A DNA stretch of 64,000 nt from Porphyridium purpureum (Eukaryota; Rhodophyta; Bangiophyceae; Porphyridiales; Porphyridiaceae), in contig VRMN01000008.1 in NCBI GenBank assembly GCA_008690995.1, positions 558,001 to 622,000 of the forward strand, in the 5' to 3' direction. The notes under the pieces are model-generated. The model was not told where the DNA came from, searched no databases, and worked only from the letters and a program-made list of their open reading frames with translations. Shown piece by piece: positions 1-64,000 of the stretch; within the stretch, counting starts at the first letter, position 1; each line of letters starts with the position of its first letter. The translations under genes and the position numbers were made by a program.

Positions 1-299
1 CAGGTGCGACGCCTTGATGAGCGATTACGTGGGTCGACAGCATCATTTGAGCAAGCTCGTGCCTCTGCGTTTCACGCCGTGGCTTACGACATGCAGTGTA
101 ATCGAAAATCAGATGGGCCTTGTTTCCGCATGCACCACATGTGCATGGTCTTCAAAGAAAAGTCTGCTGCCGATTTCTCGAACCTTGTCACAAGAAAAGG
201 TTGCGAGCTGCGTGTGACGGAAAGACACTTTGCCATTGTGGGTAGGCTTTGCGGCGACTCAGAGCGGAAAGCTGAGAGTCCAGCCAAGTCACAGGGGCC
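1..299. other. Upstream region of the dipeptidase gene
   Basis: No gene is supported here. Short reading frames cross it in several frames, but none has recognisable protein character. It presumably holds the promoter and 5' leader of the M20 dipeptidase that starts at 300. It contains no CACTGTAC motif and no obvious GA-rich leader. Confidence 0.5.
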
Positions 300-1715
300 A
301 TGGAGCGCGCATTGGAGATGGTGGATGAACTCGCGGCCGACTTCGTGCACTTGTTGCGCGACGGCGTGCGCATTCCATCGGTTTCGAATGAGATCGAGAG
401 ACACGACGACGTGTGCGCGATGGGCGCGTTTGTGGCGCAGCTCGCACGCGACAGGGGTGCAGACTCGGTGTTGGTTGTGGATGATCTAGGCAAGCTGGAG
501 AACGGGAACCCGATCCCGCCCGTCGTGCTGGCGCAGTGGGGTTCCGATCCGGCAAAACACACATTGTGCGTGTACGGGCATTATGACGTGATGCCGGCAG
601 CGGTTGAGGATGGCTGGGAGCATCAAGCAGATCCATTTGAACTAGTCGAGAAGGATATGGATGGCATAGGTACGGTTTTGTTTGGACGCGGCAGCACTGA
701 CGACAAGGGTCCGTTACTTGGGTGGTTCTGCGCGTTGCAGGCGATGCAGGCAGCCGGCATGGCCCTCCCCGTCAATTTGAAGCTCGTGGCAGAGGGACGC
801 GAGGAAGCTGGAAGCGAAGGCATGGACAAGCTCGTATCGACCCATCCGTTTTTCAAGGAAAATGTGGATATGTTCTGCATTTCTGACAACTATTGGTTGG
901 GTGGCTTTCCTTGCATCACGTACGGCCTTCGTGGCTTCTGTGGAATGAATGTGACCGTGACGGGACCTGAACGCAACTTGCACAGTGGCATTTTTGGCGG
1001 CCTTGTTGTAGATCCGTACCTGCAAGTCATCCAGCTCCTGCAGTCACTCACGGATGCGCAAGGCGACATTGTGATTCCATCAGTGCTTGAGGATGTGCAA
1101 GAGGTAACGGACGAGGAGCGCGAGCTCTACGAGGCGATCCATTTTGACCCAGAAAGCTGGAGGCGCGAGTCGGGTCTTCCTCATATCAAGGGCGACTCCA
1201 AAGTGGACGTCCTGATGCGCAGATGGCGGTTTCCTTCGCTCACGATCCACGGCATTGAGGCGAGCTCGCCCATGAACGCGACCATCATTGCAAGCTCGGT
1301 CTCTGCGCGCTTTTCAGTGCGCCTTGTACCAGACATGGACCCTGCGGTAACATTTGAAAAGATCAAGGCGCATCTCGAGCAGCATTTCGCGTCGTTACCA
1401 GGCAAAAACAGGCTAGATGTCAGCATGACCTACGGCGCGCGGGCATTTGTGTCGGACTGGCACCACTACAACTTTGCCAGCGCTCACGCGGCCGTCAAGG
1501 ACGTGTACCACGTGGAGCCTGAAATGACGCGTGAAGGAGGCAGCATCCCAGTGAGCCTGGTCTTTCAGAACACGGGCCGGAATGTGTGCCTGCTTCCCAT
1601 TGGTGACTTTGACGGCAATGCTCACGGACCCAACGAAAATATTTCCAAGAAGAATTTTCTGCAGGGCATCAAGCTCTTTGTCGCGTACATGCATCATCTA
1701 GGCAAGGCGCAATGA
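300..1715 (+). CDS. M20 family cytosolic non-specific dipeptidase (CNDP2-like)
   Basis: A 471-residue protein matching the carnosine/cytosolic non-specific dipeptidase branch of the M20 di-zinc peptidases, which hydrolyse dipeptides such as Cys-Gly in the cytosol. Visible motifs in order are VYGHYDVMPA (His94, Asp96, first metal ligands), GSTDDKG (bridging Asp near 134), EGREEAGSEG (Glu168/169, general base and ligand), SDN (Asp near 196), NLHSG near 226-230 (dimerisation-domain His) and AHGPNE near 441-446 (final His ligand). Length is typical of eukaryotic CNDP2 (about 475). No signal or transit peptide is evident. The ATG at 300 is the first in frame and leaves a normal short N-terminus. 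The gene is convergent with POLE2, 99 bp away. The family is secure; the natural substrate is inferred. Confidence 0.93.
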   Translation: MERALEMVDELAADFVHLLRDGVRIPSVSNEIERHDDVCAMGAFVAQLARDRGADSVLVVDDLGKLENGNPIPPVVLAQWGSDPAKHTLCVYGHYDVMPAAVEDGWEHQADPFELVEKDMDGIGTVLFGRGSTDDKGPLLGWFCALQAMQAAGMALPVNLKLVAEGREEAGSEGMDKLVSTHPFFKENVDMFCISDNYWLGGFPCITYGLRGFCGMNVTVTGPERNLHSGIFGGLVVDPYLQVIQLLQSLTDAQGDIVIPSVLEDVQEVTDEERELYEAIHFDPESWRRESGLPHIKGDSKVDVLMRRWRFPSLTIHGIEASSPMNATIIASSVSARFSVRLVPDMDPAVTFEKIKAHLEQHFASLPGKNRLDVSMTYGARAFVSDWHHYNFASAHAAVKDVYHVEPEMTREGGSIPVSLVFQNTGRNVCLLPIGDFDGNAHGPNENISKKNFLQGIKLFVAYMHHLGKAQ

Positions 1716-1814
1716 CCAAAGCAGGGCCGTGCTGTCGCCCAGTCTCCCTGGTGGCGCGCTTCGTGGCCTCAGTGCGGACTATGCGCTGCCCGTTTTGGAA
1801 ATATTTTGCAACGC

Positions 1815-3953
1815 TCACTCGAGAGTCTCGAGTGTCGCCGAATTATCACTAGACGAATAAAGCAGATATGTTCCGTCCCGAGCAAACGAACCCGGCTCCA
1901 TGATTACAGATGACTGGTACTCCCACACACGCGACTGCGACGTGGTGTGCTTGCTCCAATGCCGACCCGGGCAGGATGCCACAATGAGACCATCCGGTTG
2001 AGGAAGCAACCACATAGCATGGTCCATCTGCCACGAAATTGGCTGGATCCGCAGTGGCAATGGGCACAAGTGTGATTGATGTAGCATCGACTGAATGCGC
2101 TTGGCGTTAAAGTCACGCGGTGCTTCGTCCGATGACAATTGAAGCCCAGGCGCCCGCCCTGCCTGACTTGGGCCATTGGTCTGCTGCGTCAGTTGGCTCA
2201 GAAACGGATTGGGTTGGCAGGGCATAGCCGCTGCGGTGGCATTTTTCTCCGCCGTGAGAGCATCGATGTCGATGCATGCATCTGTGGGGAAAATGCGTCC
2301 CAAGTAGGATGCGTGGGCGACATCATCCTCGTAGAGCACCACGCGACGCTCACCCAGCAATATCCGCGACGGGTTGGTTGTACACGAAAGGTCTGGGACG
2401 GTCTTTCGAAGACCGGCAACCATATATTCTGGGACAGGACACAACGGCATAATGCCAGACACACCCATATCGTTGCTTCCCGGCACAAGCACCAGACTCG
2501 TGCTCCGGGCGATCAAGGGGAAACGAGCGAACACCATCGTACCCAGTTTGCTGAACAGCATCTCCAGCATTTCAGCGTCATCCATGTTTCGGCCTAGTGG
2601 GAAGGAAAGAAAACTGCCCATGAGCACAATCACCGCGGGAACAACATTTGCCGCCGTAAGATTCTGCAGGAGCTTCTTCAGCTTGGAAAAGGTCTCCGGA
2701 GTGTCTAGGTGGCAGCCTCCAAGCACAAGCATGACCTGCGGGGATACATCCGGCTGCGCCGCTGCGCCACGATTGGTAACTTGGCCTATGCCTCCGAAGA
2801 GGTTCAGACCTTTCAAGCCCTCCATTGTTAGTTGGGGGTCCTCAAGAGGTGGCTGACAGATGGCGCGTACGTGAAACGCTTCGGAGACTTCCTTCATGCA
2901 TCCCTCCACGAGAACAAAGCTGCTTTCCGTGATCAGCGAACCGTCGGTCTGCGCCAAGTCCAAGTTGATGCTCACTGAGCCTGAATCATCCTCGAGCGCA
3001 TAGCTGTGTTCATCTCGCAAGGAGAGCATTCCAAACAAATATTTTGTGCCATTATCGCCGCATATGAGCCCCTGTATCTTTGTGAGTGCCAACTTGTCTG
3101 TACGGTGGGCGTGCCACACACGGCTGATCGATGTCTCGATGCGAGCAAACACAGGATGCCGCTGCACGCGCCCGAGAAGCAAATAGTACCTGGCTAGCCA
3201 CATACGCGTTTTCGCCTGGGCACGCTGGGCATGCAGCAGCGCTGCTTTCTCATGATGCGTGGAGACGACCGCGTCAATCCTCCCCGTGCGGTCTGAGCTG
3301 AACACTGCGATGGGCATGTCCTGAGAATCGACCACCTGCACCAAGTGCTTGCCTTTCCTTCGGTGCTTGTCCAGTGACCTTGCCTCTAAAACGAGCTCCT
3401 TGGTGATCCCATTTGTCTTGGCCACTCGAGCCTTGCCTATCTGCTGCATCGCATTTCCGATAGCTGTCGATTTCACTGCTTTCTCCTGTTGTTTGGACGC
3501 CTCCTTTCCTCTGCCACGACCATCAGTAGGGGCGATATGACCTACACCATCGGCTCCTTTCCTTCCCGCTCCGCTCGCATCTGCAGTCGGGAGATTGACT
3601 TTACCAGAGAACACATTTGCGCCCGACACAACATTTGCGTGCTCGGTGCCTAGCCACTGCACCAGCGCGCGCTTGGCCGTGGCGGACGTGAGCACGCCGC
3701 GAGACCCGACGCCAGTACCACCAGCCATCTGTTCCTTTGCCGCCTGCGCCAGCACCACCGCCACAAAGTCCTTGAGCTGCTTTCCTCCCAGCACGTCCTC
3801 GCTACCGCTTTCTCCTGGCGCTCGCCGATTCACCTGCGCGTACATCCAAGCCTCACTCATCAACTCCACTGCATCGCTCTGCACCACAAACCCGCGCATC
3901 TTGCAGCTGCGCAGCAACGCGCGCCGCAGCTGCGCCGCTTCACCAGACACCAT
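1815..3953 (-). CDS. POLE2: DNA polymerase epsilon subunit B (POLE2/DPB2)
   Basis: A 712-residue B-subunit of replicative DNA polymerase epsilon, a nuclear non-catalytic subunit that scaffolds the polymerase in the replisome. The C-terminal half carries the inactivated calcineurin-like phosphoesterase domain typical of B-subunits: VLGGCHLDTPETF near 404, VLMGSFLSFP near 445 and LVPGSNDMG near 489. An OB-fold-like region precedes it (about 300-390). The N-terminal 200 residues include a helical part and a low-complexity, Ala/Gly/Lys-rich linker, making the protein longer than human POLE2 (about 527). The ATG is at 3953. The sense-strand leader just upstream is a purine-rich run of GGCAGAGG-like repeats (3970-4020 on the plus strand reads CCTCTGC). 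The gene diverges from NSE3 across a 373-bp shared promoter. Confidence 0.88.
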   Translation of the reverse strand: MVSGEAAQLRRALLRSCKMRGFVVQSDAVELMSEAWMYAQVNRRAPGESGSEDVLGGKQLKDFVAVVLAQAAKEQMAGGTGVGSRGVLTSATAKRALVQWLGTEHANVVSGANVFSGKVNLPTADASGAGRKGADGVGHIAPTDGRGRGKEASKQQEKAVKSTAIGNAMQQIGKARVAKTNGITKELVLEARSLDKHRRKGKHLVQVVDSQDMPIAVFSSDRTGRIDAVVSTHHEKAALLHAQRAQAKTRMWLARYYLLLGRVQRHPVFARIETSISRVWHAHRTDKLALTKIQGLICGDNGTKYLFGMLSLRDEHSYALEDDSGSVSINLDLAQTDGSLITESSFVLVEGCMKEVSEAFHVRAICQPPLEDPQLTMEGLKGLNLFGGIGQVTNRGAAAQPDVSPQVMLVLGGCHLDTPETFSKLKKLLQNLTAANVVPAVIVLMGSFLSFPLGRNMDDAEMLEMLFSKLGTMVFARFPLIARSTSLVLVPGSNDMGVSGIMPLCPVPEYMVAGLRKTVPDLSCTTNPSRILLGERRVVLYEDDVAHASYLGRIFPTDACIDIDALTAEKNATAAAMPCQPNPFLSQLTQQTNGPSQAGRAPGLQLSSDEAPRDFNAKRIQSMLHQSHLCPLPLRIQPISWQMDHAMWLLPQPDGLIVASCPGRHWSKHTTSQSRVWEYQSSVIMEPGSFARDGTYLLYSSSDNSATLETLE

Positions 3954-4326
3954 CGTTCCACACTCGGTCTTTGTCCTCTATCCTCTGCCCTCTGTCCTCT
4001 GCCCTCTGCCGTCTGCCTCGCTTGGTCCTCATCCCTCACACCTTTTCACTCGTGCCACAATGTCCTAGTAAAACTGCCCCATTTACTAAAAACACTCGCC
4101 ATTCCTTTTTGGCGCGAAATCGTGTCGCGCGAAAATCGAAACCACAGAAAACACGCGCATCACTGTACACTACTAAAATAGGCTTGTTTTAACATAAAGG
4201 TGTACAGTGAAATCGTGTGGAAACGAGAGGCAAGACAGACAGAGCGATGACGGACGGACAAATGAGTGCGGCGTTTGGCTGGGAGGGCGAGAGAGAGAAG
4301 GGGAGGAGGGCAAGAGCGGGGATAGC
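3954..4326. promoter_or_regulatory. Shared bidirectional promoter of POLE2 and NSE3
   Basis: This 373-bp gap separates two divergent nuclear genome-maintenance genes. It contains a perfect 10-bp inverted repeat, CACTGTACAC at 4161-4170 and GTGTACAGTG at 4200-4209. The arms flank an AT-rich 29-bp core. A GA-rich run on the NSE3 sense strand (4281-4320) ends just before its ATG. CTCTGCC-type repeats lie next to the POLE2 start. The promoter role is inferred from position. Confidence 0.6.
4161..4209. promoter_or_regulatory. Inverted pair of the CACTGTAC(AC) motif
   Basis: Two perfect 10-bp arms (4161-4170 and 4200-4209) face each other, with an AT-rich spacer between them. The same octamer recurs across this window almost only in intergenic DNA (see findings). 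A site for a dimeric factor or a symmetric bidirectional promoter element is inferred. Confidence 0.55.
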
Positions 4327-5139
4327 ATGGAAGGTGAGGATGCAGCGGCTCGGAACTGGAGCTCGGTGTCTGTGGATAAGCAGAATGCCACGATTCGAGC
4401 GGTGTGTCGGTTGTTGATAGCAGAACATGAAAAGCACGGCGTGACGCGGAAGGAGGACGTGGTGAGACTCGTCGGTGAGACCATGCAGAAGGGTCGCGTG
4501 ATGCCGGAAGTGATGCGGCGGGTGCGCAAGCGCATGCATAGTGCGCTGGGGTTTGATGTCGTGGAGATAGCGATCAAGGCGCGCCCGCGCGCCGCAGGTG
4601 CGCATTCGCAGGCCGCTGCCGCGGGAACGGCGCAGCTGACGCAGACGCAGATTCTGTCGCAGGCAAACGAGTCTTTTGAGAATCAGCTAGGCAACAATCC
4701 GCGCACCGTGTTCGTGCTTACATCTTTGCTTCCCGAGAACGCGCGTGCGTGTGTATATAGCGGGTTTGATCTCGCCAAGCTCGGTCTGATCGGCGTTCTT
4801 GCGTGGACACTGATCATGCAGCCCACCGCATCCTTGTCAGCGACCGCGCTCTGGGCGCATCTCGATAAATTGGGCATCAAGCAGAAGCAAAAGCACCCGC
4901 AGCTCGGATACTCGCCCGAGTATATCATCGATCAGAGGCTTGTGTCGGCCATGTACTTGGAGCGATGGAAGGAAAATGACAAGGTTTGGTATGGGCTCGG
5001 CCCGCGAATACACGCCGAGTTTTCCACCGAGCGCATCATCAAGCTTATCGAGCGCATCATGGGCTCCAAAGTGGATGATTCGTTCAAGAACGATTTAAGA
5101 ATCAGGTTTTCCGCGGTCGAATCGCCGGAGGATGGATGA
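4327..5139 (+). CDS. NSE3: NSE3 / MAGE-domain subunit of the SMC5/6 complex
   Basis: A 270-residue protein that is almost entirely a MAGE homology domain. NSE3 pairs with the RING subunit NSE1 and the kleisin NSE4 in SMC5/6, which works in recombinational repair and replication-fork stability in the nucleus. Recognisable stretches are the N-terminal winged-helix A (RNWSSVSVDKQNATIRAV onward), the FVLTSLLPENAR segment, the LGLIGVLAWTLIMQ helix and the C-terminal winged helix with LGYSPEYIIDQRLVSAMYLER. The open frame extends 40 codons upstream to 4207, but that part is the GA-rich leader, so the ATG at 4327 is preferred. A single MAGE gene with no expansion is normal outside mammals. Confidence 0.82.
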   Translation: MEGEDAAARNWSSVSVDKQNATIRAVCRLLIAEHEKHGVTRKEDVVRLVGETMQKGRVMPEVMRRVRKRMHSALGFDVVEIAIKARPRAAGAHSQAAAAGTAQLTQTQILSQANESFENQLGNNPRTVFVLTSLLPENARACVYSGFDLAKLGLIGVLAWTLIMQPTASLSATALWAHLDKLGIKQKQKHPQLGYSPEYIIDQRLVSAMYLERWKENDKVWYGLGPRIHAEFSTERIIKLIERIMGSKVDDSFKNDLRIRFSAVESPEDG

Positions 5140-5840
5140 GCTGCGTATCGAATCGTTGATGCGAGGTGGGATCGGCTTCCCCGATGCGCTTCATTCTGAG
5201 TTGGATGCTCGATGCAGAGCGCTCCATAGTTAGCAACAAGCGTAACCGCAGAGAGCAAAGGTGGCAACATTTTTGTCGTTTTCCTTTCTGCGCGCGCGCA
5301 TTGGGCATGCGAGCTGAAGCGTCGAAGAATCTATTTTCGTATGCTCGTGGTGCGCAATCTGGTTCGTCCGGTCCAGCCAAAGTTCGACGCGCGGGAATAC
5401 GAGGCCTTCAAAATCAGCAACTTCTCAAATGAGTGTGAGTCTTTGACGTCCGATTGGGGACCAAGCCAAGTTTGAATGCAAAGAATTTTAAATGCCGCCT
5501 TGTGCTGCATGCTTGAAGGAGGCAACACAACACGACCCAGGAGAAAAATAAATATGATTAACTAGGAGCCTATTGGCTAGAAACATCGGCAAGGGAGAGA
5601 TGCGCCGTGCGAGCTTGTGTGCGGGCCGGCGTCCACGTTCGTAAACGCTCTTTGTGATCGCAGCTCTGTCCAGATGCTTCTCACGAGCGCACAGGCTCGA
5701 GCCGTGCTACTTTCATTGCCTCAAGTCCAAGTCCGAAGAACCATTCGTCAAGCACGAAAAAGAGGAAAAGGCGACAAGGCCTGCGCAAGCTCATCTGGTG
5801 CCTGAGCGTGCCCAGTCGTCACTGCCTCGCAGTAAGCCGC
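5140..5840. other. Convergent intergenic region between NSE3 and mtnA
   Basis: This 701-bp stretch lies between two 3' ends. Only short frames without protein character are present. It presumably holds both 3' UTRs. I see no repeat, RNA gene or promoter motif in it. Confidence 0.5.
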
Positions 5841-6956
5841 TCATGATAACCATTCGTGCCCCTTGCGAACAGATTCACGCAGCCCATCTTCAAATGGCGG
5901 GTAGATCACTCCGTTTTCTGTGACGATGGCCGTGATGAAGCTGGCTGGCGTCATGTCAAACGCAGGATTGAACACGCGCACGCCTTCTGGAGCCACGCTC
6001 GACTCGCCGCTTGGCCGCACAATCTCGTCAGCATCTCGTTCCTCAATTGGGATCTGCTCACCCGTTAGCACTTCCAGATCGACGGTAGACGACGGCGCGC
6101 AGACATAGAATGGCACATTGTGCGCGCGAGCCACTACTGCTGCACTGTACGTGCCAATCTTGTTCGCCGTGTCACCGTTGGCGGCAATGCGGTCGGCGCC
6201 TACAAGAACAGCGTCAATTTTGCCCTGTCGCATCAGCATCGCGGCCATATTGTCGCAGATCAACGTCATTGGAATCTGGCACGCCATGAGTTCCCACGCC
6301 GTGAGGCGCGCGCCCTGGAGTCGAGGGCGCGTCTCATCCACATAAACGTGGATACTTTTCTTCCGTACCTCGTGCGCGCTTCGGATGACGCCCAGCGCCG
6401 TGCCCCACCCCACCGTGGCCAGTGCACCGGTGTTGCAGTGATGCAGCACGTTGCAGGACTCGGGCAACAAGGCTGAGCCAAACGCCCCGATCGCCTGATT
6501 AATCTTGATATCTCGGTGCGCGATCACATGCGCCTCGTCCATCAGCTTCGCAGCGATCTTCTCGGGCGCGACATTGTCGTCGAGCGCGGCGCGCACAACC
6601 GCGGCGAGCCGATTCAACGCCCACGCCAAATTGACCGCGGTTGGGCGAGACGCGAACAGCTCCTCATACGCGCGCTGCATCTCACCTTGAAACTTCCCTG
6701 CGTCACCACGCACGGCCCTATCTGCTGCCAACGCATACGCATACGCCGCGGCGGCGCCAATCGCCGGCGCGCCGCGCACCACCATCAGCTTGATTGCGCG
6801 CGGAACCTCGTCGGGCTCGAACTCGACGTACTCCACACATTGCGGCAGCACACGCTGATCCAGCAGCCGCAGCCGCTTACCATCCGCGCTCAGCGCCACA
6901 CTCGCATACTCCATCCCTCCCCAACCAATCCCCTTGCGCTCCTCCTCTCTCCCCAT
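5841..6956 (-). CDS. mtnA: Methylthioribose-1-phosphate isomerase
   Basis: A 371-residue member of the eIF2B-alpha/MtnA family. It converts 5-methylthioribose-1-phosphate to 5-methylthioribulose-1-phosphate in the methionine salvage cycle, in the cytosol. The family signature MVVRGAPAIG lies at about 58-67. The isomerase-specific HHCNTGAL contains the catalytic Cys near 174, and VGADRIAANGDTANKIG contains the catalytic Asp near 255. These residues separate it from the regulatory eIF2B subunits. Two starts are possible: ATG at 6956, or ATG at 6914 (MEYASVALSADGKRLRLLD), which matches the usual N-terminus better. A pyrimidine run at 6938-6954 on the plus strand gives the GA-rich sense leader seen at other genes here. 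Confidence 0.92.
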   Translation of the reverse strand: MGREEERKGIGWGGMEYASVALSADGKRLRLLDQRVLPQCVEYVEFEPDEVPRAIKLMVVRGAPAIGAAAAYAYALAADRAVRGDAGKFQGEMQRAYEELFASRPTAVNLAWALNRLAAVVRAALDDNVAPEKIAAKLMDEAHVIAHRDIKINQAIGAFGSALLPESCNVLHHCNTGALATVGWGTALGVIRSAHEVRKKSIHVYVDETRPRLQGARLTAWELMACQIPMTLICDNMAAMLMRQGKIDAVLVGADRIAANGDTANKIGTYSAAVVARAHNVPFYVCAPSSTVDLEVLTGEQIPIEERDADEIVRPSGESSVAPEGVRVFNPAFDMTPASFITAIVTENGVIYPPFEDGLRESVRKGHEWLS

Positions 6957-7165
6957 CGTAATCAATCCACTCTTCCCGCAAACTTACTCCATCTCAACCC
7001 TAGAGAACATGTAGTTCTACTCTAACCTTTCCTATGACAAGGCTATTTCGGATTTGCGATCTGAATCTTTTCTTTGGGTGGCGGTCGCGCGCGAGGGAGC
7101 CGCTCGACCGAGAACTTCTAAGAAAGCGTCTAGCTCAAAGTACAAGTGTCGTTAATCGTTGAACG
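6957..7165. other. Upstream region of mtnA and of the permuted tRNA gene
   Basis: About 209 bp between the mtnA start and the 3' fragment of the permuted tRNA gene on the plus strand. No coding signal is visible. Bases 7156-7165 form the leader strand of the bulge-helix-bulge described for the tRNA. Confidence 0.4.
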
Positions 7166-7179
7166 CCCCACCAGGAGCA

Positions 7180-7242
7180 ACACTGGTTGCGCCCGAGGCT
7201 TATCGGTTTTTACAACCGGTTGAGTTTTCCGGGCGCGCCGGC
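7180..7242 (+). other. Intervening segment of the permuted tRNA gene
   Basis: These 63 bp lie between the encoded 3' end (discriminator A at 7179) and the 5' end (G at 7243) of the tRNA. In a permuted gene this segment is removed by the enzymes that form ordinary tRNA ends. CCA is not encoded directly after 7179. A T5 run (7207-7211) and a T4 run (7225-7228) inside it could weaken polymerase III read-through, which is an unresolved oddity. Confidence 0.65.
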
Positions 7243-7261
7243 GCTCCTGAAGCTCAGTGGT

Positions 7262-7283
7262 GTACCGCAACCGTGTACCGCCG
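7262..7283 (+). other. Predicted 22-nt ectopic intron in the tRNA D-loop
   Basis: The D-loop spans 29 nt (7256-7284) where 7-11 are normal. Removing 7262-7283 leaves AGTGGTA, a standard D-loop that keeps the GG pair. The 3' boundary fits a 3-nt bulge (7282-7284) next to the D-stem, with 7257-7260 pairing to 7278-7281. The intron folds back on the exon in a 9-bp hairpin with loop 7266-7272. The 5' boundary is uncertain by one or two bases. Confidence 0.65.
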
Positions 7284-7374
7284 AGAGCACCAGTCTTATG
7301 AGCTGGGAGTCGTGGGTTCAAACATGGGCGGCGCTTATGCTTGGCGAGGCGGAGCAAGGCTCCGCGCAAAGATC

Positions 7375-7378
7375 TTTT
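7375..7378 (+). terminator. Candidate polymerase III terminator (TTTT; second run TTTTT at 7390-7394)
   Basis: T4 and T5 runs lie about 50-70 bp downstream of the permuted tRNA's 5' fragment, as expected for the end of its primary transcript. Identification rests on position only. Confidence 0.4.
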
Positions 7379-7827
7379 GGAACGAAAACTTTTTGAGCGT
7401 GGCGCTGGCGTCGGCGGTGGAAGCTGGTACTCGCGAAGTAATCGTGTAATGTAACAACGCAGCATTCCTGACATCGCTGCAATCAACAAGCCTACTCAGC
7501 AGAGCAGCGGGGGGAAAAATCAAACAAACTGATCGACAGCGATTGCGTGACGGCGTGCCTGAAAACAATGCGCGTCAGTACAGGACCATATCCTCTTTCA
7601 AATCTTATGGCGGTAAGAGACGCCAAAGAGAAGGGGACTACCATTTACTATTCCTCGAAGTGCTCTGGGACGACGCGCACGCGAGCATCGTCGCACAAGG
7701 ACTTCTCCATCGACAAGATTGCGCGGCACACGAGTTGAACGGAGGGCACACGCTTACGCCACTGAGCTGCACTTACGCTATCAGACTGGCCGCTGGCGTA
7801 CGGACTTATCTGGCATGACGCAGCCAT
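7379..7827. other. Region downstream of the tRNA and the phycoerythrin gamma gene
   Basis: About 450 bp with no recognisable gene. The plus-strand frame reaching 7449 is the tRNA region read through and has no protein character. The stretch next to 7828 would be the 3' UTR of the gamma gene. Confidence 0.45.
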
Positions 7828-8829
7828 TTAGTAGCGGTTGGTGGTGGGGCGGACGGAGCTGGCGGCGGCCGGGAAACGAGAGGTCAGTTTCTCCTCATAG
7901 TTGCAGCCATTGTTGTGCCAGTCGTTCGCGACCCTGCGCGCATTGAAGCGCGCCGCCGCCTTGGCGCCTGCCGACATCTGGCGTGCGCGGAAGTTGGCCG
8001 ACTCCTTGGCGACTCGGGCGTTCTCGGCCATTCCCTTGACCGTGCCGTCCGCGCACGAGGTCGTGTAGACGCCGTACGGAATCGAGCGCTTCTTCATCTG
8101 CATCTGCACTGACTTCTGAATGTACTCCTCGGCCTTGTTTGCCGGCTGCGCATAGCGGTCGCACGAAAGCAACGTCTCCTGCTTGCCCATCACGTACGCG
8201 GCGGCGGTCTTGTTGTACTGCTGGAAGATCTTCTCCTCATAGTTGCAGATGTGGCCCACCGCCTTCATCGCGTACTTTCGGCCCTCGTAGTAGTCAAACG
8301 ACATCTCGCGCGCCGAGCGCTGAGCCTGACGGAACTGCTTTGCCAGCGACGCGGTGCGCGCGTTCTCGGCCATGCCCTTGGACGCGCCCTCGCTGCACTG
8401 CGTGGTGTACACGCCCGAGCCCGCGGCCGACGCCTTGGCCTGCATGGCGATGGATCGCGCCATGAAGTCGTCTGCCTTGCGGCCGTAGAAGCCGAGGCGG
8501 AGCCCGGACGGATCCTTGCTCCTCTTCAGCGTGCCGAGGAACTTGAACGCCGGCGACCTGAAGGTGTTGCCCAAGTTGAGCGCGCGCGTCTCGTTGGTCG
8601 GCGGGTTGGGCTGCACCTGCCTCTTCATGGGCTTGGTGTTGAGCAGCTTGTCCCACTTGCTCGTGGACGTGTTTGTCTGGTACTTCCTGTACGAGTTCTT
8701 ATCCTGAATGATAATGCGCATGCTCACCGCCGCCTTTGCCGCTCCGCCCACGCGCGTCTGCTCCTTCCTCGGTGCCGCGCATCCCATAAACCCAGACGAA
8801 ACCTGGGCGCCCACCACAAACGCCGCCAT
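7828..8829 (-). CDS. Phycoerythrin gamma subunit (phycobilisome rod linker), plastid-targeted
   Basis: A 333-residue nuclear-encoded gamma subunit that sits in the cavity of the phycoerythrin hexamer, links hexamers in phycobilisome rods and carries bilins. The ATG at 8829 gives MAAFVVG, the Phe-containing start of rhodophyte plastid transit peptides; the frame upstream has only GTG. Residues 1 to about 37 are the transit region. The mature part is an internal duplication. Repeat 1 (about 119-216) and repeat 2 (about 233-325) both have GVYTTxC, the KGMAENAR motif and CNYEEK. Candidate bilin-binding cysteines are near 145, 195, 223, 259 and 309. Phycoerythrin gamma subunits are a red-algal feature, which is the main basis for the organism call. 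Its promoter region is interrupted by the copia element starting 440 bp upstream. Confidence 0.9.
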   Translation of the reverse strand: MAAFVVGAQVSSGFMGCAAPRKEQTRVGGAAKAAVSMRIIIQDKNSYRKYQTNTSTSKWDKLLNTKPMKRQVQPNPPTNETRALNLGNTFRSPAFKFLGTLKRSKDPSGLRLGFYGRKADDFMARSIAMQAKASAAGSGVYTTQCSEGASKGMAENARTASLAKQFRQAQRSAREMSFDYYEGRKYAMKAVGHICNYEEKIFQQYNKTAAAYVMGKQETLLSCDRYAQPANKAEEYIQKSVQMQMKKRSIPYGVYTTSCADGTVKGMAENARVAKESANFRARQMSAGAKAAARFNARRVANDWHNNGCNYEEKLTSRFPAAASSVRPTTNRY

Positions 8830-9269
8830 CTTGACTTGCACGCCGAAACTCCAACCTCAACCTCGTCCTCCGCGCTCTACCTCTTCCGTCACACCGCCAG
8901 CCCCCTAGTCTGTATCCTTTCTCTCTGTCCGACCGCCCTTTCTGTGTCACCTCTGTGACTCGCTCTCACACAAGGCGCCGTCAGAATATCATCGTGCAAA
9001 CCCGGGCGACGAATCTGCTCGCGGCGCGCCTCCCGCCACGCCCGCGAGACGCGCGCACGCGAGATGATATCAAAACCACTCCATTTTACCACAACGCATC
9101 CGCAACACCATCCGTTCAACTATCCCGACTCGAACGCCAGCTGCCGGCTTCTCCTGTCCGGCTTTTCGACGTTCCTTCGGGGTTTCCGGCTTTTCTTCTA
9201 TCATCCACACCCGCGCATGCACGCACGAATCTCGGGGGTACTGTGACACCCAAAACCCCCAGCCAACAC
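8830..9269. promoter_or_regulatory. Proximal upstream region of the phycoerythrin gamma gene
   Basis: These 440 bp lie between the gamma start codon and the copia target site. No TATA-like box or CACTGTAC motif is visible. A moderate pyrimidine run (8911-8935 on the plus strand) is the weak equivalent of the GA-rich sense leader. Three ACTGTAC motifs lie on the far side of the retroelement. Confidence 0.4.
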
Positions 9270-9274
9270 CAACC

Positions 9275-9588
9275 TTGGAGAGGTGCTCCAAGGGATCGGC
9301 CGAGAAAGATCGATGCTACGCCCGAAAGGGGTGCGGGTGCGCACGGCGAAACGTGCAACACGTGGGCCACTAATATGGCGGACTCTTCGAGGCGCGCAGA
9401 CGATTCTGCGCCGGCTCCCTATCGCTCCGAATAAACGACGAACCTTTACCTCACCACGCTAAAGAGTCTCTTACCTTCGCTAGTTATCCGGCCGGGACCC
9501 GGCCGCTCCACAGAACGTACTTATGCCGCACCGCCGGCCAAGTGAACACGGGAGTCCGCGGTTCAGCGGGACCTCATCGTTCCCACGC
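9275..9588 (-). repeat. Copia LTR (3' LTR in element orientation)
   Basis: This 314-bp copy matches 14524-14837 along its whole length by eye. The ends are inferred from the flanking CAACC duplication and from where the two copies diverge. The termini are not the usual TG...CA, so they may be off by one or two bases. Confidence 0.88.
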
Positions 9589-9632
9589 GCCTCCTCACGC
9601 GCAAATCGCCGGACTCCAATCTGTCTCGAGGT

Positions 9633-12600
9633 TCAGACGACGCACCAACCATGGCGTTGCTTTTGGAACGAGTCGACTGCGAGATTCTTCGTCAAACCGT
9701 CTGCAAGATTGTCTTTGCTGTTCACGTGCACGAAGTCTGCCAGGCCGTCCTTGGACACTTCGTTCAGCCATTTCAGGCTGATTTTCTGCATCTTGTGAAG
9801 ATGCAACATCTTGTCGCTCCATCCCTTGTTGATCGCGTTTAGCGCGGTCTCATTGTCGACATACATGGCCACCTTTGGCCATGCATTGTGCCATTCTTCG
9901 ATAAACACGCCCAGCGGAAAGACACGATACTGCACTGCTGTATGTGCAGCGATCAGTTCCGCCTCGGCGGTTGAGGTCGCGGTCCGGCGTTGCCGCCCAC
10001 TTGACCAGTCCACAAGGTGTCTCGTATTCTTACCAACAAAGAAAGTGCACACGCCGCTAGTCGACCTCTCTGCGCTGAAGTCTGCGTCAGTATAACAAGA
10101 TACAGACACAGGCAAGGCCCTGCCGGCACCCGAAAGAGGTGGCACGCGAAACACCAACACCGCATCGGCACTGCCCTGCAGGTACCGCATGATGTCGTTC
10201 AGGCCCTTTTCGGCTTCTTCACCCCAGCGATCCGTGCAGCGCGCTACCGTACCAACTGCGAATGCCAGATCTGGCCTGGTTGTCCGAACCAGCCACAAAA
10301 TACGCCCCAAGGTGCGTCTCACGCTCTTGTCACAGACCTCGCCATCTCTGTCGGGCTCAGGCTTACAAGACATCGGAGTCTTTCGCGCCTGCCTCTCTTG
10401 ACCGTCTGCTAGCATATGCCGTGCATACTCTCGTGAACTCATCACCCAGGCACCGTCCATGTCTTTGTCGACATAGAACCCGATGCCCAGGAACCGCACA
10501 GGGTTTTCTTTTGTCGCTTCGCGCATGTATTCAACCGCGCGGGTGATGGAGAACTCCTTTTTCATCTCCGCAACCGCCTCCCGTATTGCCCCACTGTCAC
10601 CGAAAACCGCCCCATCATCAACGTATAGGACTGTCCATTCCGTCTTACCCAGACGCTTTCTCCAGTATACGTTCTTATCTGAGGCGGATTCTTTCCAACC
10701 CAGACCTTCAAGTCTTGACCGTGCGTGAGCTCCAAAGTCGCTTCCGCTGCGTGGCAAGCCATACAGCGCCATGGGCAGCCTGACGACGGGCCTCTCCATG
10801 GCTTCGAGCTTTGACGACAGACTGGACGGTATGCAACCTCTCAACCAGCGAGTAAGACCGGCTAATTCGACGAATGTCGGAGGACCCCCGAGGGGCGCGT
10901 GTACGTATGCGTTGTCCACGTCGAAGAACGCAGCGTCAGCGTGTTCTCCGTGCTCCAACAGCGCTGCGCTTAATGCGGCCCTGATGGCTACTAAACCAGG
11001 CGGCTTCTCCCAATCAAATGGGTTCACAACCAGGGTTCCGGTTGCGTCTCTAACCACGCACCCTTGACACACAAGTCGGCACTTGTGTTTCCACGCGCTG
11101 GGCCCTAGTTCGGCATTTTTGATTCCGAACACGGCCTTCAGCTTCACAAACTGTGCGTGCGGCGTTCGCGTCGCCGTTCTGCGCTCGACCGCTTTCTCCA
11201 GCGGAAGCGCGCCGACGCTTCTCAACGCGGTCAACTCGCGGACAAAAGCATCGCGACCGGCACTCGAGGCCATGGCACTCTTGGATTCGATCACCTGCGT
11301 TACCAGCAGCTCTTGAACTAAGGCCGTCGCTCCGGCAAGAGGCACGCTGACCTTCTCTGCCCGCGCCGACACCCCTTTTTCCGCAACTTCTACGAACTTC
11401 ACCCTCGCGCGCCGCAAGGCCCCGCTCCTCCCGCGCCTGTGTTCGCCAAGACCTTGGGCTTGTGAGCCGAGCAATCCGAGCGCCTGCGCTTTCGAGCGCA
11501 CGTCTTTCGCTGTTTTACCAGCCAAGGCGGCCTTACTCTCTTTGATAATTTGCGACCACTTTGGACCCAGTCGTGTGAAGCCGCCCGAAATAGCCGCAAT
11601 TTGCTCGCTGCTCCACGAGCCCTTTCGCGATCGACCGTCTACTGTCGCGAGCGGCCCCGTCGGAGGCGCTTCTGTTCCGTTTGCACGTACGCATTCTTTG
11701 AAACCTGTTTCAATCTCATTACTTTTCTCTCTTGGGTCGGCCGGCGTCTCGGTTTCCGAGGTCTCGCCGGTCTCGTCGCTCTTATCATTCCTACCGCTTC
11801 CAGGGTACTGCTGCCCCTCGTCGTCAGCAACTGGTTTAGGGTCCGGCGGGCGGGCGAATTCTTCTTCAACGGGCCTGAGCTGTTTTCTTACGACGGGATA
11901 CTTTTCTTTGAGCAGTTTCCATTCTTGTACCCATCGCGCCGCTGCCGGCCTCATATCTGAAACAGGGATCACCAGGCAATTCAGTCGTTGTTTGATGACT
12001 GCTGATTCTGGTATCCGAAAACCGACCACGATTGCGACAGAGCCCTTCGGTTCATTCTTGTCGGAAGCCTCGTCGTAAACTACGACGCCCCGGCCAAACG
12101 CAGGCAGCTCCAATTTCCATTTAGTATTGAATCGTTTCTCGTACGCGGTGGCACCGCCTCCGCGCCCAGCCCAAACGAGATTTCGAGCATCCGCCCAATA
12201 CCGAGCCGCGAAGCAGAACCATGACGATGGCAACCCGGACTGGATCAGAAGCGCCCTCACCGTCGCATTCATGTCCCTGTGAAGCCTCTCTTGACTGGCA
12301 TGCGTGTTTGAACGCCTCGCTATGCCCTTTTCGTGGGCAACCAGGTGGTCTCGGAGCATGTCTTCGAAAACACCTCCAAATTCTCCGCCGCCATCGCTTT
12401 TCACCAGCCGAGGCCAACCGCGGCCCCGCTGTATCTCTCGAAACGCGAACGAGGCCGTGTCGGCGAGTTTATTCCTCAGGCCCGTCACAGAGACCCAGCC
12501 CGTTCCGATGTCTTTGTGTACCAGAACCCATCTCGTCCCATCCACACCAACCGAGGAGGGGTCCACGAGATCAATGGAGACGGCCTCATTAAAGCCGATG

Positions 12601-14225
12601 ATTGCATTGGAGTCACTCTCTTTGCGACGCACCGCGCGCACTCTCTGTATTTTGCCCAGGGCACAAATCCCACAATCTTCCTTCGCAGGCATATGCAAAA
12701 GGTCGTGGTCTAGAACCCTCACCGGCTCTGTGGCTCTAATTGGCTCATTGGGCTTCTCATTGATTTTCTCCGCATCCGTGCTGAGTAGTTCCATGCCTCC
12801 CACGGACAAATGCGCCTTCTGCGCCCTCAGCCAGTCCAGGCCCACTATGAGCTCGTGACGCGCTCTGTGTACCACCGCGGACAACTTTGCATCCCGAGCC
12901 CCATGCATTCTCAACGTCAGGCGCGCGGTCCCTTCGGGCCTGCACATGGTACCATCCGCCAAGCGAACTCCTCCCACGGCAGCGCGCCGGTCCACCGCCA
13001 CACCAATTTTCTCACAGAAAGCGAGCGAAGCATATGTGTTCGTCGCGCCTGTATCAAACACTGCGTCGACTTGGTGACCATTCACCCACATTTTTCTCTT
13101 CACAAGCCTCTCGACTTTTGGTCTGGTGCTCGCAGTGAGTAGTTCCAGCTCAGCCGCCTGTGCGGCGAGCTCCGGGCAATCCTTTTTCCAATGCCCTATG
13201 CGTTTGCAGTTGGCGCATTGATCCTTTTTCAGACCATCTCTCCTCCCGCTGTCCCGAGCCTTCCACTTCTTTCGACCACTCTTTCTTTTACCGCCGCTGC
13301 CAGCACCTACGCTTTTCCCGCCGCGCTCAGCGGAGCCCAGCTCCATGGGAGCCGGTCCGTCCCCGTAGGGCGTCTGCCCTTTCTTGGCAGTCCGGGCGCG
13401 TTCCGGGTGCATGATGGCATCGATCTCCGAAGCTACGCGGATAACTTCTTCCAAGCTGGATGTGCCCTTAAGTTCGGTTTGCACCCTAATGTCCTTGTCA
13501 AGCCCTCGCTTGTACTTGTCGAACAATTCAGACTCTGTGGCGTCTTCAATGCGCAGACAGAGCGAGGAGAAAGTATTTGTATACTCTTCCACGCTCGTGC
13601 CATTCTGCTCCAACGCGAACAGCTCATCTCTAGCCCGAGCGCCTGGGTTCACCGGGGCGAACCGCATCTCGAGCGCGGCTAGAAATGCTTCAACCGTGAA
13701 CGGCTGCTCCCTCAGGCGAATCCACCACAACTGCGCGTCATCCGTCAGGAACCCAGCGAGGTTTCGAACGACCCTCTTTTCGGCTGCGTCGTCCCAAGAT
13801 TCGCCAACCGCCGCGACTTCGTCCTTGTACGGCTCAACCACTCGGTCGCGAGCCGCCGAAATCCACGTCAGGATCTTTACTAGGTCTCTTTTCCCGTCAT
13901 ACGCCGGCATACGTGCAGGTTCAAGCAACTTTCGCCGCTGATGAACCACCTGCCCCGCGCCCGCGGACGCCAAAGCCGATCGCGCTGCTCTTTCGTGCGC
14001 CAAATCGCTCTCCAGACCCTCAATGCGCTGCTGTGCCATGCGTAAGTCGGCGGATAATTCCGCTCTCACCCTGGCCATCAACATGTCAAACTCGGTCGGC
14101 GATGGACCAGCCTGTGCATTGCCTTGCGTACCTCCACCCTGCTGCAGAGGTTGTGCTTCCAACGATTGCTGTCTCGCTGCCATAATTGCGCGCAGACGTG
14201 ACTGCTCCTGCTCACGGTCGTCCAT
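9633..14225 (-). CDS. Copia Gag-Pol polyprotein
   Basis: A single 1530-residue frame with the Ty1/copia domain order. Gag lies at about 90-300, with a CCHC zinc knuckle (CANCKRIGHWKKDC) near 336-350. The aspartic protease DTGATN is near 389. A pre-integrase HMPAKEDCGICALGK motif is followed by an integrase core from about 548 (SDGGGEFGG near 606). The RT of the copia type has YVDD near 1197, and RNase H has YTDAD near 1378. Between integrase and RT, at about 862-915 (DNA 11480-11640), lies a Myb/SANT-like stretch (GSWSSEQ...GPKWSQI...GKTAKDVRSKAQAL) that copia proteins do not usually carry. The frame looks whole. Confidence 0.93.
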   Translation of the reverse strand: MDDREQEQSRLRAIMAARQQSLEAQPLQQGGGTQGNAQAGPSPTEFDMLMARVRAELSADLRMAQQRIEGLESDLAHERAARSALASAGAGQVVHQRRKLLEPARMPAYDGKRDLVKILTWISAARDRVVEPYKDEVAAVGESWDDAAEKRVVRNLAGFLTDDAQLWWIRLREQPFTVEAFLAALEMRFAPVNPGARARDELFALEQNGTSVEEYTNTFSSLCLRIEDATESELFDKYKRGLDKDIRVQTELKGTSSLEEVIRVASEIDAIMHPERARTAKKGQTPYGDGPAPMELGSAERGGKSVGAGSGGKRKSGRKKWKARDSGRRDGLKKDQCANCKRIGHWKKDCPELAAQAAELELLTASTRPKVERLVKRKMWVNGHQVDAVFDTGATNTYASLAFCEKIGVAVDRRAAVGGVRLADGTMCRPEGTARLTLRMHGARDAKLSAVVHRARHELIVGLDWLRAQKAHLSVGGMELLSTDAEKINEKPNEPIRATEPVRVLDHDLLHMPAKEDCGICALGKIQRVRAVRRKESDSNAIIGFNEAVSIDLVDPSSVGVDGTRWVLVHKDIGTGWVSVTGLRNKLADTASFAFREIQRGRGWPRLVKSDGGGEFGGVFEDMLRDHLVAHEKGIARRSNTHASQERLHRDMNATVRALLIQSGLPSSWFCFAARYWADARNLVWAGRGGGATAYEKRFNTKWKLELPAFGRGVVVYDEASDKNEPKGSVAIVVGFRIPESAVIKQRLNCLVIPVSDMRPAAARWVQEWKLLKEKYPVVRKQLRPVEEEFARPPDPKPVADDEGQQYPGSGRNDKSDETGETSETETPADPREKSNEIETGFKECVRANGTEAPPTGPLATVDGRSRKGSWSSEQIAAISGGFTRLGPKWSQIIKESKAALAGKTAKDVRSKAQALGLLGSQAQGLGEHRRGRSGALRRARVKFVEVAEKGVSARAEKVSVPLAGATALVQELLVTQVIESKSAMASSAGRDAFVRELTALRSVGALPLEKAVERRTATRTPHAQFVKLKAVFGIKNAELGPSAWKHKCRLVCQGCVVRDATGTLVVNPFDWEKPPGLVAIRAALSAALLEHGEHADAAFFDVDNAYVHAPLGGPPTFVELAGLTRWLRGCIPSSLSSKLEAMERPVVRLPMALYGLPRSGSDFGAHARSRLEGLGWKESASDKNVYWRKRLGKTEWTVLYVDDGAVFGDSGAIREAVAEMKKEFSITRAVEYMREATKENPVRFLGIGFYVDKDMDGAWVMSSREYARHMLADGQERQARKTPMSCKPEPDRDGEVCDKSVRRTLGRILWLVRTTRPDLAFAVGTVARCTDRWGEEAEKGLNDIMRYLQGSADAVLVFRVPPLSGAGRALPVSVSCYTDADFSAERSTSGVCTFFVGKNTRHLVDWSSGRQRRTATSTAEAELIAAHTAVQYRVFPLGVFIEEWHNAWPKVAMYVDNETALNAINKGWSDKMLHLHKMQKISLKWLNEVSKDGLADFVHVNSKDNLADGLTKNLAVDSFQKQRHGWCVV

Positions 14226-14504
14226 GACCGACAGTCGTGATCACGAGGTCCGCCTCCTGGCGCGACGATCTCGTGATGGTCCCGGCGATGGACTGTTTCG
14301 CTTCTTGATTCTATCACTCACGAGCTCCGTATCGCGGTTGGGGTCGATGTCAAGCGAGACACAACGACCGCGTCCGAAGTTGACACCCGACGTTCCACAC
14401 GAGCCAACTCCCCGAAGCAAAGATGATACAAACCAAATAAACCCACGACCGATCAAGCGAACACGAAGTTAAGCATGTGATCAATATCCGCGCAGACGGC
14501 TTCC

Positions 14505-14523
14505 GCCGCTGGGCTCATAACCC
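14505..14523 (-). other. Copia primer-binding site complementary to a Met-tRNA anticodon arm
   Basis: On the plus strand this 19-bp site reads like a CAU-anticodon arm: stem CTGGG, loop CTCATAA, then CCC. It abuts the 5' LTR. Complementarity to an internal tRNA position, not the 3' CCA end, is the hallmark of half-tRNA priming by initiator tRNA-Met in copia-type elements. Confidence 0.75.
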
Positions 14524-14837
14524 TTGGAGAGGTGCTCCAAGGGATCGGCCGAGAAAGATCGATGCTACGCCCGAAAGGGGTGCGGGTGCGCACGGCGAAA
14601 CGTGCAACACGTGGGCCACTAATATGGCGGACTCTTCGAGGCGCGCAGACGATTCTGCGCCGGCTCCCTATCGCTCCGAATAAACGACGAACCTTTACCT
14701 CACCACGCTAAAGAGTCTCTTACCTTCGCTAGTTATCCGGCCGGGACCCGGCCGCTCCACAGAACGTACTTATGCCGCACCGCCGGCCAAGTGAACACGG
14801 GAGTCCGCGGTTCAGCGGGACCTCATCGTTCCCACGC
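14524..14837 (-). repeat. Copia LTR (5' LTR in element orientation)
   Basis: This is the second 314-bp copy, identical by eye to 9275-9588. It should carry the element's promoter. Confidence 0.88.
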
Positions 14838-14842
14838 CAACC

Positions 14843-14881
14843 ACTGTACCTCGAGGACTGTACACTATAGTGCAACTGTAC
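14843..14881 (+). promoter_or_regulatory. Cluster of three ACTGTAC motifs beside the copia insertion
   Basis: Direct copies of ACTGTAC start at 14843, 14857 and 14875. The first belongs to a full CACTGTAC (14842-14849) whose C is shared with the target duplication. Before the insertion this cluster would have been about 440-480 bp upstream of the phycoerythrin gamma start codon. It is also about 960 bp upstream of the oxygenase-like gene on the other side. Confidence 0.5.
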
Positions 14882-15832
14882 TTCTGGCGGTGGTCTAGGG
14901 TTTCCGTCCTGCCTTGATGTTTGAAACAGCGGCCGTGGGTTTTTAACGTTGCTTTTTAACGTTGATGTTTAATTTGATTTTTAACGTTGCGTGAGCGGGA
15001 TCTGGAGGAAGGGCGGAGCTGGGTGGAAGAGCGTGCGCGGTGGGATGGACGCGGTGACCACATGGGTAAATTAATGTCTCGAGCGCATCGAGCGCATGCA
15101 AAGTCGATGCACGCACGTGCAATGTCGACGTCTGGGTGCTTTCCCAAAGAGCCACGCATGAGATGGATTTGACGGGTTAGAAAACATGCATTGCATCTCC
15201 CACATTCTTTCGTCGCCACGCGTTTGCTTGCCGACCAGCAGCGCGCTGCAGACTCTTGGGGTGAAGCGCGTGGCCGTGTGCGTACAAGTGTCTATCGGCG
15301 CGGTACGCTGCTTCATATTGCCAGCGTTCAACCGAGCCGGCCGGGTAACCTGGGCCGTGACTCAATCGCAGTCCATGCGGAGCGTTACCACCAAACGAAG
15401 CTAGCCAACGGCGCATTCCAGAACTCGCTCGAGGACGGCTCGGCTCGGCTCAGCGCCAGCAACAAGATCTTGGCACCGAGCAGATGCACGCACCCATGCG
15501 ACGAGCGAGGAGCGGTCAAGAATGAGTCGTGCCGCCATGCGAGTTTTGTCGCCCGCTGCGCAAAGGCTCTTCGGCCGGCGCAAGTGCGCTTCACGCCACC
15601 ACTTATATAGTGCTGCGTGCGTGCGAGTTCTAAGAGTCTGCGCCAAGGCGCAGGCTTCCTAGACCGCCCATCGAAGAGCCACTCGAAAGAGTGAGTGTTG
15701 ACCTGATGGCGCAATATCGACTGCGACATACCAACGGGCTACTGGCGAGCGCAGGATGCACATGAAGACCAGCGGAATCGAATCTGGTGGGCAGGTGTGG
15801 GTGGGAACACCGAAAGCGAGGGGCGGGATATC
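14882..15832. other. Intergenic region upstream of the oxygenase-like gene
   Basis: About 950 bp with no gene I can support. A short direct repeat of TTTTTAACGTTG-like sequence occurs at 14940-14990. The rest has only short shadow frames. It presumably includes the promoter of the gene at 15833. Confidence 0.4.
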
Positions 15833-16753
15833 ATGGCCGTGCGAAAGCGCACACGACCGGAAGGCGGCCGCGGCGAAACGCAGGCTGCGGGTACGCCGCA
15901 AGAGAATGCAGCGAAAACACAAGAGCAGCAGGCGCGTCGCGTAAAGGCGCGCCAAGCGGCGGCGTCTGAACGGCAGCGACAGACGATGCTGCAAGTGCTG
16001 AATGTGTGCATGGTCGCGGTATTTGCATACCTGGCAACCTTGTATGCGCGTGCGATTCGATCAAACGAAGCTGACCAGCCGCTAACCGTGCTGTACGAAG
16101 ACTTTCTCCCACCGGACGCGTTCCAACAGCTGCAGACTTGCCTCGCCAATAGCTCACTGTTGCATGGCGAGAACGTGCTCAACAAGCGCAACTTTAAAGG
16201 CACGTATGGATTTGCCGTCAAGTTCAACAACGACGGTGTGCAGCAGTTTAAAGACGATCCGGCCATGGCATGCCTGGTACCTTACTTTGAGCGCGCGGTT
16301 CGCAACGATACCAATGCGTGGGTCGTGAATGTACTGGTGTGCGAGGAAACACAAGCCGAGGTCAGTGTGGGCATTCATGTTGACAACACGGTCGGTATTC
16401 ATGTTCCCGTGCTGCGGTTTCTCGCTCATGTCGTGGACGTTTTGTACGTGAGCATACCTCGCGACATGCAGGGCGGGTCGTTGGTTATTTGGAATTATGG
16501 GTCTGGTCCGAGCATCGTTGCGCCTACCATAGATAGCGCTGACCGCGAAATTGTGCCCCGAGAGAACCACCGCGTGTCATTTCGCGGCGATGCTTTCCAT
16601 ACGGTGCGCGGCTTTCAAATTCCAGAGGACGTGCCTAAGCAAGACCGCTTGCGCATCTCGCTGGTCATTGAGCAATACAAGATCCCATCGCTCTTTTATC
16701 GACGCACAGACACGTACCGCTTTCAGTTCAAGACCAACATGACCATGGTATGA
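15833..16753 (+). CDS. Membrane-anchored 2OG-Fe(II) oxygenase-like protein
   Basis: A 306-residue protein. Residues 1-50 are basic, Ala/Gln-rich and probably cytosolic. Residues about 51-73 (VLNVCMVAVFAYLATLYARAI) form a membrane segment, giving type II topology with a lumenal C-terminal domain. That domain has the double-stranded-beta-helix iron triad HxD (His182, Asp184) and distal His256 (AFHTVRGF), followed by RIS (near 278), the usual 2-oxoglutarate-binding Arg-x-Ser. This arrangement resembles prolyl-4-hydroxylase-type enzymes of the secretory pathway, but overall similarity is weak, so the substrate is unknown. The frame extends upstream only to a GTG at 15797; the ATG at 15833 is preferred. 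Confidence 0.55.
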   Translation: MAVRKRTRPEGGRGETQAAGTPQENAAKTQEQQARRVKARQAAASERQRQTMLQVLNVCMVAVFAYLATLYARAIRSNEADQPLTVLYEDFLPPDAFQQLQTCLANSSLLHGENVLNKRNFKGTYGFAVKFNNDGVQQFKDDPAMACLVPYFERAVRNDTNAWVVNVLVCEETQAEVSVGIHVDNTVGIHVPVLRFLAHVVDVLYVSIPRDMQGGSLVIWNYGSGPSIVAPTIDSADREIVPRENHRVSFRGDAFHTVRGFQIPEDVPKQDRLRISLVIEQYKIPSLFYRRTDTYRFQFKTNMTMV

Positions 16754-17643
16754 AGTGCCGAGTCCGGTGCTCAGACTTTCGGAGCGACATTCAAGACGTG
16801 ATGATGCGGGTATGACTCGGCGACAAAGTACGCAAGCATTCCGCTCGTGTCGAATCAAATTCTTTGCGCGCCTTTGGATTTGTACGTGACCCGTGATTGG
16901 CACGTGATATTTGTCAGCATGGTCAAAGAGCATGGACATTGTCGCACCCGACCGTGTTGTACAGCCGGCGACGCCGACGCTACAGTATGAAGCGATGAGG
17001 ATCTCAGCCGCATTTGAATGGGTGCGCGAGGCCGCGACTGTACAGATTTCATTTTTCGTGGGAAGGTGTCGCTGGTATTCTATTTTATTTTATTCCTTTT
17101 TGGAGAGGCAAGGTGTAAAGACAGAAAGACGAAGATCGGCGTACTTGACTGGTGCCGACGTTGATGTACAGTATGACTTGCTGAGGTCCTGAATGACTTT
17201 GCATCTAGATGGAAGAATGGTTGATAACGTGCTTTCCATCTTTGGGTCCTGATGCCAGACTCTCTTGTACTTGTGTTTGGCAGAAAGAAGTGCTACCGTG
17301 CTGGACGTTCGGCCAATTGCGTGATGTCCGATTTGTGTCAGGCGACATCTTTTCGTTACGCGCCCTGCTTCTTGAAAGAGAGTTTGGCAAAATACAACTT
17401 CACCTGAGCCAGTGGTGCGCATCTGTTGATGCGTCTCGTGAACTGGCCGCAAGGCGCTGCACAAACCCAAGTGAGGGATACGTCCTCGTCTTTGGCTGCG
17501 TTTCATACCTTCGCGTGAATCAGCACGAACGCCAGTATTCGTCCAAAGCGCCGAATTTCCAGAATGACAATAAACTGCTCCGACGCTTACCGACCACTTC
17601 CAGATCACCGTATCGCGATCCGTCCCACATCTTGGGTAGAGGG
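16754..17643. other. Intergenic region upstream of the Ldh2-family gene
   Basis: 890 bp. It contains ACTGTAC at 17037-17043 and its reverse complement GTACAGT at 17166-17172, an inverted pair about 120 bp apart. The downstream gene's frame stays open back to 17209, but that translation is rich in Cys and Trp and looks non-coding, so it is treated as leader. Confidence 0.4.
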
Positions 17644-18858
17644 ATGTTCATTGTGCCGTCTTTGGGTTGTTGTGACGCAGTCCGCCGTCCAGGAGGATCC
17701 TCAAGCACGTGCAGTACAAGTGCGTCAGTTTCTGCAAGGCCCGGAAGGTCTATTCTGCGCGCGAGTATGTCGGCAGATGACACGGTGCTCGTCGAGGACA
17801 CAGTGCTCAGATCGCTGTGCGTACGCGTGCTATCCGCGAAAGGACATGCGAAAGAGGATGCCGAGCTGGTAGCCAACGTGCTTTTGTATGCGCAGCGCGT
17901 GGGGAATACGCAGGGATGTGCCAAATTGCTCGCGCAAGGCCCCGGTAGTCTGGCCAATGCTTGTTCAGGAGGCACGCCAAAGGTCGTGTTCGAGAGCGGG
18001 ATTGCTGCCAAAATAGACGGCCAACAGGCAACAGGGATGCGCGTAATGCAGATGGCCACTGATCTTGCGCTTCAGCGTGCGCTGTATGGCTCTGGAGTCG
18101 GGATTGTAGGCACGTTCAATACGTGCACCGGCACCGGCGCACTCTCGTATTATGTCGAGCAGATGGCCGCGAAAAAGATGATTGGCTTTGCCTTCTCTGG
18201 TTCGTCGCCTTTTGTGGCGCCTGCGGGCTCAAAAGAACCGCTCTTGGGCACAAATCCTATTGCATGCGCGATCCCTGTCATGGATGACAATGGGACGGGA
18301 GAGACAGCCCGTGCCATGCCCTACCTGCTTGACATGAGTACGTCTGCGATCAGTTTTTGGGGACTGAAGGCTGCTCAATTGGAGGCAGAAGCCGCGAGCC
18401 AGGCTGAGCCTGGAGCAGATACGACTGAATTCGTACAGCTGCCGGATGAATGTGCGCTCGACGAGGCCGGGCGAGTCACACGTGTGCCCACCGATGCAGT
18501 CTGCTTGCTGCCGTTCGGCGGTCACAAGGGTTCGGCCTTGTCGCTGATGGTCGAGTTTCTCACGGGTGCGCTTGTTGGCGGTGCGTTTGTGGACCGAGCG
18601 GACGCCAGCATGAATTTCGGGAACCTGGTCGTCGCGGTGAATCCGGACCTATTTGGCGATGGCGCGCGAGTGCTGCAAGAAAGCACTGAGCTGATGCAGC
18701 GGGTGCGCTCTTCACTGCCGCGTGATGGTGCTGATCGCGTTTGGTGTCCAGGCGACAAGAGCTTTATCAAACGCGAGGAATCGATCCGCGCGCACAAAGT
18801 CATGATTTCAAAGTCTCAACTCGACCAAATCAAAAAGCTCGTTCAAGAGGTCAAGTAG
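17644..18858 (+). CDS. Malate/L-lactate dehydrogenase family (Ldh2-type) oxidoreductase, possibly organelle-targeted
   Basis: A 404-residue protein of the NAD(P)-dependent Ldh2/AllD/YlbC family, which is unrelated to classical malate and lactate dehydrogenases. Family blocks are FSGSSPFVAPAGSKEPLLGTNPIACAIP, LLDMSTSAISFWGL and LPFGGHKGSALSLMVEFLTGALVGG. Two starts fit. ATG 17644 adds a 41-residue Ser/Arg-rich presequence (MFIVPSLG...) suggesting import into mitochondria or plastid; ATG 17767 gives a 363-residue protein of ordinary family length. The early motif that normally reads DSHG, with the catalytic His, is NTQG here (Gln at 90, or 49 from the second start). The activity may therefore be altered or lost. 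Members reduce or oxidise various 2-oxo/2-hydroxy acids, so the substrate cannot be named. Confidence 0.83.
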   Translation: MFIVPSLGCCDAVRRPGGSSSTCSTSASVSARPGRSILRASMSADDTVLVEDTVLRSLCVRVLSAKGHAKEDAELVANVLLYAQRVGNTQGCAKLLAQGPGSLANACSGGTPKVVFESGIAAKIDGQQATGMRVMQMATDLALQRALYGSGVGIVGTFNTCTGTGALSYYVEQMAAKKMIGFAFSGSSPFVAPAGSKEPLLGTNPIACAIPVMDDNGTGETARAMPYLLDMSTSAISFWGLKAAQLEAEAASQAEPGADTTEFVQLPDECALDEAGRVTRVPTDAVCLLPFGGHKGSALSLMVEFLTGALVGGAFVDRADASMNFGNLVVAVNPDLFGDGARVLQESTELMQRVRSSLPRDGADRVWCPGDKSFIKREESIRAHKVMISKSQLDQIKKLVQEVK

Positions 18859-19083
18859 CGGCCCGCTGCAACCGGAAGCGTTCGTTGCCGAAAGAGAGAA
18901 GGAAGGGCTGAGCATTGTTCGACTACGGCTGTGGGGCGACAAATGGTCCAGTGTCGCGGTCTGCGTGCATATCGCTCATTTGGAGGGGAAGCATGCGTGC
19001 GAATTTTCCGAATTTTCTCCTATGCTCAACCGCGCGCATTCCTTTTCACATTTTTTTTTTTTTTAATTCATGTCATTCTGGCG
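18859..19083. other. Convergent 3' region with a T14 tract
   Basis: 225 bp between two gene ends. A T14 run at 19051-19064 is an A14 tract 20 bp downstream of the kinesin stop on its sense strand. It may be part of the kinesin 3' UTR. Confidence 0.4.
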
Positions 19084-22000
19084 CTACCGAGGCTGCCTAG
19101 CAACTCGGCGTGCAGGCTTCATGGACACGATCGAGGTCGCTCCCGGAGTCTTGCGCGAATGCCGACCAGAAGCTGCATCGTCCGGACCGAGTGAGGCCGA
19201 GTGGCCCGCAGAAAGTCCCCGATACCCACTCACTGAGGCACCTGAATGCATGATCCGCTTTGCGCCATGGGGAGCGACGGCGCTCAGGCTCTGCCTCCGT
19301 GTGGAGGTGGACGTGTTCGCCTGGTACCGTGAGACTCCGGACGACGCCGCTTGTACTTTCTCCTTCTCTCGGTCTGCTTCTGCATCGGGAGCAAAGTGGA
19401 CGGTTCGTCTTTCCTTCATAGGCTGCGCCGAGGAGTGGATTACAGCCTCATTGGTACGATCGCTCAGTGGCATAAGCCTGCGGAGCAGCTGTGGCTGTGT
19501 CTGCTGTGGCTGTGTCTGCTGTTGCGGCTGCGGTTGCTGTGCACCTGCTGCTGCAGGTATCATGACCGCGAATTGAGAGGTTGTTGTGCGAGATCTCGCC
19601 AACTCCAGATCCACTCGCAGCTGTCTATTCTTCTCTTGTAATTCCAAAACGACCACTTCCAAGAGCGTGTCCGGCGTGCTTCTCGCTTGGTGCTGATGCT
19701 CTCGAGATGTGGTGTTTTTCTCAAGATCCTCGACGCGGGTACGGAGCACTACCAGCTCCTGCAAATCTTTGTTATGCCGTTCGCGGACTTGATCGAGCTC
19801 CTCCTCGAGGCGCGCCCGTTCATCAGTCGCACAGTCTTTTGCCTGCAGCATTTCCTGGCGGAATTTTTCCTTTTCGCGCTCAGCATCTTCGACACGGAGC
19901 TGCAGAGCGCTACATGCTTCAGTCAGTTTGGCATGTCGTTCGCTCAAAGTCTTCTCACGCGCTTTGGCGGCCTGAATCTCACCCTGAGCATCGTTCAATA
20001 ATTTGGTTGCCTTGACAAGTTCTGCGGCATCATGAACTGCTGAGCTACTTCGCTTTGAAGCCTTGCCGAGCTCTACTTTGGAAACTCGACTCGCCAGCAT
20101 CAAGCTCGATACGCTTTCAGAACTATCCTGCTCGGCTGGACTTACATTAACAAACATTAGCGTCTTAGAGTCACCACTGAGGGAGTCTTGTAAGAGAAAC
20201 GTGAGCTTGGAGTTCCGGAACGGTACGTGCTGAGCTTTGTTCACAAGTGCCGAAAAAACATCTGCGAGCGCAGATAGCGACTTGTTGATGTGCTGCGCCT
20301 CTTTGAGCCTCTCGCCGCTGGCTTGAGAGCGCGACACACGCTCGGAACCGGCCAGGTCGACCATATTAAGCTTGCCAGTGGTGCGCGCCCCAGATACGCG
20401 ATTGATCGATTCTACCTCGACGCTCAGAATAAGATGGGAGCGAGATGACCGCTCATTCATCGCAGTCTTGGCACTGCTTCGATTTTGCGCCGCACCATTC
20501 ATGATGTCCCACACCTGCTCGACGCTGTAGACATCAAGCCACGTGAGGTTGGCCGCATACACGCCATCGGACCCGAGTTTAAGGTCTACCTTGTTTGCGT
20601 TGGCACTGAAATTGCCATCTGGATCTGAAATGAGGTCGCGAAGGTGCTCATTGTAAATTTCGAGCATCGACACCTTGATGCTCGTGTCGAAAACCTTGTC
20701 TCGTTCCTCGCTCCTTGCAAAGAGCTCATCCAGTGCACGGTAGTTCACGCCACGCTCGTCGCCGGTGCCGGACATGGTGTGCGTCTTGCCCGAGCCCGTT
20801 TGACCGTACGCGAAAATGCACACGTTATAGCCGTCCAGAACGCTCGTCACTAAATCTGATGTCGCGCGATACACGGTTTCTTGTCCGTCTTGAGGACCGA
20901 ACACGCGATCAAACTCGAACGATTTGCCGTTCAGCAAAATTTGCGTCTGTTCAGAAAGATCTGGATGTGCGAGGCTGCTGCCGCTGTTGTTGCTGGCCGC
21001 AGAAACCCCATCTGGCGAATAGATGCGCACGCAGTTGACTCCCTCTGACTCTTTGATGGGACGGACACGACAAAACACGCGAATATTGCCGCGCAAGTTT
21101 TGAAGTTCGTTAAAGATGCGGCGACGCTCAGTATGTTCTCGCTTCCATCGCTCATGTGCATGGCCGAGGTCCAACTTTAGGGCATTGCGTTCCGCCGTCA
21201 TCTCACATAGCGACTCACCCACCTGCTGGTACTGCGCGATGAGGCGCCTGTTTTCATCAAACACAGTTTGCAATTCGTGGTGTATGTCACGGAACGCGTG
21301 CAGCTGCTTGTGTAGAAGTTCTACTTTTGCGTGCAACATTTCAGATTGTTGTTGTTGTTGCTGCTGCACACTTGAGACCGGCTGGTCAGGCTTGGCGGAA
21401 TCACTCATGACAAGAGGATCTATTCCAACGTGGCATTTTGCTCTGGGCTGTGATAGAAGCATGCCTTGCTCCTCCGTACAAACACCTATTTCGCGGAGCG
21501 AAGGTTTGGTGATAAGCTGAGATTGTAAGTGCTCCACGAAAGCGCCGCTCTGCTCGAGCTGCGCATGTGCATGCACAAGTTGCTCTTCCACTTCTCGAAT
21601 GCGAACCATTGCGGCTGCGACCTCGTCCCTCTTGATCCAGAGCTCCGTCTCAAGCTCGCCTCTCTCGCGTTCGTTGGACCGCTTGAGCCCTGCCACCTGC
21701 TCGTCGAGCTCTGACATTCGCATCTCGCGCTCCTTGACCAGCGCACGCGTGACCACGAGCGCCTTTTCGAGCTTTTCCGTGTTCTCAATCAGCTTTTGTG
21801 TTTGTACTGCTTGCAGCAGGTGGTCAGTCTGATGGACAGTTGACTCTTGATGTCGCATGGCCATCTCTAGTCTTAATGGCTGTGCCGGCGTCTGGAATGG
21901 CGATGCCTTTGCCTTTGTATGAGATTGAAATCCAGTTTCACTCTCTGTTCTGCAGTCGTCAAGATGAAGCGGCTGATGCCGGGTCGGTGGGGTCGGTGTC

Positions 22001-23337
22001 ACAAGAAAGTCGGATCCTGAGGGCGCAGCAGTCAAACTGGCACCTCGCATCGCTGACAGTTGTGATACAGATTCGTTGTCAAGGCCTCGAGATGCTGAAT
22101 TCATTATCCGGTTTCGTCTCAGCGAGTCGTGGCGCATTGGCGTCGCGCGCCATACGTCTGTGACGAGCATTGGTTTTGCGTCTATTAATGACGAGATTGG
22201 CTCCGTTTTTCCCGGACTGCTGGAGGGAATCTCCAAGAATCTTGCCTCGCCGGCGTTCCAGCATATTCTTTTGGTCAGCTCGTCAACCGTGAAGAACTTG
22301 TACTCGAGGCGCGGCGTCGGATTGGCGTCAGATACCGGAATGCGGTCAATTTCCACTTCGAGCTGCCACTGCCCGCGCCATCCGCGGGTTTGCTCTTCGA
22401 CCCGGAACATTCGCAAGGCCTTGGTAGGATCAAATGCGCCTAGCTCGGGGGAGCTGCCGCTTACGTACATACACACATCTTCCTTGGTGAAGAACTGTAT
22501 CTGAAACTGAATTCGCACACGCTGGCGCACAAATTGTACCGAGCTGGGCTCGTCTGTGTTGCCTTGTTCAGGGTTGGTCGATCCAATATCCTCTTCCATA
22601 AGAACGGCGCAGGGCAGCTTGAAGTCTGCGCCAAACATGATGGATGACCGGCGCCTGGCGACCCCACGCCCAAGACCCACGCCACCTTTTGGGCGCAGCA
22701 CGGCCTCGTTGCGCGTCTCGACATTGAGCCATGTGCTACAAAAGAAGCACCATGTGCGGTTCAGAGTGGTATCCTCTACCATGACGCGCTCAAGCTTCCA
22801 CGCGTCGTACACGCCGTGCCCATCGTGCCGCATTTTGACTTTGCCCACATTACCCAGGTACTCCAGCTCGAGCGTGAATATGTCGACCTCGCCGCGCGCA
22901 AACGAGCCGCGCTGCGCCGGCGCAAGCTCAAGCTCTTCTGTTTGTCTTTGGTCGCCATATAATGTCATATACACCGCACCCTGCGTGCCACCGAATTCCA
23001 CATCACCGGTCAGTACGCTGATTCGATACACATGGCGCTTTTGACGCTGATGCGCATTCGAATGCCGCCTTTCATCGCTATGACTCAATGTCTGCAAATC
23101 CGCAAGCGGCCTGCGCTTCTCCCCATTCTGGTTCACAGACGCCACCGCAGAGCCATACATCGCCAACGCGTCCGATACCGCTGAGGAAGTCGCCAATGGG
23201 ACGTCCTGATTCTCATCGACTCCACCACCATCTCTTCTTCTTCTTCTACTGCCGCCGCCGCTGCTGCTGCTGCTGCAGTTCAGATTCTCATGGCTGCCAA
23301 CGCTGAAATCGAGTCGCGCAGACCCATCGTCCATCAT
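19084..23337 (-). CDS. Kinesin-14-type motor with N-terminal PLAT and CBM20 starch-binding domains
   Basis: A 1417-residue protein from ATG 23337; the frame above it has only GTG. In order it has a low-complexity N-terminus; a PLAT/LH2 domain at about 102-208 (YMTLYGD...GKVKMRHDGHGVYDAWKLERVMVED); a CBM20 domain at about 273-371 (VSGSSPELGAFDPTKAL, LEYKFF, ICWNAGEARF); a coiled coil at about 500-740; a kinesin motor at about 745-1090; and a C-terminal coiled coil to about 1270. The motor follows LRGNIRVFCRVRP, the kinesin-14 neck, and has P-loop GQTGSGKT near 846, switch I NERSSRSH and switch II VDLAGSE. CBM20 binds starch, and floridean starch is cytosolic in red algae. A link between starch granules and microtubules is inferred. 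A pyrimidine run at 23404-23440 gives the GA-rich sense leader. Confidence 0.88.
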   Translation of the reverse strand: MMDDGSARLDFSVGSHENLNCSSSSSGGGSRRRRRDGGGVDENQDVPLATSSAVSDALAMYGSAVASVNQNGEKRRPLADLQTLSHSDERRHSNAHQRQKRHVYRISVLTGDVEFGGTQGAVYMTLYGDQRQTEELELAPAQRGSFARGEVDIFTLELEYLGNVGKVKMRHDGHGVYDAWKLERVMVEDTTLNRTWCFFCSTWLNVETRNEAVLRPKGGVGLGRGVARRRSSIMFGADFKLPCAVLMEEDIGSTNPEQGNTDEPSSVQFVRQRVRIQFQIQFFTKEDVCMYVSGSSPELGAFDPTKALRMFRVEEQTRGWRGQWQLEVEIDRIPVSDANPTPRLEYKFFTVDELTKRICWNAGEARFLEIPSSSPGKTEPISSLIDAKPMLVTDVWRATPMRHDSLRRNRIMNSASRGLDNESVSQLSAMRGASLTAAPSGSDFLVTPTPPTRHQPLHLDDCRTESETGFQSHTKAKASPFQTPAQPLRLEMAMRHQESTVHQTDHLLQAVQTQKLIENTEKLEKALVVTRALVKEREMRMSELDEQVAGLKRSNERERGELETELWIKRDEVAAAMVRIREVEEQLVHAHAQLEQSGAFVEHLQSQLITKPSLREIGVCTEEQGMLLSQPRAKCHVGIDPLVMSDSAKPDQPVSSVQQQQQQQSEMLHAKVELLHKQLHAFRDIHHELQTVFDENRRLIAQYQQVGESLCEMTAERNALKLDLGHAHERWKREHTERRRIFNELQNLRGNIRVFCRVRPIKESEGVNCVRIYSPDGVSAASNNSGSSLAHPDLSEQTQILLNGKSFEFDRVFGPQDGQETVYRATSDLVTSVLDGYNVCIFAYGQTGSGKTHTMSGTGDERGVNYRALDELFARSEERDKVFDTSIKVSMLEIYNEHLRDLISDPDGNFSANANKVDLKLGSDGVYAANLTWLDVYSVEQVWDIMNGAAQNRSSAKTAMNERSSRSHLILSVEVESINRVSGARTTGKLNMVDLAGSERVSRSQASGERLKEAQHINKSLSALADVFSALVNKAQHVPFRNSKLTFLLQDSLSGDSKTLMFVNVSPAEQDSSESVSSLMLASRVSKVELGKASKRSSSAVHDAAELVKATKLLNDAQGEIQAAKAREKTLSERHAKLTEACSALQLRVEDAEREKEKFRQEMLQAKDCATDERARLEEELDQVRERHNKDLQELVVLRTRVEDLEKNTTSREHQHQARSTPDTLLEVVVLELQEKNRQLRVDLELARSRTTTSQFAVMIPAAAGAQQPQPQQQTQPQQTQPQLLRRLMPLSDRTNEAVIHSSAQPMKERRTVHFAPDAEADREKEKVQAASSGVSRYQANTSTSTRRQSLSAVAPHGAKRIMHSGASVSGYRGLSAGHSASLGPDDAASGRHSRKTPGATSIVSMKPARRVARQPR

Positions 23338-23880
23338 CTTCACAAACGCACTGACCGCAACGACCGCGCCGCAACAATCAATCCCACACGCACCCACACG
23401 CCGCTCTTTCTCTTCCTTCCTCTCTCTCTCGCTCTTCTCCGTCTCGCACTCAGTGCTTCACCGCAGTGCCATCGACATCCTCAGAGCCCAGTGCCTCTCG
23501 TTTCAAAACACCCGTTCCCCAATCCACCTTCGAACTCACTTTTTTTTGAATTTTCAAAAAACACGCTTTCAGATAAAGTTTCCTCTGTCATGAACTGTAC
23601 CATATCGCTGTACTCGTGCCTCTCAATTGGAAACTGGAAACCGATAAACCGTTTTTGGCCGAGTGGCTTGATGCCATCTGCTTCTCTCAGCGCCATGTGG
23701 CATGACATGTGCGCGCGTCTGCCTACGGACAACTTGCAACGGGAGAGAGCAACGAGAGCGTCGGCGTGCCTGTGCGTGACGAGTTTGATGGGTCGTGCTC
23801 CGAAGAGGGAAAATATCGAGTGTTCCATGAGTACTACTGTTATCCGCCAGCCCCGCGGATACCTAGTCTTCACTGGATCC

Positions 23881-23957
23881 TTGCTGTGGCCTTTCTGTGG
23901 CCTTGCTGTGGCCTTGCTGTGGCCTTGCTGTGGCCTTGCTGTGGCCTTGCTGGAACC
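23881..23957 (+). repeat. 11-bp tandem repeat (TTGCTGTGGCC), about 7 copies
   Basis: Seven near-perfect 11-bp units start at 23881. Five are exact, the second has TTT for TTG, and the last is degenerate (TTGCTGGAACC). The unit equals about one helical turn, and GGCC recurs on the same face. Confidence 0.9.
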
Positions 23958-24023
23958 TTTCTGGTGCACTGTCATTTTTTCTCACAGTGCTACCCGGCGA
24001 GCTGGAGAACACGGGGCGACAGT

Positions 24024-24032
24024 CTATATAAA
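24024..24032 (+). promoter_or_regulatory. TATA-like box (CTATATAAA)
   Basis: This is a strong TATA consensus in an otherwise GC-rich region, followed by AGGCGTGGAG and a homopurine leader. No frame of note starts downstream before the gypsy element. A similar GTATAAAGGCGAG occurs at 31699-31711 beyond it. Confidence 0.4.
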
Positions 24033-24512
24033 GGCGTGGAGACCCGCGAGCAGGCTCGGGGACAGAAAGGAAGAAGAGAGAGAGGTAGCGAAAGGGAGAG
24101 AAGAAGGAGAGGGAAAGTAAAAGGAAAAGGAGGTTCATAACAACTACGTGTGTTTGCTGCGAGCGTGTAGACGAGCGAGCGCCTCCAGCCTTAAGCTGTT
24201 GCTGTTTGCGGTACCCTTTGGGCATCGTGACGAAAGATAGATGATAGTACCGGCGAACTGCTCGCGTAGAGTAAAGGTAGCAATTGGTACGCAGAAGTCT
24301 CCTTTACGGACGGATTTGTTTGCTGTTTTGATTTGAAATCCCCTTAAGGAAGGGAGAGAGACGGAGTGACGAGGTCTACGGAGTGGAGTGAGCTGGCTTA
24401 TATAGGCTGAGCTGACAAAAGCCTACATATTCAATACAGGGTGGAAGCACGTTGTGAGTAGCAGCGCCGCGCTGGCACATTGCAAAAACGGCTCACTAAC
24501 GACTCATATGAC

Positions 24513-24790
24513 TGCTGTGTACTACACCCGCAGCCACTACAACCCCTCTCTCACCTACAGGCACCCGCCCGGATCGAACCCCGACACCAACGGCACACCA
24601 ACCTCTCCTCGCACTTCGGTACCTCCTTTACTTTTCGTTTAGCTCGGGCCGCACGGCGGCGTGGATTATATACTGCCGCAAAGCCCTGGATCTAACTCAG
24701 TGGTGGGTTTGGATGGGGTTTTGGAGGGTGGACTGTACTATGGAGTACAGGTGCTACATGTGTACAGTGCATGGGGTGTACAGCATAGCA
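24513..24790 (-). repeat. Gypsy LTR (3' LTR in element orientation)
   Basis: This 278-bp copy has TG...CA termini and matches 30913-31190 by eye. It includes the motif pair ACTGTAC (24732-24738) and GTACAGTG (24762-24769). Confidence 0.93.
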
Positions 24791-25632
24791 CATCTCCCCC
24801 ACCGCCTCAACCGCTTGTGCGCGCTCGGGGACCGGGAAGAGAGGAAAGGGAGGCTGGCTAGCCCGGAGGAAAACCACGCGGGAAACCGGGCAAAGGGGTC
24901 GCGGAAAACGACCGCCGGCCAGCCCCAAACAAGCAAAAAATATTGTGAACGACGGAAAACCCATGCGACCCGGGTGTACGCGGCGGCGTCTTTGTACCTC
25001 TTTTCCGTGAGTTTTCGGTTTTCTGGTGCCGACTCCAGACGAGCACATTCCGGTGATCCAAGGTTCCGAGATAGAGGTGCAGGCTCAAGCAACACTCAAG
25101 AGGAGTTGATTGAAGCCTTTTCCCGCGAGGGAGGGCGCTTGCGGAAACCTCGGCGATATGCAACATTTGCCGACCCACCATGAACAGAAATTCCTGATTT
25201 GCGGCCAAACGACGCGGCGAAAGTGCGCGAAATGCAATATTGTAACCTAGATGAGGCCCACGAAGCCAGTCATCACCAAAGCAGAGCTTCTCTCGCCCTG
25301 GAACCTCCAGACACTCGTTGCTCATCCGTTGACACCGCCTGCCTCTCAACACCATATCCTCACTGTACCCACCCTGTGAGCCGATACGCCGATACGCCGA
25401 TACGCCGATACGCCGATACGGATAAACGGATAAACGGATAAACGGATAAACGGATAAACGGATAAACGGATAAACGGATAAACGGATAAACGGATAAACG
25501 GATAAACGGATAAACGGATAAACGGATAAACGGATGAGCCTCCGCCTTTCTCACAGTCGAAGGTCGGGAAGGATAGAGAGGCAGCGCGAAAGGAGGCCGA
25601 GGCTCTTGCCACACGCCGGCGGCCCGGACCGA
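24791..25632. other. Non-coding 3' part of the gypsy element
   Basis: 840 bp between the end of pol and the 3' LTR. It holds the purine-rich tract at its LTR end, a CACTGTAC motif (25361-25368) and the octamer minisatellite. The frames in it look like shadows. Confidence 0.5.
25381..25532 (+). repeat. Octamer minisatellite: (CCGATACG)5 then (GATAAACG)14
   Basis: Nineteen uninterrupted 8-bp units run from 25381 to 25532. The first five are CCGATACG and the next fourteen are GATAAACG, all perfect. It lies inside the gypsy element. Because 8 is not a multiple of 3, every frame reads a repeating octapeptide such as VYPFIRLS, which explains the long spurious frames here. Confidence 0.97.
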
Positions 25633-28600
25633 CTATAGAAAGCTCTCGCCCGACGTGGATCGCAATGCAGTGCCGCGGTGCAAGCTGCCGCGGTTGAACG
25701 CCCACACAAGGGCCGGCGGCAGGGCAGAGGAACTTTCCCACGTCCAGTCCTTCTTCCTTGCCCCCTTCCAAGCCACAAGATACTCGGCCCCGTCGCTCCG
25801 TTCGCGCCTGGCTTTCAGACCTGACACCTCAACGATGTCACCGTCGGCGTTTCCCAGGCTGGTCGAGCGCAATGTATCGTTGCTCAGTAGCGCTCGGTCC
25901 ACTCTCTTCAGCCGTCGGCGATGCACGAAGAATTCTTTGCCGTCATGCGTCTTGAGCCATGCGCGATGCTCGTCAGCACGCTCAACTTCAAAAGGGCCTA
26001 CCCAAGGGTCCGCCAGCTTTCGGCCCTCCCTGCCCAGCGGCGGCTTCCAAACGAACACACAGTCCCCCGGTTCAACGTCAACAATTCGACATGACGCGTT
26101 AAGCTCTCGACGTCGGGCGTCCCGGGTGGCATCATTTTCAACTACTGCGTTGTGCAAGGCCTCGAGCCTGTTGCGCAACAGAATCACAAAGGCGTCCTCC
26201 TTTCTTGCGCTGTCTTGTGGCGCTACTTCCCCTTCGGCGGCCGGGTTGAAGGGTCCCAGCCATGAATTGGCCTCTCGTCCGAACATGAGCTCGTAAGGCG
26301 TCCTCTGCGTCGTGCTGTGTCTAGTCTGGTTGAACGCGGCCACACAGGCAGGCAACCACAAATCCCAATCGTCCTCCGTGACCCACGAAGAAAGCATGTC
26401 GCAGAGTGTCCTGTTAAAGCGTTCGACCGCCCCGTTGGCTTGTGGGTTGTACGCTGTCGTAAACAGCTTTCTAACGCGCAGCATCTTGCATAACTGGCGT
26501 AGAACATCGGCTCGGAAACAGGGCCCGTTGTCGCTCAGAAGAGCTTCCGGTAGGCCAAAGATTGCAGCCCAACGATCCAAAAAAGCCTCGGCAATGGTCT
26601 CTGCCCGCTCGTCTCGCACACATATTGCTATGGTGAACCGAGTGAAAAGGTCGCTCACTACCAGGATTTTTGAATATCCAGTGCTTGTTCTCGGCGTTAC
26701 CGTTAAAACGTCCGCAGCAACGACCTCGAACCGCCGGGTAACGACCCGCTTTCCCATGCGGTGGCTTGTGACAGGGGTCGGTGAGCCCTTTCGCGCGGCG
26801 CAAGTTCTACATTGCTTTACGAACTCCAAGACGTCTTGCAGCCAGCCAGGCCACCAAAACTCCGCGTCGGATATACGTGCCGCCGTCTTGGACACTCCGA
26901 AATGCCCGCTGAAAGGTGCTGAGTGGTAGACATCTAAAATACTGCCCACTAGTCCATCAGGGACTACCTTGCGCGGTTTGTCTTTCAGCGCGGCCCACGC
27001 AAGTCCACTTTCGTCCAGATAGTACTCCGGATAGGAATATACTCGTGGGGACTTTTGCAATGCCGCGAGCTCTTTCGATAGCAGCTCGTCCTCCCTGTAC
27101 GCTGCCTTGAGCCTCTCCGGAGATGGGAGCTCGTAGCCCACGGCTTGACCAATCGCGTGCGGATCATCTTCATCTGTCGGTACTGCAGAATCCTCTGCGA
27201 CGGGATCTCGTCGCGCACGCGTGCGCACTGCGTTCAGTTCGAGACGTGACAGTGCGTCCGGCACTCGATTCAAGCGGCCTTTAACATGCTCGATGGTAAA
27301 CGAAAAGTCCTGAATTGTCAGTGCCCAGCGCGCCAGCCTTCCTCTTGGCTCTTTCATGGACAGGAGCCAACGGAGAGGTTCATGGTCAGTGCGAATGCGT
27401 ACGGTTGTGCCGAAAACATAGTGTCGTACCTTTTTGAGACACCAAACTACTGCAAGGCACTCCAGCTCGGTGACCGTATAATTTTGCTCCGCCGACGTCA
27501 AAGTCCGCGACAAAAAAGAGATTGGCGCAAGCTTCCCGTCCGGCATCTCCTGATACAACGCACCGCCCAGTCCTATCTGAGAGGCGTCGGTGTCGAGAAC
27601 CTTTGGCGCGTTCGGATCCGCCAACACCAGCATCACTTTGTCCGACGTGAGCACCTCTTTGAATCCGTCGAAAGCGCAGCGCGCGTCTTCCCCAAAGCGT
27701 GCCTGCCAGCCGGCGCACTCTAGATCTGTATTGCGGTGTGCCTTCTTTGCATTGACGTCCAAGCCATCCAGCGCTCTCCGGAGCGGCGCCGCGCGATCCG
27801 AGAACCTGGGTATGAAGTCCCTGAACCAATTCACAAGCCCTAAGAAACGCAGCAGCTCTGTTGGGCCCTTAGGGTAAGGCCACTTGAGAATGGCTGCCGT
27901 ACTTTTTCCCCCCGGCCGAATGCGGCCTTCTTCCACTTCATGTCCCAGGAAACTGAGCCTTGCCGTAGCGAATTTGCACTTTTGCAGGGAAAATGTCATG
28001 TTCTCTTCCTGGAACTTGCTTAGCACTACGTCTAGGACCTCCAAATGTTTTTCTATCGTTTTGGTCCCTGTCAACATATCGTCTAGGTACATCAGGATGT
28101 GTTTCCATCGAAGCGACCCAAGTATCGTGTTCACAAGTCTCTGGAAGGTAGCGGGCGAGTTTCGGAGGCCCTGTGCAAGGACTGTGTAGCGGAACAGTCC
28201 CTCCGCCGTTATCATACCGGTGAAGTCCCGCGAGGACTCCGCGAGGGGAACTTGGAAGAAACCGTCAGCCAGGTCCATCACAGAGAAGACTCCACACGGG
28301 AGGAAGCGTCCCATCCAATCTAAGCATTCGCGCACGTCAGGGATTGGGTATCTATCTGGAACGGTGTGGCTGTTCAATTGGCGGAAATCCGTAGTCAGCC
28401 GCCACTTACCGTTTGGCTTTCGAATGATAACGTTCGCGCTGGCATATGGGCCCGAGCAAGGCTCGAGGATGCCCAAAGATAATAAACGCTGGACTAGCGT
28501 GCTCTCGGCCTCTCTTTCAACTTCAGACAATCTACGCAGGCGGGCCGGGGTAAGACGTGCGCCTGGATCAATAGCAATGGAGTGCTCAGTAGACCGTGTG

Positions 28601-29418
28601 CGACCTGGACGGTCCCGGAACACCCTCCAGTGCTTGAGCAACACCGCCCGAAGACCACTTTGGTGAAGCACGTCTACGTGGCTGAGGTCTACATCCATAA
28701 TGCGAGCACGCGTCTCCTCTTCGTCCTCTTGCATTACGTTTGGACTCCCGAGCTTACTTGCGTCTCTTTGCTCTACCCCAACGCAATCAATTAAGTTCAG
28801 TGATTTTGCAGGCGCTCCCTCTAAGAGGCGAATCGTGGCGCCGTCTTTCATTTCGAGCTCGCCCTTGCCAAAGGAAAGCGCGTTAGCATTAGCAACCCAG
28901 AAATCCCATCCCAGGATAAGATCTTCGATAAGATCTTCGGCAACTAATGCGCGCACCTGGTACATTGACTGGCCAATTTGTAGCTGAAGCTCTGATGCTC
29001 CGACAATACCGAGGGAGCTTCCGCCTGCAGTTCGACACTCCTGCGCCACGTCCTGTATTACGGCTCCTAGAGAACTGACCCACTTTGCTCGCGCATATAC
29101 ACCGGCAATCCCTACAGCACCCGTGTCGGCAAGAGCATCTACGGCAGATCCCGAGACCTTGACAGGCGTGCGACCCGATCGCATGACACGTGCTTTGGCC
29201 AACACGCGCACGTACGGGACTCTGCCAGAAGCAGATTCCACCAGATGGTTTAAGACTTCCAAGGTTGGACTCGCTCGCAGGATTCGCTTCGGCCCTAGAG
29301 CTAGATCATCAATCACGGAACTTGTTCGAATTTCGGTGTTCTCTTCACCTACGCTGGGCTTGCGATATCCCAACGCTTCCATGGCCTCATCCACGGCCCT
29401 CCCATTCCACGCTACCAC
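25633..29418 (-). CDS. Gypsy Pol (protease, RT, RNase H, integrase, chromodomain-like end)
   Basis: About 1261 residues. Protease-like DTGAVG is near 92. RT has the LTTDFRQLN block and YLDD (LMYLDDML). RNase H has VLDTDASQIGLGG. The zinc-binding integrase region (H...CRTCAARKG) is followed by the core with LSDNGPCFRAD and YNPQANGAVERFN. The C-terminus (EYLVAWKGARKKDWTWESSSAL) looks like a chromodomain, which in chromoviruses steers integration to chromatin. The frame is open throughout. It is probably expressed as an extension of gag by read-through, since its own first codon in this range is GTG. Confidence 0.92.
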   Translation of the reverse strand: MVAWNGRAVDEAMEALGYRKPSVGEENTEIRTSSVIDDLALGPKRILRASPTLEVLNHLVESASGRVPYVRVLAKARVMRSGRTPVKVSGSAVDALADTGAVGIAGVYARAKWVSSLGAVIQDVAQECRTAGGSSLGIVGASELQLQIGQSMYQVRALVAEDLIEDLILGWDFWVANANALSFGKGELEMKDGATIRLLEGAPAKSLNLIDCVGVEQRDASKLGSPNVMQEDEEETRARIMDVDLSHVDVLHQSGLRAVLLKHWRVFRDRPGRTRSTEHSIAIDPGARLTPARLRRLSEVEREAESTLVQRLLSLGILEPCSGPYASANVIIRKPNGKWRLTTDFRQLNSHTVPDRYPIPDVRECLDWMGRFLPCGVFSVMDLADGFFQVPLAESSRDFTGMITAEGLFRYTVLAQGLRNSPATFQRLVNTILGSLRWKHILMYLDDMLTGTKTIEKHLEVLDVVLSKFQEENMTFSLQKCKFATARLSFLGHEVEEGRIRPGGKSTAAILKWPYPKGPTELLRFLGLVNWFRDFIPRFSDRAAPLRRALDGLDVNAKKAHRNTDLECAGWQARFGEDARCAFDGFKEVLTSDKVMLVLADPNAPKVLDTDASQIGLGGALYQEMPDGKLAPISFLSRTLTSAEQNYTVTELECLAVVWCLKKVRHYVFGTTVRIRTDHEPLRWLLSMKEPRGRLARWALTIQDFSFTIEHVKGRLNRVPDALSRLELNAVRTRARRDPVAEDSAVPTDEDDPHAIGQAVGYELPSPERLKAAYREDELLSKELAALQKSPRVYSYPEYYLDESGLAWAALKDKPRKVVPDGLVGSILDVYHSAPFSGHFGVSKTAARISDAEFWWPGWLQDVLEFVKQCRTCAARKGSPTPVTSHRMGKRVVTRRFEVVAADVLTVTPRTSTGYSKILVVSDLFTRFTIAICVRDERAETIAEAFLDRWAAIFGLPEALLSDNGPCFRADVLRQLCKMLRVRKLFTTAYNPQANGAVERFNRTLCDMLSSWVTEDDWDLWLPACVAAFNQTRHSTTQRTPYELMFGREANSWLGPFNPAAEGEVAPQDSARKEDAFVILLRNRLEALHNAVVENDATRDARRRELNASCRIVDVEPGDCVFVWKPPLGREGRKLADPWVGPFEVERADEHRAWLKTHDGKEFFVHRRRLKRVDRALLSNDTLRSTSLGNADGDIVEVSGLKARRERSDGAEYLVAWKGARKKDWTWESSSALPPALVWAFNRGSLHRGTALRSTSGESFL

Positions 29419-29430
29419 GCGTCCGCGTAG

Positions 29431-30642
29431 TCACTCGCTCGCAGGCGCCGCCGAGGTAGCTCTGCGCACCGGTGCTGGCGCCAGGCAGTCTCCGGCATAG
29501 TGTCCTGTCCCTTGGCAGCGGCGACACACCACTCGATCCGAGTTGGCCATTAAACGGTTCCCCCCGATTCCGGGCACGCCCAAAACGGCTGCCACCCGGT
29601 CCGCCAGGAACTCCACTTCGATCAACTTTTGATCCTCTGTCTCCTTCGCCGGGTCAGGAGGTACACCCCCAAGATTTGGTTCGGAATCATGAAGTACATT
29701 GACCGCAGCCCCCGGTGGACGGAAAACCGGTCTCCCTTGGGCAAAGCTTCGTCCCTTCTCCAGTGTCGACCCGTAGTTTTTCTCCAACGGTAAAATCATT
29801 CCGAAGAATGTTTCTGTGGCAGCGTGGAGACGACCCATCTGTTGAATATCTCGAGGAAGTCCTCGAACAAAGTCGCTCTTCATCGACGCCTCGGATTTCC
29901 CAAGAGCAGCGCCGAGCTCGTACACGGCGCGGTGATAGTTTGCCACTGACTCGCCCTTCGTCCATTTCCTCTCGCAGTACTCTTGTTCCACAGATTCCAA
30001 AAGCTGAGGAGACCAGAAAACCGAACGCGCCCACGCCCAACGCTGCTGAGCCGAGTACTCCGTCGCAAGCTCGCCGTTCTTCTCGGCAGTGCGATAAACC
30101 TGCTCAGCCGAATCCGCAAAAGCTAGAACCACAAACTTTGCCGTGAGGTCGGCTGGAATGTGGCGACATGCTTCCACCCAGGTCAAATACGTGGTTTCGA
30201 ACCTGAGATCACGCGCGTGACGGATGCGACAGTCTTTCATCTCGAGAATGACCGACCTCTTCATTTCTTGCTCGAGTTTGATGAGCCGGAGCTCCTCAGT
30301 GGACATTGTCAACAGGCTCGAACCATCAGAGACCGCCAGTGCAGTCCCGATTCTGGACGCGCGGCTGGGCTCCCCCGGTGGCTCGGCACCATGTTCGGCG
30401 GATCTTGGCCGAGAACCGCGATCCTGCGCGTCCGCAATCGTCGGTTCGTCCAGCTGCGGTCCGAGACGCTGAAAGATCATCTCCATTCTCTGACGTATCT
30501 GGTCAATGCTTTCGCGCAGCTGCTCCTGGCCGGATGCGATCAGCTCTACACGTCCCTGGAGTGCCGCCACATCAGCCGTGACGCTCGCTACAGTTGGACG
30601 CCCGGCCATTTCCCCCAAGATATCCGACAGGCGTCCGGACAT
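29431..30642 (-). CDS. Gypsy Gag
   Basis: A 403-residue capsid/nucleocapsid protein from the ATG at 30642. It has an N-terminal coiled coil (about 20-60), a helical retrotransposon-gag region (about 120-300) and a single CCHC knuckle near the C-terminus (CRRCQGTGHYAGDC). It looks whole. Confidence 0.9.
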   Translation of the reverse strand: MSGRLSDILGEMAGRPTVASVTADVAALQGRVELIASGQEQLRESIDQIRQRMEMIFQRLGPQLDEPTIADAQDRGSRPRSAEHGAEPPGEPSRASRIGTALAVSDGSSLLTMSTEELRLIKLEQEMKRSVILEMKDCRIRHARDLRFETTYLTWVEACRHIPADLTAKFVVLAFADSAEQVYRTAEKNGELATEYSAQQRWAWARSVFWSPQLLESVEQEYCERKWTKGESVANYHRAVYELGAALGKSEASMKSDFVRGLPRDIQQMGRLHAATETFFGMILPLEKNYGSTLEKGRSFAQGRPVFRPPGAAVNVLHDSEPNLGGVPPDPAKETEDQKLIEVEFLADRVAAVLGVPGIGGNRLMANSDRVVCRRCQGTGHYAGDCLAPAPVRRATSAAPASE

Positions 30643-30912
30643 AAATCAGATAATCAGTCAGTCCCTAGAAATCAAACGCAAAAGTGTGCAATGCGTGTGC
30701 TGAAGCCACCCGGCTTCCCACACAAGTTCAAAAAACCAAACAGAACTATCTTTTCAAAGCCACCCGACTTCAAACGAGACACCAGAGCCACCCGACCTGG
30801 CACCTCTCCCCCACGTCGCCCTGGTTCCGGGCCACCCGACCACCAACCAGACCGGCCCGCGCGCTCCCACAAGAAATTACTCAAGAATGGGGCAACGCTA
30901 ATTCTAGAATTA

Positions 30913-31190
30913 TGCTGTGTACTACACCCGCAGCCACTACAACCCCTCTCTCACCTACAGGCACCCGCCCGGATCGAACCCCGACACCAACGGCACACCA
31001 ACCTCTCCTCGCACTTCGGTACCTCCTTTACTTTTCGTTTAGCTCGGGCCGCACGGCGGCGTGGATTATATACTGCCGCAAAGCCCTGGATCTAACTCAG
31101 TGGTGGGTTTGGATGGGGTTTTGGAGGGTGGACTGTACTATGGAGTACAGGTGCTACATGTGTACAGTGCATGGGGTGTACAGCATAGCA
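30913..31190 (-). repeat. Gypsy LTR (5' LTR in element orientation)
   Basis: This is the second 278-bp LTR, identical by eye to 24513-24790. It should drive element transcription towards lower coordinates. Confidence 0.93.
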
Positions 31191-31698
31191 TGACTAGAAA
31201 TTGTGCTCACTGTAAAAATCAACAAGACGCCAGCTCTGCTCACAACTTACGTTGTAAGCTTCTCCTTGGTCTCCGAAGGGTCTGTGTCTTGTGTGTCCAC
31301 CGGGACTCGTTGGTCCGACGTAAGTGAGTCTGGCGTTGACAGTGCACGAAAGTCAATCACATCCTTTAAAAGGGAACTTGGTACACGCCGCTGGTTCCGA
31401 AAGCTTTAAACTCCAGTGCTCTGCACACAGTGCTTGCAAAGGGCCCAAGCCTTACAGCGACACGATGCCTGGAGTGAAATGAGCGACCTAATCGTGTCGA
31501 AACGTGTGATAGTGGCGCGAAGCAGTTCCAGCGCAATACTTTGTCAATCCTGCATTTGGAGCGGACAGCACAGTATAATCTGGAAGGAACAGCTATTTTT
31601 GGAAACTAGCTTGAACACGCGCACCCGTGCACGTGTCGCGGGTCCAACGTCTTTGCACCGTGTCCCCCACCTGCAATGTCGTCCACACCTCGCGTCAC

Positions 31699-31707
31699 GT
31701 ATAAAGG
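31699..31707 (+). promoter_or_regulatory. TATA-like box (GTATAAAGG)
   Basis: This is a TATA consensus in GC-rich flanks, followed by CGAGCACC. It resembles the box at 24024 on the other side of the gypsy insertion. No protein gene starts nearby, so a non-coding RNA or remnant promoter is possible. Confidence 0.35.
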
Positions 31708-32866
31708 CGAGCACCTAAAGGCGAAGGAACTAGATTGACACGAGGACCGGAACAGGTAGAGTAAATGTTTTGTGTGTTAAAGAATATACATTCTGTGACT
31801 TCTGTTGTTCGGGAGAGAACAGATATCACCTCACGCTTCCCACCTCACTGGCACGCTTGTTGAGAGACTCGCAGACCAGGGGTGAGGCGGCGGATCATTT
31901 ACTCTCTGTTGGAAATCAAAACCGGTTACCTTTGACAAATCGCTCTGCAATGACTATGTGCTAGTGTGGTAGCACAGAGCAAGCCACAGCGGGCGGAAGC
32001 GTGTCTCCGCCCTGCAAGGGCATGAATATTAGCGAAACTGTAACGTAAACACGCGAAAGAGCGGCTTCAGCCTGTGTTTGGTTTGCTCGTGGTCGAGCGC
32101 GCGTCTCTGCGCTACGAGCCTTGAAGATGGGCGCTGAAGTTGGCGTTTCGGCATTGTGCGTACGTAGGCTGAGGCAGAAAGAGACAGCACGGCAGATCGA
32201 ATGAAAGGAAGCGGATGTTCCGTTGATTGGGGGCAACAAAGATGTCGGTACAACTTTATATTACAGCAAGCAGATGTGCGTGTGTGTCTGAGAGATGCGC
32301 CGCTGCCTGAGGAGTGAGTTTGGCGAGATCAAAGGTCTATGTACTAGCGGCTGTCATCTGAAGGGTTTATCGCAATCTAGTTCTGTCGGGTAAAGCGTGG
32401 TCGTGATTAGTTTGGCGACAGGCTGGCCAATAAAGACTTGGTTACAAGCGCAAGACTCCTCCTGTATATTTGGACGGTCCAGGATTAGCTGCAAGACGCC
32501 AGGCGCTCGGTGAGACGGTTTCATCCACAAAAGTGGGTCAAAGCCAAGACGCGCCCATGCAGCGCAGGAAGAGCGTCGCGATTGTCGAAGAACTTTAGCA
32601 TTCTCGGGCACTCGGCGTTTGTGCACACCCTCAATGAAGCCACACGAAGGCGTTCGCCAGCAAGAATACCGCGCGTGCTTTGACGTTGACGCCTTGTTGG
32701 ATCCCGCAAGACGTACAGTGATGCACGAAACCACAAATCAAGAAACGCTACTCAGAGAGAAAAAGGCGCAACCAAGTGGGTAAAGGGGGTTGGTAGCAAG
32801 GACACAAGGTAGCGGGTGCGAAGGAGGAGTTTCGTTGCGCTTTGTTGGAGAAAGGTGAAGACAGGG

Positions 32867-32905
32867 GCGACGCAGCAGAGCGACGCAGCAGAGCGACGCA
32901 GCACA
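32867..32905 (+). repeat. 13-bp tandem repeat (GCGACGCAGCAGA), 3 copies
   Basis: Three consecutive 13-bp units occur, the last with one change (CACA for CAGA). It lies about 280 bp upstream of the RING-H2 start. Confidence 0.85.
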
Positions 32906-33187
32906 GCGACACCCAGGCACTGCGTGGAACGGAGGCGGACACAGAGACACGCAGCACGGATTGGCAACGGCACGCGCCGGGTGATAGCGGGTGTGTCTCT
33001 GTGTGAGTTTGTGTGAGTGGGCGAGGCATGTGGCTGCGCTGATGGTTTGATTGGTGCGACAAGCGGGTTTGGTTCGTGTTTTGGTGCTGACGCGGGTCGC
33101 GCGGCGCTGCTGGTAGAAGGTGGGGTGTGGTGCGTGGCCGCGTGGGGAGCGGGGAGAGAGAGAGAGAGGCGCAGGAGAGGGCTGAGG

Positions 33188-34468
33188 ATGAGTGAAAATG
33201 CGCGCGTGGCAACGGCGGGAGCGGCGCGCGCAGAGCGCTGGTGGCCGCGCTGGCGGCCGCATCGCCAAAGAGAAGAGAGGGAGGTGGCGCGGATGGCCGA
33301 CGTCGAAGCGCAGATGGTCCGCGAGAGGCTCGCCGAGCCTGCAGCAGGGAACGCAGGAGACGGAGCAGAAGCAAATGATGGTGGTCAGGACGCGGAGATT
33401 GACGCGGCACCAGTGTCGCCGTCCACGTCGCGTGCACGGCGTCTGCGGGACAGAGCGCTCGCTGTCTTGCTTCCGGAGCGCGAAAGTGTGACTTGGCTGG
33501 ACGTCGTTTCCTTGGTTTACTTGTTCGCCTTCATCATAGCAAGCATTGTGGTTCTGGTACTCGAGTACCACAAGCCGTGCGATAAGCCATTGAAGGAATG
33601 GCTCATTGTAAATGTGTCGCTGTCTGTGGCTTACTTGGTCCTCAAGCGAATTGGTACTGACCCGCCGCAAAGCGAAAATGCTGGCGTCAAGGCGCTGTGT
33701 AAGATTTTGAGTATTTTGTATCGGTTGGTGGCGTGGACGTCGATTGTGTGGTTCTACGTCGGGTTCTTCTGGGTGATCGAAAGCAACACGTGCACCCAGA
33801 CTGCGCCAGGTATATTTAACTTGTCTGTTGTACTCATCGCGATCAACCTAGCGCTTGCCGTCGCGTCCCTATGCTTTGCGTGTTGTATCTGCACCCTCGT
33901 TATGCGTAGAGATTTCCGTGACACGTACACGGATGGCGGACAATCGGCAGGCGGTTCCATGTCCAAGGGCGAGATTGATGGCGTGCCGGAAGTCACTTTC
34001 CAGCCAGGCATGTATTCTGACGAGGACTGCCTTTGCGCCATTTGCCTGTGTGAGTATGAGCCAGACGAGAAGCTCCGCGTGCTGCCGTGCAATCACGTGT
34101 TTCATTCAACTTGTGTCGACACGTGGCTTGGCCGTAGTCGCCAATGCCCCGTTTGTAAGCAAGAGATCGTCACTGATTCTGCAAATGCTAGAGGTACCGA
34201 ACCGTCTGCCGATGCTTCATCCGCAATAGCATCATCTCATGCGGAGGAAGGCATCGACGTGGCGGCAGCCATGTCTGCTGGTGACTCTCTCATGGTGCCC
34301 GAGGCGAGTGAAAATGAGCGTACTCCAGAACAAGCTGACAACCATGCGCCCTTGGTTGACGAAGAGACGCGAGACTCGGGAGACGTAGCTCTGGCTGCTC
34401 GACACGAGGCAAGCGGCACAGAAGAAGAGAGCGCCGCGTCTCCCGTCGACCCCGTGGACAGGGTCTAA
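33188..34468 (+). CDS. Multi-pass membrane RING-H2 E3 ubiquitin ligase
   Basis: A 426-residue protein. The N-terminus (1-100) is charged and Ala-rich. Four hydrophobic segments follow at about 104-128, 137-155, 174-198 and 207-238. A RING-H2 finger then lies at about 280-327 ([43 protein letters not shown]), with all eight Cys/His ligands in the C3H2C3 order. The acidic C-terminal tail has no domain I recognise. RING-H2 proteins of this layout ubiquitinate substrates at endomembranes. The frame begins at a GTG at 33017, but the first ATG is 33188, directly after a GA-rich leader. It is convergent with malic enzyme. Substrates and exact compartment are unknown. Confidence 0.87.
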
Positions 34469-34703
34469 GGATGGTCGAGAACGGATATAATGTTCTGGCT
34501 TTCCTGCGTCTGCATCTTCTTCTTGTTCTTTTCTTTGCGTGCGTGTCGCATGGACCAAGGCAGCACCAGGTAGTTCAGGTACGAATTCGACGACGAACGC
34601 GCGGTCAGACAGACGAGACAAACAGGGCTGGCTGTGCACTTTGTAAATACAACATTTTCTTGTAAGCAGACTCACGCCGCCAGGGGACTTGTGGCCCTTT
34701 TCA
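34469..34703. other. Convergent 3' region between the RING-H2 and malic enzyme genes
   Basis: 235 bp between two stop codons. It presumably holds overlapping or adjacent 3' UTRs. Nothing else is recognised. Confidence 0.4.
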
Positions 34704-36614
34704 CTAGTAAGACGGGTCCCACATCGCCGCCTGGATTTCCACAGCGCTCTGTGGGAACGGGCTCTGCGCAAGATTCTCTCGCGCGGCTTGCTGCGCCACC
34801 GCAAGAGCAATGTGAGCGCTGCACGCGCGGATGGTCTCAAGGTCCGGGTACATGCAGCCCTGATCAATGTTTGCCTGCGGCACCAGCTCGCCGAGCGTGC
34901 GCGCAGCTTCCAAAAACATGCTGTCGGGCACGTGCTTTGCGCGTGACAAAAGAATGCCCAGTGCAACACCCGGGAAGATCATCGCATTGTTTGCCTGGCC
35001 AGGCACAAACACACGACCCTTGTACTCGACGGGCTCAAACGGCGAGCCAGAGGAAAACACCGCGCGACCCTGCGTGTGCAAGTACGCCGCTTCGGCCGTG
35101 CACTCGGCCTTTGACGTCGGGTTGGACAGCGCCATGATAATGGGCCGCTCGTTCAGCTCCGCCATCTTCCGCAGCACGGCGGGCGAGAACGCCCCGCTGA
35201 TGGTGGACACGCCTACCAAGCACGTGGGGCGCAGCTTCTCCACGGCCGCCAGCAGCGCATTTTCGCCAGCCTTGAGCACGAGCGTTCCAGCCGGCTGCGT
35301 GTACTTCTTCTTCATGTCCGACAGATCCTCGCGCTCGGCCTGCACAAGGCCCTTGCTGTCGATAAACGAAATGCACCGTTTGGCCTGCTCGACGCTGTAC
35401 CCTTCCTTGACAAATTCCGCCACAATGAGGTCCGCAATGCCAATGCCCGCGGTCCCGGCCCCCATGAACAGGAACCGATGGTCGATCAACGACTTGGGCA
35501 CCTTGGGGACGCGCAACGCACCAAACACACCAGCAAGCGCCACCGACGCCGTTCCCTGGAAGTCGTCGTTAAAGGTGCAGCATTGGTTGCGATGGATCTC
35601 CAACAGTCGCATCGCGTTTGTGTTGCCAAAGTCTTCAAACTGGATCAGCACGTCCGGCCCAAAGTGGTACCGGAACGCGTCGATCGCCTCCTGCACAAAC
35701 GCGTCGTACTCGGCTCCCGTCACGCGAGGCTGCACAAGCCCAAGGTACAGCTCGTCGGAGCGAAGCTCCTCATTGTTGGTTCCCACGTCCAGCTGCACGG
35801 GCAACGTCTGCCTCGGGTCGACTCCTCCGCACGCGGTGTACAACAGCAGCTTTCCAATCGGGATGCCCATCCCGCTGCATCCCAAATCGCCGAGTCCGAG
35901 AATGCGCTGTCCGTCCGTCATCACAATCGCCTGCACGTCCCGTGTGGGCCAGTTGGCGACCACGTCTTTCAATGCGCCGCGATCCTTGTACGACAAGTAG
36001 AGCCCGCGCGGGTTGCGGAGGATGTGCGCGTGCTTCTGGCATGCCTCGCCCACGGTCGGCGTGTATATGATCGGAAGCGTCTCGCGCAGGTGCTCCTGGA
36101 CGAGTCGGAAGAACAGGCGCTCATTGCGCGACAGCAAGTTCATCAGAAACACGTACTGATCAAGCGGCCGTTCATAGTGGCGCAACGACTCCAGGCACCT
36201 GGCGAGCTGCAGCTCTTGGTTCAGGACCCGGGGTGGCAGCAGTCCTGTGAGTCCCAGCCGCTCGCGCTCGGCGATTGTCGTCGCGGTACCCTTGTACACG
36301 TGCGGGTCATGCATGTAATCCATGGCCTTCCTGTTTGCACTGTATGTCGCCCTCACGTCGTCGACGTGTACGGGCGAGCCCGCGCCGCCGCTGCTCTGCG
36401 CGGTGACTTGCGACGCGTGCGAGGAGGACAATCCACTGCTGTGCACTTGTCGTTTAAACATGCTCATTCCGGCCCACCTGCGCTTGGCGCCCAAGCTCCT
36501 CGCCACCAGAGCCGTCAGCCCCATGGCCATCAATGGCGCACCTGCCAGGCTCACGACGAGCGGCACCGCATGGCTCTGCACGACCAGCGGCGCCAGCAGG
36601 CTCGCTGCACCCAT
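34704..36614 (-). CDS. NAD(P)-dependent malic enzyme, probably mitochondrial
   Basis: A 636-residue malic enzyme, which decarboxylates L-malate to pyruvate and yields NADH or NADPH. Key blocks are YTPTVGEACQ (catalytic Tyr near 184), the malate/metal region LGLGDLGCSGMGIPIGK and LDVGTNN, FEDFGNTNA (Glu-Asp metal ligands near 327), NDDFQGTASV and the nucleotide site GAGTAGIG near 385-392. The extra 80 N-terminal residues are hydrophobic then basic (SLGAKRRWAGMSMFKRQVHSS), consistent with a mitochondrial presequence, though a plastid signal is not excluded. The ATG at 36614 is used; the frame before it has GTG. AACTGTAC lies 85 bp upstream (36699-36706). Cofactor preference cannot be read with confidence. 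Confidence 0.93.
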   Translation of the reverse strand: MGAASLLAPLVVQSHAVPLVVSLAGAPLMAMGLTALVARSLGAKRRWAGMSMFKRQVHSSGLSSSHASQVTAQSSGGAGSPVHVDDVRATYSANRKAMDYMHDPHVYKGTATTIAERERLGLTGLLPPRVLNQELQLARCLESLRHYERPLDQYVFLMNLLSRNERLFFRLVQEHLRETLPIIYTPTVGEACQKHAHILRNPRGLYLSYKDRGALKDVVANWPTRDVQAIVMTDGQRILGLGDLGCSGMGIPIGKLLLYTACGGVDPRQTLPVQLDVGTNNEELRSDELYLGLVQPRVTGAEYDAFVQEAIDAFRYHFGPDVLIQFEDFGNTNAMRLLEIHRNQCCTFNDDFQGTASVALAGVFGALRVPKVPKSLIDHRFLFMGAGTAGIGIADLIVAEFVKEGYSVEQAKRCISFIDSKGLVQAEREDLSDMKKKYTQPAGTLVLKAGENALLAAVEKLRPTCLVGVSTISGAFSPAVLRKMAELNERPIIMALSNPTSKAECTAEAAYLHTQGRAVFSSGSPFEPVEYKGRVFVPGQANNAMIFPGVALGILLSRAKHVPDSMFLEAARTLGELVPQANIDQGCMYPDLETIRACSAHIALAVAQQAARENLAQSPFPQSAVEIQAAMWDPSY

Positions 36615-37999
36615 CTGCACGCGCCCCCCCTTTTCTTCGTGTGATGCTATTTCCCTCGCTTTTACCCGCGTGTTCTCAGCGCGCTCTGTGGTCCGTTCAA
36701 CTGTACTGTGTGCTTGCGTTCATCCAACCCGGCCTGAGGCGACGCGACGCAGTGCGTTGCAACCCCGACGCGCTCGCTCTTCTCCGCATTGACAGTTCCA
36801 CAACAATCCGTTCCACCCACATTCATCACTCATACTCACGCACTCATCCTCTTTATATCTCTCCACACACGTCCTCTCAGATTCCGGTGTCTCGGACCGT
36901 TGCCCGCCACCTCACCATGTTAATCCTCTCTGTTCGTTCTTTCCCTGTTCTTTGTTCTTTGTTCTTTGTGTTTTGTTCTTTGTTCGCAGCACTTGCACTG
37001 CCCGCTCGCTGCTACTGCTGCTACGAGCGCTACTGCTGCTGCACCAGGCGCGCACCTCCATGTCCAGACACCGCTGCACGCGCGTTTACACACGCGCGAC
37101 ACGCGTCGACGCAAGCGAGCTGGTGCTGCCTCACACCCCACCCCGCTCCAAGATTCGCGCGCGGGCGCGAGGGGGGGGGAAGGGGCTTCTCCGTTTACAC
37201 CGATTCATCGTGTACACGCGGCTCCGCACATGAAACGAACGAACGCGGCTTTTAGAGGGGGAGGGAAGGGAACCGTCGGCACTGTACTTTTTCATAGCCG
37301 CACGCGCGTGTCGCTCACAACCCTCGAGCGCACGTGCAACTGCGGCGCAAACACGCTCGTGCGAATCTTACATTCACATACCGACTAAACGACTAAACGA
37401 CTAAACGACTAACACGACGAACGACGAACGACGAACCGACCAGGCGAAGGAACGAACGGACGACTTGGCGGGATAACGGCGCAACGGGTTAACGACTAAA
37501 CGACTTACCGACTGAACCGGGTCAGGCGTTGATGAGATACCTTCGGCTTAACGGCTTAACGGCTTAACGGGTTAATGGGTTAATGGGTTAACGGAGAATT
37601 GAAAATTGGTCTTGTTTGGGGAAGAAGGGGGATGAACAGTGGTTGAGCGAATGGGGTTGTGCGGTGAGAGAAGGGGGGTGTTGAAGTGGGTTGGGGCGGT
37701 TGCGCCGGGAGGAGGGCGCTGGAGGAAAGTAGCGGGCGTTTGGAGAAGGTCTGGCCCTGCGCATGGCGCTTGGCGCATCGCGCGTGGCTGCGTTGGGTGT
37801 TGTGGGCGCGGAAAGACAGCAAGTTGGAACAGCTGTACATTGGCTCGCTTTGGTGAGTTGATGGCCACGGTGTTTTCCGGGCTGGACGGATCACTCACAT
37901 CGCGGCGCTGCGACATTCATTTTACGGAGACGTGCGCGTGGTCTAGATGTGCGTGCGCAGCGGTCTGGACTAGAAGCGGCGCGGCGGTGGTAGAGAGGG
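36615..37999. other. Divergent intergenic region between malic enzyme and the coiled-coil gene
   Basis: 1.39 kb. It contains AACTGTAC near malic enzyme (36699-36706), CACTGTAC (37280-37287), TTCTTTGT-type repeats (about 36937-36985) and a stretch of octamer repeats (37382-37595). No gene is supported. Confidence 0.4.
37382..37595 (+). repeat. Cluster of related octamer repeats (CGACTAAA, CGGCTTAA, GGGTTAAT)
   Basis: CGACTAAA is repeated about four times (37382-37412), with ACGACGA variants after it. CGGCTTAA is repeated three times (about 37543-37567), then GGGTTAAT-type units (about 37569-37593). Each unit is 8 bp and has the form GNNTAAAC with small changes, like the minisatellite in the gypsy element. 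Confidence 0.8.
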
Positions 38000-38641
38000 A
38001 TGGACGCGGAAGTGTGGGACGAGCGCGCGGCGCGTGCATTTGAGGATGAGACAGAGGCGCGCATTGCGCAGGTGGAAAAGCGCCTGCAGGATTCGGGTAG
38101 AGCCATGTTTGGGTCCAGGAGAGACGAGATTCTGCGCGACGTAAGCCACGTGAGCGAACTGCAGACACGCTTTCTGGCAGAACAGCGCGACATTGAGGCC
38201 CGCTTTCAGGCATCGATGGCCGCCGCCGCAGCTGCTGAAGCAGGGGCAAATAAAGCAGCGTCAGGGACGCCTGATGACGCCACACGCGACGCGCATCCGC
38301 ACGCCCATGCACACGCGGCCGGGATCGGCGACCCGGCCAATGCCGCGCAGTCGAATGGCGCTTTGAGTCCACGCGCAAAGGCAGAGGCCGCGGCAAAGCA
38401 GGAAGAGCGGCTCGATCGCATTGCACAGGCAATGCGAGAAAAGGATAAGAGTAGCAAGTCGCTCATGGAACGGCTGAGCATAATCAGTACCGAGATCAGG
38501 AAAATGTGCGACAAGCTGGAGCAGACCAAGGACGACAATGAAGACGCAAACGACGAGGACGCGTCTGCTCACGTCCAATCGTCCGCAGTCGACGGCGCGG
38601 AAGAGGATGATGATATTTTCCACGACATGGGGGGTGGATAA
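38000..38641 (+). CDS. Coiled-coil hypothetical protein
   Basis: A 213-residue hydrophilic protein I do not recognise. Two helical, heptad-like segments are seen (about 8-75 and 135-180). Between them is an Ala-rich and His/Ala-rich linker (HPHAHAHAAG near 99-108). The tail is very acidic (DDNEDANDEDA, EEDDDIFHDMGGG). There is no signal peptide or membrane segment. The ATG at 38000 is the first in frame, and codon use matches the neighbours. The gene is convergent with VPS52, 101 bp away. It could be a small subunit of a tethering or trafficking complex, but nothing in the sequence proves that. Confidence 0.7.
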   Translation: MDAEVWDERAARAFEDETEARIAQVEKRLQDSGRAMFGSRRDEILRDVSHVSELQTRFLAEQRDIEARFQASMAAAAAAEAGANKAASGTPDDATRDAHPHAHAHAAGIGDPANAAQSNGALSPRAKAEAAAKQEERLDRIAQAMREKDKSSKSLMERLSIISTEIRKMCDKLEQTKDDNEDANDEDASAHVQSSAVDGAEEDDDIFHDMGGG

Positions 38642-38742
38642 ACGCCCTTGGAGTTGGCAGATTCTGCTCCATTTAGTGTACAAAGCGGGATGCGCGCGAA
38701 CATATACACGCACAACCCCTCGCGAATCGTCGCCACTGAGCG

Positions 38743-40980
38743 TCACACGCCCTCAAGCGTGCTCAGTTTGCGGATTTCAAATACCAGCGTTGTTGTCGCG
38801 ACCATGATGCTCTTGAGAGACGGGTTCACTGCCTGTACAATACCTTCTACGCGTTTGTGGTAGCTCAGCAGCTGCGCGAGACAGCGCCGCAGCACGTCCA
38901 TTCCCATGTCGAGGTTTGGGAACTCGCGAAAAATCTCAGAGCGCATGTGCTCAATCACAAGCACATAATTATTAGTAAAGTTGCGCAGCACGAGCCGCAA
39001 TTTGGCCTCACTAATCTCTAGCTGCGAGCCCTTGTCGCGGTGCTTCTGCGCTAGACGAACAAGGCCCAGGACGTCTGGGAAATGATCCGATAACTGCTGC
39101 TCCACGTATGCAGCCGCGTGGCCCGCAACTGCGTCCTCGAACAGGCCGGCCTCCTCCATCGCCAGCGCCTCGGTCGTCCCCCTTCGCTCAGGCCCCGCAG
39201 GAGCATCAGCATCCGTCCTTGCGCGGCTGCTGGGCGAGCCTGACCCTTCTTCTTCGCGTGCCGAGGTGAGCGCCATATCTTGATGCCGCAGACCAGCTTC
39301 CTCCATAAATGAAAGCACCAGATCGTAATTGTTGATGAGGAACGCGTAGCGCAACTTGGGTTTCGGGTACAGCGCGGCGACGCGCTGAATCAGGCCCTGA
39401 TACTCGGCACGCAGACGCCGAAGTGTTTCACGAACCGTGTCGTCTGGACGCGGTGACGAGCTCATGCTGAGTACGCGCAGGACGCTGGCATTCATTTCGG
39501 CAAAGCGCCGAGACACGATTTTCGGACTCACGTCGTTTGGGTTTGAAAACAAGGATGCTGCGCTCGTGGACTGGAGCACCTTGACGTTTCCGTCGAGCAG
39601 CTCCTTCACTTTGGGCTTGAGTGCGATCGCGCCCTGCAAAAACAGCTCCTCCAGCTCTGGCAGTTTTCGGCGCTTCAATTCATGCGAAAAATTTTCGTTC
39701 ATCACCAAAAGAATCAGCAGACCAATGGGGTCGTGCGACGCGGCGACGTGCGTGCGCAGTGCATCCAGAATAATACCGACAATGGGTTCAAACAATGTGG
39801 CGAACAGAGCACCCGGCAGCTCGCCGAACAGGTGAACATCAAACACGGCTTCCGAACCACACGTGTCGAGCAGCATCTTGCACAACGATCGGTAGATTTC
39901 CTCGAATAGGAAACGCTGGTTCTTGGACGTCGCGACGGCCAAGATAACGGCCGGAGCCGCGAGGTTGGCGAGCGCGCGCTCGCGTTCGCCAAGACCGAAC
40001 AAGCTGCGGTGTTGGTGCTGCTGTTGCAGCATTTGTCCGATCGAGCCGAGCCAACCCTGACCCTGGTCCACCAGCAACTCGCCCTCGCGCCCTAGCTCGT
40101 CCTTGAGCTCAAGCAAGCCAGCCAAGTACTTGTTGAACAAGTGCGCGTACAGCACGGACATGGTGTCAATATAATCTGCGCGCACCTCAATGAACGATTC
40201 CGCGCTGTGGTCCTGCAAGAACTCGAACAAGTATTGCTGCTTGAGCAGCACGCTCTCCTTGATGATCTGAATGTTGGTGTTCGGGCGCTTGAGCATGGCG
40301 AGTTTGAGCAGCAGGTGGTCCCGCACGCGCGAGATGGCCTTGAGAAGCAGACGCTCGAGCTGCGGCCGCATTTCCCTGTATGCCGCAGATCGTTTGGTAT
40401 CTTCGAGCTCATAAAACGCCACTTTCTTGCTAAGCAGCTGAAGCGCGCTGGTGTACTTGTCGCTGCCGACGTGGCCGTCGACAATGCAGGCGACGAGCTC
40501 GATGGGCAGCATGATTTCGTCCAGGAATGCCGTGATGTGCGCCTCTGAGCGGCCCTTGAGCTGAGCGCTTCGGGAGCAAGCGACGGTCTCCATTTCGAGG
40601 CGCTTCATCTCGTCGATGAGCTGTGCGAGGCGATGCGAGTGCTGGAGCATCTGCGACTCGATTTGCAGCAGGCCGCTGTCGCACGCGCGCATGCTGTCAT
40701 TGAGCGCGTTGAGCGCGGCGCCCTGCTCGACAAAGCGCTCGATGGAGCCGGCCTCGATAGACCGAAGCTCTGCCTCTAGCTCGAACGCGAGCTTTGCGAG
40801 CTCGGCGTCTGCCAAGGCGTCGGCATCGCGCAGCACGTGCGCGACGCGCTCGGAGCGCAGTGCGGCTGCCATTTCGTCCAAGTCGAGCGCGAAGAGGTCA
40901 TCGTCCTGCTTTGTGTCGAGCGCCAGCGTGCTCCACAGCAGCTCGGTCTCCTCCAGAAACACCGCGCTCCCTGCCTCCAT
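38743..40980 (-). CDS. VPS52: VPS52, subunit of the GARP/EARP tethering complex
   Basis: A 745-residue protein matching VPS52/SAC2. This is a CATCHR-family subunit of GARP, which tethers endosome-derived vesicles at the trans-Golgi, and of EARP at recycling endosomes. The N-terminal coiled coil holds the conserved run LNDSMRACDSGLLQIESQMLQHSHRLAQLIDEM near 120-160. The VPS52 block follows: FLDEIMLPIELVACIVDG, ALQLLSKKVAFYE, KAISRVRDHLLLKLAML, NIQIIKESVLLKQQYLFEFLQDH and EVRADYIDTMSVLYAHLF. The frame is open to 41313, but that 111-residue extension is Arg-rich and lies in promoter DNA. ATG 40980, directly after a pyrimidine/GA leader, gives a length close to human VPS52 (723). Confidence 0.88.
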   Translation of the reverse strand: MEAGSAVFLEETELLWSTLALDTKQDDDLFALDLDEMAAALRSERVAHVLRDADALADAELAKLAFELEAELRSIEAGSIERFVEQGAALNALNDSMRACDSGLLQIESQMLQHSHRLAQLIDEMKRLEMETVACSRSAQLKGRSEAHITAFLDEIMLPIELVACIVDGHVGSDKYTSALQLLSKKVAFYELEDTKRSAAYREMRPQLERLLLKAISRVRDHLLLKLAMLKRPNTNIQIIKESVLLKQQYLFEFLQDHSAESFIEVRADYIDTMSVLYAHLFNKYLAGLLELKDELGREGELLVDQGQGWLGSIGQMLQQQHQHRSLFGLGERERALANLAAPAVILAVATSKNQRFLFEEIYRSLCKMLLDTCGSEAVFDVHLFGELPGALFATLFEPIVGIILDALRTHVAASHDPIGLLILLVMNENFSHELKRRKLPELEELFLQGAIALKPKVKELLDGNVKVLQSTSAASLFSNPNDVSPKIVSRRFAEMNASVLRVLSMSSSPRPDDTVRETLRRLRAEYQGLIQRVAALYPKPKLRYAFLINNYDLVLSFMEEAGLRHQDMALTSAREEEGSGSPSSRARTDADAPAGPERRGTTEALAMEEAGLFEDAVAGHAAAYVEQQLSDHFPDVLGLVRLAQKHRDKGSQLEISEAKLRLVLRNFTNNYVLVIEHMRSEIFREFPNLDMGMDVLRRCLAQLLSYHKRVEGIVQAVNPSLKSIMVATTTLVFEIRKLSTLEGV

Positions 40981-41535
40981 CTTCTCCCTGTTCCCTCTCT
41001 CCCTCATTCTCTCTCCATCCCGCACGAACCTCAGAAGTTCTCTTGAAACTGTATCCAACCGATAACCCGATAAACCGAATGTGCCGGTCGATGAAGCGCG
41101 TGAAACGAACCGAACCACCGCGCCCAAGTGGCGCCGCAAGCGGTTAGCCGCCAGCCGAACGCGACCGCGCGTGCGGCACAAGAGGCCAACCGGTCGACAC
41201 TGTACCCTTCCACAGACTGGAAGAGTTGTGATTTTCGGCATTTTCGGGGGCATGTTTGGAGGCGGCACGCGGAGTACAGTGATTGCGCCATTCGTTCCGC
41301 CATTCCCTCGCATTCACGCGCGAAAAGTGGGCACGAGCGGAAGCGAAACGCGCGCGTGTTGCGGCTTTGGCGCCACGTGCTGGTGAGAAGGAAGAGAAGG
41401 AGATAGAGAGAGGGAGAGAGAGAAGGAGGCAGGGAGGCAGGGAGGCAGGGAGGCAGGGAGGCAGCGAGGCAGCGAGGCGGCAAGAGAGCGAGGCAGCAGC
41501 TCAGCTCAAAGGCAAGGCAGCGAGAGAGAAGGGAG
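40981..41535. promoter_or_regulatory. Shared bidirectional promoter of VPS52 and RPA2
   Basis: 555 bp between divergent genes. CACTGTAC (41198-41205) and GTACAGTG (41275-41282) form an inverted pair, as in the POLE2/NSE3 promoter. GA-rich leaders on the respective sense strands adjoin both start codons. A GGCAGGGA octamer repeat (41428-41475) lies in the RPA2 leader. Confidence 0.6.
41428..41475 (+). repeat. Octamer repeat GGCAGGGA / GGCAGCGA, about 6 units
   Basis: Four GGCAGGGA units are followed by two GGCAGCGA units inside the purine-rich 5' leader of RPA2, ending about 60 bp before its ATG. Confidence 0.85.
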
Positions 41536-42426
41536 ATGGCGGGGTACGGAGGTGGATATGGAGGTGGGTATGGAGGGGGAGGGGGATATATGGTGAATTA
41601 TGGGGATGCGGCAGGTGGGTATGGAGGTGGGTTTGGCACGCAGACGGCCGGGGGAATGGGAGCAGATGGGTTTGCGCAGGGCGGGCGGGCCATGGCGTGC
41701 GTGCCCGTGACTCTGCGGCAGCTGCTGCACGCGGAGAATCGGAACCAGGACGATAATTTCACCGTCGACGGACTGCCCGTGCAGTCCGTCACCACCGTCG
41801 CGTGGATTCTGCACGTGGAAAAGCTCGCCACGGAGATCAGGTTTGTGCTGTGTGACTTTACAGGCTCCATCACGGCAAACTTTAAGCTCGATCCCACCAT
41901 GCCGTCCAATGCGCAGCAGAGCTTGCAGGAGCGCACCTATGTGCGCGCCATCGGAAAACTGAACAGCATGGAGGGCGAGCGTTTCCTTACGCTCGACCAC
42001 GTGTGGGCCATAGAAGACCACAACGAGGTCACCTTTCATCGCGTCGAAATCGTGCACATGCACATGCGCCAGGCAAAGGAGCGCTCGGGCGGCGTCATGG
42101 CCGCGGCCGCGGCTGCGGGCATGCACGGCCACGCACAACCTGTACAGCCTGCGGCGCAGTTTGGTGCAAACGCCAGTGCCATGGGTGACCATCATGCAGC
42201 CTATGGCGCAAACGGTATGACGCCTGCGCAGCAGGCGCTGCTCAGCTCGATTACAAGTCTGCACGTGTCACACCCCAACGGCGTTCACCAGGACGATGCA
42301 TTTGCAGGCCTGCAAAGCCGCTTCTCGCGCGACGATCTCACGCAGGCACTCGATTTCTTGCAAATGGAGGGACACATTTACACAACCGTATCTGAAGCAC
42401 ACTTTTCACCATGCATGACTGGGTAG
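41536..42426 (+). CDS. RPA2: Replication protein A 32-kDa subunit (RPA2)
   Basis: A 296-residue middle subunit of the single-stranded-DNA-binding RPA heterotrimer, working in nuclear replication, repair and checkpoint signalling. Residues 1-45 are Gly/Tyr-rich (GGGYGGGYGG), replacing the usual Ser-rich phosphorylated tail. The OB-fold (DBD-D) spans about 55-175, from VPVTLRQLLHAE through VDGLPVQSVTTVAWI, RFVLCDFTGSITANF and VRAIGKL. An Ala-rich linker follows, then the C-terminal winged helix at about 235-296 (GVHQDDAFAGLQSRFSRDDLTQALDFLQMEGHIYTTVSEAHF), which recruits repair factors. Length is close to human RPA32 (270). Confidence 0.93.
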   Translation: MAGYGGGYGGGYGGGGGYMVNYGDAAGGYGGGFGTQTAGGMGADGFAQGGRAMACVPVTLRQLLHAENRNQDDNFTVDGLPVQSVTTVAWILHVEKLATEIRFVLCDFTGSITANFKLDPTMPSNAQQSLQERTYVRAIGKLNSMEGERFLTLDHVWAIEDHNEVTFHRVEIVHMHMRQAKERSGGVMAAAAAAGMHGHAQPVQPAAQFGANASAMGDHHAAYGANGMTPAQQALLSSITSLHVSHPNGVHQDDAFAGLQSRFSRDDLTQALDFLQMEGHIYTTVSEAHFSPCMTG

Positions 42427-42743
42427 CTGAAAATCAGAGAAAAGCCGTGTTGCGGCGTCTCCATGGTAAGGCGTCGACGTGTCGGATGGTGAGGGTTCAA
42501 TCTGTGAATTTAATCATTTTCTGGGTGCGGGTCCGCTCAACATGCACCGAATGTCTTTCTCCTCCTCCGGTCTCGCAAATCATTTGAGACTTGCGCGTCC
42601 AAACTGCAGCATGAGTCCACGATGCGCACTATCAAGGGGGTTGTACATACCCGGAAAAGAGCCTGATCAAGCATCTGTGGGCGGTGTACCATCGGGTTCT
42701 GAATATCGATCACCGGCGCGCAGATTATCAGCGACACAAATTC
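42427..42743. other. Convergent 3' region between RPA2 and the PWWP gene
   Basis: 317 bp. A GGTTCAA at 42494-42500 looks like a tRNA B box, but no tRNA can be folded around it. Otherwise nothing is recognised. Confidence 0.4.
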
Positions 42744-45700
42744 TCAAGACAAGCTGCACCGAGGAAAGGATTTCTTTGCTTCCCCGGACTCTGGAGTTGA
42801 CCCTCGCAAAGTCGCAAGCGCAAGCCCTTGTGCACTGGATTCAGCTTGCTTTGAGTTCTTCCCCTCAGCATCTGACGGCTGGACATTCCCGTCCAGAGGA
42901 TCGTCCTCGGCTTTCTGTTGGCTTTCTCCCGCGTTTTGATGGTCCTGTGCGCCGTTCCTTTCTTCCAGTGCGGCAGCTGACTTGTCTTGCGCGCCATCCG
43001 CGTCAAAATCCGAAGCGTACCACCCAAAAAACGTTTTTGCCATGTCAAGCACATGATCCGCGGCTGTTGTTTCCACCTCGGCGAGCCACTCCCTTGCATC
43101 CTCCACAGCGCCTCTGATCTGTTCATAGTCCTTGTGTGAAGCACTCGGCAGCTTACCCTCAATGGCGCACTCCGCCAGACTGAATTCGGCCAGTTCATTC
43201 CGTGACGCTTGGAGCCATGCTCCTTGGTCATGACCAAAAAATTGCAGCCAAATCCTGCCTGTCTTTGGGTGTATCCACTGTCTGCTCTTCACGTTCGGTA
43301 GCACGACACCTGGCCACCATGGAAATCCACGCACCTTTCCCCATGCCACGCTACCCAGCTTGACCTTACCATCAAGAACCCTTGACACAGGTGCACACGT
43401 CCCTGCATTGGATGAATGGGACGGAGAATTGCGTGAGTGATTGCGGCTTGCTCCACCCTTTTCAGCAGCATCCCTCTCCACTATCTCGCCCTGGGAACTC
43501 TTCTCTAATGCGTGAGCCCCATCCTTCCCGTCACTCGAAGCGTCGAGCACAGCTTCCAGACGGCTTTCGATCTCGGAAGGAGCAAGCTTAGGGACAGGTG
43601 CTTCAATGAATGTCGGGACTATCCTACTGGTCGTCTCTTCAAACGGGCTTTGAGTGCTTGCTCTGCTCTGCAATGCGATGCGCGCGCTCTTGGGCGAATC
43701 CCTGCTTGGATTCTTGCCAATCACAAGTTTAGCATTCTTGTCGTTAGATCGCGCCAATTCGTCTCCACGCACAACTTCAGCATTTATCGCTTCAGGAATA
43801 GTTTCGGTCTCTTCCTCCTTTGGCCTCGACGGCGCTTTATCCGAGTCGCGCTCTTCGTCCGACGATGTCTCCCTTCCGTGTTCGTTATCAGAATCGGTGT
43901 CCTGTGTGCAGTTGTTGTGCTGAGAGAAGCGCATGAAAAGCGCGAGTTTGAGCTTCACCGGAATGCATTTCTCCGTACGATCGAGCGAGATGCAGTGACT
44001 CACCCGCTGCAAAGCCTTGAGCAAGCGCGTCAACAATCCGCGCTGCTTGGGGCTAAGCTCGCCTACGAAGGAAAGGTCGATGAGAAGCGTGAGCGCAGTG
44101 TCAAGCTCTCTTTCCATTTGCCTGTACTCGGACGGGTCACCTGTGAATCTACCAACTGCAATGTCCACGCAACCAACAAGGTACGCGAGCAGCTCGGATC
44201 GTGGCGCCTGAGCGAGTGCGTGCTCTGCGCGCTTTCCGTGCACTTGCAGACTCAGCAATTCGAGAATAAGATTTCGCCGAATCGTCCATGCGCCTGAAAC
44301 ATTTCTGAGCAGAAACGAAATCGTGTCCATTGCGACACCATTCACGACCAATGCATCTGCTTCCTCAAAGTGGACGGGAGGATACAACAGGTTGTGCACC
44401 GCGTGCAGCAGACTTTCGTGCTCAGTCCATCGCGGCAACGTACGCAGAAGAAGCGTCGCCACCCAGTGCGCAATGCCGGACACCAGAGCGTGATGCGTGC
44501 GCATCTGGTTCAAGGCTACGACCAAAAACACCAGCCAAAGGGCGTCCTGTACAAGATCGGTCATTACTGTATGGTCTTCAAGTGGACAATGTGCAATCAA
44601 GTATGCCAGACGCAGCGAAGATAGCACCATCCAGCGGCCCACGCGAATTCCACATCGCTCACTAAACGCTCGATTCCCGCCCGCCTCAGCGTGCACTGAG
44701 CTATCCATGACAAGAAGCTCGGAGAGGTATTCACGCGCACTTTCACCGACACCGATTGACATGCCAAGGAGCGCCGTCCAGACACTTTTCGACGAGCCAG
44801 AAGCGCCCTTCAGAAGATCAAATGTGTAAGAGGCGCTTCGATCTGGCACGACTCCCTTTCTGCCGCTTGGAAGCGGCGCGCACTGGCCGTGTGAGAAGAG
44901 AAGGCCCAATAAATAATAATATTTGCCCGCTGCCGTTTCTTGTTCGATATCCGAGTCATGGAATGCGCGCGTGGCATGCCAGAATGCACAGTCTGCTTCG
45001 TTGCTGGTCAAGGACATTTCGGCATACATGAAAAAAACAGACTTTGGTCGATCGCAAATATTGGACCAAGGGGTGGCCATTCCAGAGCGAACTGACCGGG
45101 CAGTACATGTCAGGTCCACCCACTGCTCCAGCAATTTGCGCACGAGGGTCTGCTTTGCAATATCTAATTCTTCTTCTCCGAGCTGCTCACTGGCCTGCGA
45201 ATTCAGAAGCACGTGGCGAGCGCCATCGTTCGGCTCCCAGCTTTCTCGGGACTCACGCAAGCCGTCTTGATCACTACCAGCGCCAATGCTCTTCAAAATA
45301 TTCTCAAAAGTCCCTCCTTGGTCTGCAGTAGAATCGGCGATCTGCCGGCGTAATTCAGCAATCTGCTGCTGCTTTTCTACTTTCACCTTGCGCTCCGCCA
45401 AAAATGCGTCCACATTTGACTCACGACGTACCATCTCGTTCCGCCGGCGCGCCACGACGCCACTAGGTACGCCGAGCGCTGCCACCCGTTCATCCATCCA
45501 AGAGTCAGCCGGAGCAGATGTGCTGTCCGTGCCCGTCAAAGTACCGTTTTCTTTCCGCTTTTCGATGCGTGTGAGAAGGTCACGTTCCTCTTCCGAGCCG
45601 AGCTCGCTGCTTGATGCCGAGCTTGACTGGCTTGGCTCCGGGCATGGCTCGGAGGTGCTGAGGACTACATCAGACACACGTCGTGATTTGCGTCCAGTTT

Positions 45701-46562
45701 GTGATGCCCACGCAGGTCGCTTCAGCTCATCGTCAGAATCGGTTCCGTTCGACTCGGCCTCTCGGACCCTTCTTCTTCTTCTTCCTGAACTGCTGTCATT
45801 CTCACCGGTACAACAGGCGGCCTTTGCAGGAGACTTGTTCGATGGTGACCTATTTGCGTGGTCTACGGGTTCGATTATTCGATCCTTGGAGCCGTAGCCA
45901 GTCGCACGATTTCTTGTGGCCTTAGCGAGTTCGAGCGGTGAACGCAGCTGGTCCTTTTCGGCCCTTTTCTCCGCACGTGTATGCGACGCAGTCGATTCCA
46001 ACCCACCGACGCGTCGACGTGCACATGCTGGCTCATCAGCAGTTTCTGCATCATCTGGAGCGTGGCTGACAATGGAGCTCCTCTTCGGGACTGGTACGAA
46101 CCAGGGGCGAGGTAGCCGTCTTTGTGAACGTAAACAACTCTTCTGCAAGACACCACCAGAGGGAAAAGGCGCCGCTTTCGGCGACATCGGAACTCGCTCT
46201 TCGGACTGCGTCAAATCCACAGTTTCACGGCTCATCTTCATCGGGTTGCGGCGCTTCTTTGCTGTGCCAGTTGCGACAGCAACCAGCTTGGCCTGCCCTC
46301 TCTCAGACGACGAAGAACTCGTCTGAGTCAGGTCTATTGGCGCCTCGTTAGCGGCACCACTCACCGTGTTTCTGTGCGCGCGAGCACGAGCACGTTTCGG
46401 CTTCCTCCTGATCGATTCTTGAACAAAAGTAACCCCGTCCGATTCCTCCTCGAGCCCGCTCGACTGCACCGCTGCTGCCAGCAAAAACGGAGGCGGTCGC
46501 AACGCGGCCGCGTCCGACTCTGAACTTGACCTGGAAGCTCGCAGTGTGTCTTCGTGCTTCAT
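42744..46562 (-). CDS. Large PWWP-domain nuclear protein with an unidentified helical region
   Basis: A 1272-residue protein. The N-terminal 380 residues are disordered, rich in Ser, Arg, Lys and acidic patches. A helical region with no family I can name covers about 450-850 (KLLEQWVDLTCTARSVR..., SVWTALLGMS, ALWLVFLVVALNQ). After a disordered stretch, a PWWP domain lies at about 1066-1160 (LGSVAWGKVRGFPWWPGVVLPN), then a short helical extension. PWWP domains read methylated histone H3 and DNA, so a chromatin role is likely. The PWWP plus extension (about 115 residues) closely resembles that of the TFIIS fusion 5 kb away. A CANIN/NSE6-like fold is one untested idea for the middle region. The ATG at 46562 is the first in frame. 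Confidence 0.8.
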   Translation of the reverse strand: MKHEDTLRASRSSSESDAAALRPPPFLLAAAVQSSGLEEESDGVTFVQESIRRKPKRARARAHRNTVSGAANEAPIDLTQTSSSSSERGQAKLVAVATGTAKKRRNPMKMSRETVDLTQSEERVPMSPKAAPFPSGGVLQKSCLRSQRRLPRPWFVPVPKRSSIVSHAPDDAETADEPACARRRVGGLESTASHTRAEKRAEKDQLRSPLELAKATRNRATGYGSKDRIIEPVDHANRSPSNKSPAKAACCTGENDSSSGRRRRRVREAESNGTDSDDELKRPAWASQTGRKSRRVSDVVLSTSEPCPEPSQSSSASSSELGSEEERDLLTRIEKRKENGTLTGTDSTSAPADSWMDERVAALGVPSGVVARRRNEMVRRESNVDAFLAERKVKVEKQQQIAELRRQIADSTADQGGTFENILKSIGAGSDQDGLRESRESWEPNDGARHVLLNSQASEQLGEEELDIAKQTLVRKLLEQWVDLTCTARSVRSGMATPWSNICDRPKSVFFMYAEMSLTSNEADCAFWHATRAFHDSDIEQETAAGKYYYLLGLLFSHGQCAPLPSGRKGVVPDRSASYTFDLLKGASGSSKSVWTALLGMSIGVGESAREYLSELLVMDSSVHAEAGGNRAFSERCGIRVGRWMVLSSLRLAYLIAHCPLEDHTVMTDLVQDALWLVFLVVALNQMRTHHALVSGIAHWVATLLLRTLPRWTEHESLLHAVHNLLYPPVHFEEADALVVNGVAMDTISFLLRNVSGAWTIRRNLILELLSLQVHGKRAEHALAQAPRSELLAYLVGCVDIAVGRFTGDPSEYRQMERELDTALTLLIDLSFVGELSPKQRGLLTRLLKALQRVSHCISLDRTEKCIPVKLKLALFMRFSQHNNCTQDTDSDNEHGRETSSDEERDSDKAPSRPKEEETETIPEAINAEVVRGDELARSNDKNAKLVIGKNPSRDSPKSARIALQSRASTQSPFEETTSRIVPTFIEAPVPKLAPSEIESRLEAVLDASSDGKDGAHALEKSSQGEIVERDAAEKGGASRNHSRNSPSHSSNAGTCAPVSRVLDGKVKLGSVAWGKVRGFPWWPGVVLPNVKSRQWIHPKTGRIWLQFFGHDQGAWLQASRNELAEFSLAECAIEGKLPSASHKDYEQIRGAVEDAREWLAEVETTAADHVLDMAKTFFGWYASDFDADGAQDKSAAALEERNGAQDHQNAGESQQKAEDDPLDGNVQPSDAEGKNSKQAESSAQGLALATLRGSTPESGEAKKSFPRCSLS

Positions 46563-46713
46563 GTGTGCCGCCTGAGTCTACATGCGCAAAGTAGACTGCC
46601 GCAACGTCGTCCGGATTGTCTTCAACGTTTTGCACAAGCGCATTGATGGACGCACAGCCGAGCTGCAGCAAACGTGCGCGAGTAAGCGGGGTGGTCTCGT
46701 GAGCACACTCGCC

Positions 46714-47721
46714 ATGCTCACGGAAGTGGTCGCACGGGATGGAACTCGGCTCCACGTGGTGCACTTTGGCCGCGACGATGATGCTGTAGACGATGCGGGA
46801 TTTTTGGAAGGAGCCCCGAAGACGGCGCTGGTTGTGCACGGTTTGGGGGAGCACAGCGGACGGTACGCGCACATAGCGGCGCAGCTACGCACGCGCGGGT
46901 TTGATGTATGGAGTTACGACCATCGCGGACACGGCCGCTCGCAAGGCGCGCGCGGCGTTCTGGCTGAGAGCGAGGACTTGTTGCATGACTGCGCCGCGGT
47001 GATTGACGCCGTGCTGAAGGAGAAGAAGCTCGATGGCAGTGTGATGAGCGCGACCGATGGCGCGACATCACAGCATGTAGAGCAGCAGCAGCAGCAGCAA
47101 CCAGTGCTGCTATTGCTCGGTCACTCCATGGGCGGGGCGGTAGTCGGGCGGTTTGTTGCTGAGCACACATACCCGGTGGACAAGCGCGCCAAGTGGTACC
47201 GGCCAGTTACGTACTGCGTGTTGTCCAGCCCAGCGCTCGCTGCAGATCTTTCGCGTTACCAGAGGTTCATGAACGTGACAGTAGCCAGACTCGCCAAGGA
47301 TGTGACTGTGAGCAACGGGCTGGAGGCCGCGTGGCTATCGAACGATCCCAAGGTCGTGCAGGCCTTTCTCGACGACCCTCTCAACCACAATCGCATTTCT
47401 GGGCGCTTAGCTAACTTCATTTTCAAGGCCGGCGACGAGACGATTGAAGCCGCACCAACATGGAATGTGCCCACGCTTGTGATGTACTCGGTCCACGACA
47501 AATGCGTCGCGCCGCGCGGCAGTGCGGCGTTCGTCACCGCAGCGCCCCAGGTCGTGGTTACGGGACGCCCGTTTGAGGAGATGGGCCACGAACTTTTCAA
47601 TGAACCGGAGAAGGCAGGTGTGTTCGCATGCATGCTGGATTGGATATCTGCGCAATTTGTTCAGGTCGGGAAGGTTGCCATCGAAACGACAGCTGACGCG
47701 CTCGCCAAAGTTGCAGTTTAA
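46714..47721 (+). CDS. Monoglyceride lipase-like alpha/beta hydrolase
   Basis: A 335-residue serine hydrolase of the monoacylglycerol lipase/lysophospholipase group, which releases fatty acids from monoglycerides or lysolipids. It shows RDGTRLHVVHFG at the N-terminus, the oxyanion-side VVHGLGEHSGRYAHIA, YDHRGHGRSQGARG and the nucleophile elbow GHSMGG. A late Asp lies in MYSVHDKCVAP, and a catalytic His in EMGHELFNEPEK. A poly-Gln run (VEQQQQQQ) sits just before the elbow. The frame opens at 46582, only 19 bp from the divergent PWWP start; ATG 46714 fits the family N-terminus and leaves a 151-bp promoter. No signal peptide is seen. The exact lipid substrate is inferred. Confidence 0.85.
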   Translation: MLTEVVARDGTRLHVVHFGRDDDAVDDAGFLEGAPKTALVVHGLGEHSGRYAHIAAQLRTRGFDVWSYDHRGHGRSQGARGVLAESEDLLHDCAAVIDAVLKEKKLDGSVMSATDGATSQHVEQQQQQQPVLLLLGHSMGGAVVGRFVAEHTYPVDKRAKWYRPVTYCVLSSPALAADLSRYQRFMNVTVARLAKDVTVSNGLEAAWLSNDPKVVQAFLDDPLNHNRISGRLANFIFKAGDETIEAAPTWNVPTLVMYSVHDKCVAPRGSAAFVTAAPQVVVTGRPFEEMGHELFNEPEKAGVFACMLDWISAQFVQVGKVAIETTADALAKVAV

Positions 47722-47830
47722 TCCATCAGCTCGGGGTGTCCGATTATTATGAAAATTATAAACGTGTCGGGAACCAACCAGGGCACGCAAACGATCCAAT
47801 GTTGCATTTTTCGTCACAACGTTACTCAAA

Positions 47831-50368
47831 CTAATCCTTCCACTTGTGGCCGCAGGGCTGGCACGTGAAGAACGAAGTCATGGGTTCATCCGCCGAACGC
47901 GTCTGCATTTGGTAATACGAAACTTCGCGCTTCTTGCATTTAGGACATGGAAATTCGTCCGTTGAGGCAGTCACGGTCGCGCCGCCTTGCGCGTCCTTGA
48001 TGAGCTTTTCCTGGGCAATCTCAGCCTCTTTTTTCTGCTCAGCCGTTTTCAGCTCGTCTGAAGACATGCTGATAAGCCTTTCGCACGTGATCTCCCCCGA
48101 CGCCAGTGCGGTCCGTAAAGGCACATTGCGAGCCAGGTTCGCCCGCAAGGAGATCTGCTTTTCCTTCTGATCCTCCTTATCTTGAATTTTCGTTCGAATC
48201 AGATTCAATAACTCCTGCACGATTTTGTGAGCCACGGCTGGGTCCGGCCGTTCATATGAATGTGACGCTTCACTATCCTCAAAGCCCAGCAAAATCTTCA
48301 TGAAGACCTTTTTTGCCTTATCGTCTCCCAAATTGATGCCAGCATCTGCAAGTGTGGTCTCAAAATCCGAGTGCCTTGACACTTCTCGTTTGCCTCCCGC
48401 GTCTGCAGTCAAAGGAGAGCCTTGTGAAACTGGCTCTGATTTCTTTTCCTTTGCGGGCGTGGAACTCTTCTTCCCCAGCTCGACAACAGCCTTTACCTTA
48501 TCTGGTTTGCTCGTCACCCTGGCCTCCCCTGCTTCTTTCTCGTTCTTGGTCGCTGACTTTGCCTCCTCAGCAGCCGAGGCCACAGATGCATTTGGAGTGG
48601 CCGCGTCGACTTTCGAATCCGATTCTTTGGTCACTTCTGCTTCTCGCTTTGGTCGCGGCGTTTCTGCGTGTTGCTGTCCTTCCGAGTCTGATCCTACTGG
48701 CGATCGCTTCAAGTCTGTTGCGTCAGCTCCTTTTGTTTCCGCCGCGATTACTTTCTTCCATGACCCGAGCAAGCCCTTCAAAAGAGCATATGAAGGGGCT
48801 TCAGCATCTTTCAGATGACCTTGCAAATCCTTCATGCGCTTAACCACTTTGGATTCGCGCAGGACGGCTGTCGAAACACTCTTCTTGTAGAGCTCCTGCA
48901 GCGTGTCTGCGATCACAGTCTCCTCGTCGTAAGCGGCCCGCGAGAACTTGTCAAACAGCCTTCGCTGCTTCTGCATGCTTTCCAACTCGACTTTGGCACG
49001 CTTCGCTTTCTCGCGCTTTTCAACGAACGATTCTGTCGCGGAGTGAAGTGTCGTGACCAACGCGCGAATTTGTTCGGCCGAAAACATTTCAGTGTCGTCT
49101 GCAGCTTCCTCGGGCGTTTCAAACACACGCCCGTCACTCGGGTCCACTATACTACCCTCAGCTGACTTTTGGGAGTTCAACTGCTTCTCCAGCATCTTGG
49201 TCCTCTCTTTCGCCTTGCGCAGCTCCTCCTTTGTTTTACGCAGTTCCTCGTTCAGCGCCAACATTTCCCGCGCAGTTGACGACGATGCGCCAGCGGTGAC
49301 CGCCGCCGCGACACGCGCACGTTTGGAAGGTTTCGGCATGAATTCGTTTTCCAAGTCCGACGGCTCGATTTCCTCTTCGTCCGCTTCGAGCTCGTCCACG
49401 AGCCGTTTGGCAGATTTTTTCGCTTGTGAAGGCGGGGACACGGTCGGACTGCTCTTCTTCTTGGCCTTCTTTGCAGAGGCCGACTTGCCGAGGGCTGCTG
49501 TGTCCTTGCTCACAGCGGGGTCGGCCTCCTCGGCCTCTTCCCTATCCTCATCGTCGTCCTCTGGCTGCTGCCACTCCGACGGGTCCAATCCAAAATACTC
49601 GTACGACGGGAAAAACTTCTTTGCAAACTCAACCACGCCATCCGTTTCATGTGATTTTAACTCGGTAAGCCACTGCTTTGCGTCGTCGGCAGCGCCACAG
49701 CAACGCTCGTACTCTTTGTGAGCCCGTGCTGGTACCATGCGTTCGATCGCGCTCTCCTCCGCATTGAACACAGACAGCTCATTGGGAGAATTTTTCAGCC
49801 ACGAGCCTTGATCTTCGCCGAAAAACATGACCCAAACCTTCTCTGTCTTGGGATGTTTCCACTCTTTGCTCTTGTTATTCGGAAGAACTGCAGCCGGCCA
49901 CCACGGGTATCCACGGACTTTGCCCCAGACCACGCTCCCCAGCTTTGGATCTTCATCACCAAATTCGTCCGCCAGCGCACGCTTCGGAACTTTTGGCGAC
50001 TTGTTTGACACTTTCCGGTTCATCTTGATAGCCGTGGACGGCGTGTCCCCTGACATGCTTGGCTTGGCCGAGTCCACCTCCATTTCGGGGCTACCCGTAC
50101 CTGCGTTGTCCACCGATGCATGTGCCTCGGCTTCCAAGCTCCCTGCCGCCGCGCCTGGATCGTCGACGTCCTTCATTTCCACATCGACGCTTTCATGCCC
50201 GCCTGCCGGTTTTGCCTGCGCCAGGTCCTTATCCGCTACTTGACCCTGAGCGTCCACTCCTTCATCACTCTTTCCGGTCTCCACCGCAGCCAAAGGCTTC
50301 GATTCTTCAGCAGCGTTCGGCACGGCGTCACCCACAGGCACCTCTTTGGCATCTTGGCTTGCATCCAT
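47831..50368 (-). CDS. PWWP-TFIIS fusion: transcription elongation factor with a chromatin-reader domain
   Basis: An 845-residue nuclear protein. A PWWP domain lies at about 140-230 (LGSVVWGKVRGYPWWPAAVLPN). Disordered Lys/Glu-rich linkers and a coiled coil (about 370-430) follow. Next comes the TFIIS central domain, which binds RNA polymerase II, at about 693-795 (ASGEITCERLISMSSDELKTAEQKKEAEIAQEKLIKDAQ). Last is the TFIIS zinc ribbon at about 806-845 (CPKCKKREVSYYQMQTRSADEPMT...CQPCGHKWKD). The ribbon keeps the Asp-Glu pair that stimulates RNA cleavage by stalled polymerase. ATG 50368 is preferred over upstream in-frame starts because a TATA-like CTATATAG lies 80 bp upstream and the extension is Arg-rich leader. 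Tethering elongation factor activity to methylated chromatin is inferred. Confidence 0.88.
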   Translation of the reverse strand: MDASQDAKEVPVGDAVPNAAEESKPLAAVETGKSDEGVDAQGQVADKDLAQAKPAGGHESVDVEMKDVDDPGAAAGSLEAEAHASVDNAGTGSPEMEVDSAKPSMSGDTPSTAIKMNRKVSNKSPKVPKRALADEFGDEDPKLGSVVWGKVRGYPWWPAAVLPNNKSKEWKHPKTEKVWVMFFGEDQGSWLKNSPNELSVFNAEESAIERMVPARAHKEYERCCGAADDAKQWLTELKSHETDGVVEFAKKFFPSYEYFGLDPSEWQQPEDDDEDREEAEEADPAVSKDTAALGKSASAKKAKKKSSPTVSPPSQAKKSAKRLVDELEADEEEIEPSDLENEFMPKPSKRARVAAAVTAGASSSTAREMLALNEELRKTKEELRKAKERTKMLEKQLNSQKSAEGSIVDPSDGRVFETPEEAADDTEMFSAEQIRALVTTLHSATESFVEKREKAKRAKVELESMQKQRRLFDKFSRAAYDEETVIADTLQELYKKSVSTAVLRESKVVKRMKDLQGHLKDAEAPSYALLKGLLGSWKKVIAAETKGADATDLKRSPVGSDSEGQQHAETPRPKREAEVTKESDSKVDAATPNASVASAAEEAKSATKNEKEAGEARVTSKPDKVKAVVELGKKSSTPAKEKKSEPVSQGSPLTADAGGKREVSRHSDFETTLADAGINLGDDKAKKVFMKILLGFEDSEASHSYERPDPAVAHKIVQELLNLIRTKIQDKEDQKEKQISLRANLARNVPLRTALASGEITCERLISMSSDELKTAEQKKEAEIAQEKLIKDAQGGATVTASTDEFPCPKCKKREVSYYQMQTRSADEPMTSFFTCQPCGHKWKD

Positions 50369-50447
50369 CACGGCCAACACCGAGAACGCTTCCGAATCCA
50401 AACCGTGTGCGTAAGCGAGCTTGCTTGCGGGTGCTATGCGTGCGTGT

Positions 50448-50455
50448 CTATATAG
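50448..50455 (-). promoter_or_regulatory. TATA-like box (CTATATAG) upstream of the PWWP-TFIIS gene
   Basis: This palindromic TATA element in GC-rich flanks lies 80 bp upstream of the ATG at 50368. It supports that start over the longer in-frame alternatives. Confidence 0.45.
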
Positions 50456-52790
50456 ACGTGTGTGTTGCAACGTGAGTGCGTCGGTCCACCGCCTCTCCAC
50501 CCGCGACCGATCAATCGTTTGGTCTCCTCTCTCTCTCTTTCTCTCTCGCTCTTCCCTGCCGCGGCCCTCTTCTTGTGCGCGCGCGTTTTCCAGCCGGTCG
50601 GTGTTCTCTTTTAATAGATAAATAACGTTATTCATTGAAATTCTTCCATGCGACACGCGCGGCGCACGACTGCGGCAACCAGGACACGGGTTGCGCGGTC
50701 GTGTCCGCCGTGTGCGTGGCTGGACGACCGTGTCAGGGAATTTTGTGCGTCTGAACGCGGCAGTCTGTCCATCACGCTGTTTTGCCTCGATACTGCTTCT
50801 GGCTCGGGTTCGGGATTCAATTCGCGAGTCGCCCTGCGATCACATCCGCGGAGAAGCTGCGCCAGAGCGAGACCGTCCGGTCACATGTTATCTGATGCAT
50901 GCGATCTTGGATATTTTGCCAACTGAGAATGACGGATGGATCTCGAATAGCGGGGCCGAGGCCTTTTGCGGGACGATCAGGACCACGTCTCTTCGCGGCA
51001 CAAGGCAACAGTGTTAATGTGTCACTTTTTCCAGCCCTTGCCTTGAAAGTAGCGTGTCCACAGAAGCACCTCTTGTCTCAGTTTCGCCGATTTCCATGCC
51101 TCGATGAGGCTTTCCACGCCGTTCTAACCTACTTTGTGATTCTTTCCAAAGCGGTTCTCGGTCTTCGCACCACATTCCGAGTTGATGGATAGGTTAATCA
51201 TATGACAGATACATGGACACAAATGCGACGGATTTCTCGCCGCAGCCTTGAACTTTGGCACATTGACTTCACCCCGCGGGTCGCATGAAGCGATCTCACG
51301 CAATCAAGGTGCCGTCAGCCTAGCACCTGGACTGGATGCGTACGAGGAGACATACGTACGCACGATAAGTATGGTCAAAGCCCGCGGCGCTGACCGAGCC
51401 AACCCACCATCCTTTGCTCTCCGTCTCTGTGTATTTCTTTGTCTCTCCGCAGCGCACTCACACCACACGGTGATCAATTGCGCGCGGCGCTGCGGGCGTT
51501 TTCCAAGCCCGGCATTCTCACGCACGCACTCGCTCTACACGCTCACGCGCACGCGCAAGCTAACAAGTCCTACCGCATCCCGCCGCCACTGCCGGCGCAT
51601 AACAACTTTCAGTTGTTTCCCCTCGCAACTCGCGCTCGCACTCTCCACACACCAGGGAGCGCCCGCCAGCGAAGTGTACTTCCAGTACAGTGGTCACGTG
51701 GAGGTACAGGCGATATTTTATCCATTGCAAAGCAATGCCACATTCCACCTGTCCTTGCTGCTTCCAGCGCGGCATGTGGAACACGCCGCTGTACCATATC
51801 CCATCGCACCGGTACACCCCCCCTACTTGCACTGACCCAAACAACAAGCACCAAGTAACAAATCGCAAACACGCGCAGTTGTGGTAGCAAGCCAGCCAGC
51901 CAGCCAGCCAGTAAGCCAGGTGTGTGTGTGCTTTGTGTCGTCATCATGATGACGATCGAGCCGCCACACACACACACACACGCGCAAGGAACAAACACGT
52001 ATGCAAACGTGCGCTTTTTATGGGGCACGCACGCCACGCAGCGTTGTTGTTGTTGTTGTTGTTGTTATGGGGCAAAGGGGCCACGAACAAACAAACAGGG
52101 TCCTTGTTGGTCCGTATCCAACACATCATCGTCGACACGTACTAAACGCAATCACAAACGCACATACGAAGCCTCAGACGCATCGAGTACGCAAGTCGTC
52201 ACGACACCCATGCACACGAAAAGATATGATTCTATAGTTTTGTGATGGGACGTGTGGGTGAGGTGTGGGATTAGAGGACGAAGAAGAAGCCGGGGAAAGC
52301 TCCAGCCAAGGGTGGGTGTTCTGTCTTGTTTGGTTTGGTTACAAGTGTATTGAGCGTTTTGATCGCTTTGGTGTCTGATTAGATAGATCGCCACGATTGC
52401 CTTTGCACTTGGAAGAAGATTAGACAAGAAGGGTGGGGAGGAGGAGAAAATTCAATATAGCGAGTGTATACTCGGACATACATACACACAGACACGACAA
52501 GAGGCGGTCCAGGCGGAAGAAAGCGAGAAAAAGTTGGAAGAGCCAAAAAAGGAACGCGGCTGAAAGAGAGAAAGGAGGGAGAGGAAGATATACAGCGAGG
52601 CGGGAGTGGGGCGGGGAAGGAGGGAGGGGAAGGAGTGGTGAGTGGGAAAGGTGTGGTGAGGAAGACGAAAGGTGGAGTAAGTGTGAGTAAGTGTGAGTGA
52701 GTGAGAGTGAGAGGGAGAGTGTGGTGAGAGTGGACGGGGGGAGTCGGGGTTTGAGGAGAGTGTGGGGCGATTGGCCGGAGGGCGGGAGAG
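50456..52790. other. Divergent intergenic region between PWWP-TFIIS and the A20/AN1 gene
   Basis: 2.3 kb without a supported gene. It contains a pyrimidine run (50523-50560; the GA leader of PWWP-TFIIS), GTACAGTG (51685-51692), a CAGC tetramer run (about 51890-51912), short CA and GTT microsatellites (about 51964-51980 and 52043-52066) and a long purine-rich leader before the A20/AN1 gene (about 52500-52735). The frames in it look random. A non-coding RNA is possible but not visible. Confidence 0.4.
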
Positions 52791-53591
52791 ATGATGGACG
52801 AGAAGGCAGACTCGGGCTCGGTGCAAAAGGCGGTGCCGGTGCTGTGCGCGCAGGGGTGCGGGTTCTACGGCAGCTCGACGACGCTCAACATGTGCAGCAA
52901 GTGCTTCCGCGACACGCAAAAGGTGAATCAGCAGGTCGCAGAGGCGCCGTCGCCGGGCGCGGCAGGCGCGGCCAAGGAGCTCGAGTCGTCCGTGGCGGCC
53001 GCGATGAGCATTGTGCAGAACGCCGCGGCAGAGGCAGAGAACGCGGCGGCCGCCGCCGCGGGAGCGGCGTCGGCGGCAAACGTGGGCTCCCCAGCCCCGA
53101 CCGCGCCTTCGAGCGCCGCGTTTGGCGCGCCGATGGTGCCGAGGTTGGAGAGCGTCGTGCTGTCGACCCTCAATACGCCGCTCAAGCCGCGCGGAGAATC
53201 GCTGGCGGAACCGAGCGCACCGCAAACACCAATGGCCAACCTGGCGGCCTCCGTGTCATCACAGGCCGCGGGCATTAGCTTATCGGCACCGTCAGAAGAC
53301 GACTTGGTTGCGGCGGCCGCCGCAGACAGCGGAGAGACGGTCGCCGTGGCGCCCACCACAGCGGTACCGGGCTCTCCCAAGCGAAAAATCCAGAAGAACA
53401 CCGGCCGGTGCTGGGAATGTCGGAAGAAGGTGGGGCTGCTTGGTTTCAAGTGCCGATGCGACTACACGTATTGTGGAGAGCACCGGTATACAGACAAGCA
53501 CGCGTGTGACTTTGACTACAAGACGCTGGCCAAGCAGAACTTGGAAAAGGCAAACCCGCAGGTGGTTGCCTCCAAGCTCGAGAAAATCTAA
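52791..53591 (+). CDS. A20/AN1 zinc-finger (stress-associated) protein
   Basis: A 266-residue protein with the two-finger layout of plant SAP and animal ZFAND5/6 proteins. The A20 finger is at about 18-43 (LCAQGCGFYGSSTTLNMCSKCF). The AN1 finger is at about 203-243 (CWECRKKVGLLGFKCRCDYTYCGEHRYTDKHACDFD), with all Cys/His ligands present. The 150-residue linker is Ala/Ser-rich and probably disordered. These proteins bind ubiquitin and act in stress responses and protein turnover in the cytosol. ATG 52791 follows a long GA-rich leader; a second ATG is the next codon. It is convergent with the proteasome gene RPN8; a functional link is only suggestive. Confidence 0.92.
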   Translation: MMDEKADSGSVQKAVPVLCAQGCGFYGSSTTLNMCSKCFRDTQKVNQQVAEAPSPGAAGAAKELESSVAAAMSIVQNAAAEAENAAAAAAGAASAANVGSPAPTAPSSAAFGAPMVPRLESVVLSTLNTPLKPRGESLAEPSAPQTPMANLAASVSSQAAGISLSAPSEDDLVAAAAADSGETVAVAPTTAVPGSPKRKIQKNTGRCWECRKKVGLLGFKCRCDYTYCGEHRYTDKHACDFDYKTLAKQNLEKANPQVVASKLEKI

Positions 53592-54210
53592 GGTGAGCTC
53601 CGGGTGTACAATCTCGTGCCTCCCTTTGCTTGGCGCCGTGGACGCAGATCCACGGACTGCTGCTTGCTCTACGCCGCGAAAATTCAACAAGACATTCCGT
53701 CGCCAGAGCAGCCTTTTCCGGGGGGATTGGCGCGGCGACCCAGGTTTTTGGTCGCTTGACTTTCCTGGCCAGGCAGCCATCATTTTGTGGTTGAGTGTCT
53801 GTCTGCGTCAAGTCTGTTCGCACGTCTTGTGGTCTAAGAGGGGGAGTCACCGTAAAGGTTGCTGTGTATAAAGTGGCCTGGACCGGCCTTTGTGTGTGAC
53901 TATGGTATCATTTCTCTCTTCTAGACAACATGGGCATCGCCTGTCGATGCCCTCTGCTTTACCTTGATCTGTTTTTCCAAATGAACATTCGCATCCTCTT
54001 CCTTCCACAGCCAGACCTGCGGCTTTCCTTCAGTGTGGCGTCTCGCCACACCCCGGGCGCCCGCTCATCAACATGGCCAAAGAAGGGCCTCTTTAGCTTT
54101 TTGATTCGATCAAAACGTTTCATGTGTCTTTATTTTTCTTTCTCCTTGTCCTCTCTGCTCCTCCCCACGCACCGGCCGGAACACCTGGCACGATCTGCTC
54201 GGCGGCAAGC
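53592..54210. other. Convergent 3' region between the A20/AN1 gene and RPN8
   Basis: 619 bp, presumably two 3' UTRs. No gene, repeat or RNA is recognised. Confidence 0.4.
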
Positions 54211-55161
54211 TCACGAGGACGGCGATGGAGCTGTGGCGGAGCTGCTTGATGCTGCTTCTGGGACCTGGTCCATGCCTTTGAGCAGAATCTTGTTATCAAT
54301 CAAGTTATGCATGGCAATGATGCTTCTAATCATGGATGATACGTACAGCACAAGCATCATATCGTTGGTCTTCACGGCAAAGCTGTTGACCAAACTCTCC
54401 ACATTGAAGGCCGGCAGAAGATTGAAGATGTCTTGCATATTGTACATGATATCTTGGTTGAGCGGCAGCTTACCCTGGCTCACTTGCACAAGGTAGGACT
54501 GCAGTTCGTGCAGCCGGCTCAGTAAACTGCGCATCGCGGCGAGCTTGCCGGCGAGTTCGCCTGTGAGCGTACTCACGCTCGAGTCCTGGATGTCTCGCAA
54601 AAGATGGCCGACTCCGACTTCCTCCGCCTCGACGGCCTCGATTTCGCTCGGCAAATGCGCAAAGATCTTGCGCACACTGCTATCCTCCTGCGACTGCTCA
54701 ACCGAGACATACGCCTCCGTGGGAAGTCCAAGATCCTTAGGCTTGACGTCGATAATGACAAGCACCGGGTCGTGGTGGTAGCTGCGCATGAGTTCGTGAA
54801 TCTCGTGGTCGCCTTGCCGTACCTTGGGGCCGGTGCTGTACCAACCGACAATCGTTTCCTTGGTGTTGACCTTGCGGAACATGGCCATCATGGCCTCGAG
54901 GTAAGTGTGATCCAAGAACCATACATCAGGCGCGCGCTCGTCTTCCTCAAACGGCAGGGCAAACGAGTTGGTACAAGAAACCTTACCGCGCGCCGTGTGG
55001 CCCAGCAAGACACCCACCGCGCGCTTCTTCGTGTCCTTGCACACACGATTATAATGATCTACGACACCCAGCAGCACGATCGGATGCACGGCCACCGAAT
55101 TCGGGACACCCGTTTTACCGGCGCCCATCCCACCCGCCGGCGCTCCACTCGCTTGCTCCAT
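54211..55161 (-). CDS. RPN8: 26S proteasome lid subunit RPN8 (PSMD7)
   Basis: A 316-residue MPN-domain protein of the 19S lid, the partner of the deubiquitinase RPN11. Conserved stretches are VAVHPIVLLGVVDHYNR, VGVLLGH, NSFALPFEEDE, VWFLDHTYLEAM, IVGWYSTGPK and VLVIIDVKPKDLGLPTEAY. The diagnostic region EVGVGHLLRDIQDSSVSTL follows, then the C-terminal helices (KLPLNQDIMYNMQDIFNLLP). The JAMM metal ligands are missing, as expected for the non-catalytic RPN8. The frame runs on to 55425, but that 88-residue extension is Cys/Gly-rich leader. ATG 55161 gives nearly the human length (324). Confidence 0.94.
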   Translation of the reverse strand: MEQASGAPAGGMGAGKTGVPNSVAVHPIVLLGVVDHYNRVCKDTKKRAVGVLLGHTARGKVSCTNSFALPFEEDERAPDVWFLDHTYLEAMMAMFRKVNTKETIVGWYSTGPKVRQGDHEIHELMRSYHHDPVLVIIDVKPKDLGLPTEAYVSVEQSQEDSSVRKIFAHLPSEIEAVEAEEVGVGHLLRDIQDSSVSTLTGELAGKLAAMRSLLSRLHELQSYLVQVSQGKLPLNQDIMYNMQDIFNLLPAFNVESLVNSFAVKTNDMMLVLYVSSMIRSIIAMHNLIDNKILLKGMDQVPEAASSSSATAPSPSS

Positions 55162-56849
55162 TGCCCCACACCAGCCCAACGCACCTTCCAATCCTTTCTC
55201 GCTTCTTGCGTCGGCGTTCCCACCGTCTGTTTCAAAATACACCTCCAAGCGTTTCAACGCGGCGGTTGGCCCTGGGAAAGAAAAGAACCCGAGGATCTGA
55301 GAAGTACTGGCGCAAGCCACGGCCTGATCCGTCTCCGCCGCGAACTTTCCGAAGCAACAACCTCGACCCGCTTTCCCGTCTTTTGCGCTCTTCGACTGCT
55401 GCTCCCTTCCCTTACCGCGCTCCATTCTCGCTCAACATCGCCAGCACGTTCACTGTACCTTAAAGTACTGTTAGTAATGCAGCATTACTTTATCATCTGC
55501 ATGGTCATGGATAAAGTACAGTCTACTGGACCGCGACCGTGCAGCAGCGGAGCCGGCTGGAGCTGCGCAAGAGCCGTGACATGGTGAAGAGGTCGAACTC
55601 GAATGCGCACCAGCCACGATGTGCGCGGGTGGATACGCTGGCTTTGCTCTGGCACTGTTGAGTCTTTCGAGCCTTTTTGTTTTTGTCTGAGAACTCAGTA
55701 GATAGTCAGCGACGCCCAGAATGTGCAAACATGGAGTTTCACCAGGCACCGCACTACGTGAAGGAGACGATGGTAGGGAGATTTTTTAGCAAAGAAATAA
55801 GTCAATGTTCCATTGTTCTCTTTTCTTTTACTGTCATGCCGTTCTTTCTTTTTCTGGACTGGCCCTTGAAGCCTTCAGAGAACAAACGAAAGGACCCTGG
55901 TCTGCTTGTGCCATACTGCTTCGCACTTCTGACATGGTTTTCTCGTGGCGATCTCATCAGGCACGGCGTTCTCATGCAAAATTTCCACGACGTTCTGCTT
56001 TCATTCAGCCAACGCGCAGCTATTTTCATGTGTGCATGCGAGCATCGGCAATGTCCGACTTTTAGGTCTGCGAGCAGCTTTTCCATACGCCGAGACCGGC
56101 ACTTTGTGCAGGCACGAGTAGACGGACATCCGCATTTCAGCTCAGCAGTATCCGTATGCCTTTTGGCTGTACTCCTTTGGGCTCGCAGCATTTTTTTTTT
56201 TTTTTTTCTGTCTTCTCTTTTTCAGACGAGAGAGAAAGGGACAGAAAAGCAAAAGGCCAATCAGGACCACTTTCGAGTTGCCCAGAATTTCCTGTGTTTG
56301 AATTCTTGCGCTCCTCGATTGTCCTTCACCATGGAAATTTATATGTACTATCCGAAGGAAAGCCGAAGGGCGAGACGGCCTTGCGTGTCCATCGCGTCCG
56401 CGGTGACATGCAGAAAGCCAATATCAAACCGGCGTTCAGAATATGCCTGCAACACAACCGATATTCTGCGACTTTCTGCCACCAAACAAGCTGCACCGAT
56501 GACTGTCCAGGACGCAGGCACTTTCAAATAGGGAAATAAATGCTGACAAAATCTCCGCGGGTTCGGTCAGCTCGCTGGACTCCGTCTGTGTAGTACTCAC
56601 TTCGACAAAGTGAGCAGGTTCGCCAAATGAGACCACATTCGTATACTCCACATCGATCATCGAGTCGAAGGACTTTTACGCATTGATAAAAAGCCATCAC
56701 CTTGAGGCGACACGAGCTCCGCGGCCTGCTCAAAACATTCGTGCACTCTTTCGTTTAGCGCGCCTACGCCATCCCGACTTTAAACGACAATGGACCAGCC
56801 CAGCAAGGGCTCATTGCTTCCGAATGCTCGCGGCGATGATACTTCAGCT

Positions 56850-57065
56850 TCAATCGCGACATTCATTCTGCACAGAGAACTCGGACCCATCCAGAGTCTC
56901 AACCGGCGAATGTGCTGCGTACGCAGCACACATCCACATGGCCAGCCCGCTCAGCGCACCAAACTTTATCGCCATGCGCCCAATGCCAGTTGTGGCACGG
57001 ACACAAACCGCAGACCGTGCCGCGCCTCTGGCCTCCGCCGCGTTGAAGCCCGCACCAAAACTCAA
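56850..57065 (-). CDS. Possible small single-pass protein (uncertain)
   Basis: A 71-codon frame whose reading looks protein-like: an Arg/Ala-rich N-terminal part resembling a mitochondrial targeting sequence, then a hydrophobic segment (FGALSGLAMWMCAAYAA) and a polar end (SPVETLDGSEFSVQ). Its first codon is TTG; the only internal ATG start (56975) would leave 41 residues. An unseen upstream exon is possible. It is included because codon choice is GC-rich and coding-like in an otherwise empty region. No family is recognised, and it may be chance. Confidence 0.25.
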   Translation of the reverse strand: MSFGAGFNAAEARGAARSAVCVRATTGIGRMAIKFGALSGLAMWMCAAYAAHSPVETLDGSEFSVQNECRD

Positions 57066-57140
57066 GATATGTTCCGGTTAACCGACTTGTTCTCCGCTTG
57101 ACACATACGATGCCGCATCTCCCAACTGCCAAATCCACCA

Positions 57141-57320
57141 AATCATGACAGAATATCATCATTTATCATAAAGCATGACATAAAGTCATTATTCAATATT
57201 AATCATGAAATAATATCATCATTGAGAACCAATCATGAAATATTATCATCTTTCAATGCTAATGATGCTTTTATTACATCTTTAAATTTAAAGGATGATA
57301 TATGGCTTAAAAGATGACAT
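57141..57320 (+). repeat. AT-rich tandem array with a strict 30-bp period, about 6 units
   Basis: Units begin at 57141, 57171, 57201, 57231, 57261 and 57291. Each starts AANCATGA or a close variant, followed by ATNATATCATCATT-like sequence; the last is degenerate. TCATGA and TGATATTA-type palindromes recur, so each unit can form small hairpins. The AT-rich block stands out sharply from the GC-rich flanks and lies 230-400 bp upstream of the MSI1 start. Confidence 0.85.
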
Positions 57321-57517
57321 GCGCGTTTTGTGTTTGGCGCGAAGCGGCGCGTGAAGGGAACAAGGGAGACGTGGTTTGGAAGTGTGGCGACGGAGAGGGA
57401 AACAGAGAGAGAAAGGAGAAAAGTGTCGACGGAACACGGACGCTCGCGATCCCCGTCTGTCCGCGTATCTACGCGTGTACGTGCAGGCAGAGCTTGAAGG
57501 TGCGGCATTGGTGGTGA

Positions 57518-58900
<1,383 letters not shown>

Positions 58901-59217
58901 AAAAGTTGCAACAAACAATGGCGGCATTAAATATTTGTCTTGAAAGGCGCGCAGTCCTGTTTCTTTTCCAGTGAACGCATAACGCGCTTCACCAGTGCCA
59001 CCGTCTCATTTCCGCCACCCCACGAGCCGAGATGCTACCAAAGAAAAATTCGTCTGGCGCAATTTGATGGTTCGCGACCAAAGGTGCTTGTTTTTAAAGA
59101 CATCTGCTGGAGCAGGTTTCCCTCAAAACGGGCGGGGGCCGTCACTCACATTTAACTTTGGCTTTTGTCTCTCACCACTCGCTTTTGAAACCTTCCTCTC
59201 TCTCCTATTATTCTAAC
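58901..59217. other. Convergent 3' region between MSI1 and PDH-E2
   Basis: 317 bp of presumed 3' UTRs. No feature is recognised. Confidence 0.4.
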
Positions 59218-61311
59218 TTAGTACAAAAGTTCCTCAATGCGGTTTTCTAACAAGTCGGCGAGGGCTTTGAGGAATTCGGCTGCCTGGGCGCCATAAATGA
59301 TCCTGTGGTCGCACGTAATGTTGACCTTCATCGCCTTTTCCACATTAACGAGCCCGTTCGCACCTACCCCGACAACGGGCTTGCTGCCCGCCACGGCTAG
59401 GATCGAGCCCGCGCCCGGCGGCAACACCGCATCGAAGGAATCCACGCCAAACATGCCCAAATTACTAATGTAGAATGTTCCTGAGCTGTACTCGTCTGGA
59501 CTCAGCTTCTTCTCCATCGTGCGCTTCACCAGGCCTTTCCACGTGCGTGACAGAGAGTACAGATCCGGCTCGTTCGCCTTCTTGAGCACGGGCGTGATGA
59601 GACCACCATCTGGCGTCGCGACGGCCATCGCCACATTGATGTCCGGATTGTACACGATCGCGTCCTTTGCATACGTAGCGTTAAGAATCGGATATTTCTC
59701 AAGCACCATCGCCACCGCTTTGGCCAGTAGCGCGGACACAGTCACGCCCTTGGGCTTCAATTTGGCGTACATGGCGTCCAGAGCCGTCGTCTTGATTTCG
59801 TACGACACGCGGAAGATGGGCACAGTCAAGCTGGCCTCCATATTCTTCACGACGGCCTTTTGGAGTCCATTCATAGCCACAGCGCCGGCCGGCATCTCGG
59901 CCGCTGCGCGCGGCGCCGCTGCGGGTGCAGATCCTGCCGACGCTGGTGCTGCTACTGGTGCTCCTGCCGGCTTCTTGGCCGCCGCGGGCGCCTTCCCTGC
60001 GGCGCGCAACACGTCGTCTGCCGTGATGCGGCCAAAATTTCCAGAGCCCTGCACCTTGCTGAGGTCAATCCCTTCGGTCTTTGCAAGCTTCTTGGCCTCT
60101 GGCGTCGCAACCACTTTGCCGTCAGCGCGCGGCGCTGCGGCCACGGCGGTCGGCGGCGACCGAGCTGTCGTATCGATAGACGCTGCCTTTTCTACGTCTT
60201 CTGCCACGATGCGCCCGTTGGGCCCAGAGCCTGCCACATACGCCAGGTCCACATTCTTTTCCTTTGCGATGCGCTTCGCATATGGAGATGCTATGATGCG
60301 TCCCGTATTCACGACTGCGACAGCTGCTTTCGCCGCGCTTGTCGCCGCCGGTGCTGGTGCTACCGGTGCGGCCGGTACGACCGCTGCTGGGGCAGCTGCG
60401 GTAACCGCACCGCCGCCTGAGCCCTGCGATGAAGCCCATGCTTTCACTGCGGCAATATCATCGCGCGACCTTGCGATATACGCAACTGGTTCGCCGACGG
60501 GTGCCATGCCCCCCTCCTCCACGGTGATGGCTGCCAGAAAGCCACCCTCAAAGGTCTCGACGTCCATGTCGGCCTTGTCGCTCTCCACCACCATTACCAT
60601 GTCACCAGACTCGAGCTCGTCGCCTTCGCTCTTGAGCCACTGAACGATTTTGCCTTCCGTCATGGTGGAGCTTAGTGCCGGCATAAACACTTCGGCAAAG
60701 TCTGGCTTGGGAAGCGAGCTCGCTGCAGCAGCAGCCGGCGGCGCGGCCTGAGTCTTCTCAGGAAGCGGATGCTCCGACGTGGTCACTGCAGTGGTTCCAT
60801 CGTGCCGCGAGTCCGAGCCTGACGCAATGCAGTCAATGCCCATTTGCTTGATCTTCTCAATGTCGGCCTGGCTCTGCGCGATCAACGCGACGGTCGACCC
60901 GACGGGAGCCGTGCCGCCCTCTGGCACCAAAATATCGGCGATCCATCCGTCCTCAAAGCACTCGACGTCCATATCTGCCTTGTCGCTCTCCACGACCATG
61001 ACGATATCGCCCGACTCGACCTTATCCCCTGGCGCCTTGAGCCACTGCACGATCTTGCCCTCCGTCATGGTCGAGCTCAGCGCGGGCATGAACACCTCGC
61101 GCGCTCGAATTTCCAGCAGCATCGCCTCGTCCACAATCTGCATGCTCACCGCACTCCTTCCGCTGCGGCACGCGCCACGACGCCCGCATCCCGGCGCCGC
61201 CACCACGACCCGCGCAAGCAGCCCTGGAGCCCACGCAGAGCAGCGCAGCGCCGCATTTCCGTGCGCGCCGACTTCGCGCACCGCCGTGCACGGAGCCCAC
61301 ACAAACGCCAT
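59218..61311 (-). CDS. Plastid pyruvate dehydrogenase E2 (dihydrolipoamide acetyltransferase)
   Basis: A 697-residue E2 core subunit that transfers acetyl groups to CoA, in the plastid supplying fatty-acid synthesis. ATG 61311 starts MAFVWAPC, the Phe-containing rhodophyte plastid transit signal (to about residue 56); the frame before it has only TTG. Two lipoyl domains lie at about 73-147 and 208-282, each with ESDKADMDVE (lipoyl Lys111 and Lys246). Two E3-binding domains follow, at about 339-375 (ASPYAKRIAKEKNVDL...GPNGRIVAEDV) and 400-437 (ATPEAKKLAKTEGIDL...GNFGRITADDV). The catalytic domain runs from about 470 and ends with CDHRIIYGAQAAEFL. Two E3-binding domains in one E2 is unusual. 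A pyrimidine run (61401-61446) gives the GA-rich sense leader. Confidence 0.9.
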   Translation of the reverse strand: MAFVWAPCTAVREVGAHGNAALRCSAWAPGLLARVVVAAPGCGRRGACRSGRSAVSMQIVDEAMLLEIRAREVFMPALSSTMTEGKIVQWLKAPGDKVESGDIVMVVESDKADMDVECFEDGWIADILVPEGGTAPVGSTVALIAQSQADIEKIKQMGIDCIASGSDSRHDGTTAVTTSEHPLPEKTQAAPPAAAAASSLPKPDFAEVFMPALSSTMTEGKIVQWLKSEGDELESGDMVMVVESDKADMDVETFEGGFLAAITVEEGGMAPVGEPVAYIARSRDDIAAVKAWASSQGSGGGAVTAAAPAAVVPAAPVAPAPAATSAAKAAVAVVNTGRIIASPYAKRIAKEKNVDLAYVAGSGPNGRIVAEDVEKAASIDTTARSPPTAVAAAPRADGKVVATPEAKKLAKTEGIDLSKVQGSGNFGRITADDVLRAAGKAPAAAKKPAGAPVAAPASAGSAPAAAPRAAAEMPAGAVAMNGLQKAVVKNMEASLTVPIFRVSYEIKTTALDAMYAKLKPKGVTVSALLAKAVAMVLEKYPILNATYAKDAIVYNPDINVAMAVATPDGGLITPVLKKANEPDLYSLSRTWKGLVKRTMEKKLSPDEYSSGTFYISNLGMFGVDSFDAVLPPGAGSILAVAGSKPVVGVGANGLVNVEKAMKVNITCDHRIIYGAQAAEFLKALADLLENRIEELLY

Positions 61312-62143
61312 CCGCCCACGAAACCCCAAGTGACCCGCCAGATCCCGTGCCTAACCCTACACCCCCACCGCCGACCCCCCCAACGATCCGTGACCGCCCA
61401 CCCCTCCCTCTTCCCCTCTCTCTCCCTTCTCTTTCTCCTTCTCTCCCGTTAACCTCCGACACAAAAACATTTCACGCCAGTCGACCTGCGCGATGTCGCG
61501 TTCCTATTAAAAACACCCTGTGTTACTAGGAATCCATCGGACTCCCGGTCTCGCTTTCCTGAGACCTGCGCGTACGGTGACACGGGACGCCGCGAGATTC
61601 CGGCTAGTGCAGTCGCTCATTTCAGTTTGAGCGCGGTTCGTCCTCATTGGAGGAGACACACAAAGACCCACAGAGACCCACAAGCACGCAAACACATGTT
61701 GATCGCGCAAACCGTGTTCCGGCGTTCCGGGAATCGCGCCGCGCTGATGAAAGTGCTTCTTCCCATCAAAACAAGGATTGCGTTGCACCCACGTTGAAAA
61801 CGTGTGGCCTGTTGACTGTCTGGCGCTGTTGCCGTGCCGACGGCAACAGTGGTTTCTCGCGCTGCGTCGTGCAGCACGCGCGCGTGGTGGATGATGGCCC
61901 GCAGACACGAGCTTCCGGCGCCAGCCAGGCTGGCTACCCAGCGTTCGCAGCCAACACGCTCGCCTGTCTCTGCGACCGCGTGGAGTTACCGGTTTAAACA
62001 GTAGCCGTTTAGCCGTTTAGCCGTTAAGCGCGTAGCTTACCAAATCGGTCGGCGCGGCGGAAGTGGGTCGAGAAGACGTGCAGAACGCGCTGCGCGACGA
62101 GCCGGAACGCGCGTCGTGGACACAGGTGCGGTGCGCAGGCAGG
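61312..62143. other. Divergent intergenic region between PDH-E2 and the membrane hypothetical
   Basis: 832 bp. It holds the GA-rich E2 leader and, near the other end, (GCCGTTTA)n octamers (about 62003-62025). No CACTGTAC motif and no gene are seen. Confidence 0.4.
62003..62025 (+). repeat. Octamer repeat (GCCGTTTA), about 2.5 units
   Basis: AGCCGTTT AGCCGTTT AGCCGTT reads as GGCTAAAC repeats on the minus strand. It is the same GNNTAAAC form as the octamers at 25381-25532 and 37382-37595. Confidence 0.7.
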
Positions 62144-62773
62144 ATGGGCACCTGGCTGGCAGCTCTGGCAGCGGTCGTCGTCGCGGTCGTGGTGGTGGTA
62201 GCGGCTGTTTCGTTGAGATCGAGTTTAACGGTCCGCGCGAATGACAGCGCTCGCGATGCACCCCTTGTCGCGCGAAGCGGTCGCGGTGACGCAAAGAAGA
62301 GGAAGAAAAAGAGCGCGAAGGGAATGGCGGAGACTGTGAGCGCGGATGACGTGGGCGTATCAGACAGCAAGCATGTGGAGTCAGACGCCCCAGATGGCAG
62401 GCTGCGCGCAGAGAAACTCGAGTCAGGGCGTGCCAAGGACGATGCGAACGAAGATATGCTGGTATCCGATGATGGCGAAGCGCCGGAACCGGCTCCGAAC
62501 CCGCTGAAAATTCCGTATGGAGGAAGAGTGCTGGATATTCCAGAGCTTCAACGGCAGCATCGCGAGGAAGGATGGCAAGAGGTTCCTCGCGCATGGCCAC
62601 GTGAAGGAAAGCCGGCAGCGCCGACTCCTTCTGCTGCATCTAGCACAACATTGCCAGCTGTGGCATCCAGCAGTAGTACTCAGTCCGCTTCGTCCGCGGC
62701 GAAGCAGCGCCGGCGCGCCAGACAAAAAGAACGCGCTGAAATTGTGCGCGAATTCGAGCGAAATGACCTGTGA
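62144..62773 (+). CDS. Single-pass membrane hypothetical protein
   Basis: A 209-residue protein I do not recognise. A hydrophobic N-terminal segment (about 3-26, LAALAAVVVAVVVVVAAVSL) is a signal anchor or signal peptide. The rest is hydrophilic and low-complexity: Lys/Arg-rich (KKRKKKSAKG), then acidic, then the compact stretch LKIPYGGRVLDIPELQRQHREEGWQEVPRAWP near 120-155, which is the part most likely to be conserved. Next come Ser/Ala-rich sequence and a basic C-terminal helix (KQRRRARQKERAEIVREFERNDL). The frame extends upstream only to GTG; ATG 62144 is chosen. Confidence 0.65.
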   Translation: MGTWLAALAAVVVAVVVVVAAVSLRSSLTVRANDSARDAPLVARSGRGDAKKRKKKSAKGMAETVSADDVGVSDSKHVESDAPDGRLRAEKLESGRAKDDANEDMLVSDDGEAPEPAPNPLKIPYGGRVLDIPELQRQHREEGWQEVPRAWPREGKPAAPTPSAASSTTLPAVASSSSTQSASSAAKQRRRARQKERAEIVREFERNDL

Positions 62774-63381
62774 CATCAGCGCCAGCTTGGAGAATCATCT
62801 TTCAAAAAATCCAGAGGTACATACTGCATCCATATGACAAATTGCCATGTGGATTTCACGGCACAAAGCTCAACTCGGGCAGTCCCGTCTACATCAGAAC
62901 TACCGACGATCAGCACAGGCAAGCGCACAGCATGCCCTCTTTTGTCTCAGAAACGTTGCGCGGGTGTTACTTTGTAGAGAAGTTCAACATCCACACCATT
63001 CCGACAGCCGCGCAGTTCTGACCTCCTTTGTCACATGATGACGACACGACCCACACGATGAATACAAAAACATATACACACGGTGCGCTTCAAGACTGCG
63101 CGCGCGAGATTCATCCGTTGCCCCGCTCGCTGTGCCGGCAATGGAAACGTGCGAGACCAGAACGCATTGAGCGTTCCGCGCAGCACCTTCGAAGCCTTGC
63201 CACTACCTGGCGCTCCACGGAAGGACAAAGGCAGAAGAAAAAGGACCGCCCGTTTCACGCAGCTCGAAATTTTCGTCCGAGGTGCAACGACTTGAAGACG
63301 CGGAGGAAAACGGCGCGGGCAGAGAACTAGAATTTGAGGAACAGAGTGTTGCGCAAAGGCTTGCCACGTGTCGCAGGCGCC
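62774..63381. other. Intergenic region before the partial gene
   Basis: 608 bp between two same-strand genes. No motif, repeat or RNA is recognised. It should contain the 3' UTR of the membrane protein and the promoter of the next gene. Confidence 0.4.
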
Positions 63382-64000
63382 ATGGAGAATGACCGGGAGC
63401 GGCAGAACCTGATCATGAGTCTGACGTCCAAGCTTGCGGCGGCGTCGTTCCATATGTCGCAGGCGGAAAAGGCGCAGCATTCGCTGGACACCGCGATCGC
63501 GTTGATTCGCGGCACGTTGCTGGGACTGGACCAATATCTGCATGACTTGAATCACCATCATCAGCAGCTGAGCGTGAGCGTGCGCGAGTGCCGTCATTAC
63601 CTCATGTCGTTGCAGAACAACGCGGGCGCCCCGGCGCAGGTGCCGAACGGTGTCTCGAATTTGACGTCAGACGAGCCCGCTGTGGTGGATCCGGCGCTCA
63701 CTGCTGCGATTACCGCCGCATCAGGTCCGCCCGGTAATGCCCGTCAAGAAGCTCCCAAGATGCCTCCATTGAAAGATCGAGTGAACGCGGCGTACGAGGC
63801 CACGGGCGCGCCGGAACGTGCACGTGACGAGTTGTCTGGCAAAGCGGGGGAAAAGCATGACCGTGACAGCAGTCAGGATCTTCTTTGGGCCTCCAAGCGA
63901 GCGTCTCCGAGCAAGGACGTAAAGTTGGGCTCCGCCAAAAGCCTGGGCTCAATCATCAAACCGAGTGCTGCCCGTGACCATGCGGCTGCGGCCCCGCAGA
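63382..64000 (+). CDS. Partial hypothetical coiled-coil protein (runs off the window)
   Basis: The frame opens at ATG 63382 and stays open for 206 codons to the window edge. The N-terminal 80 residues are helical and hydrophilic (MENDRERQNLIMSLTSKLAAASFHMSQAEKAQHSLDTAI..., then DLNHHHQQLSVSVRECRHYLMSLQNN), suggesting a coiled coil. The remainder is Pro/Ala/Ser-rich and probably disordered. Codon use is GC-rich like the neighbouring genes. No family is recognised, and the C-terminus is not in the window. Confidence 0.65.
   Translation, partial: MENDRERQNLIMSLTSKLAAASFHMSQAEKAQHSLDTAIALIRGTLLGLDQYLHDLNHHHQQLSVSVRECRHYLMSLQNNAGAPAQVPNGVSNLTSDEPAVVDPALTAAITAASGPPGNARQEAPKMPPLKDRVNAAYEATGAPERARDELSGKAGEKHDRDSSQDLLWASKRASPSKDVKLGSAKSLGSIIKPSAARDHAAAAPQ

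Follow-up and report, generated by a model that had tools for sequence, protein, structure and literature searches.

Putative circularly permuted tRNA-Ile(UAU) gene with a probable D-loop intron in the red alga Porphyridium purpureum

Organization of the tRNA-Ile(UAU) locus

The plus strand of the window, the 64-kb stretch of Porphyridium purpureum DNA that was analyzed, carries at positions 7156-7327 the two parts of a tRNA, the 3' half (7166-7179) lying upstream of the 5' half (7243-7322) on the same strand. A 10-nt leader strand is followed by the 3' half, a 63-nt spacer, the 5' half and a trailer strand. The coordinates that the original prediction had assigned to the two halves proved exact. 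The locus comprises the following features:

7156..7165, +, leader side of the bulge-helix-bulge (BHB) motif: h' strand 7156-7159, H strand 7160-7163, first two bulge bases 7164-7165
7166..7179, +, tRNA 3' half (C60-A73): C60; T-stem 61-65 at 7167-7171; acceptor 66-72 at 7172-7178; discriminator A73 at 7179
7180..7242, +, intervening sequence from A73 to G1, 63 nt: T5 at 7207-7211, T4 at 7225-7228
7243..7262, +, exon 1 of the 5' half: acceptor 1-7 at 7243-7249; A8 and A9; D-stem 10-13; D-loop to G20a
7263..7283, +, probable D-loop intron, 21 nt, between 20a and 21, with a relaxed BHB
7284..7322, +, exon 2 of the 5' half (A21-A59): T-stem 49-53 at 7312-7316; T54-A59 at 7317-7322
7297-7299, +, anticodon TAT, in exon 2, with G37 at 7300
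7323..7327, +, trailer side of the BHB: third bulge base 7323, h' strand 7324-7327
7375..7394, +, candidate RNA polymerase III terminators: T4 at 7375-7378, T5 at 7390-7394

The acceptor stem has 7/7 Watson-Crick pairs and the T-stem 5/5 pairs, both counts as predicted, and the D-stem (4/4) and the anticodon stem (5/5 counting one U-G) are also complete. The junction of the halves forms a strict hBHBh' motif at 59/60. In this motif the T-stem acts as h (5/5), H is formed by 7317-7320 and 7160-7163 (TTCA/TGAA, 4/4 Watson-Crick) and h' by 7324-7327 and 7156-7159 (strands ATGG/TCGT, 4/4 paired with two G-U), while the two 3-nt bulges, 7321-7323 and 7164-7166, lie on opposite strands. The canonical 3-nt/4-bp/3-nt motif with four outer pairs claimed earlier is thus present. 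Cutting after the second base of either bulge joins A59 to C60 and yields the T-loop TTCAAAC, as had also been claimed. With the D-loop intron taken out, the mature tRNA has 73 nt, the anticodon UAU and A73. CCA is not encoded after A73. Of the consensus bases, G18G19, U33 and TTC are present and U8 is replaced by A8.

The 5' half, 80 nt long, exceeds positions 1-59 by about 21 nt, an excess accounted for by the segment 7263-7283, which is a probable BHB-like intron in the D-loop. Its H helix, 7257-7260/7278-7281 (GTGG/CCGC), has four pairs including one G-U, h' has 2/4 and h 1/4, and removal leaves the D-arm GCTC-AGTGGTGA-GAGC. Twelve candidate cuts had H = 4, three of them leaving a D-loop of 8-10 nt. 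The cut that was picked, 7262/7284, gives a D-loop of 8 nt, the same as in the yeast tRNA; 7263/7283 (10-nt loop, h' 3/4) and 7264/7285 (9-nt loop) are other possible cuts. The sequence GTGTACCGC occurs twice within 7260-7281 with a 13-nt period, across the 5' edge of the intron and near its 3' end.

Unconstrained RNAfold analysis of 7150-7335 produced a minimum free energy (MFE) structure of -79.7 kcal/mol. All four tRNA arms (acceptor, D, anticodon and T) and the H helix appear there in permuted order, and the spacer 7180-7242 is predicted to form a single long hairpin that caps the acceptor stem. This structure lacks h', 7327-7330 pairing with 7150-7153 instead; it also folds the D-loop intron otherwise than the drawn BHB and shifts pairs within the anticodon arm. 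When the drawn structure was forced on the same segment, the energy was -77.1 kcal/mol, a cost of 2.6 kcal/mol. For the joined tRNA the strict cloverleaf (-31.1 kcal/mol) and the MFE structure (-31.7 kcal/mol) differ only in the anticodon arm.

Genes of this type IV arrangement (junction at 59/60) were sought with a scan demanding full acceptor and T-stem pairing (G-U allowed), D-stem ≥ 3/4, anticodon stem ≥ 4/5 and H ≥ 3/4, together with U33, A14, GG and TTCR. On both strands of the 64-kb window the scan found one place, the Ile(UAU) locus, and in 292 kb of fetched loci (overlaps counted) only Ile(UAU) and Lys(UUU). Simulated first-order Markov sequence (9.6 Mb in 150 strands of 64 kb) contained no match, and on this ground a chance origin of the full permuted cloverleaf was rejected. 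When 12 perfect pairs and TTCR were all that was demanded, such a loose scan of 100 simulated 64-kb strands returned 20 matches, in one of which H was 4. Because such chance matches occur, the end pairing is not decisive by itself and the cloverleaf context carries the case. A repeat or SINE was also rejected, the sequence having a single genome match in a DNA search that skips very common words.

The protein encoded at 7828-8829 on the minus strand is identical in 333/333 residues to PDB 6kgx_M1 (LR7, R-phycoerythrin gamma chain). The entry 6kgx derives from P. purpureum, which fits the earlier guess of a Porphyridium-type alga. Large minus-strand frames at 9633-14225 and 25633-30642 resemble, by eye, copia-like and gypsy-like retrotransposon polyproteins.

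Identity of the tRNA and disrupted tRNA genes in the genome

In an ungapped comparison the joined Ile(UAU) was identical to yeast tRNA-Ile(UAU) at 55/73 positions and five other Porphyridium tRNAs at 34-45/73. A gapped comparison gave 59/75 columns, and 43-54 identities for nine other Porphyridium tRNAs. This identity to the yeast tRNA is the highest among the tRNAs compared, in line with the close likeness claimed originally. The DNA has G37, where Ile(AAU) has A. As a rule, transfer RNAs with U36 carry t6A at A37, and with G37 in the DNA this modification would be impossible in Ile(UAU) unless the base is edited. An intact Ile(AAU) gene is present elsewhere in the genome (L049), and ATA makes up 12 of the 4914 codons in nine ORFs of the window.

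The original prediction had proposed looking for another tRNA-Ile(UAU) gene as a check and had named an intact one elsewhere as part of what would refute it; none was found by pattern and BLAST searches of the 22.16-Mb assembly (46 contigs). BLAST of the joined sequence matched this locus only. The pattern GAGCRNNNNNYTTATA had 20 matches, none a tRNA by eye (28 in the reversed-pattern control); TTATRA-12..14-GGTTCRA had six, of which the sole tRNA was the Ile(UAU) locus (reversed control 4); TTATAA-13..15-GTTCRA had six, none a tRNA (reversed control 10); and AGCTCAGTGG-8..34-GAGC...YTTAT had one, the Ile(UAU) locus (reversed control 0). These searches are blind to a gene combining an anticodon-loop break with a different D-stem, to further introns in the searched stretches and to sequence absent from the assembly.

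Standard tools did not recognize the gene: at the locus ARAGORN found 0 genes and Rfam, at the gathering threshold, 0 matches. Model R1, trained without Ile(UAU), gave 26.3 bits with the wrong 3' half aligned, filters on or off, probably because the spacer and intron are too long for the model. R1 scored 27-52 bits on eight of its linear training genes, and R2 gave 26.7 bits on the linear training gene L002, above the two permuted Leu genes listed below; the scores of these models alone are weak evidence for permutation.

At least six permuted tRNA genes are present in the genome, Ile(UAU) and the following five, which were found by eye among the RF00005 matches and two sets of A-box pattern matches:

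G000:C2:2091229-2091293, -, Lys(UUU) (L013/L046): type IV, 59/60, 27-nt spacer; R1 (trained without it) 71.2 bits
C14:661337, +, Thr(UGU) (L016): type II, 37/38, 22-nt spacer; R2 (trained without it) 59.8 bits
A-box C11:964956, +, Cys(GCA) (L048): type II, 37/38, 4-nt spacer; R2 48.0 bits
A-box C11:1462518, +, Leu(AAG) (L099): type II by arrangement, 37/38; R2 24.1 bits
A-box C45:208983, +, Leu(CAG) (L100): type II by arrangement, 37/38; R2 24.8 bits

Lys(UUU) has H 4/4 Watson-Crick, h' 2/4 and an acceptor with 4/7 Watson-Crick pairs, all its arms being paired if G-U counts. Thr(UGU) has H 4/4, h' 2/4 and D-stem 3/4, and in Cys(GCA) the acceptor has 6/7 pairs and the BHB is at most relaxed (H 1/4). 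Both Leu genes have a 7/7 acceptor counting G-U, a 3/4 D-stem and a BHB that is likewise at most relaxed, with H 2/4 in Leu(AAG) and 3/4 in Leu(CAG); since their R2 scores fall below that of linear L002, it is the arrangement of their halves and the numbers of pairs that identify them as permuted.

In the genome-wide RF00005 run, which scored 63 of 475 candidates, there were 17 matches, 12 of them above the cut-off; the run is no census, because Ile(AAU), Cys and both Leu genes were not listed. All 17 matches of the first A-box pattern (reversed control 13) were read, and six were tRNA genes. The second pattern had 22 matches (reversed control 30), one being the known Thr gene. Four others were fetched, of which L099 and L100 are the permuted Leu genes, and L101 and L102 have no recognized partner half; L101 (G000:C45:291797, minus strand) contains the A-box-like TGGCCGAGAGGTTTAAGGC. 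A very loose pattern had 1086 matches against 859 in the reversed control, and 30 loci (L060-L089) among its matches listed entered the type IV scan only.

Several linear genes are interrupted as well. Two have introns recognized by eye in the T-loop:

L011, linear, eMet: 16-nt T-loop intron, fits a cut at 59/60, H 4 pairs
L014, linear, Arg(UCG): 10-nt T-loop intron, fits a cut at 59/60, H 4 pairs

This is the same cut as in the permuted type IV genes. Ala(UGC) (L010) and Arg(UCU) are, by eye, linear and interrupted; ARAGORN names Arg(UCU) as a Lys gene with an intron. The D-arm is disrupted also in Ala(UGC), by eye and with provisional cut sites. Gly-, Val- and Gly-like tRNA genes (L012, L015 and L018) apparently have one or more introns. 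The linear genes found by ARAGORN were Lys(CUU), Phe, Arg(ACG), Gln(CUG), Ala(CGC), Leu(CAA), SeC and Ile(AAU).

A survey of red algae that included P. purpureum and used tRNAscan-SE at default settings reported 97-165 tRNA genes for the multicellular species and 22-26 for the unicellular ones, with the exception of G. sulphuraria, which had 82 (PMC10496412, in excerpt). The six or more permuted and the intron-bearing tRNA genes detected here suggest that ordinary tRNA finders undercount in such genomes, and disrupted genes would explain the low counts of the unicellular species.

Expression signals and status of the gene

Between -60 and -15 the Ile(UAU) gene has an A+T content of 0.56, a longest A/T run of 5 and no TATA-like hexamer. 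The corresponding values for 18 comparison tRNA genes, L015 and L018 being left out, are 0.60-0.87 and 8-30, and 13 of the 16 tested have a TATA-like hexamer upstream. Most measured tRNA genes, linear and permuted alike, are preceded some 25-50 nt upstream by an A/T block, mostly TATATA-like. The reading as a permuted tRNA-Ile(UAU) gene was therefore only partly supported: the arrangement and the BHB at 59/60 stand, but the D-loop intron had been missed and the AT-rich block found upstream of the 18 other genes is lacking.

The A8, the G37 and the T5/T4 runs between the halves, listed by the original prediction as open questions, are all real. Position 8 is T in 18/18 other genes, four of which were found by patterns demanding T8. 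T5, likely a terminator, follows several other tRNA genes of the genome; in Ile(UAU) it lies at 7390 after the 5' half, but T5 and T4 are also present inside the spacer. Among the nine other spacer- or intron-bearing genes checked, the five permuted ones have no internal T5; the internal T runs seen were T4 in the anticodon loop of Lys(UUU), two T4 in Val-like L015 and one T5 in the doubtful L018. An upstream TATA-like element has been described for most, not all, permuted genes of Cyanidioschyzon merolae (PMC3978253, in excerpt). As the element is not universal there, its absence and the spacer T runs make expression less likely without counting against the permuted arrangement.

Proteins resembling two subunits of the splicing endonuclease were detected. 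L019 is Sen2-like, with Sen2 as its closest PDB entry (E 1.2e-13), and L020 is Sen34-like, with Sen34 as its closest (E 4.4e-20). There is also a Tau95/TFC1 match at C14:198373- (27.5 bits, cut-off 23.7), unlike what was reported for C. merolae, so the argument made there for dispensable A and B boxes is weaker in Porphyridium. TFIIIC may act in Porphyridium; if it does, the reversed position of the A and B boxes would be a problem.

On balance the locus is fairly likely to be a working, nuclear, single-copy, circularly permuted tRNA-Ile(UAU) gene of type IV with a D-loop intron. This reading is supported by the complete arms, the strict BHB, the predicted fold, the lack of type IV matches in simulated sequence, the likeness to yeast tRNA-Ile(UAU) and the failure of the searches to find a second copy, as well as by the five sibling permuted genes, the two linear genes that fit a 59/60 cut, the Sen2/Sen34 proteins and the use of ATA codons. 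It is weakened by the missing AT-rich block, the spacer T5/T4, A8, G37, the Tau95/TFC1 match, the differences between the MFE and the drawn structure and the low R1 score. By analogy with C. merolae, a single transcript would extend from the leader through the 3' half, the hairpin spacer and the 5' half to the trailer. The splicing endonuclease (Sen2/Sen34) would open the T-loop BHB at its two bulges, and a circular RNA would arise when a ligase joins A59 to C60; the D-loop intron would be excised likewise. The spacer would then be removed by RNase P, cutting on the 5' side of G1, and tRNase Z, cutting on the 3' side of A73, and CCA would be added last. The transcription, the circular intermediate, the order of the steps and the reading of AUA codons are all modelled on that alga. 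For C. merolae, excerpts of PMC3978253 describe BHB cutting and ligation into a circle, early removal of introns outside the anticodon loop, removal of the spacer by RNase P and tRNase Z, and then CCA addition.

The main rival is a decaying or recently silenced permuted Ile(UAU), its promoter lost or left behind, with AUA read by Ile(IAU) from the AAU gene or by a missed Ile(UAU). The missing upstream block, the T runs within the spacer, A8 and G37 would all suit decay, as would the intact Ile(AAU) gene, the rarity of AUA and the blind spots of the pattern and word searches. The structure argues against it: none of about 66 paired positions (the four arms, H, h' and the H of the D-loop intron) is broken, whereas two of about 12 near-invariant unpaired positions are changed, and random damage should, as a rough expectation, strike pairs first. 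Nor did BLAST find a parent copy in the assembly. Decay is considered unlikely.

Much less probable is a permuted tRNA with a different kind of promoter or a role other than reading AUA, in which A8 and G37 are tolerated or altered. The complete structure without an AT block and the unexpected G37 beside U36 would agree with this, but there is no positive evidence of another role, and the likeness to the yeast tRNA speaks for the ordinary one. A linear gene with its 5' half completed downstream of 7323 is highly improbable and disfavoured: RF00005 does align 7243-7330 as one tRNA, but at just 19.6 bits (cut-off 29, E 0.19) and with a wrong 3' end, CATGGGCG, that pairs poorly with GCTCCTG, and an exact 12-base partner was found by a search that covered the upstream side only.

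Relation to known permuted tRNA genes

By 2014, 34 permuted tRNA genes had been recorded from six algae and one archaeon (PMC3978253, in excerpt), and such genes were later reported also in Auxenochlorella (PMC12633428, in excerpt). According to Table 1 and other excerpts of PMC3978253, the type IV (59/60) permuted genes of C. merolae are Ala(UGC), Arg(CCU) and Lys(UUU), Arg(CCU) having in addition a D-loop BHB intron at 14/15. Like these, the Porphyridium Ile(UAU) gene has the 3' half first, a BHB at 59/60 in the T-loop and no encoded CCA, and its 63-nt spacer is comparable in length to those of C. merolae (7-74 nt). It differs from them in coming from another order (Porphyridiales instead of Cyanidiales, NCBI) and encoding a different tRNA, and in the relaxed-BHB D-loop intron at 20a/21, the absence of an upstream AT block and A8.

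The tRNA-Ile(UAU) gene of C. merolae, as far as the excerpts show, is likewise disrupted in both the D-arm and the T-arm. However, it is linear with introns at 12/13, 37/38 and 53/54, whereas the Porphyridium gene is permuted at 59/60, with the D-loop intron at 20a/21 and no anticodon-loop intron. Porphyridium Lys(UUU) shares with Ile(UAU) the type IV arrangement and an H of 4/4 Watson-Crick pairs, but has no intron seen, U8, an upstream TATA-like block, a 27-nt spacer without T5 and an h' of only 2/4. The permuted tRNAs of Thermofilum pendens share the 59/60 junction, but they are archaeal, with spacers of 1 and 7 nt, encoded CCA and anticodon-loop introns (PMC3978253, Table 1 and excerpts).

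It had been proposed that a Porphyridium-type alga with a break in the T-loop would widen the known range of permuted tRNA genes. Such a break is already known from the three C. merolae genes (PMC3978253, in excerpt); the range is widened more by the five other permuted genes than by Ile(UAU). The literature searched, which lies mostly outside the subscription journals, contained no report of a permuted tRNA in Porphyridium. As far as that literature shows, the host is new for permuted tRNA genes and the kind is already known.

Two permutations are shared by Porphyridium and C. merolae: that of Lys(UUU), with its junction at 59/60, and that of Leu(CAG), with its junction at 37/38. The overlap in anticodons is thus two of six, both with the same junction, which is not significant alone (0.13 for an overlap of three). 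The identical junctions fit a common descent of these two permutations. Tentatively, permuted genes might be ancestral in red algae and not a peculiarity of the Cyanidiophyceae of hot, acid habitats; the two shared permutations would then come from a common ancestor, and Ile(UAU) would be a later permutation in Porphyridium of a gene with D- and T-arm introns, such as C. merolae keeps. Permuted tRNA genes are known from few lineages, and whether they are relics or recent is treated as an open question (PMC3978253, in excerpt). A transformation system for P. purpureum has been published (PMC6110788, in excerpt). With at least six permuted genes and linear genes carrying introns at 59/60, this mesophilic red alga provides a second red-algal system for the path from intron to permutation.
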